Below, piece after piece: positions 1 through 64,000 of a stretch of DNA of 64,000 nucleotides. How positions within the stretch are numbered: the first letter of the stretch is position 1; each line of letters starts with the position of its first letter. The position numbers and the translations under genes are program-made. The notes under the pieces are model-generated. The model ran no database searches. It saw only the letters and a program-made list of their open reading frames with translations, and was not told the DNA's origin. This DNA comes from Acidobacteriota bacterium (GTDB lineage Bacteria > Acidobacteriota > Thermoanaerobaculia > Multivoradales > Multivoraceae). The stretch spans positions 62,001-126,000 of the forward strand of contig JAPPFP010000006.1 of assembly GCA_028877275.1 (NCBI GenBank). Reading direction: 5' to 3'.

Positions 1-543
1 CTTCCCGTCCGGAAGCTGCGGCATGTTCTCCGGCTGGCCGGCGATGCCGACGAAGGACTCCACGTGGTCGTACCAGGGCGCCAGATCCCGGTAGCGGATC
101 GGCCAGTCCGTGCCGTATCCGTCGCGTGCGTTGGCCTCGAAGTCGAGATCGCTCCAGCGGTAGCTCTGGCGTCCCCACAGCAGGGACCGTCCGCCGACCA
201 CACGGGCGCGTATCCACAGGAAGTCCTGGCCGCCGTCGCCGATCGAGTACGGGTTGTCGATGTCGTCGACGAAGAACTTCCCCGACCACTCGTCGCATGC
301 GGCGGCGCGGCTCTGGACCGGTTGGCGCTCGGCCTGGTGCTTGCGGTCCCGGAGCCCCCGGTAGGGCATCTGCCAGGGCGGCGTGTGCTCGCTGTAGTCG
401 CGCTCGGGGATCACCGGCGGGCCGGCCTCGAGCACCAGGGTCTCCAGGCCCTTCTCGGTCAGCTCCTTCGCCGCCCAGCCGCCGGTGATGCCGGAACCGA
501 TGACGATCGCGTCCCAGGTCTTGCGCTCGATGATCTGGACCAT
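1..543 (-). CDS. GMC-family FAD-dependent oxidoreductase, N-terminal part (runs off the window start)
   Basis: Minus-strand translation MVQIIERKTWDAIVIGSGITGGWAAKELTEKGLETLVLEAG... contains a Rossmann FAD motif; followed by RVVGGRSLLWGRQSYRWSDLDFEA typical of GMC oxidoreductases. Confidence 0.9.
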   Translation of the reverse strand, partial: MVQIIERKTWDAIVIGSGITGGWAAKELTEKGLETLVLEAGPPVIPERDYSEHTPPWQMPYRGLRDRKHQAERQPVQSRAAACDEWSGKFFVDDIDNPYSIGDGGQDFLWIRARVVGGRSLLWGRQSYRWSDLDFEANARDGYGTDWPIRYRDLAPWYDHVESFVGIAGQPENMPQLPDGK

Positions 544-565
544 TGCTTCGTGTATCCGGACGGCT

Positions 566-1204
566 TCAGGCGTCCTCGATGTCGACGCAGGGGTCCCAGC
601 GTCCGGGCACGATGCGGTAGCCGAGTTCAGACTTCATTCCGGCCTCGGAGGTGTAGTAGCCGAACAGTGTGAGCCACTTGACCAGGTCGAAGAAGGGCTG
701 CTCGTGGAGCCGGTTCACATTGCGGGAGAAGGCGCGGCCGTCTCGTTGGGCGATCGCTTCGTCCTGCGCTTCGGTCAGAAGTTCGTCCTGCGCCGGACCT
801 TCGAGGACGAGGAAGCCGGCTGCTGCGTGACGTTCGCGGGCGCGGTCGTCGAACCGGTCGAGTTCCGCGAGCAGATGATCCCTCGCCTCGCCAGGCAGCC
901 AGCCCTCCAGCAAGCGGTCGACGAAGGCCGGGATCCCGGCGTCTCCGGCGCCCGGGGTGTCGGTCGCCGGGAGGATGCGTTCGGCGATCGCGTCGAGTGT
1001 GCGCGCCTGATGTTCCGAGAGGACGGCGAGCGGTTGCGGTGCGGCGTCGGTCGCCTGCTGCGGGTGCAGGTGCAGATGGGCGATGTGCGGGTTGGCGAAC
1101 AGCTCGGTCGGGAGGAACGGCAGCGCGGCAGCGCCGCCGATCACCTTCAGGGCGCGGCGGCGTCCGACGGCCTCGGCCGGTTGCTCGCCTGTAGAACGTG
1201 TCAT
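566..1204 (-). CDS. Gluconate 2-dehydrogenase subunit 3 family protein (Tat-type leader)
   Basis: MTRSTGEQPAEAVGRRRALKVIGGAAALPFL leader; lies directly upstream of the GMC subunit, the typical arrangement; start trimmed from the longer ORF. Confidence 0.8.
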   Translation of the reverse strand: MTRSTGEQPAEAVGRRRALKVIGGAAALPFLPTELFANPHIAHLHLHPQQATDAAPQPLAVLSEHQARTLDAIAERILPATDTPGAGDAGIPAFVDRLLEGWLPGEARDHLLAELDRFDDRARERHAAAGFLVLEGPAQDELLTEAQDEAIAQRDGRAFSRNVNRLHEQPFFDLVKWLTLFGYYTSEAGMKSELGYRIVPGRWDPCVDIEDA

Positions 1205-1214
1205 CGGGGTGATG

Positions 1215-1700
1215 CTAGCCGTGCGCCTGCGCCTCGAGCTTCTTCTCGAAGCAGAGGCTGTGCGGGTCGTACGCGTACTCGTTGTAGCAGGGGATCTGGA
1301 CATAGCCGAACGAGCGGTAGAGGCCGATCGCGGCCGGCTGGCGCTCGCCGGTCTCGAGGCGCAGCGACTTGTAGCCGAACGCCGCCGCCCGGGATTCGAG
1401 TTCCTCGAGGATGCGGCGTCCGAGAGCCTGACCGCGGTACTGCGGGACCACATACATCCGCTTGATCTCGGCCTGCTCGGCGCTGAGGCGGCGGAGCGCG
1501 CCGCAGGCGACGGCCTCGCCCTCGGCGGTGCGGCCGAGGAGCAGGCAGCAGCCGGGGGCGTCCAGCTTGTCCGGCTCGACGCTGTAGATGCTGTCGGCGG
1601 GATAGAGCTCGCCGAGTTCGCGGTCGAGGGCTTCGTGCAGACGGGCGAAGGCGGGGTCGGCCGGATCTCCGGGTTCGATCCGGATGGCGGTCGCGGTCAA
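1215..1700 (-). CDS. GNAT family N-acetyltransferase (TTG start)
   Basis: IKRMYVVPQYRGQALGRRILEELESRAAAFGYKSLRLETGERQPAAIGLYRSFGY; acetyl-CoA binding motif. TTG start overlaps the stop of the upstream ligase. Confidence 0.85.
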   Translation of the reverse strand: MTATAIRIEPGDPADPAFARLHEALDRELGELYPADSIYSVEPDKLDAPGCCLLLGRTAEGEAVACGALRRLSAEQAEIKRMYVVPQYRGQALGRRILEELESRAAAFGYKSLRLETGERQPAAIGLYRSFGYVQIPCYNEYAYDPHSLCFEKKLEAQAHG

Positions 1701-3439
1701 CGAAACTCCGGGGCTTCCCTGAGCATCTGGTCCCGCAGGGTGCGCTTGTGGATCTTCTCGGTGGCGCCGCGGGGCAACTGCTCGTCCTGGAGCCACACGT
1801 AGCGCGGCACCTTGAACCGGGCCAGGTGCTCCCCGACGTGTGCGCGGACGCCGCCCGCGTCGAGCTGGGTACCTTCCTTGGGCACCACGACGACCGCCAG
1901 CTCTTCGCCCAGCCGGTCGTCGGGAACGCCGAAGGCGGCCGCCTCGTAGACGGCGGGATGCTGGTAGACGACCCGTTCGATCTCGGCGCAGTAGATGTTC
2001 TCGCCGCCGCGCAGCACCATGTCCTTCTTGCGATCGCGGATGTAGAGGAAGCCGTCCTCGTCGATCTCGGCGATGTCGCCGGTGCGCAGCCAGCCGTCCT
2101 GGATCGTTTCGGCGGTCGCCTCCGGACGGTTCCAGTAGCCGCGGATGTTCATCGACGACTTCATGATCAGCTCGCCCTGCTCGCCGGACGGCAGCTCGTT
2201 GCCGTCGTCGTCGATGATCTTCAACTCGACGATCGGGCACGGCTTGCCGCAACTGTCCGGCTTCTCGACCAGGCCCTCGTCCGTGTTGCCGGCGCCGCCG
2301 GCGTTCGTCTCCGTCATCCCCCAGCCGAAGGACCAGTGCTTGTCCGGCATCAGGACCTGCAGGCGATCGACCATGCCCCCTGGGATCGGCGCGCCGCCGC
2401 CGGAGACGGCGATGAGACTCCGCAGGTCGCGCTCCTGGAGGGACGGCGACTGGAGCATCTCCCAGGTCATCGTCGGCACGCCGTTGAAGGACGTGACGCG
2501 CTCGCGCTCGATCAGCTCCAGGCCGATTTCCGGGTTCCACTTGTACATCATCACGATCTTGCGGCCGACCCCGAAGGAGGCGAGGAGACCGGCATGGCTG
2601 CCGCTGACGTGGAACAGCGGGAGGGGCATGAGGATCGAGGGCTGGAACTCGGGGTTCTCCTCCGGTTCCTCGAGCAGGCCCATGGCGATCCGCTGGGCGC
2701 CGTAGAAGCCCCAACTGCCGATGCCGCTGAGGACGCCCCGGTGGGTGGAGACGGCGCCCTTCGGGAAACCGGTCGTGCCCGAAGTGAAGAGGATCGTCAC
2801 GTCGTCGTGGGGGCCCAGGTCGACCTCTGGCATCGGCTGACCGGCCGCTTCACGCCAGACCTCCTCGAAGTCGTCGACGCCAGAGGCCAGCTCGTCTTCC
2901 CAGCGGACGCCGATGCTCTTGACGCCGAGTTCGGGCAGCTTGCTCGCCACCCGTTCGTAGCGTTGCTGGTCGAAGAAGGCGAGCCTGGCCCCGGAGTCCT
3001 TGAAGCCGTACTCCAGCTCTTCGCCCGACCACCAGCCGTTCAGCGAAACCGAGATCGCGCCGGACGACGTGATCGCCATGAAGGCGATCACCCACTCCGG
3101 GTAGTTCCGCATGCCGATCGCCACCCGGTCGCCCTTCTTGACGCCGTAGCGGTGGATCAACTGGTGGGCGATGGCGGCCGCCCGCTCGTAGGTCTCGTTG
3201 TAGGTCAGGCGCGTGTCCTGGAAGACCAGGAAGTCCTTGTCGCCGTGGTCCTCGCGCGCCTGGTCGTAGACCTGGCGCAGCGTCGGCGGCAGGTTCTTGA
3301 ACACCTGGTAGTCGACCCCACGCACCGTTTCGGTCACCAGCTCCCAGTCCGCGCCGGGGGCGGTCAGGTGGGCGACCGACTCGTCGTAGGTCATCTCGCC
3401 GTGGATGGGCTCGGACTTCGTGTCACGCATGTCGTTCAT
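1697..3439 (-). CDS. AMP-dependent synthetase / acyl-CoA ligase
   Basis: DDVTILFTSGTTGFPKGAVSTHRG, GWLRTGDIAEIDEDGFLYIRDRKKDMVLRGGENIYCAEIE. Confidence 0.95.
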   Translation of the reverse strand: MNDMRDTKSEPIHGEMTYDESVAHLTAPGADWELVTETVRGVDYQVFKNLPPTLRQVYDQAREDHGDKDFLVFQDTRLTYNETYERAAAIAHQLIHRYGVKKGDRVAIGMRNYPEWVIAFMAITSSGAISVSLNGWWSGEELEYGFKDSGARLAFFDQQRYERVASKLPELGVKSIGVRWEDELASGVDDFEEVWREAAGQPMPEVDLGPHDDVTILFTSGTTGFPKGAVSTHRGVLSGIGSWGFYGAQRIAMGLLEEPEENPEFQPSILMPLPLFHVSGSHAGLLASFGVGRKIVMMYKWNPEIGLELIERERVTSFNGVPTMTWEMLQSPSLQERDLRSLIAVSGGGAPIPGGMVDRLQVLMPDKHWSFGWGMTETNAGGAGNTDEGLVEKPDSCGKPCPIVELKIIDDDGNELPSGEQGELIMKSSMNIRGYWNRPEATAETIQDGWLRTGDIAEIDEDGFLYIRDRKKDMVLRGGENIYCAEIERVVYQHPAVYEAAAFGVPDDRLGEELAVVVVPKEGTQLDAGGVRAHVGEHLARFKVPRYVWLQDEQLPRGATEKIHKRTLRDQMLREAPEFR

Positions 3440-4398
3440 GCCATCGCCGCCCGTTCTTTCTCGTACTCCGCCCGTTCCTTCTCGTAGCCCTCGAAGGAGT
3501 GCTTGAGCGTCGCGTTGTTCAGGATCATCTCGGCCCGCGGCTCTTTCGACTCGGCGTCCAGGAAGGTCGTCCTGACCCAGTTCGATTCCGTGCGCCGGCT
3601 CTCGCTCAGGGCGACGATCTCCCGCTCCAGGAGGTAGTCCTGGCCGACGAAGAGTGGACCGTTGATCATCCTGATCTGCTGGCCCGCGAAAAGCCCAAGG
3701 GCCGGTCCGCGGGTGGGGAAGCCGGCTTTGCGATTCGAGTAGCCGGCCAGCACGCTGACCATCTCCAGCGGGATGATCGCGCGGCCCCAGGGCGACGACG
3801 CGCCCTCGTCCGCCGTGTACCAGGGCGAGGGCTCGGTGATCTTGTCGAGCTTCTGATTCAGGCTGAAGGGATAGAGGCTGCCCATGTGCTGGTCGAAGTC
3901 CATCCGGACCTCTTCGAGTCCCTTGCCCTTCATGCCCACCTCGAGATCGCGGAGGACGACCAGGGGCCCCGGCGGCCGCAGACGGGCCATGCGGGTCGCG
4001 ATCTCGGAGGACCCGATGTCGCCGCGGATGGAGGCCGTGCCGATCAACACCTCCGTGCCGTCCTCCTTCTCAGCACGGATGCGGACCTGGGTGTGGCCGC
4101 CTCTGGGCTGTTCGACGAGGGCGCGCACCTTCTCGCCCTCGACCACCATGTTCCGGTAGTGGGCGCTCAGGCAGCCGGTCTCGAACCACTCCTGCCCCCA
4201 CAGGTCGTAGAGCAGGGGCACGAACTGGCTGAAGTGGGTCGGACCTTCGATCGGGCCGCCGGCCTGGAAGCCCATCTTCTCGGCCGTGGAGTCGTCATGG
4301 ATGGACAGGTGACCGCCGTACTCCTGCTCTGCCAGCATCTGTCTGGGGGTGCGCAGCGGTCCGCGGATGTAGGTCGGCGTGTCGAATGCCTCGGCCAT
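3436..4398 (-). CDS. Hot-dog/MaoC-like acyl-CoA dehydratase-related protein
   Basis: Overlaps the acyl-CoA ligase start; MGFQAGGPIEGPTHFSQFVPLLYDLWG and overall MaoC/hot-dog-like character. Confidence 0.55.
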   Translation of the reverse strand: MAEAFDTPTYIRGPLRTPRQMLAEQEYGGHLSIHDDSTAEKMGFQAGGPIEGPTHFSQFVPLLYDLWGQEWFETGCLSAHYRNMVVEGEKVRALVEQPRGGHTQVRIRAEKEDGTEVLIGTASIRGDIGSSEIATRMARLRPPGPLVVLRDLEVGMKGKGLEEVRMDFDQHMGSLYPFSLNQKLDKITEPSPWYTADEGASSPWGRAIIPLEMVSVLAGYSNRKAGFPTRGPALGLFAGQQIRMINGPLFVGQDYLLEREIVALSESRRTESNWVRTTFLDAESKEPRAEMILNNATLKHSFEGYEKERAEYEKERAAMA

Positions 4399-4509
4399 TC
4401 GGTTCTCCTCGGTTGGGAAGGGCGAAGTCTAGCCCTTGCGCCGAAGGCTGCGGCCTTCCTCCTGTTTGTCGCCGCTAGAAGGGGACTACCGTGGCGATAG
4501 GCTTCGATC

Positions 4510-5346
4510 ATGAGTCGGCTGGAGACGCTTCTGGATGCAATGCGCCCGCTTCTGGAAGAGCAGGGCGCCTACGGCGCCTGGCTCTTCGGGTCGCAGGCGC
4601 GGGGCACCGCAGATGCCGAAAGCGACATCGACCTGATCGTCGTGCAGCCGAGCGACGAACCCAGGCCCCTGCGCCGGCGGGCCTACTCCGAGGCGATCGC
4701 GGCGGCTGGCGGCGCCGTGGATCTTCTGGTCTACACGCCCGAGGAGTTCGACGCGATGAGGTCGGCGGGAAGGCCCTTTCTGGTGGACGCGCTGCTGGAG
4801 GCGAAGCCCGTTCACCTCGGAACGCCCTGGGGCGAACTCGTGGAACGGGAACTCCAGGAACTCCGTGGCGCCGGGGCGGCCTCCTGGCCGACGCCGCCGG
4901 AGGTGGCGCGGGCCGAAGCCGAGCGGTGGCTTGGGCATGCCGAGTACGACCTCGGCTTTGCGAAGTTGGCTTTCCGGGAGAGCTACTACAACCAAGCCCG
5001 CTACTACAACCAGGCCTGCTTCTTCGCCCAGCAGGCAGCGGAGAAGGCGGTCAAGTCGATCGCTTACGGCCTGGGCGAACGGCGGGTGCGCATCCACTCG
5101 CTGGTGGAGATGATCGATCGCTACGCCGAACGAGCGCCGGAGTTGCTTACCCTGCGCGCCTTGGGCAAGGGTCTGGACGTTCACTACGTCGAGGCCCGTT
5201 ACCCAAACGGCCAGGAGAGGGGCGTACCGGCCGAGACCTACACCCGACAGATGGCGGAGGAAGCCCTCGATGCGGCGGAACGGTTCGTGGCGGCGGCGTC
5301 CGGCCGGGTGCAGGCGGAACCCGATGCCGGCGACGACTCGAGCTAG
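4510..5346 (+). CDS. Fused nucleotidyltransferase (MNT) - HEPN domain protein
   Basis: N-terminal GSQARGTADAESDID (GSx10DxD nucleotidyltransferase motif); C-terminal CFFAQQAAEKAVKSIAYGLGERRVRIHSL (HEPN helix plus RX4H). Confidence 0.88.
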   Translation: MSRLETLLDAMRPLLEEQGAYGAWLFGSQARGTADAESDIDLIVVQPSDEPRPLRRRAYSEAIAAAGGAVDLLVYTPEEFDAMRSAGRPFLVDALLEAKPVHLGTPWGELVERELQELRGAGAASWPTPPEVARAEAERWLGHAEYDLGFAKLAFRESYYNQARYYNQACFFAQQAAEKAVKSIAYGLGERRVRIHSLVEMIDRYAERAPELLTLRALGKGLDVHYVEARYPNGQERGVPAETYTRQMAEEALDAAERFVAAASGRVQAEPDAGDDSS

Positions 5347-5876
5347 CGGCCTGCCGTGATCCCACGGGCGATCGCGCTGCGCACCGCGGCGCCGGCGCGC
5401 TTTCCGGAGACGGCGTCGACGGCATGAAAGTCGAGGCTACGGCCGCGTTCCACGTACTCGACCCAGTACGGGAAGCCGCATGGCTCGGAACGAAGCAGCC
5501 TGCCGCGTTCGCGGCGACGCTTGCCGCGAGCCGCCATCAGCAACACACGATCGGCGAAGTCGGCGGCCTGCTCTTCCGCTTCGGGGGGTTGGAGCGCGGG
5601 CGGAAGGGCTGCCGGTCGCGGTGCGACGTCGAGACGATCGAGTCGGATGTGCGCGGCCTGCCCGCTGAGCCGGCAGACGAGGACGGCGAGCTGCTCGCCC
5701 GGATCGGTGTCGCTGGCGGGCGTGTGTGTATCCGCGGCAGCCTCGAGCGTCTCGTAGACGACGAGCCAGTGGGGCAGGTACAGGAGTTCGAAGGCGACGG
5801 ACCGCTCTCTCCGGAGTCGTCGCAGCCGGCCGCCTGCCAAGCGCCGGCGTGCTTCGTCGCCGGCGATCTCCGGCAT
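5343..5876 (-). CDS. Hypothetical protein
   Basis: 178-codon ORF between well-supported genes, convergent with the MNT-HEPN gene. Confidence 0.6.
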   Translation of the reverse strand: MPEIAGDEARRRLAGGRLRRLRRERSVAFELLYLPHWLVVYETLEAAADTHTPASDTDPGEQLAVLVCRLSGQAAHIRLDRLDVAPRPAALPPALQPPEAEEQAADFADRVLLMAARGKRRRERGRLLRSEPCGFPYWVEYVERGRSLDFHAVDAVSGKRAGAAVRSAIARGITAGR

Positions 5877-5905
5877 GATCGCCTTTGCCGGCTGCGGCGC
5901 CTGGT

Positions 5906-6124
5906 TCAGCGTTTCCCTGTCCGTTTCGGGCGACCCCGGCTGCCGTAGAGCATCAGCACGGCGGCTGCCAGCAAAAGGGCGGCGCCGGCGGCGGTGCTGA
6001 GCGCGAGATCGATCGTCTCGGCAGCGGAGAAACCGCCGATGAGAACCGGTATCGACAGCACGGCCAGAAAGACCCCGAGGATGCGGGCAGTGGAGCGGTC
6101 GCGGTTGGTGTGGTCCGTGGTCAT
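5906..6124 (-). CDS. Small membrane protein, unknown function
   Basis: 72 aa with two hydrophobic segments (ILGVFLAVLSIPVLIGGF; AAGAALLLAAAVLMLYG). Confidence 0.5.
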   Translation of the reverse strand: MTTDHTNRDRSTARILGVFLAVLSIPVLIGGFSAAETIDLALSTAAGAALLLAAAVLMLYGSRGRPKRTGKR

Positions 6125-6146
6125 GGCGTTCTCAGGAGCGGTCGTT

Positions 6147-6386
6147 CTAGGCCAGCAGGAGGTAGATCACGAGGTAGGGGACGATGAACAGCGCCGCCCA
6201 GACTCGGAGGTCTCGCCACTTCCTGCGGTCGGGCGCTCCGCGGAGCACCCAGTCGCGGCTGAGCCGACAGACGGCGGCCGCGGGCAGGACGAGCAGCAAC
6301 GCCACGGCGACGCGGGCACTCCAGAGAGGCAGCGCGCCCATCGCGGAGTCGATCGGTCCGAGGATGAACTCGAGGATCGTTCTCAT
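6147..6386 (-). CDS. Small membrane protein next to a symporter
   Basis: MRTILEFILGPIDSAMGALPLWSARVAVALLLVLPAAAV...; ATGA overlap with the upstream symporter; shorter in-frame start of the 6147..6686 ORF. Confidence 0.6.
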   Translation of the reverse strand: MRTILEFILGPIDSAMGALPLWSARVAVALLLVLPAAAVCRLSRDWVLRGAPDRRKWRDLRVWAALFIVPYLVIYLLLA

Positions 6387-7966
6387 CGGGTCGCGGCCTC
6401 GTCCTGGAGCCGGGCGATCCGGCTTCGCAACGCCGCCTGGACAGCCTCGTCGTTCCGCACTTCGCCCCAGACCAGGCCGCGCAGCCGTTCCGGCGGCTCG
6501 GGCGGCGTCAGCCGGCTGACGATCCAGGTGACGGCGAGGGTGAACACGAAGGACCACCAGGCGACGAACAGGAAGGGTTCCTCGGACGGGAACAGCCCGT
6601 CCATGGCGGGGCTGTTGAGCAGCAGACAGAGCCCGACGCCCGACACCAGACCGGCCGCCCCGCCGTAGCGATTCGCTCCGCGCCACAGGATGCCGAGCAG
6701 GAGCACGGCCAGGGTCGGCCCCTGAATCAGCGAGAAGACGGTCTGGATCGCGTTGTAGATGTTGCTGAAGCGTTGCTCGATTTCGGGCGCGATGAAGGCG
6801 GCCGCCAGCAGGAGAACGGCGGAGAGGATGCGTCCGAAGCGGAGCTCCGCGGCCGTGCCGAGCTCCGCGCGGCCCAGGCGCCGCCGGAGTCGCCCCAGCA
6901 GGTCGCGGCTCCAGAGGGTCGCCGCCGAGTTCAGGTTGGAGTCCACGCTCGACATGAGCGCCGCCAGGAAGGCGGCGAACATCAGGCCCCGCAGGCCCGG
7001 CGGCAGCAACTGGGCGATCAGGCTCGGCACCGCCTCGTCGGCATTCTGCAGGTCAGGGACGATCAGGATGGCGGCCAGCCCCGGCAGCGCGACGAGCAGC
7101 GGGATGAACAGCTTGAGGAAGCCGGCGAGAAGCACACCCGCCTTGGCGTCCCATTCGCTGCGCGCGCCGAGCGCCCGCTGCACGATCGTCTGGTTGCCGG
7201 TGTAGTAGGCGATGGAGAGCACGATGCCCAGGCCGAGGACGATCCCGGTCCAGGGGAAGGGAGTCGTCGTGTCGTGGGGCAGGTAGAGCGAGAAGTGGTC
7301 CGCGTACTGAGCGCCTTGGTTGAGCACGCCGTCGCGAAGCGCCGCCAGTCCGCCGACCTCGTAGAGAGCGCGCGCGACCAGGGCGGCGCCGCCCACGAAC
7401 ATGATGATGAGCTGGAGCACGTCGGTCATCACGACCGCGGCCAGTCCGCCGCTGATCGTGTAGATGCCGACGATTGCCGTCGTGATCCAGATCGAAAGCT
7501 GTGGATCCCAACCGAGCACCGTCCGCATGAGCAGGGCCGTGGCGTGGATCATGATCCCGAGGTTCAGCACCAGGATCACGCCCCAGGCCAGGGCGAGGAA
7601 GGTACGCACGCCGTTGCCGTAGCGGCGCCCGAGGAACTCGGGCACGGTGTAGACGCCGCTTCGCCAGTAGAAGGGGACGATCAGGAAGGCCGCGATAAGG
7701 AGCGCCGGCATCGAGCCGAGCCAGTCGAAGTTCGCCTGGGCGAGGCCGTAGCGGTAGGTGCCGCCGGCGACGGCGATGAAGTCCGTGGCGCCGATGTCGC
7801 TGACCACGATCGACATGCCGATCGCCCAGAAGGGCAGGGCGCGGCCGGCCAGCAGAAAATCGCCGCTCGTCTTGACGTAGCGGCTGAACGTCGTGCCGAT
7901 GACCAGGATCCCCGCCAGGTAGATGAGGACGATTCCCGTGTCGAGCCCGGAGAGGCCCCAGCTCAT
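6383..7966 (-). CDS. Sodium:solute symporter (SSS family)
   Basis: 527 aa multi-TM; DFLLAGRALPFWAIGMSIVVSDIGATDFIAVAGGTYRYG; SSVDSNLNSAATLWSRDLL. Confidence 0.92.
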   Translation of the reverse strand: MSWGLSGLDTGIVLIYLAGILVIGTTFSRYVKTSGDFLLAGRALPFWAIGMSIVVSDIGATDFIAVAGGTYRYGLAQANFDWLGSMPALLIAAFLIVPFYWRSGVYTVPEFLGRRYGNGVRTFLALAWGVILVLNLGIMIHATALLMRTVLGWDPQLSIWITTAIVGIYTISGGLAAVVMTDVLQLIIMFVGGAALVARALYEVGGLAALRDGVLNQGAQYADHFSLYLPHDTTTPFPWTGIVLGLGIVLSIAYYTGNQTIVQRALGARSEWDAKAGVLLAGFLKLFIPLLVALPGLAAILIVPDLQNADEAVPSLIAQLLPPGLRGLMFAAFLAALMSSVDSNLNSAATLWSRDLLGRLRRRLGRAELGTAAELRFGRILSAVLLLAAAFIAPEIEQRFSNIYNAIQTVFSLIQGPTLAVLLLGILWRGANRYGGAAGLVSGVGLCLLLNSPAMDGLFPSEEPFLFVAWWSFVFTLAVTWIVSRLTPPEPPERLRGLVWGEVRNDEAVQAALRSRIARLQDEAATR

Positions 7967-8841
7967 GGTGTCTCGGCCTCCACTCCGGCCCCACCGAGCG
8001 ACGTCTTCGTCTCGAGGTGCCTGAGGCTCGAGGCGGCGTCCCGCTGGGGCGACCCGTCCGCTTCCGCCGTCTCGTCCTGCTCGACGACGAACAGGCGCAC
8101 GCCGGCTTCGAGCGCCGCGTCGACACAGCCGGCGATGTCGACATCGCCCTCGCCCAGCGGCCGGAACCAGCGCTCGGAGGTTGCCTGCTCGGCCGCTCGC
8201 TCCTCGGCCGGTCCGGGGAGCAGGCCGTCCTTCAGGTGGAGGAGTTGCACCCGGTCGCCGAGTTCCCTGATCAGAGCCACCGGGTCCCAGCCGGCGAAGG
8301 CGGCCCAGTAGGTGTCCAGCTCCAGTCCCCAGGCGTCGTGGGAGCGGCAGGAGACGAGCGCGTGCAGGCCGTCGCGGCCAAACCTGTCCGGTTGACCGTC
8401 GTCGAAGGGCAGCAACTCGAACTCGTGGTTGTGGTAGGCGAAACGGAAGCCGCCGGCGCGGAACCGGTAGCTCAGCAGGTCGAGGCGCCGGCCGAGTTCC
8501 AGGTAGTGATCCCGGCTACCGTCGCCGCGCTGTTCGGCGTCGAGCCAGGGGCAGACGAGCACCTGGCAATGGAGTGCGCGGTAGGTGTCCATCACCCCGG
8601 CCGGATCCGATTCCAGTTCCGAGAGCGGCACATGCGCTGCGACGAGCCCGAGGCGGCGTTCCGACAGAAGCCCTCGGAGGTTCTCGGCAGTGCGCCCCCG
8701 GAGACCGCCGAACCACTCGATCTCGCGGTAACCGGCTTCCACCGCCTGATCGAGGGCGGCTTCGAGGTCCTGCTCTGCCTGCCGGCGGAGGGTGTAGAGC
8801 TGGAGCGCCACCCGCGGGGCGCCGCCGGCGCCTTCCGTCAA
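7963..8841 (-). CDS. Sugar phosphate isomerase/epimerase (TIM barrel, AP-endonuclease 2 family)
   Basis: VALQLYTLRRQAEQDLEAALDQAVEAGYREIEWFGG...FRFAYHNHEFE...LELDTYWAAFAGWDPV...LLHLKDG; TTG start overlapping the upstream stop. Confidence 0.85.
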   Translation of the reverse strand: MTEGAGGAPRVALQLYTLRRQAEQDLEAALDQAVEAGYREIEWFGGLRGRTAENLRGLLSERRLGLVAAHVPLSELESDPAGVMDTYRALHCQVLVCPWLDAEQRGDGSRDHYLELGRRLDLLSYRFRAGGFRFAYHNHEFELLPFDDGQPDRFGRDGLHALVSCRSHDAWGLELDTYWAAFAGWDPVALIRELGDRVQLLHLKDGLLPGPAEERAAEQATSERWFRPLGEGDVDIAGCVDAALEAGVRLFVVEQDETAEADGSPQRDAASSLRHLETKTSLGGAGVEAETP

Positions 8842-10922
8842 CGGGACGGCTCCGCCGGCGCTCCGCCTGACGTTTCCTCGATCAGCTCGTGGTAGAGCCC
8901 GAGGTAGTACGGAAGCAGGAAGCTCGCCCCGTCCGCCAGGTAGCGGCCCTGGCCGCCGTGGTCCAGGCGCCACGGGTCGTGGTTCCAGTGGTTGACGAAG
9001 CGTTCGTCGATCGGCAGTACGCGGCCGTCGATCAGGTGGCCGCGAACGCCGCGGCGTGCTTCCTGGTCGCGCAGCAACACCACGTCGAGCCGGTGGCTGT
9101 TCGAGAGCGCCCACTCGAAACGGTCGAGCGGATAGAGGACCAGGCTCTCGACCGCGTCATGGAGCGGGTAGTCGCCGCGACTGTAGGTCTCATCGTCGAA
9201 GGCGTCGCGGTAGCTGCCACCGTCGATGGCGGCAGCGTGGATGAAGTCGAACAGCGGATTCCGCTCCGGCTGCAGGACCTTCCAGTACTGGCGCAGCGAG
9301 TGGGCGACGACGCTCCGTACCGCCACGTCCCGCTCGTACCTCAGGAGGTGGTAGTAGTTCATGAACGCCATCTCGTCGTCCGACTGGTTGCCGGTGCCGG
9401 GGCCGCTCTGGACCTTGGGGTTGCGCAGGTTGGCCAGGTAGGCGTGGTCGTCGAGGAGACTCCGGGCGGCGTCGGCGTAGCGGTCCCCGCGGTTGGGCTC
9501 GCTCATGTGTTCGGCGATCCGCAGGTAGGTCAGGTAGGAGAGCGAGTTCAGTCCCCGTTCCTCCCACCAGTCCTGGTCGTGGTTCAGTTGCTCGGGCCCG
9601 AAGACGGCCCAGCGGGTGCGCTTCCCGTCATGGTCGACGAGAGCGCCGCCGTGGTCGATCAGGTGGTCGACGATCGCGAGCACCGTCCCGCGGACCTCGG
9701 CGCGTTCCGTCCCGGTGTCCGCGACCAGGTCGTAGTACAGGCCGTAGAAGAAGAAGTGGCCGTCCAGTTCGTCGGAGCTCGTGTCGCTCTTCCAGTACCA
9801 CTTGCCGTCGGCGCTCACGGGCCAGCGGGGATCGATCACCTTCCATAGGCCGTCGCGTTCCTCGCGGAACCGGCGGTCGCTCTCGACCCGGCCGGCGTTG
9901 GGGTTCGGGCCGTCAGTTGGCAGGATGGTGCGGGCGACGAAGCCGGGTTCGGCGGAAGGCGTTCCGCCCTGGGTCACGAGCTGCAGGAAGCGCAGCGCCT
10001 CGAAGGCCTTGCGCGCGTTCTCTCGGGCTTCCGTCTCGCCGGTGACGGCCCAGCGGAGGCACTCCGCGGCTCCGTACATGGACGTCCAGAGGCCGTCGTT
10101 GTCGCTGTCGGACTGGCGGAACGCCGACGTGTCGCCGGGGTTCTCGAGGGCGACACCCAGCACGTAGCCGTAGGGCGTGCGGCGATGGAAGCGCTCTATC
10201 GCCTGGTGGAAGCGTTCCGCCTTCTGCCGCAAGGTCATCGGACGCAGGTGGATCCGGCCGGCGCCGGCGAGTGTCTCGACCTGCACCGTGCCGTCCCGGT
10301 CGACCTGGACTTCCAGCACGTGGTCGTGAGGCAGCCAGCGCCGTCCCTGCCGGTACTGCCAGCGGGGCGGCTCGTCCGGGGAAGCGCCAGGGATCAGACG
10401 GACGAGGCCGCGGGTCGTGCCCGCCCAGACCGAGCCGTCCGGCGCCGCGGCGAGGCTCGTGAAGTCGTTCCACGGCAGACCGTCGGTCCGGCCGTAGAGC
10501 CGCCACTCGCCTGTGACTTCGTCGAGAGCGCCCAGGCCTTGAGGCGAGGCGAACCACAGCTTGCCGTCGTAGTCGAACTCGACCGCCCGCACGTCGACGG
10601 GCGCCCAGCTTCGGTCGCCGTCGCGCGGCAACAGGCGCCGCCAGACGGTCTCGGAGCCGTCCCGCAGGTAGACGCCGGCGGACGTGGCGGCCGCCACCCG
10701 GATCGCGGCATCCGTGACGATCTCGCGCACCTCGCCGGGGGCGTCGAGGGTGTTGGCGCGGGACGGCGCAGCCGCGGGCGGCTCGGCGGCTGGGTCGGCT
10801 GGCGACTCGTACTCAGCGACCTGCTGCAGGAAGGGGTCGACGCGGACCGGCAGTTCGGTCTGGGCCGCCAGGGCGAGCGGGGCCAGCAGCAACCCGGGCA
10901 TGGACACTGCGCGCAGGTTCAC
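8838..10922 (-). CDS. Secreted protein with two-component-regulator-type propeller repeats plus an alpha-helical (toroid-like) domain
   Basis: Signal peptide; VRAVEFDYDGKLWFASPQGLGALDEVTGEWRLYGRTDGLPWNDFTSLAAAPDGSVWAGTTRGLVRL (propeller repeats); DNDGLWTSMYGAAECLRWAVTGETEARENARKAFEAL. Confidence 0.75.
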   Translation of the reverse strand: MNLRAVSMPGLLLAPLALAAQTELPVRVDPFLQQVAEYESPADPAAEPPAAAPSRANTLDAPGEVREIVTDAAIRVAAATSAGVYLRDGSETVWRRLLPRDGDRSWAPVDVRAVEFDYDGKLWFASPQGLGALDEVTGEWRLYGRTDGLPWNDFTSLAAAPDGSVWAGTTRGLVRLIPGASPDEPPRWQYRQGRRWLPHDHVLEVQVDRDGTVQVETLAGAGRIHLRPMTLRQKAERFHQAIERFHRRTPYGYVLGVALENPGDTSAFRQSDSDNDGLWTSMYGAAECLRWAVTGETEARENARKAFEALRFLQLVTQGGTPSAEPGFVARTILPTDGPNPNAGRVESDRRFREERDGLWKVIDPRWPVSADGKWYWKSDTSSDELDGHFFFYGLYYDLVADTGTERAEVRGTVLAIVDHLIDHGGALVDHDGKRTRWAVFGPEQLNHDQDWWEERGLNSLSYLTYLRIAEHMSEPNRGDRYADAARSLLDDHAYLANLRNPKVQSGPGTGNQSDDEMAFMNYYHLLRYERDVAVRSVVAHSLRQYWKVLQPERNPLFDFIHAAAIDGGSYRDAFDDETYSRGDYPLHDAVESLVLYPLDRFEWALSNSHRLDVVLLRDQEARRGVRGHLIDGRVLPIDERFVNHWNHDPWRLDHGGQGRYLADGASFLLPYYLGLYHELIEETSGGAPAEPSR

Positions 10923-10958
10923 GCCGGGAAGACTAGCCTGCGTCCGTAGGCGCCCGTT

Positions 10959-11339
10959 TCAGGCGCGAACGGTCCGGACCCCGTACAGCGGGAAGTGCGC
11001 GTCGCGTGTGACGATCGTCAGTCCCTCGGCTTGAGTCTGGGCGATCAGGAAGCGGTCGAACGGGTCCTTGTGGTGTCTGGGTAGTCGTGCGGCCAGCTCC
11101 GCGTGATGGAAGGTCAGCGGCAGATGGGTGAACCCCTTCTCGTCGACGATTGCCGCGAGGTTGTCGGGCGCTTCCATCTTCCCTTTCAGTCGCTTGACCG
11201 TGATTTCCCAGGCCGTGACCGCGCTGACGAAGATCTCGTTGCGCGGATCTTCGATGGCGTTTCGCGACGCCGCCCGTAGTCGGCCGGTTTCAGACAGGCT
11301 CCACAGGAAGGCGTGCGTATCGAGCAGCAGCCGCTCCAC
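10959..11339 (-). CDS. PIN-domain ribonuclease toxin (VapC-like)
   Basis: LLLDTHAFLWSLSE...ISVSAVTAWEITVKRLKGK-type pattern...HHKDPFDRFLIAQTQAEGLTIVTRDAHF. Confidence 0.92.
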   Translation of the reverse strand: MERLLLDTHAFLWSLSETGRLRAASRNAIEDPRNEIFVSAVTAWEITVKRLKGKMEAPDNLAAIVDEKGFTHLPLTFHHAELAARLPRHHKDPFDRFLIAQTQAEGLTIVTRDAHFPLYGVRTVRA

Positions 11340-11341
11340 CG

Positions 11342-11596
11342 TCAGGTCTCGTCGGGGAAGATCTTCGAGTTCATGAGCTCTTCGAAGAGTTCCTCGTCCG
11401 GCTCATCGAAGTCCGGCGCCATCCAGATCTTCCCTTCCAGACCCCCCAGCTTACGGGGCTCCAGCTTCTTCTCGCGATAGGGCTCGAGCCGCAGGTACGG
11501 CTCTCCCGCCTTGGCGATGACGATCTCCTCGCCCTCCCAGGCCAGTTTGCCCAGGCGCGAGAGTTGTGACTTCGCTTCGTGCATGTTCACCTTCAT
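11342..11596 (-). CDS. Phd/YefM-type antitoxin
   Basis: MKVNMHEAKSQLSRLGKLAWEGEEIVIAKAGEPYLRLEPY; directly upstream of the PIN toxin. Confidence 0.9.
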   Translation of the reverse strand: MKVNMHEAKSQLSRLGKLAWEGEEIVIAKAGEPYLRLEPYREKKLEPRKLGGLEGKIWMAPDFDEPDEELFEELMNSKIFPDET

Positions 11597-11620
11597 CCGT
11601 TCTCCCCTCCAGAATCCGGC

Positions 11621-11640
11621 CTGGCTAAGTCTGGCTAAGT
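11621..11640. repeat. Tandem decamer ctggctaagt x2 upstream of the antitoxin start
   Basis: Exact duplication ctggctaagt|ctggctaagt read directly. Confidence 0.9.
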
Positions 11641-11691
11641 CTTGTGCTGCCGTCAAGCAGGCCGAGCGTCTCGCGTGGCAAAGTCGCCGCG

Positions 11692-12720
11692 ATGGCGGAC
11701 ACACGACTCCGAACCCTCCGCGTCGACGAGATCGAGGCCTTGCTCGACCTCCTGGACGGCTGGCCCTTTCCCGACGGCCAGAGTGGCCGTGACTTCTTCC
11801 GCCGCTACATCGAACTCGATCCCGCGTTCGAAGGGCGCAACGTCTGGGTGGCCGAGCGGGGCGGCGAACTGGTCTCGTGTGTACAGATCTTCCCCCGCCG
11901 CGTGAGGATTGCCGGCCGCGTGCTGCCCATGGGCGGGATCGGCAGCGTGTTCACCCGGCCTGAGCACAGGCGCCGTGGCGTGGCGGGCGCTCTGCTCGAG
12001 CGGGTGATCGGCGCGATGCGGGAAAGAGGGATGGTGCTCTCGTACCTCCTCGCCGAGCGGCTGCGATGGTACGGGCAGTACGGCTACCGGCCATGGTCAC
12101 GCGGCTGGCGCACGTTGCACTGGCCGGGGATTGACGGGTCGGCGGCTCGGGAGGTCCGGCGGTACGACCCCGCGGCCGATGCGGGCGAGCTGGAGCGTCT
12201 CTGGAGCGTTTACGCCGAGGGCGCCGCCGGCCCGCCTCTCGACGGCGTCGTCGACCGTGGCTCCGAGGCAGACTGGCAAGCCAGCTTTCGGCTTGCGGGC
12301 ACGCCGGAAGAAGACGTCTGGATCGCGGACGGCGGAAGTCAGGCTACGGCCTACCTGCGCGTCGCCGACTTCAATGGCCGACTCCGTGTCCTCGAGTGGG
12401 GCCGGGAGAGCGATGGTGCCCCTGTCTTGTGTGAGCTACTGGCCGCGGCCATGACCGGGCGCGGCGTGGAAGCGATTCGGATGCCCCTGGTCCGGGACGC
12501 GGCCCTGGAAGGCTTGCTGGCGGCCGCCGGTACCCGGATCGACACCCGGCCGGCATGGAACGAAGTGCCGCCGGACGCGACGCCTCCCGCCACCTGGATG
12601 GTTCGTAGCCTGGACGACGACGCACTCGCCAGGAGGCTGGGTACGGCGAACGCCGGCGATCTCCTGGCCCGTTACCTGCCGCCCGAGCGGTTCGCCTTCT
12701 GGGAGGCGGACAGGTTCTAG
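11692..12720 (+). CDS. GNAT family N-acetyltransferase (Eis-like)
   Basis: VLPMGGIGSVFTRPEHRRRGVAGALLERVIGAMRERGMVLSYLLAERLRWYGQYGYRPW. Confidence 0.85.
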   Translation: MADTRLRTLRVDEIEALLDLLDGWPFPDGQSGRDFFRRYIELDPAFEGRNVWVAERGGELVSCVQIFPRRVRIAGRVLPMGGIGSVFTRPEHRRRGVAGALLERVIGAMRERGMVLSYLLAERLRWYGQYGYRPWSRGWRTLHWPGIDGSAAREVRRYDPAADAGELERLWSVYAEGAAGPPLDGVVDRGSEADWQASFRLAGTPEEDVWIADGGSQATAYLRVADFNGRLRVLEWGRESDGAPVLCELLAAAMTGRGVEAIRMPLVRDAALEGLLAAAGTRIDTRPAWNEVPPDATPPATWMVRSLDDDALARRLGTANAGDLLARYLPPERFAFWEADRF

Positions 12721-12729
12721 GAGGCGGCG

Positions 12730-13254
12730 CTAGGACCGCTTCACGGAGTAGACCAGGCCGACCGTGCCTGTCTCCTTGTAGACGTCTTGCGCCTGGAGTT
12801 CGAGCTTGACCCGAGGCGCCGGTTCGGCGATCAGCGGTATGCCTCCGCCGAGAATCGTCGGAATCACCGCGACCTCCACCGTGTCGACGAGACCCGCCTC
12901 GGCAAGGCTGCGGAACAGCGATCCACCGCCGAACAGCCAGATGTCCTTCTTGCCGTCCTCCTCGCGCAGGGACTGGACGACCTCCTTCCAGTCGTCGCCG
13001 ACGATCGTGAGGTTCTTGTAGTCGGCCTGCCGGAGCGTTCGCGAGAACACGTAGGTCCGGACGCCGGGCATCGAACCCCGGTCCTGGCCGCCCGTGCTCT
13101 CGAAGGTCTTCCGGCCGATCAGGTAGGTGTCGAACTCTCCGTACAGTTCGGCGAAGTCGTAGTCCGGATCAATGACGATCCAGTCCGCTTCGCCGTCGGG
13201 CCCGGCGATGTAGCCGTCCAGGCTCATGGCGACGCAGTAGCGGACTCGTCTCAT
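12730..13254 (-). CDS. Dihydrofolate reductase family protein (RibD C-terminal-like)
   Basis: MRRVRYCVAMSLDGYIAGPDGEADWIV...YLIGRKTFES...DIWLFGGGSLFRSLAEAGLVDTVEVAVIPTILGGGIPL. Confidence 0.9.
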   Translation of the reverse strand: MRRVRYCVAMSLDGYIAGPDGEADWIVIDPDYDFAELYGEFDTYLIGRKTFESTGGQDRGSMPGVRTYVFSRTLRQADYKNLTIVGDDWKEVVQSLREEDGKKDIWLFGGGSLFRSLAEAGLVDTVEVAVIPTILGGGIPLIAEPAPRVKLELQAQDVYKETGTVGLVYSVKRS

Positions 13255-13255
13255 G

Positions 13256-14047
13256 TCACGCCAGCAAGTCCGCGCGCATGACGGTGACGGCCTGGCCGCA
13301 TAGCTGCACGCGGTCGCCGCGGACGGCGCAGCGGACCTCGCCTCCACGCTCCGAGGCCTGCCACGCCGTGAAGGAGTCCCTGCCGAGGCGCCGTTGCCAG
13401 TAAGGAGCCAGGCAGCAGTGGGCGGAACCGGTGACCGGGTCCTCGTCGATGCCGGCCCCGGGCGCGAAGAACCGGGACACGAAGTCGAACCCCTCGGTTT
13501 CCGCCCGAGTGGTGACGATCACTCCGCGCACGCCGAGTTGCCGCAGGCGTCCGAAATCCGGCGCCAGACTTCGCAGCGTGCTCTCGGAGCCGATCTCCAC
13601 GAGGTAGTCGAAGCGGTTCCTGCCGACGTAGTCCGGCTCGGCCCCTAGTGCGTCGGCGAAACCTGCGGGCGCCGTTGTCGGCTCGTCCGGCTCGGCCGGG
13701 AAGTCCATCTCGATCCAGCCGTTCCGCGGGACCGCGGTGAGCGTCCCGGAGAGCGTGTGGAACACGGCCGCGGCCGTCGGTTCCAGATGCCCCGCTTCCC
13801 ACAGCACATGGGCGCTCGCCAGCGTTCCGTGGCCGCAGAGGTCGATCTCAACCGTCGGCGTGAACCAGCGCAGGCCGAAGGAGCCATCGTCGCGGCGGAC
13901 AAGAAAGGCGGTCTCCGAGAGGTTCATCTCGCGAGCGACTCGTTGCATCCACGCTTCGTCGGCCGGACCTTGCAGCAGGCAGACCGCGGCCGGATTGCCG
14001 CCGAAGGGTTGGCTCGTGAAGGCGTCGACCTGGGTGATCGTCAGCAT
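13256..14047 (-). CDS. PhzF family phenazine biosynthesis-like isomerase
   Basis: MLTITQVDAFTSQPFGGNPAAVCLL...MNLSETAFLV...FTPTVEIDLCGHGTLASAHVL...DPVTGSAHCCLAPYW. Confidence 0.93.
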   Translation of the reverse strand: MLTITQVDAFTSQPFGGNPAAVCLLQGPADEAWMQRVAREMNLSETAFLVRRDDGSFGLRWFTPTVEIDLCGHGTLASAHVLWEAGHLEPTAAAVFHTLSGTLTAVPRNGWIEMDFPAEPDEPTTAPAGFADALGAEPDYVGRNRFDYLVEIGSESTLRSLAPDFGRLRQLGVRGVIVTTRAETEGFDFVSRFFAPGAGIDEDPVTGSAHCCLAPYWQRRLGRDSFTAWQASERGGEVRCAVRGDRVQLCGQAVTVMRADLLA

Positions 14048-14144
14048 GGTCTCAGGTGGTCTAGCACGGCGACAGGAGTTCGGCACGGCGTGAATGGGTA
14101 GCGCAGAGCCTAGTCCGTTGCCGCCCGCGGCTACACTCCGAACC

Positions 14145-14681
14145 GTGCAGGTTCTCGACCCCTCCTGGGAGGGCTCTCCGCCGCCGCTCTCGCAGGCGCT
14201 CCGCCTGGGAGCGCTCGCCGGAGTCGACGTTGCCCTGCTTTCGAACGGAAAGGCAGGTGTGGCACCGCTCTTCGACCACCTGGAGTCGCTGCTGCGGCAA
14301 CGCTGGAAGGTGGCCGCGGTCGAGCGCGCGACGAAGGGGAACTACAGCGCCCCGGCCGAGCGGGAACTTGTGCGCCGTCTGGCGAGGCGTCGCCTGGTCA
14401 TCACCGGCGTCGGCGACTGAGGGAGCTGCTCGTCGTGCAGTCTGCACGACGCCGTGACTTTCGAGCGCGAAGGTGTGCCCGCGGTCGGCGTGATGACGTC
14501 GGCGTTCGTCGATGGCGCCGAGTTGATGGCGCACGTCTGCGGGGCCCCGGACTACAGGTTCGCCGTGGTCGAGCATCCGATCAGCAGCGCGACCGACGCG
14601 GAGCTCCTGGAACGGGCGGAAGAGATCGTGAGGCAGGCGGAGGAGCTGGTGCTTGCCGGGGGGCCGCTGGGCACGCCGTGA
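14145..14681 (+). CDS. UGSC-family selenoprotein; in-frame UGA at 14418-14420 proposed to encode selenocysteine
   Basis: ORFs 14094..14420 and 14454..14681 are in the same frame. Readthrough gives ...RRLVITGVGD-U-GSCSSCSLHDAVTFEREGVPAVGVMTSAFVDGAELMAHVCG..., matching the UGSC motif. Start GTG 14145 (ATG 14094 possible). Confidence 0.85.
14418..14451 (+). promoter_or_regulatory. Putative bacterial SECIS element (UGA plus hairpin)
   Basis: UGA 14418-14420, then 9-bp perfect stem CGTCGTGCA (14431-14439) / TGCACGACG (14443-14451) with loop GTC; apical loop begins 19 nt after the UGA and starts with G. Confidence 0.75.
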
Positions 14682-15814
14682 CGGGTTCGCGACAACGAGC
14701 GGGTGTTGTAGCCGCAGCGCTTGCCGCAATGCTCACGGCACCGGCGACAGCCGAGAACGGTGTCGTGCTGGCCGAGTTCGTCTTTGACGACGCGCCGCAT
14801 CCCGAGTGCCACGCCTCGACGATCGCCGAGACGGCTTCGGGCGCTCTCGTCGCTGCCTGGTTCGGCGGCACCGCCGAGCGGAACGCGGACGTCGGCATCT
14901 GGTTCAGCCGGCTTGGCGCCGACCGTTGGACGGCCCCCGTCGAAGTGGCCAACGGCGTCCAAACGGACGGCCGCCGCTACCCGACCTGGAACCCGGTTCT
15001 CTACCAGCCGCCCGGTGACGCCGCGCCCCTGCTCCTCTTCTTCAAGGTGGGGCCGAGCCCGCCGGAGTGGTGGGGGATGGTCATGGAGTCGGAGGACGAC
15101 GGCCGCACCTGGAGCGAGCCCCGGCGGCTTCCGGACGGCATTCTCGGACCGATCAAGAACAAGCCGATCACCCTCCCCGACGGCAGTCTGCTCGCCGGCT
15201 CGAGCATCGAGAATGCGCCCGAGCCGCCGGCCTGGCGGGCGCACTTCGAGCGGTCGCCCGACCTGGGCCGGACCTGGACGCGCACCGAACGGCTGGCCGG
15301 CAAGACGGCGGCCGGCGAGGACTTCTGGATCATCCAGCCGACGATCCTGATGCTGGGCGACGGCGAACTCCTGGCGCTGTTCCGGTCCAAGCAGAGTCGC
15401 ATAGCGGCGTCACGTTCCGCCGACCAGGGTCGCACCTGGGGGCCGATCTTCGCCACCGGCCTGCTCAACCCCGACGCAGGGGTCGATGGCCTCACGCTGG
15501 CCGATGGCCGGCACCTCCTCGTCTACAACCACAAAGTGCGCGTGGATGGCGCCTGGGCCGGTTCCCGGTCACGCCTGAACGTAGCGCTCTCGGACGACGG
15601 CGACACCTGGGACGCGGCGCTGATGCTGGAAGACCAGGACGGCGAGTACTCCTATCCAGCGGTCATTCAGGGCCGCGACGGACTGGTCCACGTGACGTAC
15701 ACGCACCGGCGGACGCGCATCCGGCACCTGGTCCTCGACCCGGCCGCGCTCACGAGGCACCCGATGTCCGGAGTCGAGTGGCCGGCGAAAGCGCCGGTCC
15801 TGCCTCCCGAGTGA
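14678..15814 (+). CDS. Secreted sialidase-like / exo-alpha-sialidase family protein
   Basis: Leader VTGSRQRAGVVAAALAAMLTAPATAENG; Asp-box-like repeats (SEDDGRTWSEPR, SPDLGRTWTRTE, SADQGRTWGPIF, SDDGDTWDAAL). GTG start overlaps the UGSC stop. Confidence 0.88.
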   Translation: MTGSRQRAGVVAAALAAMLTAPATAENGVVLAEFVFDDAPHPECHASTIAETASGALVAAWFGGTAERNADVGIWFSRLGADRWTAPVEVANGVQTDGRRYPTWNPVLYQPPGDAAPLLLFFKVGPSPPEWWGMVMESEDDGRTWSEPRRLPDGILGPIKNKPITLPDGSLLAGSSIENAPEPPAWRAHFERSPDLGRTWTRTERLAGKTAAGEDFWIIQPTILMLGDGELLALFRSKQSRIAASRSADQGRTWGPIFATGLLNPDAGVDGLTLADGRHLLVYNHKVRVDGAWAGSRSRLNVALSDDGDTWDAALMLEDQDGEYSYPAVIQGRDGLVHVTYTHRRTRIRHLVLDPAALTRHPMSGVEWPAKAPVLPPE

Positions 15815-17295
15815 CCGCGGGCGCCGATCTCGTCGTCTTCGTCGCCTACCTGGCGGCGGTGGTGGCGCTCGGCCTCTCGCTGGCCAGGCGGAGCGGAACG
15901 GCGCGTGGCTTCATGGTCGCCGGTGGAGCGCTGCCCGGCTGGGCGGTCGGCATGTCGATGTTCGGCACGTTTCTGTCCAGCAACACCTTCATCGGCGTGC
16001 CCGGACAGGCGTACGGGGGCAACTGGAACGCCTTCGTCTTCTCGCTGTCCCTGCCGGTGGCGGCGTTCCTTGCGGCGCGCTGGTGGATCCCGTTCTATCG
16101 ACGCGGCGACGCGGTGTCGGCCTACCACCACCTGGAGGCGCGGTTCGGCCGCTGGGCGCGGACCTACGCCGTTGCCTGTTACCTGCTGACGCAGTTCGCG
16201 CGGGTCGGCTCGATCCTGTTCGGCGTCGCCCTGGCGATGAACGCCCTGACCGGCTGGCCGGTGGCCTGGATCATCCTGAGCACCGGCGTCGTCGTCACGG
16301 TCTACACCCTGGTCGGCGGCATCGAGGCGGTGATCTGGACCGACGTGATCCAGAGTGTCGTGCTGACGGTCGGCGCCCTGATCGTCGGCGGGCTCCTGAT
16401 CGCGGACGCGCGAGGCGGATTCGGCGGACTGCTCGAGACAGCGCAGGCGGCGGAGAAGTTCTCCCTGGGCAGCTTCACGTTCGACTTCACGACGTCGACC
16501 TTCTGGGTCGTCCTGGTCTACGGCCTGTTCATCAACTTCACCAACTTCGGAATCGACCAGAGCTACGTCCAGCGTTATCACGCGGCCGTGACCGACCGTG
16601 CCGCGTCTCGCTCGGTGTGGCTGGCCGCGGGCCTCTACCTGCCGGTTTCGGCCGTCTTCTTCTTCATCGGCACCGGGCTGTTCGTTGTCCTTCAGGGACA
16701 GCCCGAGGCGGCCGGTCTCGCCGCCGATCAGGCCTTCCCGCACTACATATCGACCCGGCTGCCGGCCGGCGCGGCGGGGTTGCTCATCGCGGCGCTGTTC
16801 GCGGCCGCGATGAGCAGTATCGACACCTCGTTCAACAGCTCGGCCACGGTGTTCCTGTCGGACATCTACCGGACGTACTTCCGGCCCGAGCGGGGCGCCG
16901 ATGGCGGCGAGGCCGAGGATCTGAGGGTGCTGCGCCGGGCCACGATCGTCATCGGCGTTCTCGGCACGGGCGCGGCGCTACTGATGATCGGCGCGGGGAG
17001 TCTGCTGGACGTCTGGTGGACGGTCTCCGGCATCTTCGCCGGCGGACTGCTCGGACTGTTCGCGCTCGACCGGCTGGCGCCCCGGGCGGGCCGCGGCGCC
17101 GCCCAGGCCGGAGTGGCCGTTGGTGTACTGATCATCGTGTGGATGACGGTGTCGCCGCAGCTTGAGGGGAGTCTCGCGATGCTGCGGATTCCGCTGCACA
17201 GCTACATGATCACGGTCATCGGCACGCTCACGATCTTCGGTGTCGGTTTGCTGCTGGCCGGCCGGCGGCCGAGCCGCGGCGCTGCGATAGGGTGA
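15811..17295 (+). CDS. Sodium:solute symporter (SSS family; sialic acid or sugar type likely)
   Basis: RGFMVAGGALPGWAVGMSMFGTFLSSNTFIGVPGQAYGGNW...AMSSIDTSFNSSATVFLSDIYR; GTG start overlaps the sialidase stop. Confidence 0.9.
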   Translation: MTAGADLVVFVAYLAAVVALGLSLARRSGTARGFMVAGGALPGWAVGMSMFGTFLSSNTFIGVPGQAYGGNWNAFVFSLSLPVAAFLAARWWIPFYRRGDAVSAYHHLEARFGRWARTYAVACYLLTQFARVGSILFGVALAMNALTGWPVAWIILSTGVVVTVYTLVGGIEAVIWTDVIQSVVLTVGALIVGGLLIADARGGFGGLLETAQAAEKFSLGSFTFDFTTSTFWVVLVYGLFINFTNFGIDQSYVQRYHAAVTDRAASRSVWLAAGLYLPVSAVFFFIGTGLFVVLQGQPEAAGLAADQAFPHYISTRLPAGAAGLLIAALFAAAMSSIDTSFNSSATVFLSDIYRTYFRPERGADGGEAEDLRVLRRATIVIGVLGTGAALLMIGAGSLLDVWWTVSGIFAGGLLGLFALDRLAPRAGRGAAQAGVAVGVLIIVWMTVSPQLEGSLAMLRIPLHSYMITVIGTLTIFGVGLLLAGRRPSRGAAIG

Positions 17296-17317
17296 AGTCT
17301 GTTCGCGTACTCACCCG

Positions 17318-17869
17318 ATGTCCGCTCCAGATTCTCCGCCGACTCCGCGCTCCAGCCATCCGCGCCGTCCGGCGGTCCTCCTGGCGGCCGCCTCCCTGCT
17401 GCTCCTGTCGCTCGGCGGCTGCGACAACCGCGGCGATCTTCTGGGCGTCGAACTGGTCGTCTTCACCCTCGGCGAGTGGGCGGGCACCGGGCCGCAGGGA
17501 GAGGAGTTCCGTTTCATCCTGGAACGCGACGATGACGATGTGAGGCTCGCCGCCTTCCTCGTCAACCTGCCGGGGCTCGCGGACGCTGCCGTCGGCGAGT
17601 CCGAGGCCTGCGCGACTCTGGTCAACGCGTTCACCAGCTTCGGGAACTCCAACGCCAACATCCGGATCCGCGAGGCCGGCTTCCGTTTCCGCACGCCGAA
17701 CGACGTCCGGGTCGACCAGGACGGTCTGATCGAGGCGGTGATCACCGGCTCGTTCGACTCTTCGGAGAGCGCGATGGTGGACGCGGAGATCGAGATCGAC
17801 GCGACCCGCTTCCTGCCCTGCCGCATCGAGACGATGGTCAGTTGGCAGGTGGAGCCGGTCGGTTCCTGA
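17318..17869 (+). CDS. Hypothetical secreted or lipoprotein-like protein
   Basis: N-terminal hydrophobic stretch ending LLLLSLGGCDNRGD (lipobox-like). Confidence 0.6.
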   Translation: MSAPDSPPTPRSSHPRRPAVLLAAASLLLLSLGGCDNRGDLLGVELVVFTLGEWAGTGPQGEEFRFILERDDDDVRLAAFLVNLPGLADAAVGESEACATLVNAFTSFGNSNANIRIREAGFRFRTPNDVRVDQDGLIEAVITGSFDSSESAMVDAEIEIDATRFLPCRIETMVSWQVEPVGS

Positions 17870-17905
17870 GCCGCGGGCGAGGCGGGCGCGAGGCTGAGGC
17901 GGAGG

Positions 17906-19477
17906 ATGTACCCCGGCAAGTACGCGCGCGAGACTCCGGACAAGCCGGCCGTCATCATGGCCGGAACCGGCGAGACCGTCAGCTATCTCGAGCTCGATCG
18001 GCGGTCGAACCGGTTGGCGCAACTCTGGTACGCACAGGGCCTGCGGCCGCGCGATCACGTGGCGATCTTCATGGAGAACCACCCGCGGTACTTCGACGTC
18101 TACTGGGCGGCGATCCGGTCCGGCCTCTACCTGACCACGGTGAACCGTTACCTGACCGCCGAGGAGGCGGCGTACATCGTCAAGGACTGCGGCGCTCAGA
18201 GCGTTGTCGCTTCGGCGAAGCTGGCCGAAGCGTGCGCCGAACTGACTGACCTGATTCCGAGCTGTCCCGGCCGGCTGATCGTGGACGACGACGGATTGGG
18301 GATCCCGCCGGGTTGGGACGACTACGGCGAGGCGACGGCCGCGTTCCCGGCCCAGCCGCTCGCCGATCAACCGCGCGGCAGCACGATGCTCTACAGCTCC
18401 GGCACGACCGGGCGGCCCAAGGGCATTCTGCGGCCGCTCACCGGCCTGTCGGTCGAAGAGATGCCGGACCAGCGCTTCGAGGTGCTGACGAGCATCTACG
18501 GCATCGACGCCGACTCGATCTACCTGTCGCCGGCGCCGCTGTACCACGCGGCGCCGATCGGCTTCACCGCCGGGACGCAGACTCTCGGCGGCACGGTGGT
18601 CGTCATGGAGCGGTTCGACCCGGAACTCTCGCTGAAGGCGATCGAGGACCATGGAATCACCGTCAGCCAGTGGGTGCCGACGATGTTCAACCGCATGCTC
18701 AAGCTCCCCGAGGAGGCGCGAACCTGCTACGACCTGTCGAGCCACAAGCGAGCGATCCACGCCGCAGCTCCCTGTCCGGTCGACGTCAAACGCCGGATGA
18801 TCGAGTGGTGGGGCCCGATCATCCTGGAGTACTACGCCGGTTCCGAGGGCAACGGCATGTGCGCGGTCGAAACCGAGGAGTGGCTGAGGAAGCCGGGCAC
18901 GGTCGGCCAGTGCCTGACGGCGACGGTTCACATCTGTGACGACGACGGCGAGGAGTTGCCGCCGGGCGAGCCGGGGACGATCTTCTTCGAACCGCCCGAG
19001 GAAGCGGACCTGTTCGAGTACCACGGCGACAGGGAGAAGACGCTCGGCTCGCGGCACCCTCGCCACCCCCGGTGGAGCACGCTCGGTGATGTCGGCTACC
19101 TGGACGGGGACGGCTACGTCTTCCTCACGGACCGCAAGGCGTTCATGATCATCTCGGGCGGCGTCAACATCTATCCGCAGGAGATTGAGGACGCGCTCAT
19201 CCTCCATCCGAAGGTGGCCGACGTGGCGGTGATCGGCGTGCCGAACGAGGACCTGGGGGAAGAGGTGAAGGCGGTCGTCCAGTTGATGCCCGGTTTCGAG
19301 GAGAGTCCGGAGGTTGCCGAGGAACTCCTGGTTTACACGCGGGAGCGCGTCGCGCACTACAAGGCGCCGAAGTCGATCGACTTCGAGGAGCAGCTCCCGC
19401 GGCTTCCCACCGGGAAGCTCTACAAGCGCCTGCTGCGCGACCGCTACTGGACGGGCCGAACCTCGCGGATCGTCTAG
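17906..19477 (+). CDS. AMP-dependent synthetase / acyl-CoA synthetase
   Basis: STMLYSSGTTGRPKGILRPLTG; TLGDVGYLDGDGYVFLTDRKAFMIISGGVNIYPQEIE. Confidence 0.95.
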   Translation: MYPGKYARETPDKPAVIMAGTGETVSYLELDRRSNRLAQLWYAQGLRPRDHVAIFMENHPRYFDVYWAAIRSGLYLTTVNRYLTAEEAAYIVKDCGAQSVVASAKLAEACAELTDLIPSCPGRLIVDDDGLGIPPGWDDYGEATAAFPAQPLADQPRGSTMLYSSGTTGRPKGILRPLTGLSVEEMPDQRFEVLTSIYGIDADSIYLSPAPLYHAAPIGFTAGTQTLGGTVVVMERFDPELSLKAIEDHGITVSQWVPTMFNRMLKLPEEARTCYDLSSHKRAIHAAAPCPVDVKRRMIEWWGPIILEYYAGSEGNGMCAVETEEWLRKPGTVGQCLTATVHICDDDGEELPPGEPGTIFFEPPEEADLFEYHGDREKTLGSRHPRHPRWSTLGDVGYLDGDGYVFLTDRKAFMIISGGVNIYPQEIEDALILHPKVADVAVIGVPNEDLGEEVKAVVQLMPGFEESPEVAEELLVYTRERVAHYKAPKSIDFEEQLPRLPTGKLYKRLLRDRYWTGRTSRIV

Positions 19478-19491
19478 GGACTGCGACTGGC

Positions 19492-20202
19492 TTGCTGACC
19501 AGGATCGCGGACGAACTCGCTTCGGCGGTCGACGATCTCGGATTCGGCCCGCCGGTCGCTCACGTCTACAACCCGCTGATCTACGCCCGCGCGGCGCACC
19601 ACGCGTACCTGGACCTGGCCGGCGCCGAGCCGGGCAGGGTGGTCCTGCTGGGCATGAATCCGGGCCCCTGGGGCATGACGCAGACCGGCGTGCCGTTCGG
19701 TGAAGTCGCGCACGTGCGGGAGTGGCTGGGGATCGACGCTCCCGTGGAGCCGCCGTCGGTTCAGCACCCGAAGCGGCCGATCCTGGGCTTCGACTGCCGG
19801 CGAAGCGAGGTCAGCGGCCGGCGGGTCTGGGGCTGGGCGAAGCAGCGTTTCGAGAACCCGGAGGCGTTCTTCAGGCGCTTTCTCATCTGGAACTACTGCC
19901 CGCTCGCGTTTCTCGTGGACAGCGGCGCCAACCTGACCCCGGACCGGCTGCCTGCGCGCGAAAAGGCGCCCCTGTTCCAGGCGTGCGACCGCGCGCTGCG
20001 GCAGGCCGTCGAAGCGCTGGAACCACGACTAGTGGTCGGCATCGGTGCGTTCGCGGAAGGCCGGGCACGGCGAGCCCTCGGGGACCTCGGCGTGCCGGTC
20101 GGTCGGATGCTCCATCCCAGCCCGGCGAGTCCCGCCGCGAACCGCGGCTGGCAGGAGCAGGCGGAGCGTGATCTGCGTGCCCTGGGCTTGGCGCTAGCGT
20201 AG
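19492..20202 (+). CDS. SMUG1-type single-strand-selective uracil-DNA glycosylase
   Basis: VVLLGMNPGPWGMTQTGVPFGEVAHVREWLGI and LIWNYCPLAFL...RMLHPSPASPAANRGW match SMUG1-family motifs. Confidence 0.88.
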   Translation: MLTRIADELASAVDDLGFGPPVAHVYNPLIYARAAHHAYLDLAGAEPGRVVLLGMNPGPWGMTQTGVPFGEVAHVREWLGIDAPVEPPSVQHPKRPILGFDCRRSEVSGRRVWGWAKQRFENPEAFFRRFLIWNYCPLAFLVDSGANLTPDRLPAREKAPLFQACDRALRQAVEALEPRLVVGIGAFAEGRARRALGDLGVPVGRMLHPSPASPAANRGWQEQAERDLRALGLALA

Positions 20203-21537
20203 TTCGACGGTCGTGTCGTCGATGGCCAGGACGACGGCGTCGTGGATCGCCGGTCGGAGCCGGCGGATCGCGATGTTCTCGCGGGTCGGGTGAACCCGGT
20301 TGGTCAGCAGGACGACGATCAGCTCGAGTTCCGGGTCGATCCAGAGTGACGTTCCCGTGAAACCGGTGTGGCCGAAGGAGCGGGCGGCGAAGTAGCGTCC
20401 CGCGGAACTGGGATCGGACGGCGTGTCCCAGCCCAGCGCCCGGCTGCTGTCGGGCACGAGCTGCGCCCGGCGGGTGAACAGGGCGACGGTGTCCGTGTCG
20501 ACGATACGCCGTTCGCCGTAGGCGCCGCCGTTCAGCATCGCCTGGGCGAACACGGCAACGTCGCGGGCGGTGCCGAAGAGGCCGGCGTGGGGCGCGATGC
20601 CGCCCAGGGCATGGGTGTTCTCGTCGTGGACTTCACCGTGCGGGAGTCGGCCGCGCCAGGCGTCGAACTCGGTCGGCGCGATCCGTTGGCGCAGGGAGTC
20701 CGCCGGCAGGTAGCCGGTGTCGGCCAGTCCCAGCGGATCGAGAATCTCGTCCTGGACCAGTTCGGCGAAGCCACGGCCCGATTCGCGCTCCAGGATCTCT
20801 CCGAGCATCAGGACTCCGAGGTCCGAGTAGATTGACTTTTCGCGGGGCCCGACCTCCAGTTTGGTGGCGGCGATGTGTTCCAGGTAGCGGGCGCGGGTCT
20901 CGTCGCGGTCGAGACCCTCCCCGAGTTCGCGGAATAGCTCGGTGCAGCAGGGCAGCCCGCCCGAATGGGCGAGGAGATCCCGCAGCGTGGCCCCGCCTAC
21001 CGGCGATCCCTGGAGCTCCGGCAGGTAGGAAGCGGCGGTGCCGTCCAGGGCGAGCGCGCCGGACTCGACGCGGCGCATCATCAGGGTCGTCGTCGCGATG
21101 ACCTTGGTCAGCGAGGCCAGGTCGTAGATCGTCGATGGAGTGACGGCGGGGGCGTCGTCCTCGTAGGTCAGGTGGCCTGCGGCCTGTTCGAGGACGATCG
21201 TGCCGCGGCGGGCGACCAGAAGCACGCCACCGGGCGTGACGCCCGCCGTGACAGCCTCCTCCAGCAGATCAGCCGCACGCTCGAGTCGAACAGGGTCGAA
21301 ACCGGCCGCGTTGGGCGGAGCGGTGCGAAGCACGGCGGCGGCCTGTGGCGGGTCGGCCGACATCGGTGGAGACAAGGGCGCCGTTGGTCGGGACGATTGA
21401 CAGACGGTGGTGGCCGCGAGCAGGAAGACGGCCGCCAGGAGCGGAGCCGACCGTGCATTGGCGAGTCCCGGCACGGCTTCCATGGCGGGCGAAGAAGGCA
21501 ACGCGGCCAGAATAGGAGCTTGGACCGTCGAACGCAA
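20194..21537 (-). CDS. Serine hydrolase (beta-lactamase / class C PBP-like), secreted
   Basis: TIYDLASLTKVIATTTLMM (SxxK), YSDLGVLMLGEIL (YxN-like position), FGHTGFTGTSLWIDPE (HTG). Actual start may be the internal Met (MEAVPGLANARS). Confidence 0.88.
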   Translation of the reverse strand: MRSTVQAPILAALPSSPAMEAVPGLANARSAPLLAAVFLLAATTVCQSSRPTAPLSPPMSADPPQAAAVLRTAPPNAAGFDPVRLERAADLLEEAVTAGVTPGGVLLVARRGTIVLEQAAGHLTYEDDAPAVTPSTIYDLASLTKVIATTTLMMRRVESGALALDGTAASYLPELQGSPVGGATLRDLLAHSGGLPCCTELFRELGEGLDRDETRARYLEHIAATKLEVGPREKSIYSDLGVLMLGEILERESGRGFAELVQDEILDPLGLADTGYLPADSLRQRIAPTEFDAWRGRLPHGEVHDENTHALGGIAPHAGLFGTARDVAVFAQAMLNGGAYGERRIVDTDTVALFTRRAQLVPDSSRALGWDTPSDPSSAGRYFAARSFGHTGFTGTSLWIDPELELIVVLLTNRVHPTRENIAIRRLRPAIHDAVVLAIDDTTVELR

Positions 21538-21616
21538 CGAAGGAACGCGGTGGTGGCGGTTGCTATCCTGACGCCTTCGTGGGAGGGAAGAGCAAGTTGG
21601 AGGAGGAGAGTCGGCG

Positions 21617-22663
21617 ATGAGAGGTTCTCTGGCGTGGATCGTGTTGGGTGTGACGCTGGCCGCGGGATGTGGCTACGGCGGCGACAGCGAAGAAGCGGAA
21701 CCGATGGTGGAGGAGGCGACGGAAGCGATGGAGAGTGACGGCACGGTGCTGCGCAACGACCCCGCAATGGATGACCTGGTGCCCGCCGACGCGGTGGTCG
21801 AGAAGGTAGCGGACGGCTTCACCTTCACCGAGGGTCCGGTATGGGTTCCCGGTGACCCCGACCGCCTCTACTTCAGCGACATCCCGGAGAACAAGGTCTA
21901 TCGCTGGTCCGAAGGTGAGGGAGCGGTCGTGTTCCTCGATCCGGTCCTGCCCGACGACGCCGGCACCGGCGGCATCGGCGGATCGAACGGTCTGGCGCTC
22001 CACCCGGACGGCCGTCTCGTTCTCTGCGAGCACGGCAACCGCGTGGTGTCCGCGATGGCGCTGGACGGCGAGCGGGTGACTCTGGCCGGAAGCTATGACG
22101 GCAAGCGGCTCAACAGCCCGAACGACATCGTTTACCACTCCAGCGGGGCGGCGTTCTTCACCGATCCGCCCTATGGCCTTCCGAACCAGTCCGAGAACAA
22201 GGAGCAGGACCACAACGGCATCTACCGGCTGGATCCGGACGGCACGGTGGCCCTGCTCGAGACCGGCCAAACCCGTCCGAACGGCCTCGGCCTGTCGCCG
22301 GACGAGAAGACGCTCTACGTGGCGAACTCGGACGCGCCGCCCAACCGCTACTGGAAGAGGTACGCGGTGAACGACGACCTCACCCTGGGCGAAGGCGAGA
22401 TGTTCTTCGACGCCAGCGGCATGGAGGCGCCCGGCGCGCCGGACGGTCTGGCCGTCGACACAGAAGGCAACGTGTTCGCGACCGGGCCCGGCGGCGTGAT
22501 GGTCTTCGCGCCCGACGGCCGCCACCTGGGCACGATCGCGCCGGCCGAGCTGCCTGCCAACACCGCCTTCGGCGGAGACGGCAGCACGCTCTATATGACG
22601 GCGCGCACCGGGCTTTACCGGGTCGTCACGAGCACCCGGGGTCTCGTGTACCGCGGCGAGTGA
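21617..22663 (+). CDS. SMP-30/gluconolactonase family lipoprotein
   Basis: Lipobox-like LAAGCGYGG; FTEGPVWVPGDPDRLYFSDIPENKVYRW...LNSPNDIVYHSSGAAFFTDPPYG...DGLAVDTEGNVFAT. Confidence 0.92.
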   Translation: MRGSLAWIVLGVTLAAGCGYGGDSEEAEPMVEEATEAMESDGTVLRNDPAMDDLVPADAVVEKVADGFTFTEGPVWVPGDPDRLYFSDIPENKVYRWSEGEGAVVFLDPVLPDDAGTGGIGGSNGLALHPDGRLVLCEHGNRVVSAMALDGERVTLAGSYDGKRLNSPNDIVYHSSGAAFFTDPPYGLPNQSENKEQDHNGIYRLDPDGTVALLETGQTRPNGLGLSPDEKTLYVANSDAPPNRYWKRYAVNDDLTLGEGEMFFDASGMEAPGAPDGLAVDTEGNVFATGPGGVMVFAPDGRHLGTIAPAELPANTAFGGDGSTLYMTARTGLYRVVTSTRGLVYRGE

Positions 22664-22680
22664 TTCACTCGTAGGCCGGC

Positions 22681-24378
22681 ATGGGCCTTGGCGGCAGCTT
22701 CGGCCTTGCCGACTGGCTGATTCTGCTGGCGCTGTTTGCCGCCATCACCGTGATGGCGCGATCGCTGTCGCGGCGGCAGAAGACCGAGCGCGACTACTTC
22801 GGCGGCGCCCGGAACCTCCCCTGGTATGCCGTGGCGGCCTCCCTGGTCGCGACCGAGATCAGCGCGGTCACCTACATCAGTCTGCCCGCGATCGTCCATC
22901 GGCCGGGGGGCGACCTGACCTACCTGCAGATCGGGTTGTTCGGCTACCTCGCCGCCCGTCTGCTGGTGGCGTGGCTGCTCGTTCCCGCCTACTACCGCTA
23001 CGACGTGATGAGTCCCTACGACCTCATCGAGCGGCGGCTGGGCACCGCGGGAGCTCCCGTGCGACGGACCGCGACCGGCATGTTCTGGCTGGGAGGCGTC
23101 CTCGCCCAGTCCGCCCGGGTCTACCTCTCCGCGGTCGTCCTGGGCGTCCTGCTCCACCGGGAACTGGGCTGGCTGGAACGGACGACGGGTGTGCCGCCCC
23201 ACGTGGCGGCGGTGGCGGCGGTGGTGGTCATCGCCGTCTGCTGGACCTGGCTCGGCGGTATCGCCGCGGTGGTCTGGACCGATGTCGTGCTCTTCCTGCT
23301 GTTCGTGGCCGGCGTCGCGGTCAGCCTGGGCGTCGTGGCGTGGGAACTCGAGGCCGGCATGGCGCCGGCGCTTGCCGAAGCGTGGAACGAGGGGAAGTTC
23401 ACCTTGTTCAACCTGTCGGCGTCGCTTACCGCGCCCTACACGCTCTGGGCCGCGCTGATCGGCGCCACGGTCGGAGGCGTGGCCGCCTTCGGCACGGACC
23501 AGTTGATGGCGCAACGTCTCTTCTGCTGCCGCAGCGCGCGGGACGCTCAACTGGCGGTCGTGGCCAGCGGCGCCTCCGTGCTCGTCTCCCTCTCGTTCGC
23601 TTTCGTCGGGATCGGTTTGTGGGCCTACTACGAGCAGGCGCCGCTCTCAGGTGTGGCGGCCGAGATCGTGGCCGAGCAGCCCGACCGGGTTTTCGCCGTC
23701 TTCGCGGTCGAGGCGGTGGCCGTTGGCCTGAAGGCGCTCGTCGTCGCCGGTGCGCTGGCGGCGGCGGTCTCCAGCCTCGACTCGATCCTCGCGGCGCTCG
23801 CGCAGACGACATCCGCGCTCCTGCGCTCCCGCACGCGCCCGGGCAACGGTGTACGCCTGCCGCGGCTGCTCGTGCTCGGCTGGGGGTTCGTACTCGCTCT
23901 GACCTCGCTCGCGATGGACACGGTGGCGGCGCGCTATGACGCGCTGCTCGACCTCGCCCTGGCGATGGCCGGGTACACCGGGGGTGCGCTGCTGGCGGCC
24001 GTGGCTCTGGCCCTGGCGCCGTTTGGCCGCGACGGGCGGGGTTTCCTCTGGTCCGGGCCACTCTCGGCGCTCGCCGTCTTCGCCGCGGTCTGGCATCAGT
24101 CGGCGGCGGGCTGGATCTGCCTGCTCGGCGTCGTGGTGCTGGTCGTTGCCTGGCTGCGCATGGAGGGCCGCGGTCGCGTGGGCGCCAGCCTCTTCCTGGC
24201 CCTGGGCGCCGGCGGCGTGCTGGCCCTGTGGCGCTGGGCGGAGGGCCCCGGCGGTGAGGTCCTGGCCTGGCCGTGGTACGTGCCGCTGGGAGCTCTGGTG
24301 GCGTGGGTGTGGGGGCTGGGCTTGAGTGCTAGCGTCGAACGGTGGCCGACCCGGACGGAGCGACTCGCCGCGACGTGA
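22681..24378 (+). CDS. Sodium:solute symporter (SSS family)
   Basis: DYFGGARNLPWYAVAASLVATEISAVTYISLPAIVH...LAAAVSSLDSILAALAQTTSALL. Confidence 0.9.
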   Translation: MGLGGSFGLADWLILLALFAAITVMARSLSRRQKTERDYFGGARNLPWYAVAASLVATEISAVTYISLPAIVHRPGGDLTYLQIGLFGYLAARLLVAWLLVPAYYRYDVMSPYDLIERRLGTAGAPVRRTATGMFWLGGVLAQSARVYLSAVVLGVLLHRELGWLERTTGVPPHVAAVAAVVVIAVCWTWLGGIAAVVWTDVVLFLLFVAGVAVSLGVVAWELEAGMAPALAEAWNEGKFTLFNLSASLTAPYTLWAALIGATVGGVAAFGTDQLMAQRLFCCRSARDAQLAVVASGASVLVSLSFAFVGIGLWAYYEQAPLSGVAAEIVAEQPDRVFAVFAVEAVAVGLKALVVAGALAAAVSSLDSILAALAQTTSALLRSRTRPGNGVRLPRLLVLGWGFVLALTSLAMDTVAARYDALLDLALAMAGYTGGALLAAVALALAPFGRDGRGFLWSGPLSALAVFAAVWHQSAAGWICLLGVVVLVVAWLRMEGRGRVGASLFLALGAGGVLALWRWAEGPGGEVLAWPWYVPLGALVAWVWGLGLSASVERWPTRTERLAAT

Positions 24379-25997
24379 TGGCGGTCGTGGGCGCTCTCGG
24401 CGCCGTGGCCGTGGCGGGCTCGGCCTGCGCCCCTGCGGGCCCCGATCGGGACGGGCAGCCGGGAGCCGCGCCGCCGCCGGAGGTGGGCAGCTTCGAACTC
24501 GAAGAGGTAACGATCGCCGAATTGGGGCGGCAGATGGCCGAGGGGGAGCGGACGAGCCGGGAGATCACCGAGCTCTACCTCGACCGCATCGAGGCCCTGG
24601 ACCGCCAGGGTCCGACGCTGCGCGCCGTCATCGAGACGAACCCGGACGCGCTCGAGATCGCGGAAGAACTCGACCGCGAGCGGGCCACCGGAACCGTGCG
24701 CGGCCCGCTGCACGGCGTTCCGATCCTGCTCAAGGACAACGTCGCCACGGCTGACCGGACGACGACCACCGCCGGTTCACTGGCGCTGGAGGGGTCGATC
24801 CCCCCCCGGGATGCGTTCGTCGCGGTCCGACTCCGGCAGGCCGGGGCGGTGCTGCTCGGCAAAGCGAACCTGAGCGAGTGGGCGAACTTTCGCTCCAACC
24901 GGTCGAGTTCGGGTTGGAGCGCCCGCGGCGGGCAGTGCCGCAATCCCTACGTCCTCAACCGCAATCCCTGCGGTTCGAGCTCCGGTTCGGGCGCCGCCAC
25001 GTCCGCGAACCTCTGCGCCGCGGCGGTGGGCACGGAGACCGACGGTTCGATCATCTGTCCGGCGTCGGCGAACGGCCTCGTCGGGATCAAGCCGACGGTG
25101 GGTCTTGTGAGTCGCAGTGGCATCGTGCCGATCTCCGTCGTGCAGGACACCGCCGGCCCGATGGCGCGAACGGTCGCCGACGCCGCGGCGTTGCTCAGCG
25201 GCATGACGGGGCGCGATCCGCTGGACGGGGCGACGGCCGGCTCGCCGGTTCCGACCGATCTGGGTCGCCACCTTGAAGAGGCCGGCGCGGCCGACCTGAG
25301 CGGCGTCCGCATCGGCGTCGGTCGCCAGTTCTTCGATCGTGACAGTCGCGTCGACTCGGTGATGGTGGAGGCGATCGAGGCGCTCCGGAGCCTGGGCGCC
25401 GAGATCGTCGACCCGGTCGAGATCGCCCATCGCCGGGAAGTGGGTCGGCACGAGTACGAAGCGATGCTCTACGAGTTCAAGGCCGGTCTGAACGAGTACC
25501 TTGCCGGACTCGGCGACGGGGCCCCCGTCGCGTCACTGGCCGACGTGATCGCCTTCAACGAGGCCAACGCGGAGCGCGAGATGCCCTTCTTCGGCCAGGA
25601 GATCCTGATCGAGGCGGAAGCGAAGGGGCCGCTGACGGAGGCTGCCTACCTGACGGCGCGAGGCGAGGCGAGCCGGTTGGCACGCGATGAGGGCCTCGAC
25701 GCGGTGCTTTCCGAGCTTCGTCTCGACGCCATCCTCGGACCGAGCGGCGGGCCGGCCTGGGTGACCGACCTGGTCCACGGCGACGGCTTCTCGGTCGGCA
25801 GCTCCGGCGCGGCGGCCGTCGCGGGCTACCCGAACGTGTCGGTCCCGGCCGGCCACGTCCACGGCCTGCCGGTCGGCGTCTCCTTCTTCGGCGCCGCCTG
25901 GAGCGAGCCGACGCTGATCCGCATCGCCTGGGCCTTCGAGCAGGCGGCGCCGCACCGGCGGCCGCCGCGGTTCCGTGCCAGCGTCGACGAGGCCTGA
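24342..25997 (+). CDS. Amidase family protein (amidase signature), lipoprotein/Tat-like leader
   Basis: GPLHGVPILLKDNVAT...NPCGSSSGSGAATSANLCAAAVGTETDGSIICPASANGLVGIKPTVGLVSRSGIVPIS. Confidence 0.95.
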   Translation: MADPDGATRRDVMAVVGALGAVAVAGSACAPAGPDRDGQPGAAPPPEVGSFELEEVTIAELGRQMAEGERTSREITELYLDRIEALDRQGPTLRAVIETNPDALEIAEELDRERATGTVRGPLHGVPILLKDNVATADRTTTTAGSLALEGSIPPRDAFVAVRLRQAGAVLLGKANLSEWANFRSNRSSSGWSARGGQCRNPYVLNRNPCGSSSGSGAATSANLCAAAVGTETDGSIICPASANGLVGIKPTVGLVSRSGIVPISVVQDTAGPMARTVADAAALLSGMTGRDPLDGATAGSPVPTDLGRHLEEAGAADLSGVRIGVGRQFFDRDSRVDSVMVEAIEALRSLGAEIVDPVEIAHRREVGRHEYEAMLYEFKAGLNEYLAGLGDGAPVASLADVIAFNEANAEREMPFFGQEILIEAEAKGPLTEAAYLTARGEASRLARDEGLDAVLSELRLDAILGPSGGPAWVTDLVHGDGFSVGSSGAAAVAGYPNVSVPAGHVHGLPVGVSFFGAAWSEPTLIRIAWAFEQAAPHRRPPRFRASVDEA

Positions 25998-26004
25998 ACG
26001 AGCG

Positions 26005-27144
26005 CTAGGCCCGCATCGCGCGGTAGCACTTCCGCAGCTCGTCGACGAAGACGTCCGGCACCTCGAAGGCGGCGAAGTGCCCGCCCTTCTCGAGCCGGTT
26101 CCAGTAGACGAGCTGGCGGTACCGCCGTTCCGCCCAGCGCCGGGAGGAGCGGAAGATCTCCTTGGGGAAGATGCTGCAGCCGACGGGGATCTCGACCGGG
26201 TCCCCGCCGCCCTTGCCGAAGCTCTCCCAGTAGAGCCGCCCGGAGGAGGCGCCGCAGGCCGGCAGCCAGTACATCATCACGTTGTCGAGCAACTGGTCGC
26301 GCGTCAGCACGTTCTCCGGGTGGCCGTCGCAGTCCATCCAGGACCAGAACTTCTCGATGATCCAGGCTGCCTGTCCGGCCGGCGAGTCCACCAGGCCGTA
26401 GCCGAGGGTCTGCGGCCGGGTCGACTGCTGCTTGGAGTAGCCGGAGTCCCAGTCCTGGTAGTGCTGGAGCCCGGCGAGCGCGTCCTTCTCGATGTCCGTC
26501 AGGTCGTCCATCGTGCTCCGGTCCACGCCCGAGGTCGGCATGTTCAGGTGGATGCCGTGGCAGTGCTCGTGGTCCTGGATCGCGAGCGCCGTGCTCACCG
26601 CCGCGCCCCAGTCGCCGCCCTGGGCGAAGTACCACTCGTAGCCGAGTCTCGACATGAGTTCGGCCCAGGCGTCGGCGATCTTCTCGACGCTCCAGCCCGC
26701 CCTGGTCGGTTTGTCCGAGAAGCCGAAACCCGGCAGGGCGGGAACAACGAGGTGGAAGGCGTCCTCCTCCGAGCCGCCGTGCGCGGTTGGATCAAGCAAA
26801 GGCTCGAGCACCTCCAGGAACTCGACGATCGAGCCGGGCCAGCCGTGGGTCAGGACCAGCGGCGCCGCCCCCCGGTGCTTCGAGCGCAGGTGGAGGAAGT
26901 GGATGCCCACGCCGTCGATCTCGGTCCTGAACTGATCGAGATCGTTCAGGCGGCTTTCCAGGCGGCGCCAGTCGTAGGACGACGCCCAGTACTCGCACAC
27001 CTCCTTCGTGTAGGTGAGCGGAATCCCCTGGGTCCAGTCGTCGACCGTCTGGCGTTCGGGCCAGCGGGTGGCGGTCAGCCGGCGGCGAAGGTCGGTCAGT
27101 TCCTCTTCGTCGATCTCGATGCGGTAGGGCGTGATGTCGGTCAT
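26005..27144 (-). CDS. Epoxide hydrolase (N-terminal EHN plus alpha/beta hydrolase)
   Basis: PYRIEIDEEELTDLRRRLTATRWPE...PLVLTHGWPGSIVEFLEVLEPL...GFGFSDKP...YFAQGGDWGAAVS. Confidence 0.95.
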   Translation of the reverse strand: MTDITPYRIEIDEEELTDLRRRLTATRWPERQTVDDWTQGIPLTYTKEVCEYWASSYDWRRLESRLNDLDQFRTEIDGVGIHFLHLRSKHRGAAPLVLTHGWPGSIVEFLEVLEPLLDPTAHGGSEEDAFHLVVPALPGFGFSDKPTRAGWSVEKIADAWAELMSRLGYEWYFAQGGDWGAAVSTALAIQDHEHCHGIHLNMPTSGVDRSTMDDLTDIEKDALAGLQHYQDWDSGYSKQQSTRPQTLGYGLVDSPAGQAAWIIEKFWSWMDCDGHPENVLTRDQLLDNVMMYWLPACGASSGRLYWESFGKGGGDPVEIPVGCSIFPKEIFRSSRRWAERRYRQLVYWNRLEKGGHFAAFEVPDVFVDELRKCYRAMRA

Positions 27145-27162
27145 GCGGCGACGGTAGCACTA

Positions 27163-27768
27163 CTAGAACGTCAGGCGGAGGCCGACCGAGACGAGTTCGA
27201 TGTCGCCCATTGACTCCCACTTGGCGACCCCCGACAGGCCGCCGATGATCCTGATGTCGGCCCCGAAGCCGAAGATCGTGTCGCCACGGTCGAGATCGTC
27301 CACCGCGACGTCGAGGTTGTCGGCTGCGTCCTCGATGTCGGCGCCCCATGTGACGAGGCCCGCCCTCGCGAAGATGCCGACCCGGCCTCCGACCTCGAAG
27401 CGCGGCGCGATTGCGAGGGTCAGGCCTGTGAACTTGCCCCTGATGGCGATTTCCGAACACGGTACGCCCTCGGCGCAAGGCAGGATCGCACCATCGACCT
27501 TGGATAGATCGTGGTAGCCGGCCTCGATGCCGACGTTCGGGTGGAACCGGTAGCCGAGCTCATAGCTCAACGCATTCTCGTCACCGTCGATGATCTGGTC
27601 GAACGCCCCGCTCGAGCGGACCTCGACGTCGGCCAGACTGAAGTACGCGCTGACGTAGACATCGCCGCGCTCGGCGGCAGCCGGGGTTGCGGCGAGGGCT
27701 GCCGCAAGCAGGGCGATGGACGTTGTCACCGGCAGAAAACGGGGCTCCCAAGTGCGTGCTCTGGTCAT
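27163..27768 (-). CDS. Outer-membrane beta-barrel (OmpA/porin-like) protein
   Basis: Signal peptide; alternating beta pattern; GYRFHPNVGIEAGYHDLSKV; C-terminal SVGLRLTF ending in F. Confidence 0.75.
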   Translation of the reverse strand: MTRARTWEPRFLPVTTSIALLAAALAATPAAAERGDVYVSAYFSLADVEVRSSGAFDQIIDGDENALSYELGYRFHPNVGIEAGYHDLSKVDGAILPCAEGVPCSEIAIRGKFTGLTLAIAPRFEVGGRVGIFARAGLVTWGADIEDAADNLDVAVDDLDRGDTIFGFGADIRIIGGLSGVAKWESMGDIELVSVGLRLTF

Positions 27769-27887
27769 CGTGGCCTCCTGGAAGACGGCGGTTCAATCGG
27801 CGCTCAGATGATACAGGAATAGCTATATATCTGTGCGAAACCAGGGAGCGGAGTGCGACGGTCCGTATCGAGTAGGGTCCGCGCTCA

Positions 27888-28589
27888 ATGAGCGATCCCG
27901 TCTGTCTCATCTCGGGCGTCGGCCCCGGAACGGGTGCCGCACTGGCTCGCAGATTCACGGCTGGCGGCTACCGGGTTGCGATGCTCGCGCGGAGTGCGGA
28001 GCGCCTGGAGGCCCTCGAGAGCGAAATCGAGGGTTCACGTGCCTACGCCTGCGACGTCTCCGATGCGGAGGCGGTGCGGACGACCGTGACGCAGGTACGA
28101 GGCGATCTGGGCGCTCCAGGGGTGCTCGTCCACAATGCAGTAGGCGGCGCCTTCGGCGACTTCCTGGAGGTCGAGCCCGAGCAGTTGCGCGCGAACTTCG
28201 AGGTCAACGTGATGGGCCTCCTGTATCTGGCCCGCGCGCTGGCGCCGGCGATGATCGAAACGGGTCGGGGAGCGATCATGGTCACCGGGAACACCTCCGC
28301 TCGCCGCGGCATGCCGCGCTTCGCCGGCTTCGCGCCGACCAAGGCGGCACAGCGGATCCTGGCGGAGTCGATGGCGCGGAGCCTGGGGCCCCAGGGCGTT
28401 CACGTCGCGTACTTCGTGATCGACGCGGTGATCGACCTGGAGTGGACGCGGCGGCGGATGCCCGACCAGCCGGACGACTTCTTCATCAAGCCGGACGCGA
28501 TCGCGGAGAATGTCTGGTACGTGGCCCACCAGGATCCGTCGGCATGGAGTTTCGAGGTCGAACTCAGGCCCTACGGCGAGCGCTGGTAG
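27888..28589 (+). CDS. Short-chain dehydrogenase/reductase family protein
   Basis: VCLISGVGPGTGAALARRFTAGGYRVAMLARS; LVHNAVGGAFGDF. Confidence 0.85.
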   Translation: MSDPVCLISGVGPGTGAALARRFTAGGYRVAMLARSAERLEALESEIEGSRAYACDVSDAEAVRTTVTQVRGDLGAPGVLVHNAVGGAFGDFLEVEPEQLRANFEVNVMGLLYLARALAPAMIETGRGAIMVTGNTSARRGMPRFAGFAPTKAAQRILAESMARSLGPQGVHVAYFVIDAVIDLEWTRRRMPDQPDDFFIKPDAIAENVWYVAHQDPSAWSFEVELRPYGERW

Positions 28590-28631
28590 CGGCCGGTTCG
28601 GTCGGACCGCCGTGGTAACTTGGACCGGCAG

Positions 28632-29570
28632 ATGACACGTTCTCTCCTGACTCTCCTGAGCGCACTCCTGATCGTTCTGGGCGCCGCGGCCTGCGGTGGC
28701 GAGAGCGCGGCGCCGGCTGCGGACGAGGCTCCGGAAGCTGATGTCGAGGTCGCCGCGGACGCTGAGGACGACGGCTGGGGACTCCGGAACGACCCTGTGG
28801 CGCAGCGGGTCGAGCCGTTCCAGATCTTCGACAACCTCTACTACGTCGGCATCGAGTGGGTGTCGTCCTATCTCCTCGTGACGACGGACGGTCTGATCCT
28901 GATCGGATCGTTGTACGGCGACTTCATCGACAACGCGATCGACGGCATCCGCGCCGTGGGCTTTGATCCTTCCGATCTGAAGTACGTCCTGGTGACCCAC
29001 GGCCACTTCGACCATGTCGGCGGGGCGGCCAGGTTCCAGGAGGCGTACGGGGCGCGGGTCGGCATGACCGAGGCCGACTGGGAGCTGGCCGAGTCACCGC
29101 CGAGCGATCCCCGCTACGAGATGGATATCCCGGTTCACGACATGGTCATCGCGGATGGCGACACCCTGCAATTGGGCGACACGGAGATCCGCTTCTACGT
29201 CACCCCCGGTCATACCGAGGGCGTCCTCTCGATGGAGTTTCCGGTGCGGGACGGTGGGGAGGAGCACCGGGCGTTCGTCTTCGGGGGCGTTGGTCTCAAC
29301 TTCGAGGGAGTCCACCGGACGAACCTCTACCTGGACAGCGTGGCCCGGATCCAGCGACTCGCCGGCGAGGAGGGGAATCCGATCGAGGTCAACATCACGA
29401 ACCACGCCGGGATGGGGCGGATCTTCGAGCGTGGGGAGCAGTTGGCGTCGCGGGGGCCCTCGGACCCCCATCCCTTCGTCGATCCGCGGGGCTTTGTCGA
29501 CTGGCTGGCGGAGTGGCAAGGAAAGGCCGAACGCAAACTGACCGTCGAACGCGAGCTGGCCGGCGAGTAG
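28632..29570 (+). CDS. Metallo-beta-lactamase-fold hydrolase, lipoprotein
   Basis: LVTHGHFDHVGGA (HxHxDH), VTPGHTEGVLSMEF; lipobox LGAAACGGE. Confidence 0.9.
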   Translation: MTRSLLTLLSALLIVLGAAACGGESAAPAADEAPEADVEVAADAEDDGWGLRNDPVAQRVEPFQIFDNLYYVGIEWVSSYLLVTTDGLILIGSLYGDFIDNAIDGIRAVGFDPSDLKYVLVTHGHFDHVGGAARFQEAYGARVGMTEADWELAESPPSDPRYEMDIPVHDMVIADGDTLQLGDTEIRFYVTPGHTEGVLSMEFPVRDGGEEHRAFVFGGVGLNFEGVHRTNLYLDSVARIQRLAGEEGNPIEVNITNHAGMGRIFERGEQLASRGPSDPHPFVDPRGFVDWLAEWQGKAERKLTVERELAGE

Positions 29571-30194
29571 GTGAAGAGCTTCGAGTTGATGCCGCGTTTC
29601 CAGAACGCGGTGGCGGGGTTCGATCTGTTTCACCGGGAGGACCCGGCGACGGCGACGGTGGACGGCGAACAGGTGCCTCGGGAGCTGGCCTACTCGCGCC
29701 GGATGGCCGCCTGGGTCGATCGGCTCGATCCGGAGGCCGGTGAGATTCTGCTGCTCGCGGCCCACTGCCAGCATCTGCGCCGCTTCAGCCTGCCGCGGAC
29801 GGACTATCCCGAGGGACGCAAGGGCTACCTCGCCTGGCGGCGCGCGGCCGCGCTCGAACATGCCCGTTTGGCGGGCGCGGTGTTGCGCGATGCGGGCTAC
29901 CGCCGGGAGCAGATGGAGCGGGTCCAGAACCTCGTGCTCAAGCGCGCGGGCCGGAGTGCGGCCGCGGAGGCGCAGACCCTGGAGGACGCGGCCTGCCTGG
30001 TGTTCCTGGAGCACGACCTGGAGGCGCTGGCCGGCCGTTTGGGACCGGACAAGACGGTGGAAGTGCTCGGCAGGACCTGGCCCAAGATGTCGGCCGCCGG
30101 CCGCGAAGCCGCGGCGGCGCTGGAACTGAAGCCGGAACTGCGGACGCTCGTTGACCGCGCGCTGGGTGCGCCGGCGACTCCTAGCCGGTCCTGA
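29571..30194 (+). CDS. DUF4202 family protein
   Basis: FDLFHREDPATATVDGEQVPRELAYSRRMAAWVDRL...LLLAAHCQHLRRFSLPRTDYPEGRKGYLAWRR; GTG start. Confidence 0.82.
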   Translation: MKSFELMPRFQNAVAGFDLFHREDPATATVDGEQVPRELAYSRRMAAWVDRLDPEAGEILLLAAHCQHLRRFSLPRTDYPEGRKGYLAWRRAAALEHARLAGAVLRDAGYRREQMERVQNLVLKRAGRSAAAEAQTLEDAACLVFLEHDLEALAGRLGPDKTVEVLGRTWPKMSAAGREAAAALELKPELRTLVDRALGAPATPSRS

Positions 30195-30767
30195 GGGTCA
30201 GCCGCTCGCGGGGTTCCCCGATTCGTTTCACCTCGACCGGGGCATCGCCGTCTCGTACGCCCGCTTCGACCAGCGCCCGCCGGAAGGCGCCGGCGAGCGT
30301 CAGGGCGGTCTGCTCGTCGGAAGGAAACAGCCGGTCGTTGACCCGCAACTCGAGCCTGTGGCGGTCGAAGGCGACCCGGCCGTCGAGTTGAGGCTCGGCC
30401 TCGATCAGATCGCAGGCGCGGAAGGCGCAGTAGAGCAGCGACTTGAGCCGGTCGTCGAGGCTATCGATGCCCTCGAGCTCCGCCCCGGATTCGTGGCGAC
30501 GGCTGTAGAGCAGGCCCGGCTCGCCCCGGCTCAGGTCGTAGGCGTAGATCGCGTCGTGGCCCACGAGCAGCACGCCCGGACCCTCGTGGACGTGGCTGTA
30601 GTCGGCGACGTCGATCAGGAGTTCCGGCAGCAAGCGCTCGGTGATCCAGCGGTGGAAGACCGGGATGAACTCCTCCGCCTCGACCTCCGCGGCGCCGGCC
30701 GCCAGCACCTTCAGGTCGAACTTGACCAGGGTGTCGAGTTCGGGAAGCTGCGCGCCTTCCATGTCCA

Positions 30768-30768
<1 letters not shown>
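30181..30768 (-). CDS. Hypothetical protein coupled to nitrite/sulfite reductase
   Basis: 195 codons directly downstream of and overlapping the reductase gene; 3' end overlaps the convergent DUF4202 gene by 14 bp. Confidence 0.7.
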
Positions 30769-33062
<2,294 letters not shown>

Positions 33063-33252
33063 CGGTCGGTTCTCGCTTTGCTCGTTCGGGGTTGGCCGGC
33101 TATCGGGGAATGGCGGTTTCGGGTGCGGCCGGTGTATTCGTGAGCAGTTTGGTCACATTAGTCACCATTCTACGCATTCCGGAGGCGAAACGTTGCGCCG
33201 GGGCGCGAGGGAGCGGCCGCGGCCACGGACGAACCGGGCCGCCGCTCGGTGG

Positions 33253-34131
33253 CTACATCAGGTCCGTGAAACGAACCGGCGTGGGGAAGTCGGCGGAGGC
33301 GGCGCGGATCTTCTCGCCGATCGCCGCCACGTCCCAGGGATCCTGGTCGTTCGGCCGGCTGGCGATTTCGAGAGACTGCCAGGCCAGGAGCGACACCTTG
33401 TTGCCGCCGACCGCGAAGATGCGGCCCGTGATGTCGGCGGCGTCGTCGGTGCACAGCCAGACGACGGCCGGCGACACCTTTTCGGGCGCCAGCGGCTCTG
33501 CGGTTGTCTCCGGCATGATGTCCTCGGTCAGGCGCGACCAGGCCGCGGGGGCGAGGAGGTTCACCGTCACGCCGTACTTCGCCCCTTCGAGCGCCAGGCA
33601 GCGCATGAAGCCGGCCATCCCGGCCTTCGCGGCGCCGTAGTTCGTCTGGCCGAAGTTGCCGAGCAGGCCCGAGGTCGAACTCGTCATGATGATCCGTCCG
33701 CCGGACTCCTGCTCGATCATCTGGTCGTAGGCCGCCTTGGTCACGAGATACGTGCCGCGGAGGTGGACGTCGAGAACGATGTCCCACATGTCGTCGGTCA
33801 TGTTCTTGAAGGACTTGTCGCGCAGGATGCCGGCGTTGTTGATCGCGATGTCGAGCTTGCCGAACTCGTCCACGGCGCGCTGGACCATCGCCCGGGCGGC
33901 ATCGCCGTCCGAGACCGAGCCGTAGTCGGCGACCGCCTGGCCTCCAGCGTCCCGGATCTCCTGGGCTACCTGGTCGGCCATCGTGGTGCCGGCGCCGGTG
34001 CCGTCGCGGGCTCCGCCCAGATCGTTGACCACGACCGCGGCGCCTTCCTCCGCAAGCAGGAGCGCGTGCGTGCGGCCCAGACCGCCGCCAGCGCCGGTAA
34101 CGAGTGCAACCTTTCCGTCGAGCAGACCCAT
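33253..34131 (-). CDS. SDR family oxidoreductase (3-hydroxyacyl-CoA dehydrogenase-like)
   Basis: MGLLDGKVALVTGAGGGLGRTHALLLAEEGAAVVVNDLGG...NNAGILRDKSFKNMTDDMWD...YGAAKAGMAGFMR. Confidence 0.93.
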   Translation of the reverse strand: MGLLDGKVALVTGAGGGLGRTHALLLAEEGAAVVVNDLGGARDGTGAGTTMADQVAQEIRDAGGQAVADYGSVSDGDAARAMVQRAVDEFGKLDIAINNAGILRDKSFKNMTDDMWDIVLDVHLRGTYLVTKAAYDQMIEQESGGRIIMTSSTSGLLGNFGQTNYGAAKAGMAGFMRCLALEGAKYGVTVNLLAPAAWSRLTEDIMPETTAEPLAPEKVSPAVVWLCTDDAADITGRIFAVGGNKVSLLAWQSLEIASRPNDQDPWDVAAIGEKIRAASADFPTPVRFTDLM

Positions 34132-34215
34132 GATGCTGTATCCCTTCCTTCGTCTCTTCGTGTTTCGCTGTGCCGAAGCGCGCGAAGTGTACCCGGATCC
34201 TCCGCTTGCTGCCGC

Positions 34216-34388
34216 CTGCACCGGTCTAGGAGGGGAGGGTCCCAGCGGCCGCTCACGCTCTCTGGGTTAGGGGGAAGTCAGCGCTCGCTTCGGTCGGCTG
34301 CGCTTCACGTCGGCGTTGGTCGATGGGAAGTCGTCGGGCGGCGCTTGCCTCCAGCCCGCTGGGACCCTCCCCGCCGAGACCGGTGCAG
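34216..34388. mobile_element. MITE-like element: 33-bp terminal inverted repeats (34216-34248 / 34356-34388) bounding a 173-bp intergenic segment
   Basis: Left CTGCACCGGTCTAGGAGGGGAGGGTCCCAGCGG; reverse complement of right CTGCACCGGTCTCGGCGGGGAGGGTCCCAGCGG; 31/33 match. No transposase within. Confidence 0.6.
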
Positions 34389-34489
34389 CCTGGAAGGCGC
34401 CAGGGATCGGGGCGATCTCCTGTGCGAGACGAGGTCCCCGGGCACGGCTCGTCAGTCCCACAGCGCGTGCCAGCTAGAGTGCCGCCAGA

Positions 34490-35233
34490 GTGAGGACTGC
34501 GAGATACAGGCGTTTCCTTCTTGCGCTCTTCGGCCTAGTGGTGTTCGCGTCGGTGGGAGACGGCTCGACGCAGGAACACGACGAGCCCAGTGCGGCGATG
34601 TTGTCGCGGCAGGCGAGCCTCCACGAGTCTCGTGGCGACTATGAGGCCGCGATCGCCGGCTATGACCGGGCGATCGAGGTCGAACCGCGGAACTGGCAGC
34701 TCTATCTGTTGCGGGGATCGGCGCGGTTCAAAGACGGGCAGATCGAGGCGTCGATCGGGGACTTCGACCAGGTCGTGTTCCTGGAGCCTTCGCAGGACCC
34801 GTACCTGTGGCAGCGGGGCATCTCGTACTACTACGCCGGCCGCTTCGGGGATTGCCGCGGCCAGTTCGAGCGCCATCGGCTGGTCAATCCGAACGATGTC
34901 GAGAACGCGGTGTGGCACCTGCTCTGCGTTGCTGCCGAGGACGGCCTGGAGGCTGCGCAGGCGGGGATGCTGCCGGTCGGCCCGGATGCTCGCCGGCCGA
35001 TGAAGGAGATCGACGCGCTGTTCCGAGGCTCGGGAAGTGTCGCGGAGGTCGAGGCTGCCGTGCGGGAAGAGGGTTCCGGCGCGCGTTTCTACGCCGACCT
35101 GTACCTGGGCCTCTACTACGAGCTGGTGGGCGAGGAAGAGAAGGCCGCGGCCTCGATCGAGCGAGCCGCTGAGCTACCGGACCGTGGCTACATGGTGGAG
35201 GTGGCGCGGGTGCACAGCGGCCTGAGTCCCTAG
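34490..35233 (+). CDS. Secreted TPR-repeat protein
   Basis: Signal peptide; SLHESRGDYEAAIAGYDRAIEVEPRNWQLYLLRGSARFKDGQIEASIGDFDQVVFLEP. Confidence 0.82.
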   Translation: MRTARYRRFLLALFGLVVFASVGDGSTQEHDEPSAAMLSRQASLHESRGDYEAAIAGYDRAIEVEPRNWQLYLLRGSARFKDGQIEASIGDFDQVVFLEPSQDPYLWQRGISYYYAGRFGDCRGQFERHRLVNPNDVENAVWHLLCVAAEDGLEAAQAGMLPVGPDARRPMKEIDALFRGSGSVAEVEAAVREEGSGARFYADLYLGLYYELVGEEEKAAASIERAAELPDRGYMVEVARVHSGLSP

Positions 35234-36528
35234 CCCGCCTCTCCCGCGATCGCCCACAGGTGGCCGTCGGTGCGGATGTACCAGACGCCGCCGACCAGGG
35301 CGGGCGAGGCGATCGTCCGTTCACCGATCCGGTTGACGTGGAGGAGTTCGAAGTCGGGACCTTCCCTGATGACGAACGTCTCGCCGTTGTCGTTCGTGAA
35401 GAAGATCTTGCCGCCGAAGGCGACCGGGGCGGCGGAGAAGCCCTCGCGCATGCGCTCGCCCAGGCGTTCCTGCCAGAGGACCTCGCCGGTCTTCGCTTCG
35501 TAGACGGTGATCACGCTCGCCATGTCGTTGACCATGTAGAGGTAGTCGCCGACCAGCATCGGGGCGACGACGAAGGGTGAGCCCTTGGCCGCGGACCAGA
35601 CGATGCGGCTGTCCGTCACGTCGCCGTTGCCGCCGGGGCGGATCGCGAGGGTGGGGCCGGCGCGGCCGGAGGTGCTGAACAGCAGGTCGTGGCCGACCAC
35701 GGGGCTCGGGATGACCTCGAAGGTCGTGCCGCCGGCGCGCCACAGCTCGCGGCCGTCCTCGGGCGCGTAGGCGATCACGTGGTGCTGGCTGTTGACCACG
35801 ATCTCGTCGCGCTCTTCGCCCTCGTCGGTGGTGACCGAGATCGCCGCCGGCGAACTCCAGCCCACCTGCGTGTCCCGTTCGGTGCGCCACAGCTCTTCGC
35901 CGGTGCGGCGGTCGAACGCGGCGATGAAGGACGTGGCCCGCTGCTGCTCCTGGACGAGGATCAGGCGGTCGTCGAGTAGCAGGGGTGAAGAGGCGGTGCC
36001 GTGGAAGGCGCTCAGCTCGCCGAAGGACTTGTGCCAGACGATCTCGCCGCTGACGTCGACGGCGAGGAGGCCGTGGTTGCCGAAGTAGGCGTAGACGCGC
36101 TCGCCATCGGTGGTGGGTGTCGACGAGGCGTGGCCGTTCTTCGGGTAGGCCCGCTCGGGGTTGGCCGCGGGCGCCGCGGTGGTCCAGAGCCTCTTGCCGG
36201 TTTCCCGGTCGAAGGCGAGCACCGAGCGCTTCGCGCCGGCCGCTTCAGCGGTCGTCAGGAAGATGCGGTTGCCCCACACGATCGGCGAGGAGTTGCCGTT
36301 GCCGGGAACCGGGACCTTCCAGCGCACGTTCTCCTCCGGGCCCCAGCGGTCGACGTAGCCGCTGCCCGTGACCTCACCCTGGCCGCTCGGACCGCGCCAT
36401 TGCGACCAGGTCGTGGCCGGGTCGGCGTCGGCCGGCGTCATCCGCGCCCGTTCATTGGCGGGGGCGGAGTCCGCGGCAAGAGCCGTGAGGAGTAAGGCGG
36501 CGGCGAACGTGCGAGTCGTGTGGCTCAT
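35230..36528 (-). CDS. PQQ-like beta-propeller repeat protein (secreted)
   Basis: WSQWRGPSGQGEVTGSGYVDRWGPEENVRWKVPVPGNGNSSPIVWGNRIFLTTAE...; repeated AFDRxTGExLW motifs. Confidence 0.9.
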   Translation of the reverse strand: MSHTTRTFAAALLLTALAADSAPANERARMTPADADPATTWSQWRGPSGQGEVTGSGYVDRWGPEENVRWKVPVPGNGNSSPIVWGNRIFLTTAEAAGAKRSVLAFDRETGKRLWTTAAPAANPERAYPKNGHASSTPTTDGERVYAYFGNHGLLAVDVSGEIVWHKSFGELSAFHGTASSPLLLDDRLILVQEQQRATSFIAAFDRRTGEELWRTERDTQVGWSSPAAISVTTDEGEERDEIVVNSQHHVIAYAPEDGRELWRAGGTTFEVIPSPVVGHDLLFSTSGRAGPTLAIRPGGNGDVTDSRIVWSAAKGSPFVVAPMLVGDYLYMVNDMASVITVYEAKTGEVLWQERLGERMREGFSAAPVAFGGKIFFTNDNGETFVIREGPDFELLHVNRIGERTIASPALVGGVWYIRTDGHLWAIAGEAG

Positions 36529-36574
36529 ACGGGAATGATAGAACCTGCCGCGAATCGAAGCCACTGGGAGCGGC

Positions 36575-37573
36575 ATGGAAATGAGCGACACCTTTCGAGC
36601 GGTCGTCGTCGACAGGGTCGACGATCAGCACACCGCCGGCCTGCGGGATCTGACGCTGGCCGACCTGCCCGAGCACGACGTGCTGGTCGATGTCGAGTAC
36701 TCCACCCTGAACTACAAGGACGGCCTGGCGATCACCGGCACGGCGCCGATCTGCCGCTCGGTGCCGATGGTCTGCGGCGTCGATCTGGCCGGGACGGTGG
36801 CGGAGTCCGGCTCCGATTCGTTCTCCCCGGGCGACCGCGTGCTGGTCAACGGCTACGGGCTGAGCGAGAGCCACTGGGGCGGCTACTCCCAGAAGGCGCG
36901 GATGAAGCCGGAGTGGCTCGTTCCGGTGCCGGACGCGTTCACCAACCAGCAGGCGATGGCAATCGGCACGGCCGGATACACGGCCATGCTGTGCGTGATG
37001 GCGCTGCAGGATCACGGGGTGACGCCAGAGAGCGGCGACGTCGTGGTCACGGGCGCGGCCGGTGGTGTGGGCTCGGTGGCCGTGGCGCTGCTGGCGCGGG
37101 CCGGTTACCGGGTGATCGCCTCGACGGGCCGCGAGGCGGAACGTGACTACCTGAGAAGTCTGGGCGCCGCCGACTTCATCGCCCGCGACACGCTGTCCGC
37201 GAAGCCCAGGCCGATCGGTCGCGAGAGCTGGGCCGGCGCGGTCGACGTCGTGGGCTCGTCGACGCTGGCGAACCTGATCGCCCAGACCCGCTACGGCGGC
37301 TGCGTGGCCGCCTGCGGACTGGCCGGCGGCATGGACCTGCCGTCGAGCGTCTATCCCTTCATCCTGCGCGGCGTGGTGCTCGCGGGCGTCGACTCAGTGA
37401 TGGCGCCAATGGAGCTACGCCAGGAGGCCTGGCGCCGGCTGGCGGCGGAGCTGCCGGCCGACCTGCTGTCCGAGATGACGACGGTCGAGCCGATGAGCCG
37501 GATCGAGGAACTGGCAGCGTCGATCCTGGCGGGCCAGACGCGCGGCAGGGTGGTCATCGACGTCAACGCGTGA
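36575..37573 (+). CDS. MDR family oxidoreductase (acrylyl-CoA reductase / YhdH-YhfP type)
   Basis: STLNYKDGLAITGTAPICRSVPMVCGVDLAGTV...VVVTGAAGGVGSVAVALLARAGYRVIASTGR. Confidence 0.92.
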   Translation: MEMSDTFRAVVVDRVDDQHTAGLRDLTLADLPEHDVLVDVEYSTLNYKDGLAITGTAPICRSVPMVCGVDLAGTVAESGSDSFSPGDRVLVNGYGLSESHWGGYSQKARMKPEWLVPVPDAFTNQQAMAIGTAGYTAMLCVMALQDHGVTPESGDVVVTGAAGGVGSVAVALLARAGYRVIASTGREAERDYLRSLGAADFIARDTLSAKPRPIGRESWAGAVDVVGSSTLANLIAQTRYGGCVAACGLAGGMDLPSSVYPFILRGVVLAGVDSVMAPMELRQEAWRRLAAELPADLLSEMTTVEPMSRIEELAASILAGQTRGRVVIDVNA

Positions 37574-37595
37574 GCGACCGGGAGGGAGGAGTCGA

Positions 37596-39671
37596 ATGAA
37601 CACGGGAACGCGGCTGGGAGTCCTGGCGGCGACTCTGAGCCTTGTCGTCGCCCCCGTTTCGATCGGCGCCCAGGACAGCGGATGGCCGGCGACCACCGGC
37701 GACAAGGGCGGGCAGCGCTACTCGCCGCTCGATCAGATCGACGCGGACAACGTAGGCGATCTCGAGATCGCCTGGCGCTGGTCATCGCCCGACAACGATC
37801 GGGTGGCGGAGGATCGCCGGTTGCGCAGCCGCCGGATGCAGCCAGGCGGCCACCAGGTCACGCCGATCAAGATCGGCGACCGACTGTACGCGACGACCGG
37901 CCTGAGCCAGATTGCCGCGCTCGATCCGGCGACCGGCGAGACCGAGTGGGTCTACGATCCGGAGGCCTACGACGCCGGCCGGCCCACGAACCTCGGCTTC
38001 GTTCATCGGGGTGCCAGCTACTGGGCGGGCAGGCCAGCCGGCGACGGCGCGGAGGCGGTACCGGCACGGCTCTTCTACGGCACCGGCGACGCCCGGCTCC
38101 TGGCCGTCGACCCGTTCACCGGCGAACCGGTCGGCAGCTTCGGCGACGGCGGAGCGGTCGACCTGACCGAGGGTCTGCGCCGCGAGGTCAGGCGGCGCCG
38201 CGCCTACGCCGTCAGTTCACCGGTCATGGTCTGCCGCGACACCGTGATCGTGGGCGCCTCGATATCGGACGCCCCGAACCACCCCGACGCGCCGCCCGGC
38301 GACGTCCGCGGCTTCGATCCGGTGACCGGCGAGCTGCGCTGGACCTTCCACTCGATTCCGCAGCCGGGCGAGTTCGGGCACGAGACCTGGGAGGGCGACT
38401 CCTGGCAGTACACCGGCAACGCGAACGTGTGGACGCTGATCACCGCGGACGAAGACCTCGGGCTCGTCTACCTGCCGTTCGGCACGCCGACCAACGACTG
38501 GTACGGCGGCCACCGCCTGGGCGACAACCTGTTCGCCGAGAGCCTGGTGGCCCTCGACTGCGAGACCGGCGAGCGGAAGTGGCACTTCCAGGCGATCCGC
38601 CACGGCCTGTGGGACTACGACCTGGTGACGCCGCCCATCCTCGGCGAGGTCGAGGTCGACGGCCGGGAACTCAAGGTCGCGGCGCAGCTCAGCAAACAGG
38701 GTTTCGTCTACGTCTTCGACGCCGAGAGCGGGGAAGCGGTGTGGCCGATCGAGCAGCGGCCGGTGCCCCGGAGCACTGTTCCCGGCGAGCGCTCGGCGCC
38801 GACCCAGCCGTTTCCGACCAAGCCGCCCGCGTACGAGCGCCAGGGCATGCACGAGGGCCAGTTACTCGATCTCACGCCGGAGATCCTGGAACGGGCGAAG
38901 GAGATCCTCGAGCAGTACGACTACGGTCCGCTCTACACCCCGCCTTCGCTGCGGGGTACCTGGCAGGTGCCCGGCTGGGGCGGCGGCGCGAGTTGGCCCG
39001 GCGGCGCCTTCGACCCGGAGACCGGCTGGCTCTACGTGCCGTCCTTCAACCGGCCGGTGGTGCTGACGATCAAGAAGCCGGATCCGAACCGGTCGTCCTT
39101 CGACTACATCGGTTCCATCCAGATCAGCCCGCCCGGTCCCTTCGGGCTGCCGATCGTCAAGCCGCCCTACAGCCGGATGACCGCCTACGATCTGAACCGC
39201 GGCGAGATCGAGTGGATGCGGCCGTTGGGACAGGGGCCGACCGGACATCCGGCGATCCGCGATCTGGATCTGGAGCCGATGGGCTCGGGCTCGCGCGCCC
39301 ACGTCCTGCTGACGCCGGAGCTGCTGTTCGTGGGCCTGGAGGCCACGGTTCATCCGGATGCCGAGATGGAGACCGAATCGATGGATCTCGAATCGTCGGC
39401 GCTCGAGGAACTGGCCGTGGCGGACGAGGAGCAGGCGGCGATGCTCGCCGAGATCGCGGCGAGCCGCGACTGGCGTTTCGAACCGTCGACATTCTCCGCC
39501 CTCGACAAGAGCACCGGCGAGACGGTCTGGTCGGTGGAGATCGAAGCCGGCGTCGGCGGGTCGCCGATGACCTACTTGCACGGGGGCCGCCAGTACGTGG
39601 TGCTCGCCGTGGGCGGCAGCGGTGTGCCCTCGGAGTTGATCGCCTTTGCGCTGCAGGGAGAAACAGGCTGA
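37596..39671 (+). CDS. PQQ-dependent dehydrogenase (quinoprotein glucose dehydrogenase-like)
   Basis: [35 protein letters not shown]...[19 protein letters not shown]...[23 protein letters not shown]. Confidence 0.93.
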
Positions 39672-39732
39672 GTTTCCCCGCGTACAATCCCTCGGGCACC
39701 TTTTCCGCACCGAGCAACGAAGGAGAACGAAG

Positions 39733-40704
39733 ATGTCGCGAACTGGCGAACGGACGAACCGACGGCTTCTGGCGGCTGTTGCCGCCTGCGCCTTCCTGTT
39801 GGCATCGGTAGGGGGAGCGGCGATGGCCAGTGACCTGATGGATCGCGTGGAGCACGGCTACGCCGACTCGAACGGCGTCAAGATCCACTTTGCTTCGATC
39901 GGCGAAGGCCCGCTGGTCGTGATGATCCACGGCTTCCCGGACTTCTGGTACTCGTGGCGGCACCAGATGGAGGAGCTGTCGAGCGATTTCCAGGTCGTCG
40001 CGATCGACCAGCGCGGCTACAACAGGAGCGACCAGCCCGACGGCGACGAGAACTACGACATGCGCTATCTGGTCGGCGACGTGGCGGCCGTGATCCGCCA
40101 CCTCGGCCGAGACAAGGCGACGATCGTCGGCCATGACTGGGGCGGCGCGGTTGCCTGGCAGTTCGCGTTTCACGTGCCGCAGATGACCGAGCGGCTGATC
40201 ATCCTGAATCTGCCGCATCCGAACGGCATGGGCCGGGAACTCGCGAACAACCAGGAGCAGCAGCAGAACAGCGGCTACGCCCGCAAGTTCCAGGAAGGCA
40301 GCGCCAGCGACCCCGACATCTTCTTCGGCATGCCGATGACGCCGCAGACGCTCTCCGGCTGGGTCCAGGACCAGGAGGCGAGGAAGCACTACGTCGCAGC
40401 GTTCGAACGCTCCGACTTCGACGCGATGCTCGCCTACTACAAGCGGAACTACCCGCGCGAAGGCGGCGGCGGCATCGGCCAGGCGGAGGGCCAGGAAACG
40501 CCCCGCCTCGGCATGCCGGTGCTCCAGTTCCACGGCCTGGACGACACGGCGCTGCACTCGGACGGCCTGAACAACACATGGGACTGGCTGGACAGCGACC
40601 TGACCCTCGTCACCGTGCCCGGCGCGAACCACTTCGTGCAGGAGGACGCGGCCGACCTCGTGTCGACGACGATGAAGTGGTGGTTGTTATCCCGGGTGGA
40701 GTAG
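39733..40704 (+). CDS. Alpha/beta hydrolase (epoxide hydrolase-like), secreted
   Basis: [44 protein letters not shown]...[15 protein letters not shown]; signal peptide. Confidence 0.93.
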
Positions 40705-40728
40705 AAGGGCTGTGCCGGCAACTTCGCG

Positions 40729-40761
40729 ATGAAGTGGTGGCTGCTGTCGCGGGTGGAGTAG
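40729..40761 (+). pseudogene. Relic 3'-end copy of the upstream hydrolase gene (encodes [10 protein letters not shown]-stop)
   Basis: 33 nt matching 40672-40704 with 4 substitutions, all synonymous, including the same TAG stop. Confidence 0.7.
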
Positions 40762-40785
40762 CGCCACCGACGATTGCCGCCAGTG

Positions 40786-41931
40786 TTACCAGCGCGGTCG
40801 GGTGCTGACGTAGGCCGGATCGTCCGTCAGTTGCACCACCTGGCCTGACTCGATCTCGATCTTCCAGATCTCCCAGTTCCCGGAACGGTCCGACTCGAAG
40901 ACGATCCAGCGGCCGTCGCGGGAGAACCAGGGGTGGCCGTCGTTGGCGTCGGACATGGTGAGGCGGCGCTGGTTCGAGCCGTCGATGTCGGCGAGGAAGA
41001 CGTCGTCCGTCGGTCCGGTCTGGTTCGTCTGCCAGGCGATCGTCTGGCCGTCGGGTGAGACGGCGGGTCGGCGGTGGCGGTGGTTGCGGTCGGTGAGCGC
41101 GGTGTAAGTGCCCTGGCCGTAGCCGTCGAAACGGATGATCGCGATCTCCATCCGCCGTTCGCCGTTCTCGGGCTCGTCTTCGGCCTGGAACAGGACGGCC
41201 CGTCCGAGACCGACACCGTTGCCAACCGCGAGCGTCGTCGTGTTCGAGGCGTCGATCTGGCGGCGGTCGCTCAGCTCGAGGATCAGGCCCTTGTTGAAGC
41301 CATCGCCCTCAGGACAGTTCCGGGCGTAGACGAGCTGCCGGGTGATCGGCGAGATGCTAGCGTGGTGGACGGCGCAGCTCTCGACCTCGCGCAGCACTTC
41401 CCGCTCGCCGGTCGCGAGGTCCTCGCGGAAGATGCGGGCGCCGGCCTCAACGCCGGCTTCGGCGTCGGTGAACTCGGCGTAGACGACGTTCTTGAGGTCG
41501 GAGGTGAGGGAGGGATGATCCAGGTGTTGGGGAACACCCTTCCGCACCAGACGCACGCTGCTGCCGTCGCCCTCCATGATCCAGATGTCGGCCCCGCCGT
41601 AGAAGCCGGGGATGGTGGGCGTGGCGCCGGTGTTGGCGAAGCGCTGAAAGACGATCGGCGCCGTGAACTCCGGTGCCGCCGCGGACGGCTGGTCGGCGTC
41701 CTCGCCGGAAGGAGGCTCTCCGTTGCCGCCGCAGCCGAGCGCCGTCACCGCGAAGATCAGAGACGCGACGACGGCGGCCGGCGAGCGGTGACGTCCGACC
41801 GCCCGCGAACGGGCGCTCGGACCGTGACGCTGGTGTCGCGCGGACGCGCCACCAGGGTGACATCCGACCGCCCGCGGACGGGCGCTCGGACCGTGACGCT
41901 GGTGTCGCGCGGACGCGCCACCAGGGTTCAC
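40786..41931 (-). CDS. TolB/PD40 WD40-like beta-propeller lipoprotein
   Basis: GYGQGTYTALTDRNHRHRRPAVSPDGQTIAWQTNQTG...DANDGHPWFSRDGRWIVFESDRSGNWEIWKIE; lipobox VTALGCGGN; GTG start overlapping the upstream stop. Confidence 0.85.
   Translation of the reverse strand: MNPGGASARHQRHGPSARPRAVGCHPGGASARHQRHGPSARSRAVGRHRSPAAVVASLIFAVTALGCGGNGEPPSGEDADQPSAAAPEFTAPIVFQRFANTGATPTIPGFYGGADIWIMEGDGSSVRLVRKGVPQHLDHPSLTSDLKNVVYAEFTDAEAGVEAGARIFREDLATGEREVLREVESCAVHHASISPITRQLVYARNCPEGDGFNKGLILELSDRRQIDASNTTTLAVGNGVGLGRAVLFQAEDEPENGERRMEIAIIRFDGYGQGTYTALTDRNHRHRRPAVSPDGQTIAWQTNQTGPTDDVFLADIDGSNQRRLTMSDANDGHPWFSRDGRWIVFESDRSGNWEIWKIEIESGQVVQLTDDPAYVSTRPRW
41788..41925. repeat. Two-copy 69-bp tandem repeat, in frame (23 codons)
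   Basis: Unit gtgac[g/a]tccgaccgcccgcg[a/g]acgggcgctcggaccgtgacgctggtgtcgcgcggacgcgccaccagg at 41788-41856 and 41857-41925; two substitutions between copies. Confidence 0.93.
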
Positions 41932-43169
41932 TGCCCGGCGGGACCCGCCGGGGTCGCCGCCTTGGCCGCGCCACTGTCGGCGGCCACGTAGTCGATGAAG
42001 CCGATCAGCATCTCGTCGGTCGAGTCGGTGCCCCAGGTGACGTCGACCGTCGGATCGGGGTTGTGCGGGTTGTCGGCCGAGTTGTCGAACGAGGCCGAGA
42101 CTTCGATCCGGGTGCCGGCCGGCAACCGGAGCGGCTCGGCAAGGTCGTAGGACGTCTGCCAGTTGAAGTCGTAGCGACTGACGCTCAGCAACTCCCGCTG
42201 CTCGCCGTCGGGCAGGAAGGCGGTGTAGGTCATCGACTTGCTGCGGTAGTGCATGTGGGGCGTGAACGAGCGGACCACGACGTCCTCGTCGAAGACGTGG
42301 GTCGCCTGCGCCCGGTAGTCCGCTTCACCGGCGGGGATGTGGAACGTGGTGTTCAGGATCCAGAGGTTGACCAGCTCCCTCTCGACCTCCTCGGGCTCGG
42401 CGAACCAGAGGGCGACCCGGGTCCGGTCGGTCGCCGCCTTGCCGTTCGGGTGGTAGTGGAAGTCGCCGAGCAGGTTCTGCCCCTTCGGCAGCAAGCGGCC
42501 GGTGCCCGGCGGGAAGTGCTGCGGTGCGAAGCCGGCGGCCCAGGCACCGACCCAGCCTTCCTGACCGGGGTCGTCGTCGTCACCCCGCCACAGGATGAAG
42601 TGGTGGAGCACCGAGCGATCGCCGGCCTGGACCTCGATTGCGCGAATCCAGCGATCCTCCTCGAACCCGGTCCTGATCGGGATGTCGAGGAACTCGTCCG
42701 GTCCGTCGGCGGCGACTTCGTGGGGATCGAACTCGTACACCCAGTCCGGCTCGCCGAACGTCCACTCGCTGGCCTTCTCTGGCTTCTCGTAGACGGGCTC
42801 GTCGCCTTCGCCTCGGGGCGCGCCGTTCGCCGCCCAGCGGGTGATCGCCGCGATCTCGTCGTCGCTCAGGCTGATGTCGTTCGCCCAGGGCCCGTAGCCC
42901 GGGTCGGCGTCCCAGGGCGGCATGTCCTTGTTCTCGACCGCTCGGGCGATCGAACGCGCCCAGGGCCGGACCTCGCGGTAAGTGCGCAGTGACATCGGCG
43001 CGATCTCCTCCGGCTGGTGACAGGAGGCGCAGTTCGCGTGGAGGATCGGCGCGATGTCCTCGACGAAGGTGGGCTGGTCGACGTTCGCGCCGGCGGCGAC
43101 GGCCGGCGCCAGCAGGAGGACGGCGGCCGAGGCGGCTGCGAGGCGAGTCAGGCGGGAGGCTCGGTTCAT
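41928..43169 (-). CDS. Cytochrome c-type plus copper type II monooxygenase-like (PHM/DBM fold) secreted protein
   Basis: CASCHQPEEIAPMSLRTYREVRPW (CxxCH heme site); HHFILWR, GDFHYHPNG, FTPHMHYRSKSM; signal peptide. Confidence 0.85.
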   Translation of the reverse strand: MNRASRLTRLAAASAAVLLLAPAVAAGANVDQPTFVEDIAPILHANCASCHQPEEIAPMSLRTYREVRPWARSIARAVENKDMPPWDADPGYGPWANDISLSDDEIAAITRWAANGAPRGEGDEPVYEKPEKASEWTFGEPDWVYEFDPHEVAADGPDEFLDIPIRTGFEEDRWIRAIEVQAGDRSVLHHFILWRGDDDDPGQEGWVGAWAAGFAPQHFPPGTGRLLPKGQNLLGDFHYHPNGKAATDRTRVALWFAEPEEVERELVNLWILNTTFHIPAGEADYRAQATHVFDEDVVVRSFTPHMHYRSKSMTYTAFLPDGEQRELLSVSRYDFNWQTSYDLAEPLRLPAGTRIEVSASFDNSADNPHNPDPTVDVTWGTDSTDEMLIGFIDYVAADSGAAKAATPAGPAGQ

Positions 43170-43243
43170 CGGGTGCTCTCCGGAACGGTTCGAGATGTGG
43201 CCCGGATTGTAGCCGGGAGGCCCCCGCCGTGTTCCGGCCCCTC

Positions 43244-44815
43244 CTAGCCTGTCGGCAGGGTGGCCGGGGTCTCGTTCTCGGCCGGCGTGCCGACCATCTC
43301 ACCCGGGCCCATGTCCATCCGCAGCGTGCCGTCCTCCTGGATGGCACCCTTGAGCTGCATCGTGTTGCCGGGCGTCTCCGCGGTGGCTGTCACGTTGTTG
43401 CCGTCCCAGACGATGTCGACGATCGGCGCCGGCAGCACGAGGGTGCCGAACTGGACGAACCAGCCGCCCGGGACGCCGCCGCGGGGCAGGAGCATGGCGG
43501 TCGGCTCGGGTCCCTTGCCGGGCTGGCGTTGTACGTCGAAGCGCCAGGCCTGGCCGGGATGGGTCTGGGCCAGTTCCGCCAGCTTGGCGAGCACCGGGCT
43601 CGCGGGCTTGGGACTGACGCCCTCGGCGGCCACGAAGTCGACGAATCCGATCAGCATCTCGTCGGTCGAGTCGGTGCCCCAGGTGACGTCGATCGTCGGG
43701 TCGGGGTTGTGAGGGTTGTCGGCCGAGTTGTCCCAGTGCGCGGTGACCTCGACCCGGGTGCCGGCCGGCAGGGCGACAGGCTCGACGAAGTTGTAGCCCG
43801 TCTGCCAGTTGAAGTCGTAGCGGCTGACGCTGAGCAGCTCCTTCTCGCCGCCGCCGGGCAGGTGCGCGGTGTACGTCATGTCCTTGCCGCGGTAGTGCAT
43901 GTGGGGAGCGAGCGAGCGGATGACGACGTCCTCGGTGAACACGTGGTTGGCGCGCGCCTCGTAGTTCGCGTCGCCGGCGGGAATCTTGAACGTGGAGTTC
44001 ATGACCCAGAGGTTGATCAGTTCCTTCTCGACCTCCTCCGGCTGGGCGAACCAGATGCCGATGCGGGTCTTGTCGGTCGTGGCCGTGCCGTTCGGGTGAT
44101 AGTGGAAGTCGCCGAGCAGGTTCTGGCCCTTGGGTACCAGGCGTGCTGTGCCTGCCGGAAACTCGTTGGCCTTGGCGCCGGCGGCCCAGGCGTCGAGCCA
44201 GGCGTCCTGGACCTCGCTGTCGGGAGCGGCACGCCAGAGGATGAAGTGGTGGACGACCTCACGGTCGCCGGGCTGGACCTCGACCGCCCGGATCCACCGG
44301 TCCTGGTCCCAGCCGGTCTCGACCGGGATCACGGCGAACTCGTCGGGCCCGTCGGCCGCGACCTCGAACGGATCGAACTCGTAGACCCAGTCAGGTTCGC
44401 CAAAGGCCCACTCGCCGGTGCTTGCCGGAGACTCGTAGACGGGTTCGTCTCCGTCGCCGCGGGGAGCGCCGCTGCTTGCCCAGCGGGTGATCGCCTCGAT
44501 CTCCACGTCGCTCAGGGAGATGTCGTTCGAGAAGGGGCCGTAGCCCGGGTCGGCGTCCCAGGGCGGCATGTCGCGGTTCTCGACCGCCCGGGCGATCGAG
44601 CGGGCCCAGGGGCGCACCTCGCGGTAGGTGCGCAGCGACATCGGAGCGATCTCCTCCGGCTGGTGGCAGGAAGCGCAGTTCTCGTGGAGGATCGGCGCGA
44701 TGTCGTCGACGAAGGTGGGCTGTTCCAGGTTCAGGGCGTGACTCGCGGCGGGGATGGCGAGCACGGCGGCAGCGGCGACCGCCGTGGAGCAGGGGAGCAG
44801 GGGAGTCCGGTTCAT
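43244..44815 (-). CDS. Tandem paralog: cytochrome c-type plus copper type II monooxygenase-like protein with C-terminal extension
   Basis: Near-identical motif blocks to 41928..43169 (CASCHQPEEIAPMSLRTYREVRPWARSIARAVEN; HHFILWR; APHMHYRGKDM) plus about 110 extra C-terminal residues. Confidence 0.85.
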   Translation of the reverse strand: MNRTPLLPCSTAVAAAAVLAIPAASHALNLEQPTFVDDIAPILHENCASCHQPEEIAPMSLRTYREVRPWARSIARAVENRDMPPWDADPGYGPFSNDISLSDVEIEAITRWASSGAPRGDGDEPVYESPASTGEWAFGEPDWVYEFDPFEVAADGPDEFAVIPVETGWDQDRWIRAVEVQPGDREVVHHFILWRAAPDSEVQDAWLDAWAAGAKANEFPAGTARLVPKGQNLLGDFHYHPNGTATTDKTRIGIWFAQPEEVEKELINLWVMNSTFKIPAGDANYEARANHVFTEDVVIRSLAPHMHYRGKDMTYTAHLPGGGEKELLSVSRYDFNWQTGYNFVEPVALPAGTRVEVTAHWDNSADNPHNPDPTIDVTWGTDSTDEMLIGFVDFVAAEGVSPKPASPVLAKLAELAQTHPGQAWRFDVQRQPGKGPEPTAMLLPRGGVPGGWFVQFGTLVLPAPIVDIVWDGNNVTATAETPGNTMQLKGAIQEDGTLRMDMGPGEMVGTPAENETPATLPTG

Positions 44816-44994
44816 ATCCAGGTCCTTGAGAGCGGGTTTGAACGTGTTCGTGGAAACAAGACGGCCGCCGGATGCGTTTACGACTCAGGGCGTTGCATTC
44901 CGTGACCGCGATGGTTTCGACAGTACCCGACTATACGGCGCTGGTGCGTTCGGGTTGCGGCTTTCGGGGAGATCGCGGTGCTACGCTCGATGGC

Positions 44995-45825
44995 ATGTTT
45001 CGGGCTGAATCGGCACGCAGGCGATGCTTCCTTCCAGCGGCGATTCTCCTCGTGTCGAGCCTCTGGTGGGCCGACGGCCTCACCGCGCAGAACGTGCTCT
45101 CCAGGGCGCTCCAGGAGCGCATTCAGGAGAATCCGCACACGACGGAAGCGGACGTCGAGGCCGGCGCCCGCGTGTTCCGCCGCAGTTGCTCGCTCTGCCA
45201 CGGCCCCGACGGCACCGGTGGCGACGGCCCCGACCTGACGCGCGGCGTGTTCCGTCACGGCAGCAGCGATGCGGCGCTGTTCCGCAACATCCTGACCGGC
45301 ATCCGGAACACGGGCATGGGCGGCATCTACCAGCCGGACAAGTCGATCTGGCAGGTCGTGTCCTACGTACGCTCGCTCAGCCGCGCCGTGGGCGAGGAAG
45401 AGGTGCCGGGCGATCCGAGACGTGGCCGGCTCTTGTACATGAGCCGCGGCTCGTGCTCCGATTGCCACCGGCTGAACGGCTCGGGCGGACGCATCGGGCC
45501 TGATTTGAGCGACCTGGGGTGGCAGCGCGCGCCGGCTCACATCAGGGCTTCGATTATCGATCCTGCTGAGTCCATTGGCGACGACTACCGCACCGTCGAG
45601 GTCAGGACTCGCGACGGGGGTGTCGTCCGGGGCGTGCTGCGCAACGAGGACCGCTACTCGATCCAGCTCCTGGACGAGTTCGAGAACCTGCGGTCCTTCC
45701 AGAAGGCGGATCTCGCGGCGATCGAGAAACCCGAGGAGTCCCTGATGCCGCCTCTCAGCAGCTTCTTCCGCGGCCGGGATCTGGACGATCTGGTCGCCTA
45801 CCTCTACTCGCTGCGGCCGGAGTGA
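44995..45825 (+). CDS. Di-heme cytochrome c-type protein
   Basis: CSLCHGPDGTGGDGPDLTRGVF and CSDCHRLNGSGGRIGPDLSDLG; C-terminal planctomycete-type heme-binding-like region RTVEVRTRDGGVVRGVLRNEDRYSIQLLD. Confidence 0.9.
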   Translation: MFRAESARRRCFLPAAILLVSSLWWADGLTAQNVLSRALQERIQENPHTTEADVEAGARVFRRSCSLCHGPDGTGGDGPDLTRGVFRHGSSDAALFRNILTGIRNTGMGGIYQPDKSIWQVVSYVRSLSRAVGEEEVPGDPRRGRLLYMSRGSCSDCHRLNGSGGRIGPDLSDLGWQRAPAHIRASIIDPAESIGDDYRTVEVRTRDGGVVRGVLRNEDRYSIQLLDEFENLRSFQKADLAAIEKPEESLMPPLSSFFRGRDLDDLVAYLYSLRPE

Positions 45826-47444
45826 ACATGCTGATCGGAACCAAGACCGCGGCTCTCGCCGCGTCCCTCCTGCTCGCGGCCGGGGGCGTGTCCGCCCAGC
45901 GCGGCGTGACCTACGAACGCCTGCAGGCCGCGGCCGAGGAGCCGGGCAACTGGCTCATGTACTCGGGGCAGTACGACAGTCAGCGCTTCAGCCGCCTCGA
46001 CGAGATCGACCGCTCGAACGCCGCGGATCTGCAACTCCGCTGGGTCCGCCAGCTTCCCACCCTCGGGCGGGTGGAGACGACGCCGCTTGTGATCGACGAA
46101 GTGATGTACGCGACGACACCGGACAACGTCGTGATCGCGCTCGATGCGCGCACCGGCCGGCGGTACTGGTCCCACGCTCACGAGCTCCCGGATCAGCTTG
46201 CGCTCTGCTGCGGCAAGCAGAACCGTGGCGTGGCCATTCGAGGCGACCGGCTCTACATGGGCACCGTTGACGCGCACCTGCTTGCCTTGGACGCGAAGAC
46301 CGGCGCGGTGATCTGGGACACCGAAGTGGGTTCCCCGCGCACGGGGCACTCGATCACCGCAGCGCCTATGATCATCGGCGACCTGGTCATCACGGGAATC
46401 GGCGGCGGCGAGTACGGCATCCGGGGTTTCCTCGACGCCTACGACGCGGATTCCGGTGAACTCCGCTGGCGTACCTACACGATTCCGGGACCGGGCGAAC
46501 CGGGCAACGAGACTTGGGAGGGCGACTCCTGGAAGACGGGCGGCGCGCCGACCTGGATGACGGGCTCCTACGACCCTGAACTCGATCTCGTCTACTGGGG
46601 CACCGGCAATCCGGGTCCGGACTGGAACGGCGAGGTCCGCGAGGGCGACAACCTGCACTCGGATTCCATGCTGGCGATCCGTCCGGACACGGGCGAAATC
46701 GTCTGGACCTTCCAGTTCACGCCCCACGACGTCCACGACTGGGACGCCTGCCAGGTGCCGATTCTGTTCGACGCGGAGTACCGGGGCGAGCAGCGCAAGC
46801 TGATGGCGTTCGCCAACAGGAACGCCTTCTTCTACCTGCTCGACCGCGAGACGGGGGAGTTCCTGTTCGCGCGCGAGTTCGCCCGGCAGACCTGGGCCGA
46901 GGGGATCGACCAGGACACCGGGCGGCCGATCCGGGTGCCGAACATGTTCCCCAGCGAGGAAGGAACCCTTGTGGCGCCGACGATCGGCGGCGCCGCGAAC
47001 TGGTTCTCGCCCACCTACAGCCCCGACACCGGCCTCTTCTACATCCAGGCCTACGACGCGGAGATGCTCTACTACATGGCCGAGGCCGAGTACGAGGAGG
47101 GCGAGCTCTTCGTCGGCGGCTACGGCAAGCCGGCCGGGCCCGCCGACCAGTACGTCAGCGCGGTGCGGGCGCTCGATCCGCTGACGGGCGACCGCGTCTG
47201 GGAGTACCGGGTCCAGCCCCGGTCCAGGTCCGGCCTGCTGGCCACGAAGGGCGGACTGGTCTTCGGTGGCAGCGTGGCCGGCATCTTCTACGCCCTCGAC
47301 GCCGAAACCGGCGACGAACTCTGGCACCGGCGGCTTGGCGGCGACGTCAACGCGGCCCCGATCAGCTATGAGGCAGGCGGCCAGCAGCACGTGACGATCG
47401 CCGCCGGCCGGGCGCTGTTCACGTTCGCTCTGCCTGCGGAGTGA
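45822..47444 (+). CDS. PQQ-dependent alcohol dehydrogenase-like protein
   Basis: NWLMYSGQYDSQRFSRLDEIDRSNAADLQLRWVRQL...ALCCGKQNRGVAIRGDRLYMGTVDAHLLALDAKTGAVIW...[42 protein letters not shown]. Confidence 0.95.
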   Translation: MNMLIGTKTAALAASLLLAAGGVSAQRGVTYERLQAAAEEPGNWLMYSGQYDSQRFSRLDEIDRSNAADLQLRWVRQLPTLGRVETTPLVIDEVMYATTPDNVVIALDARTGRRYWSHAHELPDQLALCCGKQNRGVAIRGDRLYMGTVDAHLLALDAKTGAVIWDTEVGSPRTGHSITAAPMIIGDLVITGIGGGEYGIRGFLDAYDADSGELRWRTYTIPGPGEPGNETWEGDSWKTGGAPTWMTGSYDPELDLVYWGTGNPGPDWNGEVREGDNLHSDSMLAIRPDTGEIVWTFQFTPHDVHDWDACQVPILFDAEYRGEQRKLMAFANRNAFFYLLDRETGEFLFAREFARQTWAEGIDQDTGRPIRVPNMFPSEEGTLVAPTIGGAANWFSPTYSPDTGLFYIQAYDAEMLYYMAEAEYEEGELFVGGYGKPAGPADQYVSAVRALDPLTGDRVWEYRVQPRSRSGLLATKGGLVFGGSVAGIFYALDAETGDELWHRRLGGDVNAAPISYEAGGQQHVTIAAGRALFTFALPAE

Positions 47445-47565
47445 GAGTCCGCTGACAAGCCCCCGGCTATCCGTGTAAGCTCCAGCGTTTGCCGGACATG
47501 AGCGTACCTTCAGCACTGGGGATCGCGGACCTTGGGGAGCGGCCGACCGACGGTAAGGTCCAGCG

Positions 47566-48933
47566 ATGAACGTGTTCCCTGATCTTCACCTGGAGGACCT
47601 GCGGGCTGAGATTGAACCCAAGGCCCTGGGTCGCCAGCTTGGCGAGCGGGACCGCCCCATGCTCGACGCAGTCGAGGACCAGGGGCAGGCCAAGATCAGC
47701 CAGTTCATCGCCCAGAAGAAGAATGAAGCGGTCCAGTTACGAGACGAGAGGCTGACGGAGATCGACAAAGGTCTGGCTGAGCTTGACCACCCGCTGCTTC
47801 CTGGCGCTTTGGAGAGTGTTGGGCAGCAGGCGCTTGCCGAGTTCGGCGACGTTGAGCAGAGGCACGCCGAGTACCTGAGGAGCGATCTTCAGGAGTGGCG
47901 GAAGAGGCGCGAGGACTACCTCGACTTCAAGGAAGACAACGGAATCAGTCGGGAACCGGACTATCACTCGACGTTCAGGCGATGGATGGGTGGTTGCGGA
48001 CTTGCCGCGTTGCTGCTGCTCGAGAGCGCTCTGAACGGCGGTTTCCTAGCCGAAGGCAGTGAGGCAGGTCTCTTTGGAGGCTGGTCTATTGCGGTCGGTT
48101 TCAGTGCGGTGAACATCCTGGCGCCGTTCGCACTGTTCGGTCCGCTGAGCCGCTACGTTCGGCACGCGAACCTCGGCCTCAAGATCGCTGGCGGGGCGTG
48201 TCTGTTGACATGGGTGTTGCTCGCCCTGGCGCTGAACCTCGGGCTCGCCCACTACCGGGAAGCCTCCGAGGCCTTGGCGGAGAATCCGGATTCCGCGATG
48301 GTCACGCGTCTGTTGGCTCAACCCTTCGGCCTTGAGACGGCGGCTTCCTGGCTCCTCCTCGTCTTGGGTCTGGGTTTCTCAGTGCTCGCCTTCTACGAGG
48401 GATGGAAGTTCTGGGGGGACTCGTACCCAGGGTACCGGGGTGTCCATCTGAAGATGACGGAGGCGAGGGCGAGGCTGGACGACCTGAGAGAGGAGGCTGC
48501 GGACGAGCTGAAGGAAGTCCGAGTCAAGTGGCTAGCCACGGCGCAGGAGACGCTGGACCGCGCGCGAATGCAGCCCGCTGAGACTCGGCGCCTCTTGAAG
48601 AGCGAGAGCGACCTGCTCTCGATGTTCGAGGACCACATCGACCAGTTGGGGAGCCTCGGCGCCATGCTGATCGAGGAGTATCGAGTTGCCAACCACGCCG
48701 TGCGCAGTGACGGCGTCGTGCCCGCCTCCCACATGGGCGCTTGGACACTGGAGTCGCCTCCTCCGCATCGCGTACGCACTTGGGAACCCAAACTGGTGGA
48801 CGATTCGGTGCTGGCGACGCTGCAGGCGGAACATGTCGAGACGGTTCGCGTGCTGAACACTCAGTGGGAAACGGCTCAGCAGCGGCTCGGGCTCGCCAGC
48901 CAGAGCCCCGGCGGCGAGAATGCCGCGCCGTAG
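47566..48933 (+). CDS. Membrane/coiled-coil protein, first gene of a four-gene cluster
   Basis: 455 codons; charged coiled-coil N-terminus, about 4 hydrophobic TM segments, coiled-coil C-terminus; starts a translationally coupled cluster. Confidence 0.82.
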   Translation: MNVFPDLHLEDLRAEIEPKALGRQLGERDRPMLDAVEDQGQAKISQFIAQKKNEAVQLRDERLTEIDKGLAELDHPLLPGALESVGQQALAEFGDVEQRHAEYLRSDLQEWRKRREDYLDFKEDNGISREPDYHSTFRRWMGGCGLAALLLLESALNGGFLAEGSEAGLFGGWSIAVGFSAVNILAPFALFGPLSRYVRHANLGLKIAGGACLLTWVLLALALNLGLAHYREASEALAENPDSAMVTRLLAQPFGLETAASWLLLVLGLGFSVLAFYEGWKFWGDSYPGYRGVHLKMTEARARLDDLREEAADELKEVRVKWLATAQETLDRARMQPAETRRLLKSESDLLSMFEDHIDQLGSLGAMLIEEYRVANHAVRSDGVVPASHMGAWTLESPPPHRVRTWEPKLVDDSVLATLQAEHVETVRVLNTQWETAQQRLGLASQSPGGENAAP

Positions 48934-49771
48934 ACGCCGCCGGTCCCGTCGTGGGCGGCGCTCCGGTCAACTATCCGACCGGGAGAAGGTCATGGTCGGT
49001 GTCGCCGTGCCCCTCGTTGCTGTGGCGTTGGCCTTGTTCGTCCGCTTCGTTGTGTTCGCTCCCGATCTTCCCGAGCGGAACCCTGACACTGGCTGTCCCG
49101 AAACCGGCCCGAGTGCGCTGACCGCGATCATGATCGACGCGACCGATCGGATCGGAGCGATCAGCCGCGCTGACGTTCTGGCGCGTCTGGAGGAGTATGT
49201 CGCGGCGAGCCGAGAGGACGAGATGGTCATTGGATTCGAGGCTAGGCCGGTGGGCGAAGAGGTCGATGAGCCGCTACTCACGGTCTGTCATCCCGGCGAC
49301 CCAGAGAAGGCGAGCGAATGGACGCAGAATCCGCGACTCATCAGGCGGCGGCTTGAGGAGCGGTTTCGGCAACCGCTCGAGGCTCTGTTCCGGGACCTGC
49401 TCGGCCGTCAGGAAGCGCCGACGTCGCCGCTCATGGAGAGTGTCCAGAGCGTCGCCGTTTCCTACCTCGGCCGTGAGGAGTACGTGGACATCCCGAAGCG
49501 GTTGATCCTTGTCTCCGACCTGATGCAGCACAGCGAGTACTTGTCCTTCTTTCGGCAGCCAGGGGTTGATTACGACACGTTCGCTAGAAGTCACGGCGCG
49601 GACGCTCTCAGCACGGATCTCAGGGGAACCACCGTGGACGTCCTCTTCGTTCAACGGGATGCGCACGGCCGGCTTCCCAGTACACGCGGTCTGGCCGAGT
49701 TCTGGGGGCGGTGGATTGAGGACCAGGGCGGCGTAGTCGGACCTGTATCCAGCGTCGACGGGATGAACTGA
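48920..49771 (+). CDS. Membrane-anchored protein with a possible VWA/Rossmann-like domain, second gene of the cluster
   Basis: Arg-rich N-terminus, one TM (VGVAVPLVAVALALFVRFVVF); ALTAIMIDATDRIGAI and PKRLILVSDLMQHSEYLSFF resemble strand/loop positions of VWA-like folds; overlaps the previous gene by 14 nt. Confidence 0.78.
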   Translation: MPRRRRRRSRRGRRSGQLSDREKVMVGVAVPLVAVALALFVRFVVFAPDLPERNPDTGCPETGPSALTAIMIDATDRIGAISRADVLARLEEYVAASREDEMVIGFEARPVGEEVDEPLLTVCHPGDPEKASEWTQNPRLIRRRLEERFRQPLEALFRDLLGRQEAPTSPLMESVQSVAVSYLGREEYVDIPKRLILVSDLMQHSEYLSFFRQPGVDYDTFARSHGADALSTDLRGTTVDVLFVQRDAHGRLPSTRGLAEFWGRWIEDQGGVVGPVSSVDGMN

Positions 49772-51141
49772 TGGCGTCGGGCCGTCGCCGCGGCGGCGAA
49801 CGAGACTTGAATCCTCGCGCGGCCTTTCTGTGGTTCGCGGCTGGAGGTGGGCTCTTGCTGGCGCTCCTGAAGCTCCTCACGAGTCACTGGCTTCCCCCGG
49901 TTCTTCTCTCGCTGTTGCTTATCGTCGCGTACGGCTTCTTCTTTCTCTGGGACCGGGAACTGAGGGGTCCGAGGTTCGAGCACGCGGGCGACAATCTCTA
50001 CTACGTCGGTTTCCTCTACACCCTGGTCTCGCTGGCGGTATCGCTCTACCGATTCACCAGTGACGGCTACACGGAGGACATCGTTCAGGGCTTCGGAGTC
50101 GCTCTGAGTAGCACCGTCTTCGGCCTGATCGGCCGGGTGTACGTCAATCAGGCGTCCACCGACGAACCGGCCCGCGTGGAGGCGGCTGCACGCCAGAGTC
50201 TGTTGGTCGCCCACCGCGAACTTCGGGCCGAGATGGACTACGCGATCGAGGATTACAAGCGGTTCCGCGAGGACCTGGGCGAGCTGCGGGAGGCCGTCGA
50301 GCGAGCGAAGGGGGTTACGGGAGAGGAGACGAAGGCGTTGGCGAACGAGGCCGCCAGGCTCGAGGATGTGCGTGGCCTGGCTTCCAGGCTGGACAAGGCT
50401 GCCGAAGGCGCCATCGGAAGGATGGCCGAACGACAGGACGAAATGACGGTCCACATGAAGGACGAGGCAATGGCGACTCTCCGCAACATCGCCACTCAAC
50501 AGGAGGCCCTGAGCGACGGCATGCTCAAGGCGCAGAGTGATGCCCTGGACCGGGTCGCGGCTCGTCTGGATGATGCGTCGTCCTCACTGGATGGATCGGC
50601 AGCTTCGATGGCGCGGACGATCAGAAACTCGGAGCAGGAAATCGAAGCCGAAGCGAGTGCACTGCGGAGCGCGATGGACCGGTCGCTGGAGAGCTTTCGC
50701 ACCACGGACTTCGAGCGCGAGGTCGCCGCGCGCGTCCTGGAGCCGGCGGAGGCTCGACTGCGTCAGTTGATGGACAGGTTTCAGCCCCTTGTCGAGAGCC
50801 TGGGGAGCACGCAGGCGGGGCAGGAGCGGGCCGTCGGGGAGAGCGGGCGGATTCTCCAGCAGCTGTCACGGGCACTAGCTCAGAGTGAGGACCTGGCGGG
50901 GCGCTATCAGGCCGCTTCCGACTCGTTGGCTAGGGCAGCGAGCACTCTGGACTCGCTTCCTGAGCAGCTTGAACGGCAGTCCCTACGGTCCGAAGCTGTA
51001 GCTCGCGAAACGGCGGCCGCCGGCGAACGTCTCCGGCAGATCAGCGGCGCCCTCGAGAGCGCAAGCTCTTCCTTGGCGGCCGTTGCCGAGTCGTCGTCGA
51101 GGCGCAGGCGCGGCATCTTTGCGTCCTTTCGCCGCGCCTGA
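49771..51141 (+). CDS. MotA/TolQ/ExbB-like membrane protein with long coiled-coil tail, third gene of the cluster
   Basis: TM pairs at the N-terminus; NLYYVGFLYTLVSLAVSLYRF...IVQGFGVALSSTVFGLIGRVYVNQ resembles MotA/ExbB pore helices; then >250 residues of coiled coil. Start overlaps the previous stop (TGATG). Confidence 0.78.
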   Translation: MASGRRRGGERDLNPRAAFLWFAAGGGLLLALLKLLTSHWLPPVLLSLLLIVAYGFFFLWDRELRGPRFEHAGDNLYYVGFLYTLVSLAVSLYRFTSDGYTEDIVQGFGVALSSTVFGLIGRVYVNQASTDEPARVEAAARQSLLVAHRELRAEMDYAIEDYKRFREDLGELREAVERAKGVTGEETKALANEAARLEDVRGLASRLDKAAEGAIGRMAERQDEMTVHMKDEAMATLRNIATQQEALSDGMLKAQSDALDRVAARLDDASSSLDGSAASMARTIRNSEQEIEAEASALRSAMDRSLESFRTTDFEREVAARVLEPAEARLRQLMDRFQPLVESLGSTQAGQERAVGESGRILQQLSRALAQSEDLAGRYQAASDSLARAASTLDSLPEQLERQSLRSEAVARETAAAGERLRQISGALESASSSLAAVAESSSRRRRGIFASFRRA

Positions 51142-51146
51142 ACAGG

Positions 51147-52382
51147 ATGGCGTTCGAAGAAAGGCCACCCGAAGCGGGCCGCGCCTTTCCGCGTGGCCTT
51201 GTCCTCGGCTTTACGATGGCCGAGATCGCCATTCTCATCATCTTCGTGCTACTCCTCGTGCTGGCGGCGATGCTGGCGCGCGAGTCGGATAAACGCGAGC
51301 AGGTCGAGTCTGAACTGGAGCGGTACGAGGAAGTGCGTGAGATCTTCGAGGAAGAGGAGCTACCGCAGGATCCCACGGTTCTGCGGTCGTACTTGGTGGA
51401 GCGCGTCGAACGGCATCACGCTGCCGACAACTGGCGGGTGCTAGTCCGCGAACTGGAGCGAACGATTCCGGGGCCTTCCGCGCAGGAACTCCTCGACCGG
51501 ATCCAGCGGTCGGAGGTTGGCACGATGTCGCCGGCGGAGGTGGAGGAGTTGCTAGCGGCGCAGCGCGCCGTGGAGCAGGCGGACGCGCACTCGGAACTCG
51601 AAGAGGCGCTTCAGGAGGCCGAGGTCTCGCCTTCAGCGGGAGAGATCCGGGACATGGCGGCCGCGATGCGTGCCGCGGACGAGCAGGGAATGACGCCCGC
51701 GGAAGTTCGGGACGCCATCGAGAACCGCGTTTGGAACGAAGTGGTTGACGACGCGGGTCGGTTGGTCGAACCGGAAGAACTGCGGGATCTGCTGGATGCG
51801 GTCAGAGCCGCCGCCGAGCAGGGGCTCTCGCCCGAGCAGGTAAGAAACTCCGTCGACGCGCAGAGCCGACTTGAACAGGCGCTCGATGAACGCGACCGAG
51901 AACGGGAGAAGGCCGAGAGTCTCCAGATGCAACTTCGTTCTCTGGGTGGCGGCACGGATCACCCAAGCTGTTGGTACCAGGATGACGGCATCACGACGGC
52001 CTACCTCTTCGATGTCGCTCTGACCGCCCGGGGCAGCTTGGTAGTGGACTTCGCCGCCACCTCGCCCGAGTATGTGCTCGACGCATCCGGGCGCCGGCTG
52101 GGTACGACCGAGGATGCGCGTGCCTCCCTACCGGTAGGCAGCGTTCGGCTTCAGGAGCCCTTGAGCCCCGGGGAGTTTCTTCGACAGACGAAACCGGTCC
52201 ACGACTGGAGTATCGACAACGAGCCCGAGTGTCGCTTCTTTGTGCGTGTCTTCGACCGCACAGGGGCAAGCCAGAAGCAGCTCTACAAGGACCAGCTACA
52301 GGTGGTCGAACAGCCGTTCTACAAGTTGCTCATGGATAGTTCGGGGCTACCACCCGCTCTGGCCCGGACGGTGGGGCAGTAG
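51147..52382 (+). CDS. Single-TM coiled-coil protein (MotB/ExbD-like topology), fourth gene of the cluster
   Basis: LVLGFTMAEIAILIIFVLLLVLAAMLARES single TM, long coiled coil, globular C-terminus (HPSCWYQDDGITTAYLFDVALTARGSLVVDF). Confidence 0.78.
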   Translation: MAFEERPPEAGRAFPRGLVLGFTMAEIAILIIFVLLLVLAAMLARESDKREQVESELERYEEVREIFEEEELPQDPTVLRSYLVERVERHHAADNWRVLVRELERTIPGPSAQELLDRIQRSEVGTMSPAEVEELLAAQRAVEQADAHSELEEALQEAEVSPSAGEIRDMAAAMRAADEQGMTPAEVRDAIENRVWNEVVDDAGRLVEPEELRDLLDAVRAAAEQGLSPEQVRNSVDAQSRLEQALDERDREREKAESLQMQLRSLGGGTDHPSCWYQDDGITTAYLFDVALTARGSLVVDFAATSPEYVLDASGRRLGTTEDARASLPVGSVRLQEPLSPGEFLRQTKPVHDWSIDNEPECRFFVRVFDRTGASQKQLYKDQLQVVEQPFYKLLMDSSGLPPALARTVGQ

Positions 52383-52413
52383 TGGCGGCGGGTGCGTTGC
52401 ACCTCGTTGCCAG

Positions 52414-52767
52414 TTAGGCTCGGACCCGGATCCTCGACTCCTCAACGATCCAAAGCTCGCCTCCGGTCAGCGAGTTGGACAAGGCGGCCACAAGTCGCAT
52501 CCCGGTCTCGAGAACGCGCGTGCGGGACTGATCGCCCAACCTCAGGACGATGATTCCTGAGGAGGCCTCCGGAGGATGGGTTCGGATGTCGGCGAAGTCG
52601 GTGTCGAAGGTGACGAGAACGCGACCTTCCTCGCTGCAGAGCGACGCGACTTCAGAATCTCGGGCGCCGCCAAGTCCCTGATCGAGGACTGTGGCCACAT
52701 CGTGTCCGGACCGACGGAGAAGGCCCGCGAGTTCTACGGGGAGGTTCTCGTCCAGCTTGAAGCGCAT
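52414..52767 (-). CDS. DUF5615 family PIN-like protein (putative toxin)
   Basis: MRFKLDENLPVELAGLLRRSGHDVATVLDQGLGGARDSEVASLCSEEGRVLVTFDTDFADIR. Confidence 0.92.
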   Translation of the reverse strand: MRFKLDENLPVELAGLLRRSGHDVATVLDQGLGGARDSEVASLCSEEGRVLVTFDTDFADIRTHPPEASSGIIVLRLGDQSRTRVLETGMRLVAALSNSLTGGELWIVEESRIRVRA

Positions 52768-52775
52768 TCGGGAGG

Positions 52776-53003
52776 CTAGCCGGAGAGAGCCACCACCCTC
52801 TCCTTCGCGAGTTCTGCGGCGTAGCACATGGCCGCTCGCACCGAATCCGTCGTAATCGAGGGGTAGCTCCGGACGATTTCCTCCGGCGTAAGGCCGGCCG
52901 CTACGTTGTCGAGTATCACGGTGACGAGTACTCGGGTACCGGCGATACAGGCCTGCCCGTGACAGATTTCCGGGTCCACGGTGATGTGGTCACGCCAGTT
53001 CAT
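52776..53003 (-). CDS. DUF433 family protein (putative antitoxin)
   Basis: ITVDPEICHGQACIAGTRVLVTVILDNVAAGLTPEEIVRSYPSIT. Confidence 0.93.
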   Translation of the reverse strand: MNWRDHITVDPEICHGQACIAGTRVLVTVILDNVAAGLTPEEIVRSYPSITTDSVRAAMCYAAELAKERVVALSG

Positions 53004-53097
53004 GCACGCATGCTAGCGCGTTGGCAGGAGGGCCTCTTCGGTCGCGGCCCTGCGACTCCAGCGTCGACTGGGCCGTGTCGAAGCCGGCCCGCCGGCG

Positions 53098-53778
53098 TCA
53101 GTCCGGTTTGCAGACGCCGCAGGGTTCGTACCGCTCCACTGCTTCGTTTCGCTTCATCGGGATCTTGCTCTTGCTCAGGAAGCGACAGCCTTCCCGGTGG
53201 TACTTGCGACCGGTGCGGGTCACGTAGACCGTACCGGTTTCCGTAGGGGAACGCCGCGCTTCGGGTGAGGCGGACGAACGTGGGTTCGATCCGCCGACCA
53301 CTTCGCCCCACAGGCCTCTCCGATTGTCGCGGGCCTCTCGTTCGTACTGCCGGAACGCGTCCATGTGCCGGAAGGGGAAACGCGTGTAGGCGTGCCCGTA
53401 GCCGCGGCGGATGATCTCGGCATTCACGAACGTCCCGTCGGAAAGGTAGACGTAGGCCAGGGTGCGGCCGTAGCGATCCTGCCGTTCCTGGTCGTACTCG
53501 AGTCTGACCCGCTTGCCCTCGAGCAGCCCCTTCGCGAAGGCGCTCGCTTCCTTGCCGAAGAACTCGACCGGCCGGTTCGGGTGGACGGTTTCCGGCGTGT
53601 CGACGCCGATCAGGCGGACTCGCCCCACGCCTTCGACGATGATCGTGTCGCCATCGACGACTCGCTCCACGAGTTGGCCTGGCGCCGCGGCCGCCGCCAG
53701 GATGCCGAACAGGAAGGCAATTCCGCAACGAACGGTGACGGGATGGGGGAGCAGGGGGCGCACTTCGGGAGGGCGCAC
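53098..53778 (-). CDS. Secreted thermonuclease (SNase-like) with C-terminal Cys/His-rich domain
   Basis: RVVDGDTIIVEGVGRVRLIGVDTPET...LEYDQERQDRYGRTLAYVYLSDGTFVNAEIIRRGYG; C-terminal VYVTRTGRKYHREGCRFLSKSKIPM...YEPCGVCKPD. Confidence 0.93.
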   Translation of the reverse strand: MRPPEVRPLLPHPVTVRCGIAFLFGILAAAAAPGQLVERVVDGDTIIVEGVGRVRLIGVDTPETVHPNRPVEFFGKEASAFAKGLLEGKRVRLEYDQERQDRYGRTLAYVYLSDGTFVNAEIIRRGYGHAYTRFPFRHMDAFRQYEREARDNRRGLWGEVVGGSNPRSSASPEARRSPTETGTVYVTRTGRKYHREGCRFLSKSKIPMKRNEAVERYEPCGVCKPD

Positions 53779-53988
53779 CGGCGACGCTCGTGCGGAGCGG
53801 CGCCGCCGGCGAACCCGAAGTCAAGGACGTTTGACGCTTGAACCGTTGCATTCTGCAAGCCGGCAAGGTGCTTTGTCCAGGCGGCGGGCTCGCCGCTGCC
53901 AGCCGGCGTCGCGGCTTTCCGCCCATGTCAGAAGGGGGACGGTGCCCCGTGGCCGGTCAGGGGCGGCGTTGCCCGATGCCGGTAGGCG

Positions 53989-54837
53989 CTACTGCGGGTA
54001 CTCGGCGAAGCACGGGATGCTCTCGTCGAGAGCGCTCCACGGCGCCCTGGAGCCGACGAAGATGTTCACGGCCGGCTCGACGCCCGGGTCGGCGTCCAGC
54101 GAGCCGGCCGGAATCTGCATCCCGCCGGGATCCCGCAGCCGGGGTACGAGGCTGCCGCAGTGGCGGCAGAACGCGGTGCCCTTGATGTCCGCTTCCGGCA
54201 TCTTGTAGTCGACGACCGATTCGCTCCCGGTCAGCCAGCGGAAGGCGTCCTCGGCGACGAAGACGAACGTGCCGTAGGCGGCGCTCGTCTGGCGTCGGCA
54301 CCGAGAGCAGTGGCAGTTCACCATGCGATCCGGTGGTCCGTCGAACTCGTAGGTCACGACGCCGCAGAGACAGCTGCCGGACGTGGCGCCGCGTGTAGCA
54401 GGCTCCCGAACCGGCTTCTCGATGCCGGGCGGAGCCCCCCAGTCGGGCGGGTACTCGTCGTGCCGGGGCAGATCGTCGACGATCGTGTGCCAGGGCGCCT
54501 TCGAGCCGGCGAAGATGTGGAGCGTCGGCCCGATGCCCGGGTCCTCGGCGACGCTGCCCATCGTGACGAGGGCGACCGTTCCGCCTTCCGGGTTGGCCGG
54601 CGCGGCGGAGCCGCAGCGCGGGCAGAAGTGGCGGAACCCGTGCTGTGACGACTGGTAGTGGACGATCTGATCAGCGCCGCGGGTCCAGCGGAAGAACTTC
54701 GGGTCGACCGCGCCGAAGCTGGCGTAGGCAGAACCGTGGAACTTCCTGCACACGGAGCAGTGGCAGTGGGCGATCTCCATCAGGTCGCCATCGACCTCGA
54801 ATGCGATGTCTCCGCAGAGACAGGCGCCGGTGAGCAT
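53989..54837 (-). CDS. Double-domain GFA (glutathione-dependent formaldehyde-activating-like, Cys4 zinc) protein
   Basis: GACLCGDIAFEVDG...HCHCSVCRKFHGSAY...FCPRCGS and SGSCLCGVVTYEFDG...NCHCSRCRRQTSAAYG...FCRHCGS: two GFA domains. Confidence 0.92.
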   Translation of the reverse strand: MLTGACLCGDIAFEVDGDLMEIAHCHCSVCRKFHGSAYASFGAVDPKFFRWTRGADQIVHYQSSQHGFRHFCPRCGSAAPANPEGGTVALVTMGSVAEDPGIGPTLHIFAGSKAPWHTIVDDLPRHDEYPPDWGAPPGIEKPVREPATRGATSGSCLCGVVTYEFDGPPDRMVNCHCSRCRRQTSAAYGTFVFVAEDAFRWLTGSESVVDYKMPEADIKGTAFCRHCGSLVPRLRDPGGMQIPAGSLDADPGVEPAVNIFVGSRAPWSALDESIPCFAEYPQ

Positions 54838-54963
54838 GACTCAGCGATCCGTGCCGTCGGTTTGCAATGGCGCACCTTCCCGGGCAGACACGAGGGCTGC
54901 CCGCAAGGGGCATATGGAAGCTGCGCCGTCAGGAAAGTTAGCACGCTACGGTAGGTTCCCTGC

Positions 54964-56535
54964 ATGCGGCGGGGAGTTGTAGAGGCGTGCCTGTGCAGTA
55001 TCTGCCTCCTGCCGCTGCCCCTGGCGGTTGCCGATGACGGCGACGACACCCACGTCGTGGTCGCGTTCGCGGCCGAGCCGACCCAGATCGACCCCACCCG
55101 GACCTCAGCCGGCGTCGACCAGTACTTCATGGCGTTGTTCTACGAGCAGCTACTGACGGCGGGGCCGGACCTCAGGCAGCGGAACTGGCTGGCCGAGTCC
55201 TGGCGGCTCTTCGAGCGCGACGGGGTGTGGCTGATCGGCGTCGAGTTGCGGCGGGGCGTCCGCTTCCACAACGGCGACGAACTGACGGCGCACGATCTCC
55301 GGTATTGCTACCTCCGGCAGCGGGATCCGGGCCTGTCGCGCCAGGCCGGGCGCTGGCGGCACGTGGCCGACGTGCGCGTGCTCGGCGACTACGAACTGGA
55401 GATCGTCTTCAAGGGGCTGCCGGACTCGGCGCTGCTGCCGCTCAACCTGGACCTGTGGGCGATTCCGCGCCGCTACTACGAGGAGGTCGGCAACGAAGGG
55501 GTGCAGGCGCACCCGATCGGCACCGGGCCCTGGAAGTTCGTGTCGCGCAGCGTGCGCGAGGAGATTGTCGTCGAACGGTTCGACGACTACTGGGACCCCG
55601 ACTCACTGCCGGGCATCCGCCGGCTGACGATCAAGATCATCCCGGAGGACACGACCCGGGTCGCCGCGTTCAAGACGGGCGCCGTCGACTGGATCGACGC
55701 GGTGCCTCCGGCCCAGGTCGCCGACTTCGAGCGCACGCCCGGCGTGAAGGTCGCGTCGCTGCCGACGAGCAACAACCTGTTCCTCGCGTTGAACGCTCTC
55801 GACCCGAGAAGCCCGCTGGGAGACGTCCGTGTGCGACGGGCCGTGGCGCACGCGGTCGACTTCGACGCGATCATCCGGTACATCCTCCATGGGCAGGGCA
55901 TCCGCACGGTTCAGGTGACGCCGGGAGCGCCTGGCCATGACCCCGCACTGAAGCCGTACGCCTTCGACCCGGACCGCTCGCGCGAGCTGCTGCGGCAGGC
56001 CGGCTATGGCCGGGGCATCAACGTGAACTGCTACAACCTGACCACGCCGCGGGAGCCGTATCTCAAGGAAGTGGGCGAGGCGATGTTCGCCTACCTGACC
56101 GCCGCGGGCATTCGCTGCCGGATCGTCCAACTCGAGTACGGCGCCTGGATCAACCTGGGCCGCAGGGACGCCCGTCCCGAGATGGACGGCATCGCGAGCT
56201 GGATGTGGGGCCACGGCGCCCTCGGCGATCCGACCGATCCGTGGGGTGGCCACCTCCATTCGTACGGCGACGGCTGGGGCTGGTACTCGTACCACGACGA
56301 CCCGGAACTGGACGAGATGGTCGAGACGTTGCGCGTGACGGTCGACCCGGGGCCGAAGGAGGCGCTGATCCGCGAGATCGCCCGGCTCAAGCACGAGCGG
56401 GTGGCCGGCGGCGTGCCGACGTACCGGCCGCTCGTGACATTGGCCTGGCGGGACACGCTTCGTTTCGAGCCCTGGCCTCAGGCCAATTGGCGGATGATGC
56501 GGGACATCGGCCTGGCGGACTCGCCGGTCCCTTGA
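54964..56535 (+). CDS. ABC transporter substrate-binding protein (peptide/opine/nickel family 5)
   Basis: VAFAAEPTQIDPTRTSAGVDQYFMALFYEQLL...GVRFHNGDELTAHDLRYCYLR; signal peptide. Confidence 0.93.
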   Translation: MRRGVVEACLCSICLLPLPLAVADDGDDTHVVVAFAAEPTQIDPTRTSAGVDQYFMALFYEQLLTAGPDLRQRNWLAESWRLFERDGVWLIGVELRRGVRFHNGDELTAHDLRYCYLRQRDPGLSRQAGRWRHVADVRVLGDYELEIVFKGLPDSALLPLNLDLWAIPRRYYEEVGNEGVQAHPIGTGPWKFVSRSVREEIVVERFDDYWDPDSLPGIRRLTIKIIPEDTTRVAAFKTGAVDWIDAVPPAQVADFERTPGVKVASLPTSNNLFLALNALDPRSPLGDVRVRRAVAHAVDFDAIIRYILHGQGIRTVQVTPGAPGHDPALKPYAFDPDRSRELLRQAGYGRGINVNCYNLTTPREPYLKEVGEAMFAYLTAAGIRCRIVQLEYGAWINLGRRDARPEMDGIASWMWGHGALGDPTDPWGGHLHSYGDGWGWYSYHDDPELDEMVETLRVTVDPGPKEALIREIARLKHERVAGGVPTYRPLVTLAWRDTLRFEPWPQANWRMMRDIGLADSPVP

Positions 56536-56548
56536 ACCCGACGAGGCC

Positions 56549-57466
56549 ATGCGCACCTACCTGATCCGCCGGCTCTGGCAGGGCGCGGTGGCGGTGCTCG
56601 GCGCGCTCGCGATCGTCTTCGTGGCGCAGCGTCTGGCCGGCGATCCGGTGGCCCTGCTGCTGCCGATGGATGCTTCGGAAGAAGACTTCGCGGCGATGCG
56701 CGAGGCCCTGGGACTCGACCGGCCGCTCCCGGTCCAGTTCCTCGTCTTCCTGCGCGATGCGTTTACCGGCGACTTCGGCGAGTCGTACCAGTGGCAGGCG
56801 CCGGCGATGCCGCTGCTGCTCGAGCGGCTGCCGGCGACCCTGGAACTGGCACTGGCGGGGCTCGCCTTCGCGTTGCTCCTGGCCGTGCCGCTGGGCGTGA
56901 TGTCCGCCGTCTACCGTGGGCGATGGGTCGACCGTCTGGCGAAGGTGCTGGCGCTTCTGGGCCAGGCGATGCCGGGGTTCTGGGTCGGCCTCCTGCTCAT
57001 CCTCTTCCTGGCCGTGAGGCTCCAGTGGCTGCCCGCGTTCGGCCGCGAGGGGCCGCTTCATCTCGTCCTGCCCGCGATCGCTCTCGGCTGGTACCCGGTG
57101 GCCGCGATGACGCGCACGCTGCGCTCGTCGATGCTCGACATCCTGGACAGCGACTACATCCGCACCGGTCGGGTGATGGGCCTGCCGGAACGCACCGTCA
57201 TCTGGCGCTACGCGCTCCGCAATGCCGCCGTGCCCCTGGCGACGATGATCGGCGTCTACTTCGCGAACATGCTGGGCGGCGCGTTCGTCATCGAGGTCGT
57301 GTTCGCCTGGCCGGGCGTCGGCCGGGCGGTGGTCGACGCCGTCTTCGCGCGCGACTTCCCGGTGGTGCAGGCAGGCGTTCTGCTGTCGGCGATCATCTTC
57401 GTCGTCGTGAACCTCCTCGTCGACCTGAGCTACGGCCTGATCGATCCGAGGATCCGCCATGGCTGA
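56549..57466 (+). CDS. ABC transporter permease (DppB/OppB family)
   Basis: YLIRRLWQGAVAVLGALAIVFVAQRLAGDPV...RTGRVMGLPERTVIWRYALRNAAVPLATMIG. Confidence 0.95.
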   Translation: MRTYLIRRLWQGAVAVLGALAIVFVAQRLAGDPVALLLPMDASEEDFAAMREALGLDRPLPVQFLVFLRDAFTGDFGESYQWQAPAMPLLLERLPATLELALAGLAFALLLAVPLGVMSAVYRGRWVDRLAKVLALLGQAMPGFWVGLLLILFLAVRLQWLPAFGREGPLHLVLPAIALGWYPVAAMTRTLRSSMLDILDSDYIRTGRVMGLPERTVIWRYALRNAAVPLATMIGVYFANMLGGAFVIEVVFAWPGVGRAVVDAVFARDFPVVQAGVLLSAIIFVVVNLLVDLSYGLIDPRIRHG

Positions 57467-58289
57467 GCGGCGTGTGCCCGTCGTCTCCTGCCTGGTTCTC
57501 GGCCTGGTGCTGCTGTGCGCCGTCGCGGGACCGTGGTTCGCGCCTCACGAAGCCTCCGAGATCGCGCTTGCCGAGTCGATGACGCCGCCGTTCTGGCGGT
57601 CCGGCGGCAGCCTCGACTATCCGCTCGGAACGGACATGCTGGGGCGCGACATCCTGAGCCGGATCATCGCGGGCGCCCGCGTTTCGGTGACGGTGGCGGT
57701 CTACGCCATCGCCCTTTCCGGCGGCATCGGCGCCGCGCTGGGCATCTCGGCGGGCTACTTCGGCGGGATCGTCGACGCTGTGATCTCGCGGCTGATCGAC
57801 ATCCAGATGTCGATTCCGGCGATTCCGCTCGCCATGCTGTTCGCCGCCGTGCTGCCTCCGGGCGAGGGCATGGTGATCACGATCATCGTCCTGACCTACT
57901 GGACCTGGTATGCGCGGATCGTCCGCGGCGAGGTGCTCAGCCTGCGTGAGCGGGACTTCATCACGGTGGCCAAGGTCGCGGGCGTCTCGAGTCCCATGAT
58001 CCTGATCCGCCACCTGACCCCGAACGTCCTGAACACGCTGCTCGTGCTGGCCACGCTCCAGTTCGGCAGCGTGATCGTGTTCGAGGCGGGGCTGAGCTTT
58101 CTGGGGCTCGGCATCCAGCCGCCCCAGGTGTCGTGGGGCGGGATGCTGGCGGACGGCCGCAACTTCATCGAGGTCGCCTGGTGGTTGATCACGATGCCGG
58201 GGATCGCGATCATGGCTTCGTGTCTGGCTTCGAACCTCCTGGGCGACTGGTTGCGGGACACGTTCGATCCGAAACGGCGGTTGACGTAG
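57459..58289 (+). CDS. ABC transporter permease (DppC/OppC family)
   Basis: YPLGTDMLGRDILSRIIAGARVSVTVAVYAI...VRGEVLSLRERDFITVAKVAGVSSPMILIRHLTPNVL. Confidence 0.95.
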   Translation: MAERRVPVVSCLVLGLVLLCAVAGPWFAPHEASEIALAESMTPPFWRSGGSLDYPLGTDMLGRDILSRIIAGARVSVTVAVYAIALSGGIGAALGISAGYFGGIVDAVISRLIDIQMSIPAIPLAMLFAAVLPPGEGMVITIIVLTYWTWYARIVRGEVLSLRERDFITVAKVAGVSSPMILIRHLTPNVLNTLLVLATLQFGSVIVFEAGLSFLGLGIQPPQVSWGGMLADGRNFIEVAWWLITMPGIAIMASCLASNLLGDWLRDTFDPKRRLT

Positions 58290-59389
58290 TGGGCGGCGTG
58301 AACGAAGCCGGCCTGGAAGCCTGGGGCTGGGCGCCTGACTTCGCCGAGGCCTACGGCCGGTTTCTGGAGTCGGCGGCCGCGCCCGAGCACCTGTTCCCGG
58401 CGCGCGTCGTCTCGATATCGCGAGGCGTGTTCCACGTTGCCGCGGCGGAGGGTGAGATCGACGCGCGCGTCTTGAAGCGGGTGCGGACCTCCGCTACTGG
58501 CCCACCGGCAGTCGGCGACTGGGTGGTCGTCGAGTCGTTCTCGGTTCCCGGCGTCGATCCGAGGATCGTCCATGTGCTCGATCGGCGAAGCCGGCTGTCA
58601 CGCAAGGCGGCGGGCGCGCGGACGGAAGAGCAGGTCGTGGCGGCGAACGTCGACTCGGTGTTCCTGGTGATGGGCCTCGACGGCGACTTCAACCCCCGGC
58701 GCCTCGAGCGCTTCGTCGCGATGGTCCGGGAGAGCGGCGCCGAGCCCGTCGTCGTGCTGACCAAGGCGGACCTCTGCGCCGACCCGGAGGCCGGTCGCGC
58801 GCAGGCCGAGCAGGCGGCGCCGGCGACGATGGTCGTTGCGGTCAACGCCCTCGCGGGCGAGAACCTGGAACCGCTCGCGGAGCACCTCGCGGCCGGCAGG
58901 ACGGTGGCGATGGTCGGCTCCTCGGGTGCGGGAAAGTCGACCTTGCTCAACGCGCTCTGCGGCGAAGTCGTCATGCGCACGGCCCCGGTGCGGGAGGGCG
59001 ACGACCGCGGCCGCCACACGACGACGCACCGGCGGCTGGTTCAGTTACCGGGCGGCGGTCTCCTGATCGACAACCCCGGAATCCGCGAGCTCCAGCTCTG
59101 GGCCGACGACGAGGCAAGCCTCGAAGAGACGTTCGACGACGTCGAGGAACTCGCCCTTGAATGCCGCTTTCGCGACTGCGGCCACGGCCAGGAGCCCGGC
59201 TGCGCGGTCCAGGCGGCGATCCGGGACGGCTCACTGGACCCGGCCCGGCTACGCAACTACAACGATCTCCTCGAAGAACAGCGCCGGCTCGATCAGCGCC
59301 GCGATGAAGCGTCCCGTCGCGCCGGGGAGCGAAAGCTGGGCGCCTTCTACAAGTCCGTCCAGCAGGCGAAGAAGAACCGGCGCTGGTAG
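58289..59389 (+). CDS. rsgA: Ribosome small subunit-dependent GTPase A
   Basis: Circularly permuted GTPase: VVLTKADLC (G4-like) before AMVGSSGAGKSTLLNAL (G1), then DDRGRHTTTHRRLVQLPGGGLLIDNPGIRELQLW and C-terminal zinc motif CRFRDCGHGQEPGC. GTG start overlaps the permease stop. Confidence 0.96.
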   Translation: MGGVNEAGLEAWGWAPDFAEAYGRFLESAAAPEHLFPARVVSISRGVFHVAAAEGEIDARVLKRVRTSATGPPAVGDWVVVESFSVPGVDPRIVHVLDRRSRLSRKAAGARTEEQVVAANVDSVFLVMGLDGDFNPRRLERFVAMVRESGAEPVVVLTKADLCADPEAGRAQAEQAAPATMVVAVNALAGENLEPLAEHLAAGRTVAMVGSSGAGKSTLLNALCGEVVMRTAPVREGDDRGRHTTTHRRLVQLPGGGLLIDNPGIRELQLWADDEASLEETFDDVEELALECRFRDCGHGQEPGCAVQAAIRDGSLDPARLRNYNDLLEEQRRLDQRRDEASRRAGERKLGAFYKSVQQAKKNRRW

Positions 59390-59399
59390 GTGGGCTGGC

Positions 59400-60137
59400 C
59401 TACCAGGATGCGAAGCGCCGGCGCACGACGGGTGCAGTCAGCGCGGACAGCGACTCCTTTTGCACGCCGTCCGCGTCGAAGTTGGCCGGATCGAGCCAGC
59501 GCTCGTAGCAGGAACGTAGTGCGTCCCAGTCCCGGTCGATGATCGCGAACCAGGCCGTGTCGCGGTTCCGGCCGCGGAAGATCGTGGCTTGCCGGAACAC
59601 ACCTTCGAAGCTGAAGCCGAGCCGCTCGGCGGCGGCGATGGAGGCCGCGTTCAGGCGGTCGCACTTCCATTCGTAGCGTCGGTATCCGAGTTCGAAGGCG
59701 TTTCGCATCATCAGAACCATCGCCTCCGTGGCGGCCGTGGTCCGCTGCAGACGGGGTGGATAGCAGATGCTCCCGACCTCGATCGAGCCGACGGCGGGGT
59801 CGATCCGCAGATACGACGCGACGCCGGCCGCTCGCCCGTCCGCCGTGTTCACGATGGCGAAGAAGCGCGGGTCTTCGCTTTCCGCCGCGGCTTCGGCCCA
59901 ACCCTGGAGGTCGGCGCGTGAGGCGAACGGACCGTAACTGAGATAGGTCCAGATCCGGCCTTCGGCATCGGCGGCGGTCGCTTCGTACAGGTCCTCGGCG
60001 TGGCGCGCGGGATCGAGAGGCTCAACGCGACAGTGGCGTCCAGCAAGCGGCTGACGCGGAGGGAGCGGCGGGGCGCTCCAGTCATCGAGCGCGCGCCCGA
60101 CCGGCTGGCCGAGCGGATTCGGGGTCGACTGGCTCAT
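59400..60137 (-). CDS. GNAT family N-acetyltransferase (RimJ/RimL-like)
   Basis: RHCRVEPLDPARHAEDLYEATAADAEGRIWTYL...RLGFSFEGVFRQATIFRGRNRDTAWFAIIDRDW. Confidence 0.9.
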   Translation of the reverse strand: MSQSTPNPLGQPVGRALDDWSAPPLPPRQPLAGRHCRVEPLDPARHAEDLYEATAADAEGRIWTYLSYGPFASRADLQGWAEAAAESEDPRFFAIVNTADGRAAGVASYLRIDPAVGSIEVGSICYPPRLQRTTAATEAMVLMMRNAFELGYRRYEWKCDRLNAASIAAAERLGFSFEGVFRQATIFRGRNRDTAWFAIIDRDWDALRSCYERWLDPANFDADGVQKESLSALTAPVVRRRFASW

Positions 60138-60214
60138 CGGGAATCGAATCGGCCGGGCGTCAGCCGTAACGCGAGCTTAGACGAGCCCCCGCCGGCCTCC
60201 GTATACTCCCAAGC

Positions 60215-60808
60215 ATGTCCGTGACGCTGCTCGAACAGCCGCCGCCGACCGTGCCCAGCGAGCCTGGCCCCTATCGCCGGGCCGACTACGCCGCACTTCC
60301 CGACGAGCCCCGCTGCGAATTGATCCATGGCAGGTTCTACTTGAGTCCGAGTCCGATCCGCCTTCATCAGGTCGTGGTCCTTCGCCTTGGACGCCTCCTG
60401 GACGACATAGCCGAGGCCACGGGAGGCGAAGCGCTGGTAGCGCCGATGGACGTCCACCTCGCGGATCATACGGTCGCGCAGCCCGACGTTCTCTACGTTT
60501 CCGCCGAGCGGCGCAAGATCGTACGGACCTGGATCGAAGGCGCTCCGGACCTAGTCGTTGAAGTGCTTTCGCCGAGCACGACGCGGATGGACCGCCTGTT
60601 GAAGCTCAACCGCTACGGGGAGGCGGGCGTCAGGGAGTACTGGCTCGTCGATCCAGCGGCGCGAACGATCGAGTTCCTCGTCCACGACGGAGAGCACTTC
60701 GTTGTTCATGTGCAGGACGGTGGAACGTGGACATCTCCCGCCGTGCCGGGGGTCGAGTTGGACGTCGACGAATTCTGGGGTGCCGTCGAACGGAAGGTCG
60801 GTCCCTAG
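60215..60808 (+). CDS. Uma2 family (DUF820) endonuclease-fold protein
   Basis: YAALPDEPRCELIHGRFYLSPSPIRLHQVVVLRLG...VAQPDVLYVSAERRKIVRTWIEGAPDLVVEVLSPSTTRMDRLLKLNRYGEAGVREYWLVDP. Confidence 0.95.
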   Translation: MSVTLLEQPPPTVPSEPGPYRRADYAALPDEPRCELIHGRFYLSPSPIRLHQVVVLRLGRLLDDIAEATGGEALVAPMDVHLADHTVAQPDVLYVSAERRKIVRTWIEGAPDLVVEVLSPSTTRMDRLLKLNRYGEAGVREYWLVDPAARTIEFLVHDGEHFVVHVQDGGTWTSPAVPGVELDVDEFWGAVERKVGP

Positions 60809-60980
60809 CGCGGGTTCTGGCGGCTGACGAACTCGCTGCCCTCGGCGTACGCCCCGGATCCCGGATTCAACAGCCGGTGTACGCTTCGGCGTCCGAGACG
60901 AAGGGTCTCTTTCCTAGGAGAGCGGCGGAGTAGCGAGAGGCTGACGTTAGGGAAGTTGAGTAACGCGGAGCCCCAGCCGC

Positions 60981-63209
60981 TTGCGGGAAACGGGGATAGC
61001 GGGAACCGCCGCGGCGCCGACTAGTCCTGGCCGGTCGAGACTAGGACTCCCCAAGAAGGCCCTGAGAGAGGACTACGGTTTGCTAGAGGTTCTGGGCACG
61101 CTCGGCCTACTCGCGGGTCTTGGCACATGGTGGGCGGGTTGGCTCAACGGCGTCGTCTGGTCGCCCGAGCGAGTAACGCTCTTGCTCAGGAACATTGGTC
61201 GGGGCTCAGAAGCACCTGTAGAGAACCGTTTTCGCGTCGTACTGTGTTGGTTGGAGGGCGACCGGAGTGGTCAAAACACGAGCTACGTCGCCCAGGCCTT
61301 CACGAGCGTCGAGGGCATCGCACTTGTGCGTTCTTGCCGAAGTGTGGCCGCTTCCGGTGCCGCGGAGGATTGGCGCGAAGCTATGCGTAGAAAGGCGCAC
61401 CACATACTGAGGAACTGGGATGCCGACTTGGCAGTGTTGGGGCTCGTCAAGCGGTCAGGAGAGGCCCTGAGTTTGTGGTTTGTACCGGCCTCAGGCGGCG
61501 AAGGCACGCTAAGCCGCGGGGACAGGCCTTATGAGTTGGCCAACGCGACGCTCGGGCCGGATTTTCGCGAAGACCTACGTGCCGAAGTCGCGGCCGAAGC
61601 GCTGGTGGCGTTGGCACCACTCACAGGAACCGAGTTTCGCGGACGAGTACTGGAGAAAGGGCTGAGCGACGCTGCCGAGAAGCTCATGGCTCTGTCGGAC
61701 AGCGCTGCGAAGGGCGCACCTGACCTACGCCGCGGTCGTTTGCGATTTTCACTGGGGAATGCGCTTGCAATCTTGGGTGAGAGAGATCGTGGTACTGCCC
61801 GCTTGAAGCAGGCCGTCGCTGCGTATGGCCTTGCACTAGATGACCTGAGACGTGAGCGGGTAGCGCTCGAATGGGCCGCGACGCAAAACAACTTGGGAAA
61901 CGCCTTGCGGTCCCTCGGCGAGAGGGAGGGGAGTGCGGAACGGTTGGAAGCGGCTGTGGTCGCGTGTCATGCCGCTCTTGAGGAACGTACGCGCGCGCGA
62001 GCACCACTCGATTGGGCTGCGACCCAGAACAACCTAGGCAATACTCTGGCGTCCCTAGGCGAGTGGGATAGAGGTGTCGAGCGCCTAAGGGAGGCGATCG
62101 CTGCGTATCGCTACGCCCTTGAGGAACGTACCCGTGAGCGAGTGCCGCTGGCTTGGGCGATGACACAGAACGGCCTCGGTAGCGTTCTCGTGACCATGGG
62201 CGAGCGTGAGCGGGGCACTAGGCACTTAGAAGAATCGGTTGCCGCATACTCTGCCGCCCTTGAGGAACGCACGCGGGTGCGGGTGCCGCTCGATTGGGCT
62301 GCGACGCAGAACAACCTTGGTGTCGCCCTTCGGTCATTGGGTGAGCGAGAGACGGGCACTGAGCGTCTGGAACAGTCCGTCGCTGCATACCGTGCCGCCC
62401 TAGAGGAGTACACCCGGAAGTCGGTGCCGCTCGATTGGGCCATGACTCAGAACAACCTCGGTGTCGCCCTGGCGACACTAGGTAGGAGGGAGCGAGGCAC
62501 TGAGCGCTTGGAGGATTCGGTTGCCGCATATCGGCTCGCTCTTGAAGAGCGTACGCGGGCGCGCGTGCCTCTACAGTGGGCCTCAACGCAGAACAATCTT
62601 GGTGCCGTGCTCGCGGCACTGGCCGAACGAGAGCGCGGCACTAAGCGCTTGGCGCAGGCGGTTGCCGCATATCGTGCCGCTCTTAAGGAACGTACGCGGG
62701 AACGGGTACCGCTCGAATGGGCCGGGGCCCAGAACAACCTGGGCAATGTTCTTTGTCTCCTGGGCCAGCGGGAAGCCAGTGGCGAGCGCCTGAAGGAAGC
62801 AGTCCGAGCGTTCGGGCTTGCTCTTGAGGAACGTGTCCGTGAGCGCTTTCCGCTTGATTGGGCTGTGACGCAGAACAACCTCGGCAACGCGCTTACGATT
62901 CTGGGTGGGCTTGTTGGGGACGATGAGAACTTGGAACAGGCGGTAGCTGCCTATCGCGCCGCCTTGCACGAGCGTACGCGTGAGCGAGTGCCGCTCGATT
63001 GGGCTGGGACGCAGAACAACCTCGGCAACGCCCTTTATCTTTTGGGCCAGAGGGAAGACGGCACCAAGAGTCTGCGCGAGGCGGTCCGGGCCTACCGGGC
63101 TGCACTAGAGGAACGCACCCGTGATCGGGTGCCACCCGCGTGGAAGGCAACGACGGAGAACCTTGCAGCGGCTGTCGAGCTACTGCGCGAGCGAGGCTCT
63201 CAACCATAG
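60981..63209 (+). CDS. Tetratricopeptide-like repeat protein with N-terminal TM and unique domain
   Basis: Repeated ...ERVPLDWAATQNNLGNALRSLGERE...; first 240 residues contain a hydrophobic segment and a non-repeat alpha/beta-like domain. Start (TTG 60981) uncertain. Confidence 0.88.
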   Translation: MRETGIAGTAAAPTSPGRSRLGLPKKALREDYGLLEVLGTLGLLAGLGTWWAGWLNGVVWSPERVTLLLRNIGRGSEAPVENRFRVVLCWLEGDRSGQNTSYVAQAFTSVEGIALVRSCRSVAASGAAEDWREAMRRKAHHILRNWDADLAVLGLVKRSGEALSLWFVPASGGEGTLSRGDRPYELANATLGPDFREDLRAEVAAEALVALAPLTGTEFRGRVLEKGLSDAAEKLMALSDSAAKGAPDLRRGRLRFSLGNALAILGERDRGTARLKQAVAAYGLALDDLRRERVALEWAATQNNLGNALRSLGEREGSAERLEAAVVACHAALEERTRARAPLDWAATQNNLGNTLASLGEWDRGVERLREAIAAYRYALEERTRERVPLAWAMTQNGLGSVLVTMGERERGTRHLEESVAAYSAALEERTRVRVPLDWAATQNNLGVALRSLGERETGTERLEQSVAAYRAALEEYTRKSVPLDWAMTQNNLGVALATLGRRERGTERLEDSVAAYRLALEERTRARVPLQWASTQNNLGAVLAALAERERGTKRLAQAVAAYRAALKERTRERVPLEWAGAQNNLGNVLCLLGQREASGERLKEAVRAFGLALEERVRERFPLDWAVTQNNLGNALTILGGLVGDDENLEQAVAAYRAALHERTRERVPLDWAGTQNNLGNALYLLGQREDGTKSLREAVRAYRAALEERTRDRVPPAWKATTENLAAAVELLRERGSQP
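61731..63170 (+). repeat. Tandem 141-bp (47-codon) intragenic repeat array
   Basis: Conserved TGG (Trp) codon at 61872, 62013, 62154, 62295, 62436, 62577, 62718, 62859, 63000, 63141: constant 141-bp spacing; a degenerate unit precedes (about 61731). Confidence 0.93.
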
Positions 63210-63314
63210 TCCTGTCGACCTTTCTGCGCGGGCACGGTTCTCGCCGTAGTTCAGCCAGGCTGCGGGCTGCTTGGTCGTTCTGCGACGGGTCTATTGGGGC
63301 GTGCGTGCGATTCG

Positions 63315-63719
63315 TCACCGGCAGATGGCGACACCCTCGGACTCTGCGGCCCGTTGAAGTGCGGTGTCCAGGGTCGCGAGCTCTCGTTTCTGACGGATTG
63401 CCAGTTCCAGGTACAGCGCGTCGTACACCGATAGCCTGTGGTCGCGCGCGAGACGCAACGTGGTCTCCTCATCGGGCGCATGGTCCAGTTCAACGTCGAG
63501 GTGCTCGATTTCGGTCAGCGCTTCCGTCGTCTGGGTCGGAGTGAGTCGACCTCGGCGTTCCGCCATGACAAGGGCGTTCCGCAGTTCCGCCCAGAACAGG
63601 CCCGGCGCCGATGCCCCATGCGTTCCCGCCTGTCCGAGGACCCGGTCGGCACCGGGCACGCGCTCGTCCTTGAGCAGCCAGGCGCAAGCGACCGAACAGT
63701 CAAGGACCGGAGCGTTCAT
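63315..63719 (-). CDS. PIN-domain ribonuclease toxin (VapC-like)
   Basis: VLDCSVACAWLLKDE...LFWAELRNALVMAERRGRLT...LSVYDALYLELAIRQKRELATLDTALQRAAES. Confidence 0.93.
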   Translation of the reverse strand: MNAPVLDCSVACAWLLKDERVPGADRVLGQAGTHGASAPGLFWAELRNALVMAERRGRLTPTQTTEALTEIEHLDVELDHAPDEETTLRLARDHRLSVYDALYLELAIRQKRELATLDTALQRAAESEGVAICR

Positions 63720-63961
63720 CGGCGCCCGGCGTCACGGAGGGCCAGGATTTCCTCGACGGTGCCGGACCAACCGATCTCTCGGCGAAGCGCACGGATGTTG
63801 CGCACCGCTCTTACGGCCCGTTCTCGATCGGCCGGTGCGGGAGGCATTAGCCGAGCGACCGGCCGCCCCCGCTTGGTGATCGTGAACACTTCACCCTTCT
63901 CCGCCTCGTCGAGCAGGCGAGAAAGGTGGGTCTTGGCTTCAAAGGCGCCGATGTACTGCAT
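63716..63961 (-). CDS. Phd/YefM-type antitoxin
   Basis: MQYIGAFEAKTHLSRLLDEAEKGEVFTITKRGRPVARLMPP; overlaps the toxin start. Confidence 0.93.
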   Translation of the reverse strand: MQYIGAFEAKTHLSRLLDEAEKGEVFTITKRGRPVARLMPPAPADRERAVRAVRNIRALRREIGWSGTVEEILALRDAGRR

Positions 63962-63984
63962 GACGGGTCCTCTAGAGCAAACAA

Positions 63985-63999
63985 ACTGGTTAGACCAGT
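63985..63999. promoter_or_regulatory. Operator-like palindrome ACTGGT-TAG-ACCAGT upstream of the antitoxin
   Basis: Perfect 6-bp arms with 3-nt spacer, 24 bp upstream of the antitoxin start codon. Confidence 0.55.
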
Positions 64000-64000
64000 C

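Follow-up and report, generated by a model that had tools for sequence, protein, structure and literature searches.

The plus-strand frame at positions 14094-14681 of the window (the whole 64,000-nucleotide stretch of an Acidobacteriota genome analyzed here) ends with a TGA at 14679-14681 and contains a single internal stop, the TGA at 14418-14420. This locus raises the question of whether the internal TGA is a selenocysteine (Sec) codon within one continuous protein and, if so, what such a protein might do and with which partner.

One gene of the UGSC family and its start codon

When translated through the internal TGA from the ATG at 14094, the frame yields a product of 195 amino acids with Sec at position 109, in which the residues around the Sec are GVGD-U-GSCSSCSLHDAVTFEREGVPAV (read-through context, GVGD-U-GSCSSCSLHDAVTFEREG) and the motif is DUGSCSSCSLHD. 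The joined protein scored 162.6 bits against the PF24696 model "UGSC" (cut-off, 25 bits), with far lower values for each half, and 126.3 bits against the NF041046 model "UGSC family (seleno)protein," a narrow pass of the cut-off of 125. Separately, the halves reached 29 and 75.6 bits against NF041046, with the part upstream of the UGA matching positions 2 to 68 and the part downstream matching positions 70 to 145. Since the halves cover neighboring stretches of the same models in continuous order, the two open reading frames constitute one gene. An earlier note, made from the letters of this DNA, had assigned the frame to the UGSC family by the motif at the UGA and had described the sequence on both sides of the stop as protein-like and continuous, and the profile searches bear this out; it had also foreseen that ordinary callers would truncate or split the gene, and a standard gene caller does return two fragments.

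The start at 14094 given in that note has to be moved. In the seven genus genomes that bear the gene, a start codon is conserved at position 14145; it is ATG in one relative and GTG in the window and the other five. This codon is always followed by QVLDPSWEG and is preceded, 7 bases upstream, by a -10-like TANACT box (TACACT at 14132-14137, plus strand, in the window). Additionally, an upstream stop in locus L013 is too near to leave room for any earlier ATG. Based on the conserved GTG/ATG, the L013 stop, and the conserved box, the true start is almost certainly the GTG at 14145, which gives a coding sequence with a probable extent of 14145-14681 (plus strand), 178 amino acids, and Sec at position 92. 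A TANACT box so near the start suggests that the mRNA of this gene is leaderless. At the other end, the stop codon of UGSC and the start codon of the following gene overlap (GTGA) in the window and also in L050 and L051, which are the closest relatives of the window gene among the matches listed.

Decoding of the UGA as selenocysteine

The contigs were scanned with a pattern that starts after the Sec codon and that, therefore, has no bias toward TGA; the best 80 named loci were kept, and thus the set is not a census. Among these matches listed, the Sec codon was TGA in 80 of 80 loci, with no sense codon, across Acidobacteriota, Chloroflexota, Actinomycetota (Acidimicrobiia), Alpha-, Beta-, and Gammaproteobacteria, Myxococcota, SAR324, and Binatia. 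It was also TGA in all seven genus genomes carrying the window-type gene. The pN/pS ratios against eight close relatives were below 1 both upstream (0.03 to 0.21) and downstream (0.11 to 0.43) of the UGA, and by this measure purifying selection acts on both parts of the protein. The window genome (97.8% complete, 0.05% contamination) carries a tRNA-Sec with anticodon UCA (73.5 bits) together with selA, selB, and selD, and selA is present in all seven sampled genomes of the genus. A second UGSC gene with a TGA is found in the same genome at C4:6802-7299. The earlier note had read the UGA as Sec and had named the residue in homologs (Cys or Sec) and the selA, selB, selC, and selD genes as the places to look; both findings that it said would speak against Sec, a genome without the machinery and homologs with a sense codon, turned out the opposite way.

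A bacterial SECIS-like hairpin, CGTCGTGC-AGTCT-GCACGACG, lies at 14431-14451 (plus strand), 11 to 31 nucleotides after the UGA. Its apical stem pairs 14434-14439 with 14443-14448, and across 85 sequences the six apical pairs were formed in 509 of 510 cells. One pair exchanges G-C, G-U, and A-U (52, 27, and 6 sequences, respectively) and is unpaired in none, and columns 18-30 and 21-27 show compensatory changes; not every sequence retains the three outer pairs. The covariation score of the whole structure was higher than those of 499 of 500 shuffles and of every slid register. The single-sequence folding z-score of the window hairpin, only -1.25, is unremarkable, and the weight of the case for a SECIS element is therefore carried by the covariation. 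At L014:1684-1737 (minus strand), an apical pair reads G-C in place of C-G, and this exchange turns the second Cys of GSCxxC (position 115), otherwise almost invariant, into Trp, so that RNA structure apparently outranks this Cys. Altogether, we have very little doubt that the SelA, SelB, SelD, and tRNA-Sec of this genome insert Sec at the UGA at 14418, with the hairpin at 14431-14451 as the SECIS element.

Sec insertion is inefficient when selenium is scarce, and the UGA could on that account act mostly as a true stop, with the short N-terminal half as the main product and read-through as a minor, selenium-gated one. This is quite improbable, since the short form would lack most invariant catalytic-looking residues (UGSC, HD, and E), which are located at the UGA or beyond it, and shows no sign of separate conservation. 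The two fragments of the standard gene call would also fit a sequencing error or a pseudogene in decay and interrupted by a stop, which we reject as next to impossible: it is refuted by the TGA kept in all of the 80 listed loci, from many assemblies and phyla, and in the sister genomes, together with the selection on both sides, the covarying hairpin, and the full Sec machinery.

The window protein is a genuine selenoprotein and a further member of a published family. The UGSC family has been in the literature since 2008, both it and its UGA decoding have been published (PMC2398784, PMC13188914), and Pfam and NCBIfam models exist, so the novelty implied by the earlier note does not stand. A survey counted 255 Sec versus 21 Cys forms (PMC2398784). 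The window protein shares with the known UGSC (seleno)proteins (PF24696/NF041046; PMC2398784, PMC13188914) the pattern D-U-G-S-C-[ST]-[ST]-C-S-x-H-D, the small size, the UGA Sec codon, and a SECIS element; the difference is that its gene lacks the adjoining gene for the protein U1 (described below) found beside most members, and otherwise there is nothing substantial. The UGSC genes of Geodermatophilaceae belong to the same family but use Sec-UAG with a tRNA-Sec(CUA) (PMC5330540), whereas the window genome has the ordinary UGA/UCA combination. No UGSC relative was confirmed in viral contigs.

The probable partner protein U1

U1, a protein of about 350 amino acids, adjoins UGSC in 75 of the 80 loci among the matches listed, and in 67 of the 80 it lies directly upstream on the same strand. 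The five listed loci without an adjoining U1 are three whose contigs are truncated in the gene or close to it, plus the two close relatives of the window gene, L050 and L051. U1 contains the motifs GWTDGLPIVPPT, NAVMAGC, NGPIR, and GHPGK, and sequence searches of Pfam, NCBIfam, and PDB gave no match to it. In a set of 199 genomes of the phylum, U1 and true UGSC proteins co-occur in the same 19, with one extra genome holding a scrap of U1 at a contig end (Fisher, 1e-25 by genome and 1e-10 by genus; 7 genera). Two spurious UGSC matches were set aside in this count: the weak PF24696 matches in G134 and G151 fall within long frames, which we take to be NAD(P)H-hydrate epimerase/dehydratase, and were discounted as false. 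In genus g43 (family f33), UGSC and U1 are fused as proteins of about 600 amino acids.

The g43 genomes G037, G085, G113, G122, G180, and G196 each encode between 10 and at least 16 UGSC-domain proteins (loci L024 to L028, L038, and L184 to L186), mostly the fusions of about 600 amino acids, and at least some of these have Sec- or Tat-type export signals. An in-frame TGA is present in 67 of the 79 matches from this genus, and the non-TGA copies read have Ser, Gly, or other residues in its place, not Cys. A UGSC/Unknown_1 fusion from the Global Ocean Sampling data (PMC2398784) likewise combines a UGSC domain with a second, uncharacterized domain, which is probably U1. It was treated there as a rare fusion, whereas here the partner is a separate gene beside nearly every listed UGSC gene.

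Comparison of the UGSC and U1 profiles showed the two to be unrelated. The best PDB structure match of U1, 7xky (alpha subunit of a class I fumarase; E value, 6e-6), was set aside as a guide to its fold and not built on because the TM score was 0.27 to 0.32 and the rmsd was 15. Three Cys are expected for the Fe-S site of class I fumarases, and in U1 no more than one Cys is invariant and one nearly so.

The window UGSC gene has no adjoining U1, and its genome contains two U1 genes, on contigs C23 and C4. The U1 at C23:93790-94797 co-varies with the window UGSC (Spearman, 0.79; 73 pairs), and the C4 U1 gave a value of 0.01 against the window UGSC and likewise 0.01 against the C4 UGSC that it adjoins, which makes the C4 part of the comparison uninformative. 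G176, from the same genus, has neither a UGSC of the window type nor a U1 of the C23 type. Because of this co-variation and joint absence, the window UGSC and the C23 U1 most likely form a split pair. The C4 U1 (L183:4368-5825; G000 C4:7367-8824) is divergent from the genome's second UGSC gene, and its N terminus contains a thioredoxin-like stretch with CPTC, which is a weak match (TIGR01068; E value, 0.018).

Predicted fold, likely relation to GrdB/PrdB, and possible function

When the window protein was modeled with AlphaFold2 (67 sequences; pLDDT, 90.4; pTM, 0.82), strands and helices alternated throughout, with no beta-hairpin, and the Sec sat at the end of a strand, ahead of a helix. This is not the beta-alpha-beta-alpha-beta-beta-alpha topology of thioredoxin. 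The top PDB matches by Foldseek had flavodoxin-like, FMN-reductase, receiver, and GTPase folds, all weak and with modest E values, and no thioredoxin was among the top 50 PDB structure matches of the model. Like the Sec coding and the association with U1, the predicted non-thioredoxin fold is a computed result; the prediction is of a flavodoxin-like fold, against the fold proposed in 2008, which was called likely thioredoxin-like (PMC2398784).

The Sec-bearing half resembles that of GrdB (the selenium-bearing subunit of protein B of glycine/sarcosine/betaine reductase) and PrdB (D-proline reductase), which belong to PF07355. The Sec sites read VDAVLLTPV-U-PMCNQSVGLIQSVIEKHGIPT in the PrdB-like proteins of the phylum, VSAAILTSN-U-ATCSRCGATIAKAIEEAGIPV in GrdB, and CDAVIEALAD-U-GSCTSCSVHDTTQLEEMGLPS in UGSC, and in all of them UxxC closes a strand and is followed by a helix, whose last residues are E-x-x-G-[IV]-[PA], and then by another strand. 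Alignment of UGSC to the C-terminal domain of GrdB/PrdB by hhalign placed Sec on Sec with a P value of 8.8e-6 (probability, 83%) and, after masking of the Sec column and addition of UGSC sequences, again Sec on Sec with 1.7e-6 (90%), these being single-pair values from a comparison picked after the motif was noticed; a reversed control gave 0.036. UGSC and GrdB/PrdB are thus likely to be homologous, although distantly: the N-terminal parts are unalignable, the similarity is remote and limited to the Sec-bearing half, and the PF07355 profile did not match the window protein at an E value of 0.1. The window genome also has two PrdB/GrdB-like genes, at G000 C3:39944 (L164) and C17:353659, and the first, because it reads on past an in-frame TGA (PVUPNC), is probably another selenoprotein.

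To our knowledge, no biochemistry exists for any UGSC or U1 protein. In GrdB and PrdB, Sec is the nucleophile or redox residue, and the protein works beside a second, non-Sec subunit, a place that U1 would take for UGSC. By this analogy we consider it fairly probable that UGSC provides the selenium subunit of a reductase that consists of two proteins, is supplied by thiols, and works in the manner of protein B. The Sec of UxxC, located where a beta-strand ends and a helix follows, would be the nucleophilic or redox residue; the window UGSC would act with the U1 at C23:93790-94797, as GrdB and PrdB act with GrdE and PrdA, in a reductive step on a small substrate, and cellular thiols, e.g., the thioredoxin system, would re-reduce the Sec. 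What we infer here is that the two proteins form a complex, that the chemistry is reductive, and that thioredoxin is the donor, with hints of a thiol donor in the weak CPTC stretch of the C4 U1 and in a pyridine nucleotide-disulfide oxidoreductase gene that adjoins UGSC in L110. A GrdB-like pair has been implicated in cleavage of the C-F bond of monofluoroacetate (PMC10838667). U1 is unrelated to GrdE (hhalign P value, 0.39, against two GrdE sequences only), and the analogy to protein B is therefore incomplete: the partner there is GrdE or PrdA, and UGSC has U1 and no adjacent GrdE/PrdA-type subunit. UGSC is, moreover, widespread in lineages not known as amino acid fermenters, and the window gene lies away from U1, with neighbors, a sialidase-like protein and a symporter, that do not suggest an amino acid reductase.

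If UGSC were instead a stand-alone thiol-disulfide oxidoreductase or peroxidase-like protein with a thioredoxin-like fold, linked to U1 by pathway only, the UxxC motif and the fold assignment of 2008 (PMC2398784) would be accounted for. We regard this as unlikely, because the model has no beta-hairpin, the top PDB matches, all weak, are to flavodoxin-like and FMN-reductase folds and none is to a thioredoxin, and U1 is near-obligate and, in one genus, fused to UGSC.

The gene after UGSC in the window encodes a BNR_2 (sialidase-like repeat) protein (14678-15814, plus strand; PF13088, 277.3 bits), and an SSF sodium:solute symporter gene follows downstream in the same direction (15811-17295, plus strand; PF00474, 144.1 bits). 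This arrangement is common to L050 and L051 at least through the BNR_2 gene (PF13088, 275.8 and 271.5 bits). The stop/start overlap in all three loci and the symporter next to it could indicate that the window protein serves sialic acid or glycan uptake, but we find this more doubtful still, as the neighborhood is confined to close relatives. Elsewhere UGSC is found with U1, LysR regulators, family III CoA-transferases, TctC receptors, 3-hydroxyisobutyrate dehydrogenases, and glutathione transferases. The neighbors outside the window point at most to organic acid catabolism, and beyond U1 the neighborhoods are too diverse for a substrate to be named. Several Chloroflexota/Dehalococcoidia loci (L116, L118, L119, L122, L126, and L127) have UGSC followed by NuoE-, NuoF-, and NuoG/formate dehydrogenase-like genes.

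The gene call itself is a routine repair of a misannotated selenoprotein. The new parts are the near-universal pairing with U1, the likely relatedness to GrdB/PrdB, and the revision of the predicted fold, for which we found no describing paper in the literature searched, mostly outside subscription journals. UGSC is among the most abundant function-unknown selenoprotein families in aquatic microbes, and the U1 partner, the better fold, and the GrdB/PrdB link lead to a testable hypothesis for its function. Returning to the two-protein reductase, we tentatively propose that UGSC and U1 could represent an unrecognized class of two-subunit selenoenzymes, a distant cousin of the protein B of glycine and proline reductases, which would carry out Sec-dependent reductive bond cleavage or a similar reduction. 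Such a class would be present in Pseudomonadota, Actinomycetota, Chloroflexota, Acidobacteriota, and others, with at least 10 copies of the fused form per genome in one genus.
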